Source of the DNA: a virus
IMG/VR virus record: IMGVR_UViG_3300048592_001384
Span: 1-25,405 of that record
Length of the DNA stretch: 25,405 bases
Strand: one strand, 5' to 3'
Positions within the stretch are counted from its first letter, which is position 1; every line of letters begins with the position of its first letter. Made by a program: the position numbers and the translations under genes. The notes under the pieces were generated by a model that was not told the DNA's origin, did not search any database, and was given only the letters and a program-made list of their open reading frames with translations. This document shows, piece by piece, positions 1 to 25,405 of the stretch.

Positions 1-1101
1 TCACTTGTCTTTCCTTGATTTTGCTTGGGAAATCCAAATAATTCCGGCACCGGGTGGGGGTGGTGCCGGAATTTGGTGCGGGAATTTGGCCTCGATCCGT
101 TCCGCCGTGGCGTGCGCCAACAGCCTTCGGCTGGCCGCCTGGGTGTAGCGTTCGGCCTCCGCAAGACGGGTCCAGGTGAACATCGCCATGAGCTCATGCG
201 CCGATGCCCCGGCCTCGGCCGCGATCGTCGCTCCGGCCTTCCTGAGACCATGGGCGCGGCCCGGAACGCCGGCTGCCCGACAGGCCTTGGCGAACCAGTT
301 GCCGAAGCTCGCCTCGCTGGTGAACGGCTCGCCGCGGCTGGTGACGAGGAACGCCAGATCGCCGGTCGGGGCGGTCTCAAGCGAGGCCCGCAGATTGGCG
401 AAGATCGGGATATGCGCCCAGGTGCCGGTCTTGCGCGTCTGGATCGAGATTACCCCGTCGCGGACATGCTGGCGCCCGACGCGGTAGAGATCGGAGCGCC
501 TGAGCCCGGTGAACAGCGCCAGATCGACGGCCAGGCGCTCGCGGGTGCCAACCGGCCAGCGGGCATAGAACCGCTCGACCTCGGCAGGGGTCCAGGTGTG
601 AAACCCGTCGCTCTTGATCTTCGGCCGCCGCGCCTGGTCAACCGGATTTGCAGGCAACTTGTCCATGCTCACAGCCCAAGCGAACAGCTGAGACATCACC
701 TTGCGGAACGTTGCCCCGGCGTGCGGCTTCTTGAGGTCGATGACTTCGTTGATGTGTTTCTTGCCGATGGCCCGGAATGGCACATGCCCGGCCTCTTTCA
801 CCACATGGGCGAGGATGTTGTCGCGCATCCGGCGGGTGGAGGACGCCAGGGCGGCCCACTGGGCGCTGCGCTTGTAAGCCTCGATCAACCAGGCCAGCGT
901 CTCTGGATTGGCCTTGGATGGCGGCGGCAGCGCCATCCCGGCCAGGGCGGCAGCATAGGCGCGCTCGAAGCCGGGATCGGCAAGGTCTGGCAGCCTGGTG
1001 CAGGGTCCATGGCCGCGGCGGAAATAGAACACCACCTTGCCGTGGCGGGTGCGGGCGCGGTTGACGTGCTTCGGCAGGCGCTTGGGCATGGGGATCACCA
1101 T
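1..1101 (-). CDS. int: Tyrosine recombinase (phage integrase)
   Basis: Site-specific recombinase of the tyrosine (lambda Int) family, expected to join phage and host attachment sites. The 366-aa protein has an N-terminal arm/core-binding part (about 1-165) and a catalytic domain (about 168-340). Visible catalytic residues are R201 in TGLRRSD, K224 in QTRKTG, H284 and R287 in HGLRK, W310 in the second His/Trp position, and the nucleophile Y319 in AERYTQ. The motif-I glutamate is an aspartate (D204), a conservative change. The stop codon is the first three bases of the window, so the gene is complete. The ATG at 1101 has GGGGGAG 8 nt upstream and lies inside ATGGTGA shared with the end of the preceding 59-aa gene. 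It is the last gene of the leftward operon, so its expression should follow that operon's promoter. Usual length for the family. Confidence 0.95.
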   Translation of the reverse strand: MVIPMPKRLPKHVNRARTRHGKVVFYFRRGHGPCTRLPDLADPGFERAYAAALAGMALPPPSKANPETLAWLIEAYKRSAQWAALASSTRRMRDNILAHVVKEAGHVPFRAIGKKHINEVIDLKKPHAGATFRKVMSQLFAWAVSMDKLPANPVDQARRPKIKSDGFHTWTPAEVERFYARWPVGTRERLAVDLALFTGLRRSDLYRVGRQHVRDGVISIQTRKTGTWAHIPIFANLRASLETAPTGDLAFLVTSRGEPFTSEASFGNWFAKACRAAGVPGRAHGLRKAGATIAAEAGASAHELMAMFTWTRLAEAERYTQAASRRLLAHATAERIEAKFPHQIPAPPPPGAGIIWISQAKSRKDK

Positions 1102-1274
1102 AGCTTGATCTCCCCCTTATAGGGCACGTCCTCCGGCCTGTCAGATGGCTTGCGGTAAATTTCGAGGGTGCCATCCCGGTGCACCTTCACGGCGTAATCC
1201 GGCCCGGCGTCGGCAGCTGCTGCCAGCGCGCGGGCCAGATCGGCCTTGGTGAAGGTGGCGGGACGGCGCGGCAT
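1095..1274 (-). CDS. 59-aa basic hypothetical protein upstream of integrase
   Basis: A 59-aa ORF starting MPRRPATFTKADLARAL and ending GEIKLW. Its stop codon TGA lies within the first codons of the integrase (ATGGTGA), and it starts 2 nt after the stop of the upstream gene, so translation is probably coupled. The N-terminus, an RPATFTKADLARAL helix followed by an Ala-rich segment and a short strand-like part, resembles small proteins often found beside integrases in rhizobial prophages. That recollection is not proof of function. Its position would suit a recombination directionality factor (excisionase), but no family motif can be shown, so the product is called hypothetical. Confidence 0.7.
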   Translation of the reverse strand: MPRRPATFTKADLARALAAAADAGPDYAVKVHRDGTLEIYRKPSDRPEDVPYKGEIKLW

Positions 1275-1276
1275 GG

Positions 1277-1456
1277 CTAGAGCAGCGCCGTCTGCCCACG
1301 GGCGCGCTTTGCCAGCGCCCTGTCGACCTGACGCTCGAGACGTCGTGATGCCTCAAGGGCCTCGATGTGATCGCCCGGTTCGCGCCTTACAGCGAAGAAA
1401 TGGCGCTGCGCCGCGCGCGTCTGGCAGACGAGATCGAGCAGTTCGGAGTCGGTCAT
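1277..1456 (-). CDS. 59-aa hypothetical protein, helical
   Basis: A 59-aa ORF starting MTDSELLDLVCQ, with charged helix-forming sequence (EALEASRRLERQVDRALAK) that could be a short coiled coil. Its ATG overlaps the stop of the large ParB-type gene (ATGA), and GAGG sits 4 nt before the start codon. It is followed after 2 nt by the next 59-aa gene. The tight packing and good ribosome binding site support it as a real gene. No function is recognised; a small DNA- or protein-binding accessory factor is possible but unsupported. Confidence 0.7.
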   Translation of the reverse strand: MTDSELLDLVCQTRAAQRHFFAVRREPGDHIEALEASRRLERQVDRALAKRARGQTALL

Positions 1457-3339
1457 GCAGCCTCGTCATCCTGCTGATCGCCGACAGCCGCCGCGGCCGC
1501 AGCATCCGCCCAGGCATTCGAACCAGGGCCCTTGTAGCTCGGCGTGCGCAAAGGCTTCGGCAGCCAGGCCTTCGGCGTCAGCTCCCTCACCGCCATCTCG
1601 ACCAGGTCCTTCTTCTTCTTCGACGGCGTGACGCCGGCAATCGCCGCCTCGCCGAGCGCTGCGGCAAGGCTCTCGCGCGGCATGCGCTTGTAGAACTCGG
1701 CGTCGGGCAGCCAGTGTGCGGCGACGTCAGGATCGAAGGCGTCGATGATGGGCCGCAACGCCTCGAGCATCGCGGCGTCATACTTGAGCAGCGGCGCGAT
1801 GCTGAGGGCGATGGCCTGGTCGAGGATCTCGCTACCGTGAAGAGCGTCGAACACCTCGACGATGGCGCAGGAGTGCGGATCGTGCTGCAGCTTGTCCATC
1901 ATTTCGGCATGAGCCGCGGCGACGTCCTTGCCGATGTCGGATAACCGGCGCTGCGGAGCGTCCAGTATGAAGCCCTCTGGTTTGGCGAACTCGCTGAGGT
2001 TCATCAGCATGGCCGCGGCCAGGCGCAATGCCTTCGCTGGTGCAGCCAAGATTGACCATTGCATGGCATGGGTCATCGCCGTCGCCATCTCCGCCTGCAG
2101 CGCGCCGGTGAAATCTGCCTCGGCCTCCGGTTCGACCTTGCGCACCGGCGAAGAGTCGCCCTCGCCACCGCTCGCCGTCTGCTTGGAAAGCTTCGCCTCC
2201 TTCTTCGCGGCGGCAGGTTTCATCATGCCGCAGGTAACGGTGATCTCGCTGTATTCGCGGCGCACCACCACGCCGGATTTCTTCTTCTGGGCGTCGGTGA
2301 AGAAGTTGCCGGCCAGCTGCTCGAGCTCGGCCTTGGCGGCGATGATCTTGTCCTGCAGCTGCTCTTCCGCTTCGCTATCCTCGGTCTTCCGCCATTCCGC
2401 GTCCAGCCGCTTGATTTCGGCCTTGAGCGCGTCTGCCCGTGCCTTCTGCTCTTTCGACAGGCTGCGCTTGCCCTCGGGCTTCAGCCATGGCCAGCGCCGG
2501 GTCTTGTGGGTATGGGCTTTATCCATCTCGAGGATGACGAAGCCCCAGCCCTCATCGAGCCAGGCTTTCTCGTCGGCCTTCAGCTTCTGCTGAAACAGCT
2601 TGTTCAACAGCTTGCCATCGGCCAGCCAGGCATTGTTCGAGAACAGGTCCTCGTCGACGGCGCCGCCGGCGGCCCTGTAGGCGTCGATCCCGACATAGGC
2701 AGCCTCGGGTGCGTCCGCCGCGATCCGCGCCTTGGAAAACTCTTTCTTGATTTGCCAGCTCTCGCGTACTCCCTGCTTCCAGAGCTTGAGCGCCTGGGCG
2801 GGGTCGGGCAGCAGCGTGTAGGCCTGCGCATCCTCAAGCCCGATCTCGCCGGCCTTGAGGCCCGCCACAATCTCCTTCGGCAGCTTGCCGATGGCGAGCC
2901 GCTGGCGCACACGGCGCAGGGGAATGCCGAAGCGCGCGGCGATGTGATCCGGCGTCATGCCCTGCGACACCAGGTCAGTAAAGTCCAGCGCCTCGTCCGC
3001 CGGGTGAAGGTCCATCCTGGTGATGACGGTCGCCAGCGAAAGCGACATCGCCTCGGCGTCGTCGAGCTCGCGGATGTAGGCGGGGACTGGGTGATCGTGC
3101 GGAAGCTTTCCCGACTCGGCCAGAGACTTCATGGCGCGCAGCCGGCGGCCGCCGTCGACCGGCTCATAGCCGCGCTCCGACGGCCGCAGCAACAGTGGCT
3201 GGCCAAGATCCTGCACGTCGATCGTGGCGGCGAGCTCGCCGACGTCTGTCTCGGTGTCGCGCCGGGCGTTTATTGCAGGGTTGTAGTAAATGTCGCTCAG
3301 CGCGACGTAGTCGAGGCGGGAAGTGTCCTGTTCGGGCAT
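1453..3339 (-). CDS. ParB/RepB/Spo0J-type protein, 628 aa
   Basis: A large ParB-fold protein. Residues about 12-75 form the ParB N-terminal domain, with an NPAINAR segment (20-26) and GGRRLRA (63-69) in the place of the family's nucleotide-binding arginine box. Residues about 126-155 form a helix-turn-helix of the KorB/ParB type (SQGMTPDHIAARFGIP). A lysine/glutamate-rich coiled-coil-like region lies at about 285-345, followed by a long region of unknown fold and an alanine-rich acidic tail. At 628 aa it is roughly twice the length of a chromosomal ParB. No ParA ATPase is visible in the window, so it may act as a DNA-binding regulator, a CTP-dependent clamp or a nuclease rather than in classical partition. 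The ATG at 3339 has AGGA 9 nt upstream. It lies in the leftward operon with the integrase downstream. Confidence 0.9.
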   Translation of the reverse strand: MPEQDTSRLDYVALSDIYYNPAINARRDTETDVGELAATIDVQDLGQPLLLRPSERGYEPVDGGRRLRAMKSLAESGKLPHDHPVPAYIRELDDAEAMSLSLATVITRMDLHPADEALDFTDLVSQGMTPDHIAARFGIPLRRVRQRLAIGKLPKEIVAGLKAGEIGLEDAQAYTLLPDPAQALKLWKQGVRESWQIKKEFSKARIAADAPEAAYVGIDAYRAAGGAVDEDLFSNNAWLADGKLLNKLFQQKLKADEKAWLDEGWGFVILEMDKAHTHKTRRWPWLKPEGKRSLSKEQKARADALKAEIKRLDAEWRKTEDSEAEEQLQDKIIAAKAELEQLAGNFFTDAQKKKSGVVVRREYSEITVTCGMMKPAAAKKEAKLSKQTASGGEGDSSPVRKVEPEAEADFTGALQAEMATAMTHAMQWSILAAPAKALRLAAAMLMNLSEFAKPEGFILDAPQRRLSDIGKDVAAAHAEMMDKLQHDPHSCAIVEVFDALHGSEILDQAIALSIAPLLKYDAAMLEALRPIIDAFDPDVAAHWLPDAEFYKRMPRESLAAALGEAAIAGVTPSKKKKDLVEMAVRELTPKAWLPKPLRTPSYKGPGSNAWADAAAAAAVGDQQDDEAA

Positions 3340-3381
3340 GTTAATTTTTCCTGTCGGATTGGAGGAGAAGGCACTCCGCGG

Positions 3382-3663
3382 TCAAGCAGCCTTGGGCTTG
3401 ACCAGCTTGGGCTGTGCAGGTTCGTCGGGATGGTGGTCGACGGTCTCGGGCTGCGGTTTACCGTTTCCTATGGCGGCTGCGATGTCCCGGCTCTGTGCGT
3501 CGAGTCCGTTGCAGATCTGAGCTTCCATCTGATCGAGGCCACAGCGCACGGCAGTGAACGTCTCGCGCGCTTGCCGCTTCATGTCTTCGTTGAACTGCAG
3601 GATCCTCGACAGGCGCTGCTCTGCGTCGAGCAGAGCCATGTTGGCGGCGTGAAGTGTGGACAT
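3382..3663 (-). CDS. 93-aa hypothetical protein
   Basis: A 93-aa ORF starting MSTLHAANMALLDAEQRL. The start at 3663 is preferred because AAAGGA lies about 8 nt upstream; the same frame is open further upstream (to 3837), but that extension overlaps the preceding gene. The first 65 residues look helical and amphipathic (AEQRLSRILQFNEDMKRQA) and could form a coiled coil. The tail is rich in Pro and Lys (QPKLVKPKAA). It sits 42 nt before the ParB-type gene and 35 nt after the previous gene, in the same operon. No family is recognised. Confidence 0.6.
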   Translation of the reverse strand: MSTLHAANMALLDAEQRLSRILQFNEDMKRQARETFTAVRCGLDQMEAQICNGLDAQSRDIAAAIGNGKPQPETVDHHPDEPAQPKLVKPKAA

Positions 3664-3698
3664 GGGTGATCCTTTCGATGTTGGATAATCAGGCTGCG

Positions 3699-3986
3699 TC
3701 AGAGCAGCGTCAGAGTGAGAACGCCGACAACGGCGAAGCTGCCGGCCATCATCAGCGCGGCATGCAAAAGGGGAGCCTCGCGCCGGGGCAAGGGTTTGGG
3801 GAAACTCGACGCGAGGCTCTTGGGTCGTGTTCTGCACTCTGGTGACGGGTGCCGCCCGCCGCGGACTCCGGCGTCCTGCCGGAATGTCGTCTCGCTCAGG
3901 AACTCCTGAGACGGGATCTGATGATGCGTGCCAACCATGAACACGCGCGTCACAAAGACTTTCGGTGCCTCATGCAGCTTACTCAT
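3699..3986 (-). CDS. 95-aa protein with C-terminal membrane anchor
   Basis: A 95-aa ORF whose last 23 residues (HAALMMAGSFAVVGVLTLTL) form one hydrophobic membrane segment, preceded by a basic stretch (RTRPKSLASSFPKPLPRR). This suggests a tail-anchored protein with the basic part in the cytoplasm. Its ATG overlaps the stop of the upstream 63-aa gene (GCATGA), and GGGGGCGAG lies just before it. Function unknown. It is one of three small predicted membrane proteins in the leftward operon. Confidence 0.6.
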   Translation of the reverse strand: MSKLHEAPKVFVTRVFMVGTHHQIPSQEFLSETTFRQDAGVRGGRHPSPECRTRPKSLASSFPKPLPRREAPLLHAALMMAGSFAVVGVLTLTLL

Positions 3987-4174
3987 GCCTCGCCCCCAAC
4001 TGCGACCACCGCCGCCCTCGCAAGAGCCTCGCAGCCAGGATCATCGCATGTCTCGGGCGGATACTTCTTGCCCTTTGCAGCCGCCGCCAGCGAGTAGCAT
4101 GGATATTCTCCCTTGAAAGCGCACCGCTCTGCGCAAATAGCCCGAGCAACCTTGTTGACCATCTCCTGATCCAT
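3983..4174 (-). CDS. 63-aa cysteine-containing hypothetical protein
   Basis: A 63-aa ORF starting MDQEMVNKVARAICAERC. The start at 4174 is chosen over an upstream in-frame ATG at 4273 because it forms a TGATG junction with the preceding gene's stop and has GGGGGCGAG a few nt upstream. Five cysteines (ICAERC, PC, ETCDDPGC) suggest a metal site or disulfides. The overall pattern, an N-terminal helix ending ARAIC and a C-terminal helix EALARAAVVAV, resembles small phage proteins of unknown function. The gene is coupled on both sides by overlaps. Confidence 0.65.
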   Translation of the reverse strand: MDQEMVNKVARAICAERCAFKGEYPCYSLAAAAKGKKYPPETCDDPGCEALARAAVVAVGGEA

Positions 4175-4386
4175 CACTCGCCCCCATGTTCCTGGATTGA
4201 ACCGCGGTACGGCTGAGACGCGAGCGCCACGACAAGAGAAGTCCTGACCGTGTCTTCGGGCTCCCCGCGACACGCCTCGAAGATTGCGTCGACCCGTGAC
4301 CGGAAATCACCGTTCTGATTGATGATCGTCATCAAGGTGCCAGCGAGACCGGCAGTGTTGCGGATGCTGCTGGGAGCGCTATTCAT
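4174..4386 (-). CDS. 70-aa hypothetical protein
   Basis: A 70-aa ORF starting MNSAPSSIRNTAGLAGTL. The start at 4386 has GGAGG 4 nt upstream and overlaps the stop of the HD-domain gene (ATGA). The stop overlaps the start of the next gene (TGATG). The sequence looks like a small soluble helical protein (RSRVDAIFEACRGEPEDTV). No family is recognised. Reality rests on the double overlap and the ribosome binding site. Confidence 0.6.
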   Translation of the reverse strand: MNSAPSSIRNTAGLAGTLMTIINQNGDFRSRVDAIFEACRGEPEDTVRTSLVVALASQPYRGSIQEHGGE

Positions 4387-4961
4387 CCTGCCTCCGCCGG
4401 CACGGGGCCAATCTCGATGCGCAGCCGCTCGAATGTGCGCAGGAAATCTTCCTCCGCCTTGTCTGCGCTGCGCGGCTTGATGGCGAAGGGCGCGGCCTCA
4501 ATGACGGTCGGGCAGGGGCCCTGCATCAAATCGCGCCATTCGGCTGCAAATATTGCCGCGTCCGCCGATCGCACCCACGCTTCCTCACCCAACGAGGGCA
4601 GCAGGCCGAACCCAAAAGCGTTCATGATCGCCACGTCGAGGCGGTCTGCGATCCTCGCAACCAGGTCGAAGCTCGCATAGGCGGCGATCTCGCGGCGCAC
4701 CGGCGCGATGATGTCACCGAGGTAGGCCTCGTGCGCGTCGTGCAGCAGGCCCAACATTTGCACAACCGGCGGGGCCTTCTTCATCGCCAGGAACCGGGTC
4801 ACGTTAAGCGAGTGATCGGCGACGTTCACCGGCAGACGTGTCGCGCCGCAGAAGCGATTCAGCCGGGACAGAGAGCAGGCAATGTCCCGGATGTCGATCG
4901 ATGCAGGATCAGGCTTGGCAAGCGACACGCCGCGGCCGGTATAGGTCAGGACCTGGTTCAT
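4383..4961 (-). CDS. HD-domain phosphohydrolase
   Basis: A 192-aa metal-dependent phosphohydrolase of the HD superfamily, similar in layout to YfbR-type 5'-deoxynucleotidases. The metal ligands are visible in order: H50 in VADHSLNV, H74-D75 in LLHDAHEAY, and D134 in VRSADAAIF. The family hydrolyses nucleotide monophosphates or related phosphoesters in the cytoplasm. For a phage this could adjust nucleotide pools or remove a nucleotide signal, but the substrate cannot be read from the sequence. Length is normal for a single-domain member. The gene overlaps its neighbours at both ends (ATGA) in the leftward operon. There is no strong Shine-Dalgarno sequence before its ATG, so translation probably depends on coupling to the 47-aa gene. 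Confidence 0.88.
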   Translation of the reverse strand: MNQVLTYTGRGVSLAKPDPASIDIRDIACSLSRLNRFCGATRLPVNVADHSLNVTRFLAMKKAPPVVQMLGLLHDAHEAYLGDIIAPVRREIAAYASFDLVARIADRLDVAIMNAFGFGLLPSLGEEAWVRSADAAIFAAEWRDLMQGPCPTVIEAAPFAIKPRSADKAEEDFLRTFERLRIEIGPVPAEAG

Positions 4962-5101
4962 GCGCCGATGCCCGTGATCTCGTCGTCAGCGGTTTCTTCG
5001 CGATCGAGGCGGTACAAGGTGCCGGCCAGCCACCCGGCCAGAAGGCCGAAGAACAACGCGACTGCGCAGGCAAGATAGGGGTGATCCGCGATGAGCATCA
5101 T
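4958..5101 (-). CDS. 47-aa single-span membrane protein
   Basis: A 47-aa ORF starting MMLIADHPYLACAVAL. Residues about 8-29 form one membrane helix with small-residue packing (GLLAGWLAG), followed by an acidic cytoplasmic-type tail (DREETADDEITGIGA). Two consecutive ATGs (5101 and 5098) overlap the upstream stop (GCATGATG), with GAGG 4 nt before the first. The stop overlaps the HD gene start. This short gene is easy to miss in automatic annotation. Function unknown. Confidence 0.65.
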   Translation of the reverse strand: MMLIADHPYLACAVALFFGLLAGWLAGTLYRLDREETADDEITGIGA

Positions 5102-5460
5102 GCGGCCTCGCTGCATGAAAACAGCCCAGGGCGGCGCTGCGCGGCGCGCAGGAATGCCTCCCTGAAATGGCGATCGATCTCGTCTTCGGCCAGGCCAAGC
5201 TGACGGAAATCGGCGCGATGAACCATGCCGGAGCGGATCGCAGCCTTTTCGATTGCCGTTGCCATGATGGCCACGATTGCAGCCGGCTTCAGCGTGACCT
5301 TGCCGATGCGCGCTTGCCGTGGTGCGGACTTGAGGTTCGCCAGGTCGTAGGCATGAGCCAGATCAAGATGATGCGGATTAATTGGCCCGTCGGTTGCCAG
5401 AGACAACGAGGCCGCAGCCGAGAATCCGTCGAAGAGCGGGAACGGCAGCGCGCCCGTCAT
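5098..5460 (-). CDS. 120-aa hypothetical phage protein
   Basis: A 120-aa ORF starting MTGALPFPLFDGFSAA. The N-terminal part contains LDLAHAYDLANLKSAPRQ, and a helical C-terminal part (HRADFRQLGLAEDEIDRHF followed by a REAFLRAAQ helix) has the look of small phage DNA-binding or regulatory proteins. No HTH signature is convincing. Start and stop overlap both neighbours by ATGA. It lacks an independent ribosome binding site, which points to translational coupling with the 33-aa gene. Confidence 0.65.
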   Translation of the reverse strand: MTGALPFPLFDGFSAAASLSLATDGPINPHHLDLAHAYDLANLKSAPRQARIGKVTLKPAAIVAIMATAIEKAAIRSGMVHRADFRQLGLAEDEIDRHFREAFLRAAQRRPGLFSCSEAA

Positions 5461-5558
5461 GCCAGCACCAGCAGGATGTAAGCAACCGCTGCCAGACTGA
5501 GCAGGGCTGCAGCGCAGCCGATGTCGTCAGCAAGTGTGCCGGGGTTAGTGATAAGCAT
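5457..5558 (-). CDS. 33-aa membrane peptide, first gene of the leftward operon
   Basis: A 33-aa ORF starting MLITNPGTLADDIGC and ending in a hydrophobic segment (CAAALLSLAAVAYILLVLA) that can span the membrane once. GGAGGA lies 4 nt before the ATG, the strongest ribosome binding site of the operon. It is the first gene after the predicted leftward promoter. Its stop overlaps the next ATG (GCATGA), so it may serve partly to load ribosomes onto the operon. It could be a small membrane toxin, an exclusion peptide or just a leader; the sequence does not decide. Confidence 0.65.
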   Translation of the reverse strand: MLITNPGTLADDIGCAAALLSLAAVAYILLVLA

Positions 5559-5581
5559 GCCGTCCTCCGTTGATCGCAGGT

Positions 5582-5610
5582 AGTGTGCATAACGCACATT
5601 ACTTCGTCAA
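5582..5610 (-). promoter_or_regulatory. Predicted leftward early promoter (pL-like)
   Basis: On the minus strand TTGACG (5610-5605) is followed after 17 nt by CACACT (5587-5582), a weak -10. The 15-bp operator-like palindrome TGTGCGTTATGCACA begins 6 nt after TTGACG and covers the spacer and the -10. The same unit, with the same spacing, occurs at the rightward promoter. The first gene starts at 5558. Confidence 0.6.
5584..5598. promoter_or_regulatory. Operator-like palindrome, left site 1
   Basis: TGTGCATAACGCACA is a 15-bp imperfect palindrome centred on 5591, with one mismatch between the arms. Its minus-strand form matches the rightward site at 7071-7085 at 14 of 15 positions. It overlaps the predicted leftward promoter, so repressor binding would block that promoter. 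Assigned to the CI/Cro pair by position only. Confidence 0.65.
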
Positions 5611-5616
5611 CAGAAA

Positions 5617-5631
5617 AATGCATAATGCATA
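5617..5631. promoter_or_regulatory. Operator-like palindrome, left site 2
   Basis: AATGCATAATGCATA contains a perfect ATGCAT-A-ATGCAT palindrome. Read on the minus strand as TATGCATTATGCATT it keeps the central GC-x-TTATGCA of the other sites. It lies just upstream of the predicted leftward -35, a position suited to cooperative binding with the first site. Confidence 0.55.
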
Positions 5632-5704
5632 TGCTTTGTGCCGCTTAGCGTTCTGCTACACTGGTCTGTGCTGAAAGAGCTGGGGCTGTCGTATTGGGTG
5701 CCAG

Positions 5705-6010
5705 ATGATCAAATGGGTATCATTTTTCTGGAACACGATTGCCTTGGGTCTGGCGGCATGGGCATTTCTGAGCGCTGCTGCCGGGGTCATGGAAGCGCAG
5801 GAAATCTTCGGCGAGTACGAGATTAAGTTCTCGACCGGCGACGTCGTTTATGCGGCTGCGTTCGCTTCCATGATGCTGTGGCTGCCGATTCTGGTGGTGT
5901 GGGCAATCGGCGCGTTCTTCCTGCTGATCCTAAAATCCTATGGCAGGTCCCGGATCGAGCGCTATCCGGTTGCCAAGTCTTCACGGCATCGCATCGACCC
6001 GCGGCTTTAG
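5705..6010 (+). CDS. 101-aa two-helix membrane protein
   Basis: A 101-aa ORF starting MIKWVSFFWNTIALG. Hydrophobic segments at about 7-27 and 53-77 predict two membrane helices, with a basic C-terminal tail (KSYGRSRIERYPVAK) likely cytoplasmic. No signal-peptide cleavage site is evident. It stands alone on the plus strand between the leftward operon and the convergent lipoprotein gene, the usual place for lysogenic-conversion or superinfection-exclusion genes. No ribosome binding site is obvious (GGGTG 5 nt upstream at best), so the start is uncertain. It does not match a family I can name. Confidence 0.55.
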   Translation: MIKWVSFFWNTIALGLAAWAFLSAAAGVMEAQEIFGEYEIKFSTGDVVYAAAFASMMLWLPILVVWAIGAFFLLILKSYGRSRIERYPVAKSSRHRIDPRL

Positions 6011-6017
6011 AGGCGCC

Positions 6018-6398
6018 TTAGCCTTGCACTGCGAACGCTGTTGCCGTGCAGCGAATCGATGACCAGCAGTTTTTGCCGAGATTGGTATCCATGGGTGGCT
6101 CGCAAAAGACATCGCCGATAGCGTTTGCGCCCTTTTCGCGCGCGAACGACTTCAACTGCAGAATGGCGTTCTCTTTGGTGGGGGCCGGATCCCAGGCCTT
6201 GTTCTTGCATGAGGTCGCCTCGATGCTGCCTAGAGAGGTTGCGGCAGCAGGAGGTGCCCCCTGTAACACTTCCACAGATTGATTGAGCTGTACGGCCTGC
6301 GAGGCGTCAACCTCAGCGACCCTGTTCGTGGGGCCACAGCTCGCGACGATCGGCAGAAACCCCATCAGCCACAGCCACATTGATGATCCGCTCGCCAT
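6018..6398 (-). CDS. RcsF-like outer-membrane lipoprotein
   Basis: A 126-aa predicted lipoprotein. Residues 7-20 are a hydrophobic signal segment ending in a lipobox, VAS before C21. After a Pro/Ala-rich linker, the mature domain carries four cysteines, C64, C99, C111 and C117. The first pair is 35 residues apart and the last pair 6 apart, the spacing known for the two disulfides of E. coli RcsF (C74, C109, C118, C124), with similar flanking sequence (an ANAI segment before the second Cys, CW near the third). RcsF senses envelope stress and activates the Rcs phosphorelay in enterobacteria; alphaproteobacteria generally lack that relay, so the role here is open. Its start is 5 nt behind the repressor stop, so the two are probably co-transcribed and it is made in the lysogen. 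Start alternatives are 6398 and 6380; the latter has GAGCGGA upstream. Confidence 0.75.
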   Translation of the reverse strand: MASGSSMWLWLMGFLPIVASCGPTNRVAEVDASQAVQLNQSVEVLQGAPPAAATSLGSIEATSCKNKAWDPAPTKENAILQLKSFAREKGANAIGDVFCEPPMDTNLGKNCWSSIRCTATAFAVQG

Positions 6399-6403
6399 GT
6401 GTA

Positions 6404-7030
6404 TTACATATCAATCAATGATCGTCGAACCCGGCCAATGACCGCAGGCTCTCCGTCGGGGAAAATCGGCTCATGCGCGGGGTTTGTGGAGACAGGCTCG
6501 AACCGTGGCGGATTGGCTCGAAACCTCTTGTAGGTCGCATCGCCGTCGTCGTTTGTGATGATGTAGCAGGCGTTCGTCACCAGCCGCCGGTCGCTGAGGT
6601 TTACAAAGATCAGCGAGCCCGGAGGCGAAATGCGGTCCATGCTATCGCCTTCAACGCGAAGCGCGATCCAGCGCCCCTTTGGATCTAGATCGGATGCCTC
6701 AATCTCGCCGATGATGTCCTGCTGGCCGTCGTCGCGCGCCATTGCACCGGCGCTTACCCACGTCAGTACTGGCACGCGCCGCGACTGAGCGGGGCCGGGG
6801 CCATCACCTTCACCTGTGAGCAACCACCCTTCGCTTACCCGGAACGCGTCGGCATATTTCTTGGACTGCCGGCCGATCCCGCGGATGCCTTGCTCGTGCT
6901 GTATGTAGGTTTCATACACCCATCCAAAAAATCGGGACGCGTCTTTTGCGGTCGCAAAACCCCGGTGAAGACGAGCCACTTCCAGGCGCTTGGCGGGTTC
7001 CGGACGATCATCTGTTCTCATCGTCTGCAT
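6404..7030 (-). CDS. CI-like phage repressor with S24 peptidase domain
   Basis: The lysogeny repressor. Numbering from the ATG at 7030 (208 aa): residues about 13-70 form an HTH DNA-binding domain (LEVARLHRGFATAKDASRFF, then a Y-rich recognition region), and about 86-205 the LexA/CI-type S24 domain. The self-cleavage bond is probably A94-G95 in SAGAM. The catalytic serine is S130 in GDSMD and the lysine K168 in ATYKRF. RecA-stimulated self-cleavage after DNA damage is therefore expected to trigger induction. The frame is open to 7162, but that extension runs through the operators and into the Cro-like gene. ATGs at 7030 and 7021 are the realistic starts. Neither has a clear ribosome binding site, and a TAATAT -10-like hexamer ends 5 nt before 7030, so a leaderless transcript is possible. 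Confidence 0.92.
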   Translation of the reverse strand: MQTMRTDDRPEPAKRLEVARLHRGFATAKDASRFFGWVYETYIQHEQGIRGIGRQSKKYADAFRVSEGWLLTGEGDGPGPAQSRRVPVLTWVSAGAMARDDGQQDIIGEIEASDLDPKGRWIALRVEGDSMDRISPPGSLIFVNLSDRRLVTNACYIITNDDGDATYKRFRANPPRFEPVSTNPAHEPIFPDGEPAVIGRVRRSLIDM

Positions 7031-7038
7031 TCTGCATA
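7024..7038. promoter_or_regulatory. Operator-like site over the repressor start
   Basis: On the minus strand TATGCAGAATGCAGA matches the left site 2 sequence TATGCATTATGCATT at 11 of 15 positions. It covers the repressor ATG at 7030 and abuts the TAATAT hexamer, so binding here would autoregulate the repressor. A further TATGCA half-site lies at 7046-7051, forming TGCATA-N7-TATGCA with 7033-7038. Confidence 0.4.
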
Positions 7039-7058
7039 TTAACGGTATGCATTTCGAC

Positions 7059-7087
7059 TTGACGACATGATGTGCGTTATGCATATT
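7059..7087 (+). promoter_or_regulatory. Predicted rightward early promoter (pR-like)
   Basis: TTGACG (7059-7064), 17-nt spacer, CATATT (7082-7087). Transcription would start at about 7093-7096, almost on the Cro-like ATG at 7095. The operator-like palindrome begins 6 nt after TTGACG exactly as at the leftward promoter. Confidence 0.65.
7071..7085. promoter_or_regulatory. Operator-like palindrome, right site
   Basis: TGTGCGTTATGCATA is the same sequence as the minus-strand form of left site 1 except for one base. It lies between the predicted -35 and -10 of the rightward promoter and upstream of the divergent repressor gene. Confidence 0.65.
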
Positions 7088-7094
7088 GCCTAGC

Positions 7095-7307
7095 ATGAAC
7101 GATCCGATCAGCATCAAACAGCTTCGAGAGGCCCGCGGTTGGACGCAGGGCGACATGGCCAATTACTTCGGTGTCGACAAGGCCACCGTCTGGCGGTGGG
7201 AGAACAGAGGCGTCCCCACTCGGGGGCCTGCACGGCAGGCAATCGATCGCGCCATCGAATCATTGCAGGGCGCGGACACCGCCGCGAACTGCACACGGGA
7301 GCTTTAA
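7095..7307 (+). CDS. Cro-like HTH regulator
   Basis: A 70-aa XRE/Cro-type DNA-binding protein, divergent from the repressor. Residues about 6-40 are a classic helix-turn-helix: IKQLREARGWTQGDMANYFG followed by VDKATVWRWE as recognition helix. The tail is short. In lambda-like phages Cro binds the repressor operators and favours lytic growth. The ATG at 7095 is preferred; a TTG at 7086 would overlap the -10. With transcription predicted to start at the ATG, the mRNA would be leaderless, and there is no Shine-Dalgarno sequence in the preceding bases, which fits. Confidence 0.85.
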   Translation: MNDPISIKQLREARGWTQGDMANYFGVDKATVWRWENRGVPTRGPARQAIDRAIESLQGADTAANCTREL

Positions 7308-7345
7308 CATGGCTGATCTGTATTCCCTCGAAAGCGAGGCGGCGT

Positions 7346-7381
7346 GGGCCATGGCTTGTTCTGGCATGGCTCATTTTTTTT
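7346..7381 (+). terminator. Intrinsic terminator behind the cro-like gene
   Basis: GGGCCATG (7346-7353) pairs with CATGGCTC (7365-7372) over 8 bp with one G-U, loop of 11 nt, followed by A and eight T (7374-7381). It lies 39 nt after the cro-like stop codon and would limit rightward transcription. Confidence 0.7.
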
Positions 7382-7547
7382 GCCCGAAACCACAACCTGG
7401 CACGACTCGCAAGACAGCATCGGTTGGCGGGCAGATGCAGCAGGCATGCACAGTTCTCCGCAAGGAGATGGCGTGGCCCCGAGCCTTTTCGGGGAAGTGT
7501 TGCAGCGATGCAGCGCGGCCCTTCCTGGGCGTTTTCTCCCTAAACTC

Positions 7548-7575
7548 GGGCGGGGTTTCGGCTCCGCCCATTTTT
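7548..7575 (+). terminator. Second intrinsic terminator in the leader
   Basis: GGGCGG (7548-7553) pairs with CCGCCC (7564-7569), loop of 10 nt, followed by ATTTTT. It is the second of two terminators in series before the CII-like gene. Confidence 0.6.
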
Positions 7576-7666
7576 CCCCGTCGTCCAATCCATTCGACAC
7601 TCCTGACGCAACATACCGTGCGCTGAGGATATCGCCTCGTCGCCGGGTCTCAAGGGAATTACGCCT

Positions 7667-8158
7667 TTGCAATATCCCGCTAGCCATCCGAGATTGCCGC
7701 TCGAATTGAAGGCCTACTTCCGCGATCTGGTCACCGCTTGCGGCGGGCCGAAGCGCGCGGCCGAGCTGCTCGGCGCGCAGCAGTCGCACATTAGCGAGGC
7801 CATGGGTGCGCACAATCCCGACCGCTGGCCGCGCCTCGATCACGTCGCAACGCTCGAAGCCGACTGCGGCCAACCGATAGTGACCGCGGCGCTTGCAGAC
7901 CGTATCGGATACGGGCTCCAGGCAGTGACTGCGCAAGGCCAGCATGCATCGCCGCTGCTGCACTTGGCGCGCATCGTGTCAGAAGTGCGCGACGTTGAAT
8001 GCAGTGTCCTCACAGCGATGACTGACGGCCAGCTCTCCGCGGCCGAGCGCCGCGAGGTGCGGCGGCACGCGCAAGAGGCGATCGCCGCTCTCAACGCCCT
8101 GTGCGCCGATCTCCTCGATCCCGCTGCCGTCGGCAGCGTCGCCCGCGTCGTGAAGTAG
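7667..8158 (+). CDS. CII/CP76-type phage regulatory protein
   Basis: A 163-aa protein resembling the phage regulatory CII family (CP76). The N-terminal half has an HTH-like region, LVTACGGPKRAAELLGAQQS then HISEAMGAHNP, followed by a segment ending in TLEADCGQPIVTAALA, typical of that family. The C-terminal half is helical and charged (SAAERREVRRHAQEAIAAL). The start is a TTG at 7667 with AAGGGA about 9 nt upstream; the next ATG (M46) would delete the HTH. It is the first gene after the leader terminators, as CII is in lambda, and may activate the lysogenic pathway or early transcription. The exact family assignment is from pattern memory. Confidence 0.75.
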   Translation: MQYPASHPRLPLELKAYFRDLVTACGGPKRAAELLGAQQSHISEAMGAHNPDRWPRLDHVATLEADCGQPIVTAALADRIGYGLQAVTAQGQHASPLLHLARIVSEVRDVECSVLTAMTDGQLSAAERREVRRHAQEAIAALNALCADLLDPAAVGSVARVVK

Positions 8159-8168
8159 GGGATTGGTC

Positions 8169-8963
8169 ATGGCAGACTTCAACTGGACAGAGGAGCGGGT
8201 CGAAACCCTGATCGCCCTGGTGAAGGACGGGCTATCGGCAACCGAGATCGCAAACATGCTCGGCTGTGGTTCACGCAACTCCGTATGCGGTAAGATAATG
8301 CGGCTGCGCGATGCTGGCCGAATCGATGGCCCGCGCACATTCCAGAGATCTCAAACCTGCACACGGGCGCCGCGCGGTCACCGAATCCCCGGGCTTGCCC
8401 ATGTGCCGCTGATCAAGGCGCGCCTGGGTGAGGGCCGCAACGATCGTGAGATCGCCGACGAAATCGGACTCAAGCCGGATGACATTCGCTACGTCCGCCG
8501 CATCAAGGGCTTGCAGGCAAACATCAAGACGCTTCCTCCGCCCGCATACGCTAACGAAGTTGCGAAGCTTGTGACGGCCGGAAAGACCGACCGACAAATC
8601 AGTGAAGTTCTTGGGATTACCCCCTGGCAGGCGCGCGGCGAGCGGCGGCGGCAGGGGCTGGCAGCTCCTGTGACTAACAAGCAACGGGCGGTGACGACGA
8701 TTGTCAAGGGGGATCCCGGCGCGAAGGTCGCCATCGTCTTCGCCGAAGGGTTCATGGGGCAGCGCTCGCGCGTCGGCCTCATCGACCTTGGGCCCGGCCT
8801 CTGCCACTTTCCGATCGACCAGCAGAATGGCCCTGTTCGCTACTGTGGCGACCTGACGGCCGAAGGGCAGACCTACTGCGCGCATCATGCGGCGCGCTGC
8901 TACATGCCCACCCAGCGGATGAAGCCGCTGAACCCCAGCCACGTCTGTTCGGCGAGGCGCTGA
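8169..8963 (+). CDS. GcrA-like regulator with three HTH repeats
   Basis: A 264-aa protein of the GcrA family. GcrA is an alphaproteobacterial cell-cycle regulator that binds RNA polymerase sigma70 and acts at methylated GANTC promoters. Residues 4-48 form the GcrA N-terminal HTH (FNWTEERVETLIALVKDGLS, SRNSVCGKIMRL). The C-terminal part (about 195-247) has the family pattern LCHFPI, RYCG, TYCAHHAARCY with C212, C226, C237 and H240. Between them are two further HTH-like repeats, about 80-115 and 129-164, each with a G-x-DR(E/Q)I-x-LG-like core. Ordinary GcrA is about 170 aa, so this is enlarged by these repeats. The ATG at 8169 is chosen over the TTG at 8163 because AGGGGA lies upstream at good distance. 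The stop overlaps the next start (TGATG). Confidence 0.85.
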   Translation: MADFNWTEERVETLIALVKDGLSATEIANMLGCGSRNSVCGKIMRLRDAGRIDGPRTFQRSQTCTRAPRGHRIPGLAHVPLIKARLGEGRNDREIADEIGLKPDDIRYVRRIKGLQANIKTLPPPAYANEVAKLVTAGKTDRQISEVLGITPWQARGERRRQGLAAPVTNKQRAVTTIVKGDPGAKVAIVFAEGFMGQRSRVGLIDLGPGLCHFPIDQQNGPVRYCGDLTAEGQTYCAHHAARCYMPTQRMKPLNPSHVCSARR

Positions 8964-9160
8964 TGCCGACCATTCACGAGAAGCTCAAGCTTGCGTACGT
9001 CAGCCTGCACCCGGACGACGGGCTGATGCTGACCGTGACGACCGCGCGCGGCGACCAGAAATTCGACATGCAGCTCACCCCGAAGATGACTGCCATGTTG
9101 CTTAATCAGCTCACGCAGGGTGCGCGGGACGCTCTCAGCAACATGGAGAAGTGGCCATGA
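8963..9160 (+). CDS. 65-aa hypothetical protein
   Basis: A 65-aa ORF starting MPTIHEKLKLAYVSLHPD. It contains two beta-strand-like stretches (LMLTVTTARGDQKFDMQL) and a C-terminal helix (KMTAMLLNQLTQGARDAL). GGCGAGG lies 5 nt before the ATG. It overlaps GcrA-like upstream (TGATG) and the ParB-like gene downstream (ATGA). Function unknown. Confidence 0.7.
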   Translation: MPTIHEKLKLAYVSLHPDDGLMLTVTTARGDQKFDMQLTPKMTAMLLNQLTQGARDALSNMEKWP

Positions 9161-9990
9161 GCTCGCTTCGCCCGCTCGTTAAGCCGGAGGTGAACCTGGC
9201 CCAGCCCAGGCCCGCGGGCCGGCCGCCGACGCTGGACTTCCTGCCGCTCGCAAAGCTGCGGATCGACGACAGCTACCAGCGCACGATCGAGCGCAAGGGC
9301 TTGGCCACCATCGTCCGGATCTGCAACGAGTTTGACTGGAACCGCTTCGCGCCGCTGATCGTGGCGCGGATTGCCGGAAAGGACGAGCACTACGCCGTCA
9401 TCGACGGCCAGCATCGCGCTACCGCGGCGCTGTTGCGCGGTTTTGACCTGGTGCCGTGCGCGATCGTCGATGCGTCCGAACTGGAGCAACCGGCCATTTT
9501 TGCGGCGGTGAATGGCAACGTCACACCGGTGACGATCTTTCAGCTGTTCAAGGCTGCTCGTGCAGCTAAGGCTCCTTGGGCTGTGGCCATCGATCAGGTC
9601 TGCGCCGATGCCGGCATCATTCCGTTGCTGTACCCAAAAGCGAGACGTGAAATCAAGCCGTTTGAGACCATGGCGATCGGCACCTTGCGGCAGCAGATCA
9701 TTCGGTTCGGTGAGAGTGACGTTGCAGCCGCACTGAAGCGCGCGAGGCAGCAACCGAGAGCCGCCGAGCCGGGCTTCTGGAACTCTGCCTTAATCAACTA
9801 CGCCGTAGCGGAGTGGCGCGTCGGCCAAGGTAAACGCGCCGAGCCGTCAGCAGCGGGGTCGGACTCTTCGCACACCATGGCCTCCCGTATCCGCGACCTG
9901 AAGGCGAAGGGATATTCCCGGTTTGCGATCCAGGCGGCGCTGCGCGTCAAGCTTGCTGACATCGAGGCAGCACTGGATTGCAGGGCATGA
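9157..9990 (+). CDS. ParB/Srx-fold protein (second ParB-like)
   Basis: A 277-aa ParB-like protein. Residues about 27-105 form the ParB/sulfiredoxin fold, with the signature DGQHRATA at 83-90 and a preceding strand HYAVI. Residues about 230-277 look like a small helical DNA-binding end (ASRIRDLKAKGYSRFAIQAA). Related phage proteins are annotated as ParB-like nucleases or transcriptional regulators. The ATG at 9157 is preferred to the GTG at 9151: it overlaps the previous stop by ATGA and has GGAG 8 nt upstream. There is no ParA partner nearby, so partition is not implied. It is unrelated in length and domain order to the 628-aa ParB-type protein of the leftward operon. Confidence 0.85.
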   Translation: MSSLRPLVKPEVNLAQPRPAGRPPTLDFLPLAKLRIDDSYQRTIERKGLATIVRICNEFDWNRFAPLIVARIAGKDEHYAVIDGQHRATAALLRGFDLVPCAIVDASELEQPAIFAAVNGNVTPVTIFQLFKAARAAKAPWAVAIDQVCADAGIIPLLYPKARREIKPFETMAIGTLRQQIIRFGESDVAAALKRARQQPRAAEPGFWNSALINYAVAEWRVGQGKRAEPSAAGSDSSHTMASRIRDLKAKGYSRFAIQAALRVKLADIEAALDCRA

Positions 9991-10286
9991 CGCGCAGAAC
10001 GACGAGCCTCGAGGTCGTGGCCCTGCGCGACGCCTTTGGCGTGACCATTGCCGAGGCCAGCAGCCTTGCGGTCATGGCCCGCGGCGGCGTTGTGCCGGTT
10101 GCGACCATCAGAGACGTCTATTGCGACAGGCCTGACACCGACCCGATCGAAGCGCGGCAGATGGTCAAGCGCGTGCGCAAGAAGGTGCCGGCTCTTAAGA
10201 TCATCACGCATTATGGCGTAGGCTACGAACTGGCTCCAGAGAGCATCAGCCAGGTGCGGCAGGTGATGAAAGGATGCCACTCGTGA
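9987..10286 (+). CDS. 99-aa protein resembling a winged-helix domain
   Basis: A 99-aa ORF starting MTRRTTSLEVVALRDAFG. Residues about 35-82 follow the pattern of the OmpR-type winged helix: IRDVYCDRPDTDPIEARQMV, KRVRKKV, and the wing strand IITHYGVGYEL. No receiver domain is present. This suggests a small DNA-binding regulator in the cytoplasm. The ATG overlaps the ParB-like stop (ATGA), and the end overlaps the methyltransferase gene. The assignment is by pattern only. Confidence 0.75.
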   Translation: MTRRTTSLEVVALRDAFGVTIAEASSLAVMARGGVVPVATIRDVYCDRPDTDPIEARQMVKRVRKKVPALKIITHYGVGYELAPESISQVRQVMKGCHS

Positions 10287-10909
10287 CTCGGGCGAATAAC
10301 GGCTTCATGTCGAGCCGCGCCGAGCCGCGCGACAGCCTGGACGACTTCCCGACACCGCCATGGGCTGGGCGTGCGCTCATGCATCACGTTCTCTGCGTGA
10401 AGAGCTACCGGCGCACGTCGCTGTGGGAGCCGGCAGTCAACCGCGGCTTCCTGCTGCGCGGCCTGGTCGACTATTTCGGTGACGTGCGGGCCAGCGATGT
10501 TTTCGACTATGGCATTGGAGCGGAGGCTATCGACTATCTCGACGCGCCGCGAGATCCGGTTGACTTCGTCATCACGAATCCGCCGTTCAACCTCGCCCGC
10601 GCTTTCATTGCGAAGGCGCTGTCCGAGGCATCGATCGGCTGCGCCTTCCTCGTGCGCACGTCATTTCTCGAAGGTGTCAACCGCTATCACAGCCTGTGGT
10701 GCCGCACACCTCCGACGTTCGTGGCCCAGTTTTCCGAGCGCGTACCGATGGTCAAGGGGCGGTGCGATCCCGAAGCGTCGACGGCTGCGAGCTACTGCTG
10801 GATTGGCTGGATCAAGGGCTACGGCCCGCGCCCGATGATGTGGATTCCACCATGTCGGCGCGAGCTCGAGCGTGTCGGTGATTACGATTTGCCGGAGGGC
10901 GTGCAATGA
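10283..10909 (+). CDS. DNA N6-adenine methyltransferase-like protein
   Basis: A protein of about 208 aa with the catalytic motif NPPF (residues 99-102 of DFVITNPPF), which marks amino-methyltransferases, usually N6-adenine. An AdoMet-binding motif I is recognisable but unusual: EPAVNRG (49-55). The N-terminus has DDFPTPPWAGRALM, common in phage methylases of this type. No restriction partner is present, so it is an orphan enzyme that may protect phage DNA or alter regulatory sites. Start choice: the GTG at 10283 overlaps the previous stop (GTGA) and has AAAGGA 8 nt upstream; the ATG at 10274 has that AAAGGA too close. Confidence 0.82.
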   Translation: MTRANNGFMSSRAEPRDSLDDFPTPPWAGRALMHHVLCVKSYRRTSLWEPAVNRGFLLRGLVDYFGDVRASDVFDYGIGAEAIDYLDAPRDPVDFVITNPPFNLARAFIAKALSEASIGCAFLVRTSFLEGVNRYHSLWCRTPPTFVAQFSERVPMVKGRCDPEASTAASYCWIGWIKGYGPRPMMWIPPCRRELERVGDYDLPEGVQ

Positions 10910-11121
10910 CGATCGACAAGCGCTGCATCTCGCCGGGCTGCTCGGGTTATCCGCTCTTCGGGTTCGGCATGCCGTCCAAGGGGCTCATGCGCTGGGCCTG
11001 CAAGAGCCATCGCGACATCATCTGGAACGCTGCGACGCCCGCGCCGGGAGAGGGCGGGCCGGTTGACGTCTCCCGCCCGGTCCCGCCTTCTCCACCAGCT
11101 GTGCAGGGGAGGCTGCTCTGA
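10906..11121 (+). CDS. 71-aa hypothetical protein with Cys/His pairs
   Basis: A 71-aa ORF starting MTIDKRCISPGCSGYPLF. C7 and C12 with C32 and H35 (ACKSH) could bind one zinc ion. The C-terminal third is Pro-rich and disordered (PVPPSPPAVQ). It overlaps the methyltransferase stop (ATGA) and the next gene's start (TGATG). No family is named. Confidence 0.7.
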   Translation: MTIDKRCISPGCSGYPLFGFGMPSKGLMRWACKSHRDIIWNAATPAPGEGGPVDVSRPVPPSPPAVQGRLL

Positions 11122-11396
11122 TGCCGCAGGCTGCCACCCGGCAATCGACCTATTCCGAGATCCTGGCGTGTCCGGTGTTCCGGGAGGGCTATGAGGAAAT
11201 CTGGCGCGCCGAAGCGACGGCGATCGATGTTCGCTGGAGTGACGAGGAACAGCTTTCCTATGAGCGCGGCCGCCAGTTCGGACTGTATGTCCTGACCTCG
11301 GAGAGCCAGCGGGTGCCCCTGCAGAAGGGCGCGATGCCCCACCCGCGCGCCGTGGTGCTGCTGATGATGGCCTTCCGCGGAGGCGACGTGCTGTGA
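11121..11396 (+). CDS. 91-aa hypothetical protein
   Basis: A 91-aa ORF starting MPQAATRQSTYSEILACP. The middle has a helical segment SDEEQLSYERGRQFGLYV, and the C-terminus RAVVLLMMAFRGGDVL. It overlaps the upstream stop (TGATG) and the downstream primase start (GTGA). It is probably a small replication-region accessory protein; function unknown. Confidence 0.7.
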   Translation: MPQAATRQSTYSEILACPVFREGYEEIWRAEATAIDVRWSDEEQLSYERGRQFGLYVLTSESQRVPLQKGAMPHPRAVVLLMMAFRGGDVL

Positions 11397-12595
11397 TCCG
11401 TGATCCCGCATTCGAAGAATGGATCGAGGAGGCGAGGGGGTTGCCGATCGTTCGCGCGCTCGACCTTGTCGCGCAGCACCATGCGATCTCACGCAAGACC
11501 CGCTTCGTCGGACCCTGCCCGGGTTGCGGCGGCACTGACAGGTTCTCGCTGAACATCAAGAAGAACATCTTCTGGTGTCGCAAGAGTGCAGAAGGTGGCG
11601 ATGCAATCGCGCTTGCGCGCCATGTCCATGGCTGCGAGTTCCTTGACGCAGTCGAGATGCTCACCGGCCGGCCTGCTCCCGGGCGCACCGTTTCGGAGGA
11701 AGAGCGTGAGGCGCGCGCGCGCCGCGTCGTCGAGCTCGAGGAAAAGCGCAAGGCCGAGGCCCAGCGGATCGCCACCGAGGAAAACGAGTTTCGCTCCCGC
11801 GAGATCGACCGTGCCCGCAAGATATGGAAGGCCGCCGGCCCGATGGAGGGCTCGGTCGCCGAGTCCTATCTCCGGCACCGCGGCGTCACGGCGCCGAAAG
11901 GTGCCAAGCTGCGCGCGGCCTCGGAGCTGCCCTACTGGCACAACATCGGCGGCGAGTGGAAGTCGATCCATGCCGGCCCCGCGATGGTCGCAGCCATTCA
12001 GGGGCGGGACGAGCGCTTCATCGGGTGCCATATCACCTGGATCGACGCAAGGCTCTCCACGCGCTCAGGCAAGGCGCAGATCGTGCATCCCACGACTGGC
12101 GAGATCCTCGATGCCAAGAAGGTGCGGGGCTCGCAGAAGGGCGGGCATATCCATCTGGGTGGCGTCGCCGTCGCGCCACGGCGTTTCGTGGTGGGCGAGG
12201 GGATCGAGACCGTGCTGTCGGTTCAGGTGGCGGAGAGCGCGGCAGGGCGGTCAGGGTTCACGCTTTATTGGTCGAGCGTCAACCTGCACAATCTCGGCGG
12301 CAAGAGTGCCGGCAGCGTCCCGCATCCGAGTCTGACGATCACAGACAGCAAGGGGCGGACCCGGGCGCAGCGCGTGCCGGGGCCCGACCCCGATCTCGAC
12401 GATACTGCCGTGATCGCACCGCCGGCCGAGGCCGACGACATCCTGCTGTTGGGCGATGGCGACAGTGACCTCTTCACCACGCGAAACGTGCTGTGCCGCT
12501 TTGCCGCCCGCTGGGATCGGCTGGGCCGGACGATACGCGCGGCTTGGGCGGATGAGGGCTCGGATTTCAACGACATGCTCAGGGGCGCCGCATGA
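11393..12595 (+). CDS. Phage primase, CHC2 zinc finger plus Toprim
   Basis: A 400-aa DNA primase that would make RNA primers for phage replication. The N-terminal zinc-binding region has C42, C45 and C62 (CPGCGGTDRFS, IFWCRKS). The usual fourth cysteine is a serine (S65), a variant also plausible in functional relatives. A charged helical linker (about 100-155) follows. The Toprim domain holds VVGEGIETV (about 265-275) and the acidic metal site D355, D357, D359 in LLLGDGDSD. Start is GTG at 11393, overlapping the previous stop (GTGA). It overlaps the helicase gene by ATGA. Primase and helicase are separate genes here, unlike the fused P4 alpha protein. Confidence 0.9.
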   Translation: MIRDPAFEEWIEEARGLPIVRALDLVAQHHAISRKTRFVGPCPGCGGTDRFSLNIKKNIFWCRKSAEGGDAIALARHVHGCEFLDAVEMLTGRPAPGRTVSEEEREARARRVVELEEKRKAEAQRIATEENEFRSREIDRARKIWKAAGPMEGSVAESYLRHRGVTAPKGAKLRAASELPYWHNIGGEWKSIHAGPAMVAAIQGRDERFIGCHITWIDARLSTRSGKAQIVHPTTGEILDAKKVRGSQKGGHIHLGGVAVAPRRFVVGEGIETVLSVQVAESAAGRSGFTLYWSSVNLHNLGGKSAGSVPHPSLTITDSKGRTRAQRVPGPDPDLDDTAVIAPPAEADDILLLGDGDSDLFTTRNVLCRFAARWDRLGRTIRAAWADEGSDFNDMLRGAA

Positions 12596-14247
12596 CCGAA
12601 CCGCGGGAGCCTCACTTGCGCATCGTCTCGACGATCGAGGCTGCTGAAACGCTGGCCACAGGATCCAGTCCCGCACCCTCTATGAAGGGCAGCGGGAAGG
12701 ACAGTCCCGGGCGGGAGTTGCCTCCGTCGGGGGGTAATCGAGGGGGAGCGGGGGGCGGCGGAATTGAGTGGAGCATCGATAGTGCGTGCGCATGGCTGCC
12801 GCGCACGGATCTTGGCAACGCAGAGCGCTTCGTGAAGCGGCACGGAAAGGACTTCCTGTTCGTACCCGAGTGGGGCTGGCTGGCGTGGGACGGCAAGCGC
12901 TGGAACGCTTCTGAGGCCGACGCCATCCTCGCCCGCGCCGTGCACGAGACGATCCGCGCCATTGCGCAGGAGGCCGATGCACTCGCCGGCACGCGCGACG
13001 ACGTGATGATCGACCCCCTCAAGCGGGTGATGCTCTCCGACAAGCTGCGCGGCTGGTGCCTGGCATCACAAAGTGCAGCGCATATTACGGCCGTCGCCCG
13101 GCTCGCCCAGTCCTATCTCTCGGCTCAAAGCAGCTCCTTTGATGCGGAGGCGACTGCCCTGAACGTGCTGAACGGCACCCTGCGCTTCGCAAAATCGGAT
13201 CACGCCGACTATGTCATCTTCCACCCGCATCGGCGCGAAGATAGGATGACCAAGCTGGCTCCGGTGCAATATGATCCGGAGGCGACCTGCCCGTCCTATG
13301 ACAAGTTCCTCGCCCGTGTGCAGCCTGACGACCTGATGCGGCGGCATCTGCATGCCTGGGGCGGTCTGTCGCTCACCGCCTTGCAGGTGGCGCGCCTGGC
13401 GTTCTGGTACGGCACCGGGCGCAACGGCAAGTCAACTCTGGTTGACGCGTGGTCGCACGTGCTCGGCGATTATTCCCAGACCATTCCGATCGAGAGCTTT
13501 CTCGACCAAGGCCGCTCACGGCGCGGCGGCGAGGCGTCTCCTGATATCGCGTCGCTTCCCGGCGTGCGCTGCCTGCGCACCTCGGAGCCTGAAAAGGGCG
13601 CAAAGCTGGCGGAAAGCCTCGTCAAGCTGGTGACCGGCGGCGAGCCGTTGCGCGCACGGCACCTCAACCGGGACTTCTTCGAGTTCCGCCCCAGTTTCAA
13701 GCTCACCATGCAGGGCAACTACCGGCCCGAGGTGCGCGGCACGGATGAAGGCATCTGGGCCCGCATCCTGCTGGTGCCGTGGACGGTCATGATTCCCGCA
13801 GAGGAGCGTGACACCGGCTTGCCGCTCAAGCTGCAAGCCGAAGCCTCGGGGATACTCAACCGGCTGCTCGACGGGCTGCGCGACTATCTGGACAACGGCC
13901 TCCTGCCGCCGCATCAGGTGCTGACGGCGACGGCCGAGTATCGTGACGACTCCGACCCCATTGGACGTTTTCTCAAAGAGTGCACCGTTGCTTGCGATCC
14001 GCCGCCGCCGGACCGGCCGCAGGAAGAACGCCGCGAATCGGGATCCGAGATGTACCGGATCTATGTCGCCTGGGCCAAGGCCTATGGCGAGCGACCATGG
14101 GGCACGAAGGCTTTCTCCCGCGGCCTGCAGGATCATGGCGTGCAGCGGGTCAAGAACTCGGGGATCTTCTACCGGCATATCAGGCTCACCAAGACCGCGG
14201 CCGACTTCGCAGGGCAGGATTATGGGGACACTGACCACGAAAAGTGA
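12592..14247 (+). CDS. D5/P4-type SF3 replicative helicase
   Basis: A 551-aa protein of the phage/plasmid D5-P4 primase-helicase C-terminal family. Residues about 1-60 are a Gly/Pro/Ser-rich linker. About 60-240 form the D5_N region (FLFVPEWGWLAWDGKRW, SDKLRGW). The superfamily-3 helicase core has Walker A GTGRNGKST (274-282) and an acidic Walker-B-like SEPEKG (331-336), then QGNYRPEVRG and the family's RILLVPW segment. The C-terminal end (about 475-545) resembles a winged helix that could bind origin DNA. In phage P4 the equivalent part recognises iterons. The iteron array starts just after the stop codon, which makes it the best candidate target. Confidence 0.9.
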   Translation: MTEPREPHLRIVSTIEAAETLATGSSPAPSMKGSGKDSPGRELPPSGGNRGGAGGGGIEWSIDSACAWLPRTDLGNAERFVKRHGKDFLFVPEWGWLAWDGKRWNASEADAILARAVHETIRAIAQEADALAGTRDDVMIDPLKRVMLSDKLRGWCLASQSAAHITAVARLAQSYLSAQSSSFDAEATALNVLNGTLRFAKSDHADYVIFHPHRREDRMTKLAPVQYDPEATCPSYDKFLARVQPDDLMRRHLHAWGGLSLTALQVARLAFWYGTGRNGKSTLVDAWSHVLGDYSQTIPIESFLDQGRSRRGGEASPDIASLPGVRCLRTSEPEKGAKLAESLVKLVTGGEPLRARHLNRDFFEFRPSFKLTMQGNYRPEVRGTDEGIWARILLVPWTVMIPAEERDTGLPLKLQAEASGILNRLLDGLRDYLDNGLLPPHQVLTATAEYRDDSDPIGRFLKECTVACDPPPPDRPQEERRESGSEMYRIYVAWAKAYGERPWGTKAFSRGLQDHGVQRVKNSGIFYRHIRLTKTAADFAGQDYGDTDHEK

Positions 14248-14250
14248 TCC

Positions 14251-14280
14251 CTGCCTCCCGTCGGGAAGCAGGCAGTTTTT
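14251..14280 (+). terminator. Terminator after the helicase gene
   Basis: CTGCC (14251-14255) pairs with GGCAG (14271-14275), enclosing TCCCG/CGGGA (14256-14260 and 14262-14266) with a 4-nt bulge, followed by five T. It starts 4 nt after the helicase stop codon and includes the first iteron copy. Confidence 0.55.
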
Positions 14281-14512
14281 GCCTCCCGTGTTCAAGCCTT
14301 TGAAAACAAAGGCAACGGGAGGCACGGGAGGCACGGGAGGCAGTTTTGCAATGAAGCCTCATGGGAAAAATATTTCCATGAGATGGAACCCCCTTTCTGC
14401 TTCCCGTCCCTCCCGTTCTCATTCATCCCATTGATACAGCGGAGAATTATCTAATGTTTATCTTCCCGTCTGCCTCCCGTCTGCCTCCCGTAAGAAAGAA
14501 TGATCCTCCCGT
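14252..14512. repeat. Iteron array GCCTCCCGT, candidate replication origin
   Basis: Seven exact copies of the 9-mer GCCTCCCGT: plus strand at 14253, 14281, 14472 and 14483; minus strand at 14315, 14324 and 14333, the last three directly abutting. Degenerate copies lie at 14399 (GCTTCCCGT), 14408 (CCCTCCCGT), 14461 (TCTTCCCGT) and 14504 (TCCTCCCGT). The copies at 14470-14491 form an 11-bp tandem, CTGCCTCCCGT twice. A perfect GCCTTTG-AAAA-CAAAGGC hairpin (14296-14313) is bracketed by TGCCTCCCGT and ACGGGAGGCA. AT-rich stretches lie at about 14361-14376 and 14446-14465, the kind of sequence that melts at an origin. The array lies directly behind a D5-type helicase. Origin function is inference from layout. 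Confidence 0.7.
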
Positions 14513-15086
14513 GGTGGATTATAGAAGGGAAACCACGGCCTGGGCCGCTGTGGTGTGGGCCTATGCAGACGAGCTCGTGCTGGCGGCATCATCGGTCGGC
14601 GGCTCGAATTTCCCTTCGCCTGGTCTTGCGATGAGCGGCCTCGGCCGCGAACGCATCAGCGGCGGTCTCATCAATGGCTGGTATGAGCCCCACCCGGACG
14701 CGATGTTGATCCATGCCAAGCTGTCGGAGTGGTTCGTCCATGACAGCTATGGCCTGTGCCAGGTGATGGCTCACGCGGAAAGGCGCAAGCGTCTTCCGCC
14801 CGAGATATCCCTGCCGAGGATAAAGGTGATGCCGGTGTATGACCGTCAGGGGAATGTGCTGGTTGAGCGCAGGCGCGCGCACCGCAGCGCGAGGGTCATC
14901 ACGGAGTATTGCCTGATCGATTATGAAGGCATCGACCCTCGCCACGCAGACCGCCGTGAGAAGGCATGGCGCGACATGCATGCGATGTTCATCGCCTTCC
15001 TCGATGTCATGCAAGGCTTCTCGCTTGCCAAGTGGAAGATCACGGGCAGGGGCTTGACGAATGTCTGCGAATCATTGACAAGGTGA
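14454..15086 (+). CDS. 210-aa hypothetical protein
   Basis: A 210-aa ORF starting MFIFPSASRLPPVRKN. GGAG lies 9 nt before the ATG. The first 20 codons are part of the iteron array, so the N-terminus (SASRLPPV) is dictated by the repeats. The body contains AYADELVLAASSVGG, a repeat-free basic region (LPRIKVMPVYDRQGNVLVER) and a C-terminal helical part (RDMHAMFIAFLDVMQG). It lies between the replication and structural genes, where antitermination (Q-like) or late regulators are often found, but no motif supports that. Function unknown. Confidence 0.7.
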   Translation: MFIFPSASRLPPVRKNDPPVVDYRRETTAWAAVVWAYADELVLAASSVGGSNFPSPGLAMSGLGRERISGGLINGWYEPHPDAMLIHAKLSEWFVHDSYGLCQVMAHAERRKRLPPEISLPRIKVMPVYDRQGNVLVERRRAHRSARVITEYCLIDYEGIDPRHADRREKAWRDMHAMFIAFLDVMQGFSLAKWKITGRGLTNVCESLTR

Positions 15087-15157
15087 TCCATTGTTAGCGC
15101 CTTGCGCCTGTCAGCATAACCTGCTGCCGGGCGCTTTGCATTTGTGGGGCACCTTCC

Positions 15158-15877
15158 ATGCAGTTCGACGTCCGTTCGAACATCAAGGAAGTCTCGCGCT
15201 GGCTCGACGATGCGCAGAAAAAGCAGATCCCTTTTGCCACGGTGTATTCGCTCACCCTCACCGCCCGCGACGTCGCGTGGGAGGAAATCGGCGTCATGCA
15301 ACGGGTGTTTGACAGGCCGACGCCATACGCGCTGAACGCGCTTATGACCAAGCCTGCAACCCGGCAAAAGATGATAGCAACGGTCGAGTTCAAGGAAGGC
15401 TTCGGCGGCACGCCTGCAAAACGGTTTCTTAATCCGCACGTCAACGGCGGGCCGCGGTCGCAGAAAAGTCACGAGCTGCAGATCGCGCCGCTGATCAGCG
15501 GTTACAGCTACCTGGTCCCGGCATCTGGCTATCCGCTGAACCAGTACGGCAACCTGAATGGCGGGACAATCCGCAAGATCATCTCGCAGCTCAAGGTCTC
15601 GCGCAACGCCGACGCCAACGCCTCGCAGTCTCGCAGATCGAGGACAAAGAGGTCCGCTCAAGCATTCTTCATCCCCAAGAATGGGCGCTTCGTCATGGAG
15701 CGCAAGGGGAGAGACGTGAAGCCAATCCTGGTCGGCGTCAGGGTGCCTCGCTACACGAAGCGCTTTCCGTTCTACGAGACTGCAGCGGCCGTGGTTGCCG
15801 ACCGTCTCGCCATTAACTTCGAGGTCGCGTTCCAGCGTGCCATGGCCACCTCTGGCTACAAGGGAAAGTGGAGATAA
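15158..15877 (+). CDS. Minor tail protein Z-like protein
   Basis: A 239-aa protein that resembles lambda gpZ-type minor tail proteins. The N-terminus has FDVRSNIKEVSRWLDDAQKK and TVYSLTLTARDVAW, followed by a basic middle, then AFFIPKNGRFVMERKG and a C-terminal helix ending INFEVAFQRAM. These match the order helix, beta-rich basic core, helix expected for that family. The resemblance is moderate. In lambda, Z sits with the tail genes; here it lies before the terminase, so the name is tentative. The ATG at 15158 has no strong ribosome binding site. The 71-bp gap before it holds only a weak AGCGCC/GGCGCT inverted repeat (15096-15101 and 15130-15135). Confidence 0.55.
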   Translation: MQFDVRSNIKEVSRWLDDAQKKQIPFATVYSLTLTARDVAWEEIGVMQRVFDRPTPYALNALMTKPATRQKMIATVEFKEGFGGTPAKRFLNPHVNGGPRSQKSHELQIAPLISGYSYLVPASGYPLNQYGNLNGGTIRKIISQLKVSRNADANASQSRRSRTKRSAQAFFIPKNGRFVMERKGRDVKPILVGVRVPRYTKRFPFYETAAAVVADRLAINFEVAFQRAMATSGYKGKWR

Positions 15878-15880
15878 CTC

Positions 15881-16303
15881 ATGACCGCAATCACCGTCAC
15901 CGCCGCAAACGTGTCGCTGGTATCCGGCGATGCCTTGGGCAATTGCATCGCAGCTGCTGCCATCACCCCGGGACAGGCTGTCTATCAGCTTGACAACGGC
16001 ACGTGGGGCCTTGCCCAGGGCGATGGCACGGCAATTGAGGCGGGGTCCAACAACATCGGCGTGGCAATTGGGGGCGCATCCGCGGCAGGTCAGCGGTTCT
16101 CCGTGGCGGTTGCGCCCTGCGTCGTTGGCTTCGGCGCAGTGCTGACGGCGGGCCTGTTCTACACTGTCGGCGATACCGCCGGCGCCATCGTGCCGTCGGC
16201 CGACAATGCCTCCACCGACAAGGCCACGCTGATCGGTCAGGCCATCAGCACGTCCAGCCTCATGCTCATCCGGGCCTACAACGCAGGCGCGGTCATCGCC
16301 TAG
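15881..16303 (+). CDS. Small decoration- or cement-like protein
   Basis: A 140-aa protein rich in Ala, Gly and Val, with the run ITPGQAVYQLDNGTWGLAQG, then AGQRFSVAV, a GAVLTAGLFYTVGDTAGAI segment and a final STSSLMLIRAYNAG. This beta-rich pattern is seen in phage capsid decoration or fibre-base proteins. No catalytic motif. GGAG lies 7 nt upstream of the ATG. It follows the Z-like gene by 3 nt and precedes the terminase genes. Function is inferred from the pattern. Confidence 0.6.
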   Translation: MTAITVTAANVSLVSGDALGNCIAAAAITPGQAVYQLDNGTWGLAQGDGTAIEAGSNNIGVAIGGASAAGQRFSVAVAPCVVGFGAVLTAGLFYTVGDTAGAIVPSADNASTDKATLIGQAISTSSLMLIRAYNAGAVIA

Positions 16304-16404
16304 CCCCACCCCCCCCTTCGATGGGTCCTTCCAGCGGGCCTCCCGTCTGCGGGTAATTCAGACCGTGGGTATTCGCCAGTCTGAGCCTAAACCGAAAGCC
16401 TAAA
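16304..16404. promoter_or_regulatory. Gap upstream of terminase; possible packaging site
   Basis: This 101-bp gap holds a C8 run (16309-16316), one exact iteron copy (GCCTCCCGT at 16338-16346, part of a 13-bp match to 14472-14484), a CCCG-TCTG-CGGG hairpin, and TCAGAC/GTCTGA inverted repeats (16358-16363 and 16379-16384). In lambda the cos site lies directly before the terminase small subunit, so this is where a cos or pac site would be sought. No cos homology is visible. Confidence 0.35.
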
Positions 16405-17001
16405 ATGCTAAACACCGTCACTAAAGGGGAGTTTGCCAGACTGGTAAACCTGAGCCCCGGGCGCGTGTCGCAAATGATTTCCGAGGGCAAGCTCACGGAT
16501 TGCCTGGTGGGCGAGGGGCGCGATGCGCGGATCGATGCCGGCAAGGCGATCGAGAAGCTGAAACTGCGACGTGATTCCGGCCAGGCGCTGGGCAACGGGG
16601 CGAAGGCGACGCTCGCCGCGCCTGCTGACGTTCCATCCGCGCAACCGACAGAAAGCGACGACATCTCGCTGAAGCTGCAGCGGGCCAAGCTCCAAGAGGC
16701 GGAGTTCCGCAACCGCAAGCTCCGCGAGGAAGAGCGGGCCCGTGAGGGCTACTATGTGCGGGCCGAGGACGTCCAGGCGGAGACGGCGAAGCTCGCCACC
16801 CGCCTGCTGCAGCTTTTCGAGGGTGGATTGACCGATGTCGCCACCGAGATCTCGAGTGCCTTCAAGGTGCCGCAGCGCGACGTGCTGCACCTGCTCAAGA
16901 AACGCTTCCGCGACGTGCGGACGAACGTCTCGGCGGAACTCGCGTCTGAAGCCGCGGCCCTGCCGTCCACCATCGAAGAGCCCGAACCCATCAGCGGTTA
17001 G
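16405..17001 (+). CDS. Terminase small subunit (Nu1-like)
   Basis: A 198-aa DNA-packaging protein that would bind the packaging site and recruit the large subunit. The N-terminal 40 residues are a winged HTH of the gpNu1 type (TKGEFARLVNLSPGRVSQMI, SEGKL). About 80-115 is a charged coiled coil (KLQRAKLQEAEFRNRKLREE), and the C-terminus is helical. Length is close to lambda Nu1 (181 aa). The ATG at 16405 lacks a strong ribosome binding site. It lies 8 nt before the large subunit gene. Confidence 0.85.
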   Translation: MLNTVTKGEFARLVNLSPGRVSQMISEGKLTDCLVGEGRDARIDAGKAIEKLKLRRDSGQALGNGAKATLAAPADVPSAQPTESDDISLKLQRAKLQEAEFRNRKLREEERAREGYYVRAEDVQAETAKLATRLLQLFEGGLTDVATEISSAFKVPQRDVLHLLKKRFRDVRTNVSAELASEAAALPSTIEEPEPISG

Positions 17002-17009
17002 ATCCAGAC

Positions 17010-18956
17010 ATGCCCACTGTCCTTGCACATGCCGCAGCCCTGATGCTGGCGGCGGCGTCGGCTGTCATCCAGCCGCCCGAGGCCGTTGCCTATGAGCGCT
17101 GGGCTGTCGAGAACATCGTCTACCGTGGCGGACCGCTGCCGGGCCCCTACAACCCGTCGACCTTCCCGTTCTATTCGGAGATCCTGAAAGCCCTCGGGCC
17201 AGAGGATCCCTGCCGCGTCGTGACCTTCAAGAAGTCTGCCCAGGTGGGCGGGACGGAGCTCGCCAACGTGTTCACCCTTGGCACACAGGCCATGGATCCG
17301 TGCGACTTCATGTATATCCACCCGACAGAGGAAAACGCCTCGCGCTGGTCAAAGCTCAAGCTGACGCCGATGCTCAAGGGAACGACGTCGATTGCGCAGC
17401 ACTTTCCGGACAAGTCGCGCGACGGCGGCGACTCGGTCAGCTTCAAGCAGCGCCTCGACGGGCGGGGGTCGATCCTCATCTCGGGGGCCAACTCGCCGGC
17501 CTCGCTCTCGATGGTGTCGATCGGGCGCCAGGTGCAGGACGACCTCTCGAAGTGGGAGGCAACGCCCATGGGCGACCCGGAGACCATGGCCGACTCCCGG
17601 TCGCGCGCCTTCACCTTTGCGAAGATCTTCAAGATCTCGACGCCGCTGGTCAATCCCGGTTGCAAGATCTCACGCAACTTCGAGCAGGGCAGTCAGGAGT
17701 ACTACCACGTGCCGTGCCCGCATTGCGGCTACCTGCATGTGCTCGAATGGGCAAACATGCTTGCGAACCTCGATGAGGAGCATCCAGAGCAGGCGCACTT
17801 CAGCTGCCCGGAATGCGGTGGCATCATCGAGGAACATCACCGCGCCGAGATGGTGCGGCCCGAGAGCGAGGGCGGCAAGGCTCGGTGGATCGCGAAGAAT
17901 CCGGAGGCTGCACGGTATCATCGAAGCTTCTGGCTGTGGTCGGCCTATGGCCCGCTGCAGCGGTGGGAAGAAATCGCGCGTGAGTGGCTGCGCGCCAAAG
18001 GCGACCCAAAACAGGAACAGGTCTTCCTCAATGACAGCGCCGGGCTTGCCTACGATGCCAAGGGTGAAGCGCCGCCATGGGAGGAGATCCGCGACCGCGC
18101 GGCCAACGCGACGCTCGAGCGCGGCAGGATCGTCCAGTGGGCGGCCGTGGTGACGCTCGGCATCGACTGCCAGGCGGATCGCGTCGAGTGGCAGGCCGTA
18201 GCCTGGGGGAGAGACTACCGCCGGCATGTGATCGACACGGGGATTATCACCGGCCACATCAAGGAACCGAACACAATGGCCGCCCTCGACCAGCTGGTCG
18301 GCATGTCGTGGCGCCACGAAAGCGGCCGCATGATCGCGATCGACAGGACGGCGATCGACGGCAACGCCTGGACCGAAGACGTGTGGGCATGGGCGCGCCG
18401 TCATCCGGCATCGCGCGTCATGATGGTGCGCGGCGTCGGCCACGAGGCGGCACCCCGGCTGATGAAGGTCCGCAAGGAGCGCAGCCGCACCGGACAGCTG
18501 CTGAAGTATGCAGGCCGCTTCTACAACATGGGCACCAGCCCGATGAAGATGGCGCTCTACAGGAACCTGACGAAGACCGATCCGCTGGCCTATGGCTACG
18601 TGAGCTTCCCGACGGGCCTCGAGGACGAATACTTCCGCCAGCTGACGGCTGAGAGCCGCAAAGCCGTCAGGCGCCGGGACGGATTCACCGTCTGGCAGTG
18701 GGTGAAGGATCCGACGCAGCGCAACGAGATGCTGGATACCATGGTCCAAGCGGAGGCGGCGGCCGAACACCTGGGCGTGTTCGTGATGGGCGAGAAGCAC
18801 TGGAGTGCGATCGAGGCCACGCGCGCAGCTCCGCTGCAAGACGCGCAAATGGATCTGGAGGACCTGATGAGGCCGGCAACGCCGCAGCAAGCATTGGCCG
18901 CGCCTGTCACGGCTCGGAAGCCCGGCCGCAAAGTCAGATCGAAGGGGCTGTCCTGA
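17010..18956 (+). CDS. terL: Terminase large subunit, GpA family
   Basis: A 648-aa packaging ATPase and endonuclease of the lambda GpA family. The ATPase has a Walker-A-like KKSAQVGGTE (74-83), corresponding to lambda's KSARVG motif. A CPHCG/CPECG zinc-binding pair lies at about 235-270, typical of this subfamily. The nuclease half starts near GIDCQADRVEWQ, and AIDRTAIDGNAW may hold metal-binding acids. It would cut concatemeric DNA and drive it into the prohead through the portal. Length is as usual for GpA (about 640 aa). The end overlaps the gpW-like start (TGATG). Basic C-terminal tail (ARKPGRKVRSKG). Confidence 0.96.
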   Translation: MPTVLAHAAALMLAAASAVIQPPEAVAYERWAVENIVYRGGPLPGPYNPSTFPFYSEILKALGPEDPCRVVTFKKSAQVGGTELANVFTLGTQAMDPCDFMYIHPTEENASRWSKLKLTPMLKGTTSIAQHFPDKSRDGGDSVSFKQRLDGRGSILISGANSPASLSMVSIGRQVQDDLSKWEATPMGDPETMADSRSRAFTFAKIFKISTPLVNPGCKISRNFEQGSQEYYHVPCPHCGYLHVLEWANMLANLDEEHPEQAHFSCPECGGIIEEHHRAEMVRPESEGGKARWIAKNPEAARYHRSFWLWSAYGPLQRWEEIAREWLRAKGDPKQEQVFLNDSAGLAYDAKGEAPPWEEIRDRAANATLERGRIVQWAAVVTLGIDCQADRVEWQAVAWGRDYRRHVIDTGIITGHIKEPNTMAALDQLVGMSWRHESGRMIAIDRTAIDGNAWTEDVWAWARRHPASRVMMVRGVGHEAAPRLMKVRKERSRTGQLLKYAGRFYNMGTSPMKMALYRNLTKTDPLAYGYVSFPTGLEDEYFRQLTAESRKAVRRRDGFTVWQWVKDPTQRNEMLDTMVQAEAAAEHLGVFVMGEKHWSAIEATRAAPLQDAQMDLEDLMRPATPQQALAAPVTARKPGRKVRSKGLS

Positions 18957-19180
18957 TGGCCGGCGTGACACTTGCCGTTGCTCAAGCGCAGCTTGAGCTG
19001 TGGCTTGCCGCCGACGCCGCCGTGGCGAGCGGCCAGAGCTATTCGATCAAGGACCGGTCGCTGAGCCGTGCCGATGCAGCCGAGATCACGAACAAGATCG
19101 AATACTGGAATGGCTGGGTGCAGAGGCTGTCGCGCGCAGCCTCGGGCCGCGGCCGCACGCGCTACGTGGTGAACGAATGA
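18956..19180 (+). CDS. gpW-like head-tail joining protein
   Basis: A 74-aa protein between terminase and portal, the position of lambda gpW. Features: an N-terminal helix TLAVAQAQLELWLAADAAVA, the hairpin GQSYSIKDRSLSRADAAEI, and a final helix KIEYWNGWVQRL. These are characteristic of small phage joining proteins of this type (DUF6148/gpW-like). It would close the capsid portal before tail attachment. It overlaps the terminase stop (TGATG) and the portal start (ATGA). Confidence 0.85.
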   Translation: MAGVTLAVAQAQLELWLAADAAVASGQSYSIKDRSLSRADAAEITNKIEYWNGWVQRLSRAASGRGRTRYVVNE

Positions 19181-20814
19181 AAACGGTCAAGTTCGGGCGG
19201 AAGCAGGTTACGGTCCCGTGGACCCTTGCCGACCGCCTGGTGGAATGGGCAAGCCCGGCTGCGGGCATGGAACGGCTCAGAAGCCGGGTCATGATGGCCG
19301 AGGCCGGTGGCTACAGCGGCGGCAAACGCGACCGCCGCGCCACCCGCAACTGGCGGCCCAAGCAGACCTCGGTCAACGAGGAGCTCGCGGCCGATCTTCC
19401 GGATCTGCGCTCCCGCTCTCGTGACCTGGCGCGGAATGTGCCTATTGCTACAGGGGCCATCAATACGGTCGTCACGTCCGTCGTGGGCGATGGCCTCGTG
19501 CTGCAGTCGCAGGTCGATCGTGAGGCCCTCGGGCTCTCGGTCGACCAGGCCGAGACGTGGCAGCGCCAGGCGGAACGCGAGTTCGCAATCTGGGCGCGCC
19601 GCCCCGATTTCTCGTCGCGGCTGAACTTCGACGAAATGCAGACCTTGATCTTGCGCGCGGTGCTGGAATCTGGCGACGTTCTCGTGGCGCGCCGCCGCCG
19701 CCTGGACATCGCCGACACCTATGGGCTCAAGCTCCAGATCATCGAGGCGGATCGCCTGTCGAATCCGAACAACCGGCAGAACACGCCTGGGATGGTCGAC
19801 GGGGTCGAGCTGGACACCGACGGCGTACCGGTGGCCTATCACATCTCGACCAGGCATCCGGATGACACGGGCAACGGCGTCAACCGGGACTGGCGCCGTT
19901 ACGCTGCCGGCAACACGGCGACCGGGACTCCGCTGATCCTGCACCTGTTTCACCAGATGCGTCCCGACCAGGCGCGCGGCATTCCCTACCTGTCGCCGGT
20001 CATCGAGGCCATCAAGCAGCTGGGTGACTATGGGGAAGCGGAAATCCGCGCCGCGGTCATCTCAGCGATGTTCACGGTGTTCGTGAAGCCTGCGTCTCTG
20101 GAAGGTGCCGGGGATCCAAGCCTGATCGGTTCCAATGATGCAGCCTCAAATGTCGATCCAGGCTCGGAGATCGCGCTCGGCAATGGCGCCATTGTCGATC
20201 TGGCGCCCGGCGAGGACGTGACCTTCGCGGATCCGAAGCGCCCGAATACCGCGTTCGACGCTTTTGTGACGGCCATGTCGAGGCACATCGGCGTGGCGCT
20301 CGAGCTGCCCTATGAGCTGTTGCTCAAGTCGTTTACGGCCTCCTATTCGGCCTCTCGCGCCGCCCTCGAGATGGCGTGGCAGATGTTCCGCATGCGGCGA
20401 TCGTGGCTGGCGTGGAAGTTCTGCCAGCCGGTCTATGAATGGGTCATAACCGAGGCCGTGGCGTCAGGGCGTCTCGTCGCGCCTGGGTACTTCGACGACC
20501 CCGTGGTGCGGGAGGCGTGGCTCGGATCGGACTGGATTGGACCGTCACGCATTCAGCTTGATCCCTACAAGGAAGCCAGCGCGGATCAGATCGACCTGCA
20601 GATGCGGACAAAGACTCGGGCGCAGATCATCATGGAGCGCACGGGCGGCAGCTTCGAGGCCAAGCACGCGCAGCTCGTGCGGGAGCAGCGCCTGGCGCTG
20701 GCCGATGGCATCATCACCGAGCCCACCGTCGGGCAGGCCATCCAGGGCGCGCAAGGCCCGCAGGGTCAGCAAGGCGCGCCGAACCAGGACCAGACGGAAG
20801 GGGAACAGGAATGA
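19177..20814 (+). CDS. Portal protein, lambda GpB type
   Basis: A 545-aa portal protein that forms the ring at one capsid vertex for DNA entry and tail attachment. Recognisable regions are the basic N-terminal part with RDLARNVPIATGAINTVV, the GDGLVLQSQVD strand, LQIIEADRLSNPNN, RGIPYLSPVIEAIKQLGDY, and the helical crown (SYSASRAALEMAWQMFRMRR). The C-terminus has a Gly/Gln/Pro collagen-like stretch (GAQGPQGQQGAPNQ). The frame is open upstream to 19000, but the ATG at 19177 overlaps the gpW-like stop and is preferred. Length is normal for Phage_portal_2. Confidence 0.95.
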   Translation: MKTVKFGRKQVTVPWTLADRLVEWASPAAGMERLRSRVMMAEAGGYSGGKRDRRATRNWRPKQTSVNEELAADLPDLRSRSRDLARNVPIATGAINTVVTSVVGDGLVLQSQVDREALGLSVDQAETWQRQAEREFAIWARRPDFSSRLNFDEMQTLILRAVLESGDVLVARRRRLDIADTYGLKLQIIEADRLSNPNNRQNTPGMVDGVELDTDGVPVAYHISTRHPDDTGNGVNRDWRRYAAGNTATGTPLILHLFHQMRPDQARGIPYLSPVIEAIKQLGDYGEAEIRAAVISAMFTVFVKPASLEGAGDPSLIGSNDAASNVDPGSEIALGNGAIVDLAPGEDVTFADPKRPNTAFDAFVTAMSRHIGVALELPYELLLKSFTASYSASRAALEMAWQMFRMRRSWLAWKFCQPVYEWVITEAVASGRLVAPGYFDDPVVREAWLGSDWIGPSRIQLDPYKEASADQIDLQMRTKTRAQIIMERTGGSFEAKHAQLVREQRLALADGIITEPTVGQAIQGAQGPQGQQGAPNQDQTEGEQE

Positions 20815-21722
20815 CGCACCCGCGTATTTCCGCAAGGCTTCTGAACACGATGTTGATGGTGCATCCGGGGAAGGCCGCGGCCATTCTCGCGGGGCTGGGC
20901 GGGCGCATCACCGGCACGGCCATCGATCTGGACAGCGCTGAGACCGTTGCGCATGTCGCCTTCGGCTCGGGCCGGCCGTCGCTCGGCACCGTGGGTGACC
21001 GGCTGGGCCGGGCGTATGAACGACGAGGTCAGATTCCCTACGACATGGTGGGCAATGTCGCCGTCATTCCGATCGAGGGGTCTCTTGTGCACAAGGGTGC
21101 CTTTGTCGAAAGCGACAGCGGCGAAACCAGCTACCAGGGGATCCAGACGCAGGTCGCGCGCGCGATGAAAGACCCGGCCGTCAAGGGCGTGGCATTCGAA
21201 ATCGACAGCTATGGCGGGGAGGTGTCGGGCGCCTTCGAGACCTCCGACATGATTGCGGAGCTCTCCCGGATCAAGCCGACGATCGCCATCCTCTCGGACC
21301 ACGCCTACTCGGCCGGCTATCTCATGGCCTCGGCCGCCAGGCAGATCGTGGTGCCGGAACAGGGCGGTGCCGGATCCATCGGCGTCATCACCATGCACAC
21401 CGACATGAGCGCCGCCCTCGAGCGATCCGGCCTCAAGGTGACGATCCTGGCGGCCGGTGCGCACAAGGCCGACGCCAATCCCTTCGAGCCGCTTCCGGAT
21501 GATGTGGCGAACACAATCAGGGCCGAGCTCGAAGGCGCCCGGGCGATGTTCGCTGGACGGGTTGCCCAATACCGAGGCACACGCCTCACTCTCGAAAATG
21601 CAATGGCTACCGAAGCCCGGTGTTTCACCGGTGCAGAGGCGGTGAAGGCTGGCCTGGCAGACGCCACAGGCCATCCGTCGGAAGTCTTCTCGGCGTTTAT
21701 TTCAGCGCTCAACCGGGCCTGA
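20811..21722 (+). CDS. S49-family prohead protease (GpC-like)
   Basis: A 303-aa serine protease of the S49/SppA family, equivalent to lambda GpC, which processes prohead proteins during capsid maturation. The family motif IDSYGGEVSGA (131-141), the catalytic serine S167 in YSAGYLMAS and the catalytic lysine K219 in GAHKADANPF form the Ser-Lys dyad. It lacks a signal peptide, consistent with a phage rather than a host SppA role. It overlaps the portal by ATGA, with AGGA just upstream. The scaffold-like gene follows after 29 nt. Confidence 0.93.
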   Translation: MTHPRISARLLNTMLMVHPGKAAAILAGLGGRITGTAIDLDSAETVAHVAFGSGRPSLGTVGDRLGRAYERRGQIPYDMVGNVAVIPIEGSLVHKGAFVESDSGETSYQGIQTQVARAMKDPAVKGVAFEIDSYGGEVSGAFETSDMIAELSRIKPTIAILSDHAYSAGYLMASAARQIVVPEQGGAGSIGVITMHTDMSAALERSGLKVTILAAGAHKADANPFEPLPDDVANTIRAELEGARAMFAGRVAQYRGTRLTLENAMATEARCFTGAEAVKAGLADATGHPSEVFSAFISALNRA

Positions 21723-21751
21723 CGGCCCACAACATCGAAAGGACCTCACCC

Positions 21752-22324
21752 ATGTCAGTGACAGGGATGCTGGCGGCCGTCGCCAAGGCTGCGGCCATGG
21801 AAGCGGACGACACCGAAAACGAGGATGTGAAGGATTGCAGCTGCAATCCCGATGATCCCAACTACTCACCCGACTGCAACTGCGGCGATACGGCCGAGAA
21901 GGAGGATGACGAGGAGGACAAGGTTGCCAAGGCCGTGAAGGCCGAGCGCAACCGCGTGCTGTCCATCGCCGCCGCAGCTTTCCCTGGTCAGGAGAAGCTG
22001 TGCGCCAAGATGATCAACAGCGGCGCAAGCGTCGGTGACGCGGCCCTGGCGTTCAACGCTGATCACAAGGCCAAGGGCGCCAAGGTCCTGGCGAGCCTTG
22101 AGGCCGACGAATCCGCCGTCAAGGGGCTTCGCTCGGAACCTGCCAACGGCGCCGAAGCACCGAAGAGCCCGCACGCGGGTCTCAACGGCGAGGTCCTGTG
22201 GAAGGCCGAATTCAGCGGTTCCGCCGATCTGCGGGCCGAGTTCGGCAGCGAGTCCGCATATCTCGCATTCAAGCGCGCCGAGGCCAATGGCCGCGTGCGC
22301 ATCCTCAACAACAAGTCGGCCTGA
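21752..22324 (+). CDS. Scaffold-like head protein with CxC motifs
   Basis: A 190-aa acidic, helical protein between protease and decoration genes, the place of a capsid scaffold. Start at 21752 is set by GAAAGGA about 9 nt upstream; the frame is open further upstream but inside the protease. Residues 19-60 are very acidic and contain C29-x-C31 and C42-x-C44 (DCSC and DCNCGD), an odd feature for a scaffold. The helical part AERNRVLSIAAAAFPGQEKL followed by an Ala-rich segment fits assembly proteins of alphaproteobacterial phages. The C-terminus (AYLAFKRAEANGRVRI) may bind capsid. It is probably cleaved by the upstream protease; this is inference. Confidence 0.7.
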   Translation: MSVTGMLAAVAKAAAMEADDTENEDVKDCSCNPDDPNYSPDCNCGDTAEKEDDEEDKVAKAVKAERNRVLSIAAAAFPGQEKLCAKMINSGASVGDAALAFNADHKAKGAKVLASLEADESAVKGLRSEPANGAEAPKSPHAGLNGEVLWKAEFSGSADLRAEFGSESAYLAFKRAEANGRVRILNNKSA

Positions 22325-22337
22325 AGGAGACTGACAC

Positions 22338-23102
22338 ATGACCACTCTTGCAGCGGACTTGGTCCGCGACCTCAAGCCCGGCGATCTGAATGATCTGCCG
22401 GTCATCGCCTCCGACATCATCTACGGCGGTGCGGCCGTCGGCGTCGTCAAGGCGACGGGACATGCACGGCCGCTGACCTCGGCGGATCGCTTCGCCGGGT
22501 TCGCGCAGCGCCAGTGCGACAACTCGACGGGCGCGGCTGCGGCCAAGAACGTCCGTGTTGTGCGCAGCGGAATCGCCACGCTTCCTGTGACCGGTGCCGT
22601 GATCACCGACGTCGGTGCTCATGTATGGGCGACCGACGACAACGCCTTCGCCTTCATTGGCACGGGCGGTGTGTACATCGGCCGTGTGGTCCGGTTCGTG
22701 TCATCCGGGATCGTCGACGTCCAGTTCGACGCCGGCATCATGAACGACCCGTTCGAGGGCTACCTGCACGAAACACTGTCTGCGAGCGCCACGCTCGATG
22801 CCCAGGACAGCGGCAAGGTCATCTGGATCGACACCGACGCCCAAACGTTCACGCTGCCCAGTGTTGAAGGTCTTTCCGGGGTCATCATTGCCAATGCCGG
22901 TGCCTATGGCGCCGTCGGCATCACGGTGGCTGCCGGTGCCAACGACATGGTGGAAGGCGCGAACATCACGGGCGCTGACAGTAAGGGACTCATCAACACG
23001 AAGGCGACCGCCCAGCGTGGCGACTTCGTCGAGATCGATTACAGCGACGCCAACGGTTACGTGGCCCGCCGCATTCGCGGTACCTGGGCGCGCGTGGCTT
23101 AA
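22338..23102 (+). CDS. Head decoration/cement protein
   Basis: A 254-aa protein directly before the major capsid gene, where lambda has gpD and related phages have cement proteins. The sequence is beta-rich and Gly/Ala/Val-heavy (GVVKATGHARPLTSADRFAG, then AHVWATDDNAFAFIG). The second half (ATLDAQDSGKVIWIDTDAQT, followed by a VIIANAGAYGAVGITVAAGA stretch) looks like a receptor- or fibre-type beta domain. It is larger than gpD (110 aa), so it may be a two-domain cement protein. AAGGAG lies 8 nt before the ATG. No catalytic motif. Confidence 0.75.
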   Translation: MTTLAADLVRDLKPGDLNDLPVIASDIIYGGAAVGVVKATGHARPLTSADRFAGFAQRQCDNSTGAAAAKNVRVVRSGIATLPVTGAVITDVGAHVWATDDNAFAFIGTGGVYIGRVVRFVSSGIVDVQFDAGIMNDPFEGYLHETLSASATLDAQDSGKVIWIDTDAQTFTLPSVEGLSGVIIANAGAYGAVGITVAAGANDMVEGANITGADSKGLINTKATAQRGDFVEIDYSDANGYVARRIRGTWARVA

Positions 23103-23133
23103 CCTCTGACAGTCTGAGAAAGGAAAACCAGAC

Positions 23134-24054
23134 ATGAGTGCGAATCTCATTACCTCTCGGGCCGTCATCGGCTCGTTTTATGCGGCACTCGACCAGGCCG
23201 ACGCAGGGTGGGTCAATGACCTGTCCTTCAAGGTCCAGTCCAACCAGGCATCAGAGCAGTATGCATGGCTCGGCATGGCGCCTGCAATGCGGGAATGGCT
23301 TGGCGGGCGCGCGGCCACCGACCTCCGCGAGTTCAGCTACTCGCTGGCGAACAAGGAACACGAGGCCACGCTCGAGGTCACGGTTCCTGAACTTCGCCGG
23401 GACAAGACGGGCCAGCTCAACGTGCGTATCGGAGAGCTCGCGGACCGCGTCATGAGCTATCCCGCCAAGCTGATGTCAACGCTTATCGAAGCCGGAGAAA
23501 GCACCACGTGCTATGACGGCAACTTTTTCTTCGATACGACCCACGCGGAAGGCAGCAGCGGCACTCAAGACAACGACATCACCTATGCTGCGGCCACCGG
23601 CACGACGCCGACCGTTGATGAAATGCGGACGGCCATCATCAACTCGATCAAGCAAATCCTCAGCTTCAAGGATGACCGCGGCGAGCCGATGAACGAAAAC
23701 GCCCGCACCTTCGCGGTCATGGTCCCGCTGACCTATTGGCAGCAGGCCATCGAGGCGGTCACGCTCCCGACCGTTTCGGCAGGTGGCGCCAACGTCATTC
23801 CGAATCTTCCCGGCTTCAACATTCGGGTTCTCCCCAATGTGCGACTGTCCTGGACGACGAAGATGGCGACGTTCCGCACGGACGGCCGTGTCAAGCCGTT
23901 CATCCTCCAGGAGGAAATGCCGCTTTCGATGAAGGCTGTGGCCGAAGGCTCCGAACTCGAATTCAACGAGAACAAGCACCGCTACGGCGTCGATTGGAGC
24001 GGCAATGTCGGTTACGGCTACTGGCAGTATGCCTGCCTGACGACCTTCACTTGA
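23134..24054 (+). CDS. Major capsid protein, Mu gpT type
   Basis: A 306-aa major head protein of the Mu gpT family. Supporting features are the N-terminal FYAALDQADAGWVNDLSFKV, the segment EYAWLGMAP-like (SEQYAWLGMAPAMREW), NFFFDTTHAEG with the following polar loop, and the C-terminal HRYGVDWSGNVGYGYWQYA. Length is the same as Mu gpT (about 305 aa). It would form the capsid shell. AAAGGA lies upstream of the ATG. The gene is followed by a strong terminator. Codon use is highly GC3-rich, as expected for a heavily expressed gene in this genome. Confidence 0.93.
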   Translation: MSANLITSRAVIGSFYAALDQADAGWVNDLSFKVQSNQASEQYAWLGMAPAMREWLGGRAATDLREFSYSLANKEHEATLEVTVPELRRDKTGQLNVRIGELADRVMSYPAKLMSTLIEAGESTTCYDGNFFFDTTHAEGSSGTQDNDITYAAATGTTPTVDEMRTAIINSIKQILSFKDDRGEPMNENARTFAVMVPLTYWQQAIEAVTLPTVSAGGANVIPNLPGFNIRVLPNVRLSWTTKMATFRTDGRVKPFILQEEMPLSMKAVAEGSELEFNENKHRYGVDWSGNVGYGYWQYACLTTFT

Positions 24055-24091
24055 TCTGATCACAAGATCGGATTGAGGCAATAACCAGGAG

Positions 24092-24122
24092 CAGGGTGCC
24101 ACAAAGGCACCCTGTTTCGTTT
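24092..24122 (+). terminator. Strong intrinsic terminator after the capsid gene
   Basis: CAGGGTGCC (24092-24100) pairs perfectly with GGCACCCTG (24106-24114), 9 bp with a 5-nt loop ACAAA, followed by TTTCGTTTC. It separates the head genes from the head-tail genes and would lower downstream expression relative to the capsid protein. Confidence 0.85.
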
Positions 24123-24135
24123 CATGGGAGCAGAC

Positions 24136-24399
24136 ATGCAGAATTATCGTGTTGATGGCGGCATTCTTTGCCTGGGTCAGGGCGCTGTGGTGGGGCTCAG
24201 TGACGAGCAGGCCGCGCCGCGCATGAACCGCATGGAAAAGATCGGCGACGGCATGTATCGCCTGCGCGAGGTGCTGGAATTCAAGAGTGGCGAGACGATC
24301 AAGGTAGCCCTCGACGACATACCAAAGTGCTTTCGCGGTATCGCGGTTTCCCTCGATGCGCCGGTCAAGATGAAGAAGCCTGCAAAGGCTACGGCCTGA
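24136..24399 (+). CDS. 87-aa hypothetical protein
   Basis: An 87-aa ORF starting MQNYRVDGGILCLGQGAV. GGGAG lies 5 nt upstream of the ATG at 24136, which is why that start is preferred over the ATG at 24124. A beta-rich N-terminal half and SGETIKVALDDIPKCF are followed by a basic tail (KMKKPAKATA). It lies between the terminator and the joining protein, a position used by small head-completion proteins. No family is recognised. Confidence 0.7.
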   Translation: MQNYRVDGGILCLGQGAVVGLSDEQAAPRMNRMEKIGDGMYRLREVLEFKSGETIKVALDDIPKCFRGIAVSLDAPVKMKKPAKATA

Positions 24400-24401
24400 G
24401 C

Positions 24402-24725
24402 ATGCCCGTCGAGTCCGCCGCCGATCGCCTGATGTTCGTCTCGACAGATGATTTCGGTGTGCAAGCGGCATACTCGCAGAACGACGCGCTCGAGGTCACG
24501 ATCCCCGGCATTTTTGACCGTCAGCACCTGGCGATCGAGGCCGGCGACGCGGCGGTGACAGGCTTTGCCGTCTCGTTCACGTGCCGCGCTGACGACCTTG
24601 CGCAGCTGCCATTTCAACGTGCTCTGCAAGGCGATTGGCTGACGATCGATGGCGAACGCTGGATGGTCGTCGAATCGCAACCGGACGGCACCGGCATGGT
24701 CGTCCTGCTGTTGAGGAAAGTCTGA
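24402..24725 (+). CDS. FII-like head-tail joining protein
   Basis: A 107-aa protein resembling lambda gpFII (117 aa), the connector between head and tail. It has AYSQNDALEVTIPGIFDRQH, a beta-rich core and a final strand pair GDWLTIDGERWMVVES and GTGMVVLLLRKV, as in head-tail joiners. Start at 24402 follows the previous stop by 2 nt; the upstream open frame lies within the preceding gene. No strong ribosome binding site, so coupling is likely. The tail-terminator gene follows after 1 nt. Confidence 0.8.
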   Translation: MPVESAADRLMFVSTDDFGVQAAYSQNDALEVTIPGIFDRQHLAIEAGDAAVTGFAVSFTCRADDLAQLPFQRALQGDWLTIDGERWMVVESQPDGTGMVVLLLRKV

Positions 24726-24726
24726 G

Positions 24727-25197
24727 ATGGCGGGCCACGTGCGCGCACGCATCCGTGACGCCGTGGTTGAATTGCTGCGCGGCACGGTGCCGAACAGGAT
24801 GCGCGTGTATCCCATGCGGCGTATGCCGCTGCAGGCCGATCAGCTACCGGCTCTTCTGGTCTACACGCTGGCAGAAGATGCAGCCGTTGAAACGATGTCG
24901 GGCCCGCGCTTCCTGGCACGAGATATGGATCTCGTGGTCGAGGGCGTGGCTCAGGACAACGACGAACTGGAGGCTGCGCTCGACCGGCTTGCGGTCATCA
25001 TCGAAACCCGCCTTGGAACAGCCTTCAGCGATCCGTCCAGCGGCCTACGAAGTCTTGCGAGAGCGGGCAATCTCGTGAGGACGGAGATTGGGATGAGGCC
25101 TCCGCAATCACCCGACGAAGCGGGGACAGGGCATGTCGTGACGACGTTCCGCGTCAATTATCGGACGCGAAGCGAAAACCCGGAACTTAACACATGA
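24727..25197 (+). CDS. Tail terminator, gpU-like
   Basis: A 156-aa protein similar to phage minor tail protein U (131 aa in lambda), which caps the tail tube and sets its length. The N-terminus IRDAVVELLRGTVPNRMRVY with LPALLVYTLAEDA, the strand DMDLVVEGVAQDNDELEAAL, a helix ALDRLAVIIETRL and the C-terminal strand TTFRVNYRTRSENP all fit. GAGGAAA precedes the ATG. It is followed after 13 nt by the tail tube gene, the same order U-V as in lambda. Confidence 0.85.
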   Translation: MAGHVRARIRDAVVELLRGTVPNRMRVYPMRRMPLQADQLPALLVYTLAEDAAVETMSGPRFLARDMDLVVEGVAQDNDELEAALDRLAVIIETRLGTAFSDPSSGLRSLARAGNLVRTEIGMRPPQSPDEAGTGHVVTTFRVNYRTRSENPELNT

Positions 25198-25210
25198 ACA
25201 GGAGCAGCTG

Positions 25211-25405
25211 ATGGGCACCCATTGGGGTAATGAAGGCCTGGTGAGGGTGGGCAGCAACACCGTCGCCGAGGTTACGGAGTTCGAGTTCACGCAATCGGTC
25301 ACGCCGGTCGATGACACGTCGATAGGCGACGCGTGGAAGACGCACATCGCCGGCTCAGGCATCAAGGAATGGAGCGGCTCTCTCACCTGCCATTGGGATG
25401 AGGGC
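25211..25405 (+). CDS. Tail tube protein, 5' part (gpV-like)
   Basis: The first 65 codons of a tail tube protein; the window ends inside it. The sequence starts MGTHWGNEGLVRVGSNTV and continues AEVTEFEFTQSVTPVDDTSI, GDAWKTHIAG and EWSGSLTCHWDEG, a pattern characteristic of phage major tail tube proteins. AGGAG lies 6 nt upstream of the ATG. Together with the FII-like and U-like genes it points to a long non-contractile (siphovirus-type) tail, though the rest of the tail module is not seen. Confidence 0.85.
   Translation, partial: MGTHWGNEGLVRVGSNTVAEVTEFEFTQSVTPVDDTSIGDAWKTHIAGSGIKEWSGSLTCHWDEG

What the first reader, a model, noticed from the sequence alone, without database searches (positions are those of the whole stretch)
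14252..14512. Dense two-orientation iteron array beside a D5-type helicase: candidate phage origin
The 9-mer GCCTCCCGT occurs seven times exactly within 240 bp, plus at least four near-copies, in both orientations. It shows two regular spacings: three abutting 9-bp units (14315-14341) and an 11-bp tandem (14470-14491). A perfect 7-bp hairpin with AAAA loop sits between oppositely facing copies, and AT-rich stretches lie nearby. Phage P4 replication starts at iterons bound by its alpha primase-helicase; here a related helicase ends 4 bp before the array. The array also supplies the first codons of the following gene. I do not know a described origin with this repeat.
Basis: partly seen in the sequence, partly recalled or inferred. 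Interest (0 to 1): 0.72.

Follow-up and report, generated by a model that had tools for sequence, protein, structure and literature searches.

The report
Phage replication origin beside its helicase
A cluster of short repeated DNA words just after a phage helicase gene is very probably the site where that helicase starts copying the phage genome; the same arrangement occurs in well over a hundred related phages, where the word and the helicase's DNA-reading loop change together.

Summary
The repeats are real. Seven exact GCCTCCCGT/ACGGGAGGC units plus near-copies lie at 14253-14512, starting 5 bp after the stop of a D5-type helicase; 200 shuffles never gave more than one per 260 bp. Relatives show it is a conserved element. 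In 186 of 270 loci holding a related helicase, the first ~450 bp downstream contain a strong iteron array, against 1 of 411 control segments. A scan for a tandem iteron by DNA alone found 52 viral contigs; all 38 with a D5 helicase have the hit 2-632 bp behind it, and none of the 14 others shows a comparable two-orientation array. Architecture is constant: two convergent clusters around a ~76-bp spacer. Iteron sequence differs between loci, and of 469 helicase columns the best single predictor is residue 524, in the wing of the C-terminal winged helix (held-out loci 43/45). The array persists while primase type and downstream gene change. Best reading: the replication origin, bound by the helicase's wing, working like P4 crr/ori and SaPI/PICI origins but in a full tailed phage. 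Binding and replication were not shown experimentally. The AAAA-loop hairpin is not conserved, and the window lacks the alternating purine-pyrimidine spacer typical of relatives.

The parts
11393..12595 (+). Toprim/DUF7146 DNA primase, separate gene upstream of the helicase
   Evidence: Pfam DUF7146 4e-22, Toprim_3 4e-5; phrog_510 DNA primase 4.5e-63
12592..14247 (+). D5-type helicase, proposed self-loading initiator
   Evidence: Pfam D5_N 1.3e-28; phrog_1156 8.7e-116; AF2 pLDDT 87.8; profile matches PDB 7ola at 3e-17
14032..14187 (+). C-terminal winged-helix domain, residues 481-532, proposed origin-binding domain
   Evidence: AF2 secondary structure; nearest folds RFX1 DNA-binding domain 1dp7 and P4 origin-binding domain 1ka8; weak Pox_D5 match, below Pfam cut-off
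14152..14166 (+). codons 521-525, wing tip of the winged helix, whose residues covary with the iteron sequence
   Evidence: residues 524 and 521 rank 1 and 2 of 469 columns against iteron base 4
14253..14289 (+). iteron cluster A: exact units 14253-14261 and 14281-14289
14296..14313 (.). perfect 7-bp hairpin with AAAA loop; not conserved in L004, probably incidental
14315..14341 (-). iteron cluster B: three abutting 9-bp units
14342..14398 (.). central spacer with AT-rich imperfect palindrome CATGGGAAAAATATTTCCATG at 14360-14380; in most relatives this place holds an alternating purine-pyrimidine tract
14399..14416 (+). iteron cluster C: two abutting one-mismatch units, facing cluster B
14415..14464 (.). 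AT-rich stretch (34% GC), candidate melting region next to cluster C
14461..14512 (+). iteron cluster D: 14461 (two mismatches), 14472, 14483 (exact), 14504 (one mismatch); overlaps the start of the next gene
14454..15086 (+). downstream ORF (210 aa, unknown function) whose first codons are made of iterons; belongs to one of several unrelated families found behind such arrays

Best explanation
The array is the phage's replication origin. Copies of the D5 helicase bind the 8-9 bp iterons through the C-terminal winged helix, whose wing reads the variable bases. Binding to the convergent clusters B and C, which face each other across a ~57-76 bp spacer, would place two helicase rings in opposite orientation. 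The spacer or the AT-rich DNA beside cluster C would melt, the rings would load on single strands, and the neighbouring primase would start bidirectional synthesis. Shown by sequence: the array, its location behind this helicase gene, its architecture, and its covariation with the helicase wing. Inferred: binding, ring loading, melting and initiation.
For: Array strongly enriched behind the helicase: 186/270 loci versus 1/411 control segments; 84% among the 152 closest helicases. A DNA-only search leads back to the helicase in 38/38 helicase-bearing contigs. Convergent B/C clusters in 103 of 107 loci, mostly 8-12 bp tandem spacing, spacer median 76 bp. Iteron base 4 covaries best with wing residue 524 of 469 columns: G524 in 43/43 loci of the T class; held-out loci 9/9 T with G and 34/36 C without. 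At least four supported independent switches, none contrary. Predicted C-terminal fold is nearest to RFX1, which reads DNA with its wing (PMC4333399), and also matches the P4 origin-binding domain 1ka8. Array constant while the primase changes (separate Toprim, fused DnaG/Toprim, fused Prim-Pol) and while the downstream gene falls into three large unrelated families. Cultured phages AmM-1, Mae-JY28, Pthi1, RcapNL and T25 show arrays in the same place. Positive control: the method recovers P4's known type-1 repeats behind alpha.
Against: No binding or replication data. The sign test on independent switches is not significant by itself (p about 0.125). The window's own clade (WIN, L003, L004) has G at aligned position 524 yet carries the C-type iteron; its wing reads KNSG rather than SNG, so the code is not one-to-one. 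GC skew shows no turn here. RR1-A has a relative of the helicase and no array directly downstream. The C-terminal fold matches are weak by E-value (1dp7 0.016, 1ka8 0.15).
Confidence: 0.84

Rival explanations
1. The array is a cis-acting accessory site (like P4 crr) bound by the helicase, controlling copy number or helping initiation, while strand opening happens at a second site elsewhere.
For: In P4 the repeats directly behind alpha are annotated as crr and the rep_origin lies several kb away.
Against: No second cluster of the iteron exists in the 25-kb window, only isolated copies. Among relatives the rest of each locus has about 0.1-0.6 core sites per 530 bp against 5-13 in the array. The window record may be a fragment, so a second site outside it is not excluded.
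Confidence: 0.1
2. The repeats are operator sites of a transcription regulator that controls the genes downstream.
For: The array lies between early (replication) and late genes and overlaps the start of the next gene.
Against: Downstream genes fall into three large unrelated families plus many singletons while the array stays. No sigma-70-like promoter was found in 14150-14600. The iteron covaries with the helicase wing.
Confidence: 0.04
3. The array is a partition site (centromere) for the ParB-like proteins of this element.
For: Two ParB-like genes are encoded in the window, and plasmid centromeres can be iteron arrays.
Against: The array tracks the helicase, not ParB, and its sequence covaries with the helicase wing. 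Presence of ParB in the relatives was not tested.
Confidence: 0.02

Closest known systems
Phage P4 alpha protein with its crr and ori
   Same: D5-family helicase with a C-terminal winged-helix origin-binding domain (1ka8); ~8-bp repeats in both orientations, directly downstream of the gene in crr; tandem spacing of about 9 bp
   Different: Here the primase is a separate Toprim-type gene; iteron sequence differs (GCCTCCCGT versus TGTTCACC); no second array was seen; the element is a tailed phage with its own terminase and portal, not a satellite
SaPI/PICI replicons (pri-rep-ori)
   Same: Origin immediately 3' of the initiator helicase, two iteron sets flanking a putative melting region (PMC6092414); C-terminal domain of Rep recognises iterons (PMC7581432); helicase profile matches PDB 7ola, named only DNA primase in that listing
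   Different: Carried by full phages and prophages; spacer in most relatives is an alternating purine-pyrimidine tract rather than simply AT-rich
SCCmec Cch2 helicase and its AAGTG iterons
   Same: D5-type helicase whose isolated C-terminal domain binds repeats directly downstream of its gene, shown biochemically (PMC7581432)
   Different: Only three iterons there; different partner polymerase/primase; not a phage
SV40 large T antigen at the SV40 origin (from own knowledge, not tested)
   Same: Helicase that binds inverted short G-rich repeats and assembles two opposed hexamers
   Different: T antigen uses an N-terminal, non-winged-helix origin-binding domain; no homology claimed

Membership tests
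Iteron-type origin of a D5-family self-loading initiator helicase (P4/SaPI-like) | D5-family helicase encoded in cis | tested here: met
   Pfam D5_N 1.3e-28 and PHROG primase/helicase families
Iteron-type origin of a D5-family self-loading initiator helicase (P4/SaPI-like) | C-terminal winged-helix origin-binding domain | tested here: met
   AF2 models; fold matches 1dp7, 1ka8 and C962R, prob 1.00 / 0.80 / 0.99 but weak E-values
Iteron-type origin of a D5-family self-loading initiator helicase (P4/SaPI-like) | Iteron array immediately 3' of the initiator gene | tested here: met
   First unit 5 bp after the stop codon; conserved in relatives
Iteron-type origin of a D5-family self-loading initiator helicase (P4/SaPI-like) | Two iteron sets flanking a putative melting region | tested here: met
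   Convergent clusters B and C around a spacer in the window and in 103 of 107 loci
Iteron-type origin of a D5-family self-loading initiator helicase (P4/SaPI-like) | Initiator binds its cognate iterons specifically | tested here: inconclusive
   Only indirect: iteron-wing covariation; no binding assay possible
Iteron-type origin of a D5-family self-loading initiator helicase (P4/SaPI-like) | Segment supports autonomous replication with helicase and primase | not testable with these tools
   needs a plasmid assay
Phage-inducible chromosomal island (PICI) | Satellite that depends on a helper phage's structural genes | tested here: not met
   Window encodes its own terminase large subunit, lambda-type portal and S49 protease
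P4 ori/crr | Type-1 repeat TGTTCACC | tested here: not met
   Iteron here is GCCTCCCGT; P4 repeats read as TGTTCACC

The most novel reading that the evidence does not exclude
A large, so far undescribed family of origins in full-size tailed phages, mainly of alphaproteobacteria, in which the wing tip of a D5 helicase sets the iteron sequence through a readable residue-to-base code, and in which an alternating purine-pyrimidine (Z-DNA-prone) tract of the central spacer takes part in strand opening. Divergence of the code would keep co-resident prophages from cross-initiating each other.
Probability: 0.4. Interest if true: 0.75.

Novelty: new variant of a known kind. Interest (0 to 1): 0.62.

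Why it matters
It gives a place and a mechanism for replication start in a broad group of prophages with D5 helicases, and over a hundred natural initiator-iteron pairs from which binding rules can be read and tested. [quoted passage not shown] Swapping a few wing residues between natural variants would test directly whether the wing decides origin specificity, and whether different iterons let related prophages coexist in one cell.

Tried and rejected
Exact triple-repeat search in viral contigs: besides the near relative it found L010, which reads as a collagen-like coding repeat, and L008, not followed further; neither looks like an origin array. Rfam search of the region: nothing. Promoter scan: none; two terminator-like stems on the minus strand, one of which is an inverted iteron pair. 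GC skew: uninformative. Hairpin 14296-14313: not conserved, rejected as a functional part. Primase as control for covariation: too few loci with a homologous separate primase (37, only 3 of the T class) to be informative. Direct BLASTN of the array against cultured phages: no meaningful match, as expected for short iterons. Sequence search of the C-terminal domain against PDB: no match; only the fold comparison gave leads. Test whether co-resident prophages avoid sharing iterons: 4 of 4 scorable pairs differ, but chance predicts that with p about 0.24. Literature: no description of this repeat as a phage origin found in the held open-access library; subscription papers, such as those on the Sfi21 origin, were not available.

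Full report
What is there. The window is a 25,405-base record of IMG/VR. It encodes a Toprim/DUF7146 primase (11393-12595), a D5-type helicase (12592-14247) and, further on, a tail protein, terminase large subunit, lambda-type portal and S49 protease, so it is part of a tailed phage or prophage and not a satellite. Directly after the helicase stop lie seven exact GCCTCCCGT units in both orientations with four near-copies between 14253 and 14512. 200 dinucleotide shuffles of the window never put more than one exact unit into 260 bp.

Is the array tied to the helicase? Relatives of the helicase were collected from viral contigs and from bacterial genomes. In each, a motif was sought de novo in the 480 bp starting 30 bp before the helicase stop. 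A strong array (score at least 40) was found in 186 of 270 loci; the same procedure on segments 1.5 kb downstream or 2.5 kb upstream gave 1 of 411. Among the 152 helicases closest to the family profile the rate is 84%, falling with distance. Three near relatives scored as lacking the array were read: in L014 and L102 iterons resume behind an inserted small ORF, and L062 keeps a shorter array. In the opposite direction, a 16-base tandem iteron was searched by DNA alone: of 52 viral contigs, 38 encode a D5 helicase and in all 38 the hit lies 2-632 bp behind the end of the helicase match. The other 14 have 2-4 sites, or in one case (L215) a one-strand low-complexity run.

Architecture. In 107 loci with well-resolved cores, 103 have a cluster of GGGAGG-type sites facing a cluster of CCTCCC-type sites across a spacer of median 76 bp (interquartile 70-82), with tandem sites mostly 8-12 bp apart, about one helical turn, and further clusters outside. 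The spacer of most relatives holds an alternating purine-pyrimidine tract: longest run median 16 versus 6 in 507 control segments, at least 12 in 66% versus 1%. AT-rich DNA flanks cluster C on both sides. The window itself lacks the alternating tract (longest run 4) and has an AT-rich imperfect palindrome at 14360-14380 instead.

Which protein reads it? The iteron differs between loci: CCTCCC, CCTTCC, CCTTGC, CCTCGC, CTCTCC and rarer types. Mutual information between helicase columns and the fourth iteron base, with sequence weighting and correction for column entropy, ranks residues 524 and 521 first and second (468 columns; 469, z 7.0 and 5.2). For the fifth base residues 523 and 521 lead. 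In the AF2 model strand 518-521, turn 522-524 and strand 525-528 form the wing of the C-terminal winged helix. G524 occurs in 43 of 43 loci of the T class and 5 of 86 of the C class; three of those five are the window clade, whose wing reads KNSG instead of SNG. Loci not used in the first alignment follow the rule in 43 of 45 cases. On a tree built without the C-terminal domain at least four supported switches of the iteron are independent and none goes against the residue; this is too few for significance alone (p about 0.125), so relatedness explains part of the raw correlation. The closest solved fold to the C-terminal domain is the RFX1 DNA-binding domain, and P4's origin-binding domain is also among the best (weak E-values). 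RFX1 is the known case in which the wing, not the recognition helix, reads the major groove (PMC4333399). The two lines, covariation in the wing and an RFX-like fold, were obtained independently.

Excluding other partners. The primase differs between loci while the array stays: separate Toprim (window), fused DnaG/Toprim (L030), fused Prim-Pol (L141). The gene behind the array belongs to three large unrelated families and many singletons. No promoter or known RNA element was found at the array. These facts speak against an operator for the downstream gene and against a primase-specific site.

Known relatives of the mechanism. P4 carries its type-1 repeats in crr, starting about 46 bp behind the alpha stop, and again in its ori; the procedure used here recovers the crr repeats without prior knowledge. 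In SaPIs and PICIs the origin is immediately 3' of rep, with two iteron sets flanking a putative melting site (PMC6092414). SCCmec Cch2, a D5-type helicase, binds repeats behind its gene with its isolated C-terminal domain (PMC7581432). Cultured phages AmM-1, Mae-JY28, Pthi1, RcapNL and T25 have arrays at the same place. The element therefore works like these origins; it is not a PICI, and its repeat is not P4's.

Judgement. The origin interpretation is well supported by comparative evidence and untested by experiment. The main open alternative is that the array is a crr-like accessory site. New here are the extent of the family in full phages, the covariation of iteron and wing, and the alternating purine-pyrimidine spacer in relatives. 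The idea that iteron divergence allows co-resident prophages to coexist is only suggested (4 of 4 pairs, p about 0.24).

Noticed in passing
central spacer of 103 related loci, e.g. L015, L128, L213: Alternating purine-pyrimidine tract (GTGTGCGCGCATGCGC type) between the convergent iteron clusters, median run 16 nt against 6 in controls; absent from the window itself.
   Followed up: partly
L014:7490-7912 and L102:7499-7960: A small ORF, which looks like a GIY-YIG-type protein (impression only, not searched), sits directly behind the helicase; CCTCCC/GGGAGG sites resume after it.
   Followed up: partly
L028/L031, L225/L248, L238/L249, L235/L250: Pairs of D5-helicase loci in one genome carry different iteron cores in 4 of 4 scorable cases, possibly for compatibility; not significant.
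   Followed up: partly
L030, L141 and window helicase operons: The primase partner of the D5 helicase switches between separate Toprim, fused DnaG/Toprim and fused Prim-Pol while the origin stays.
   Followed up: partly
window 1453-3339 (-), 9151-9990 (+): Two ParB-like genes in one phage record.
   Followed up: no
window 8163-8963 (+): GcrA-like cell-cycle regulator domain with an inserted middle part, in a phage (Pfam GcrA 5.7e-24).
   Followed up: no
L307 (Rhodobacter phage RcapNL), record 40169-40489: The iteron array lies between the helicase gene and the annotated cohesive end of the genome.
   Followed up: no
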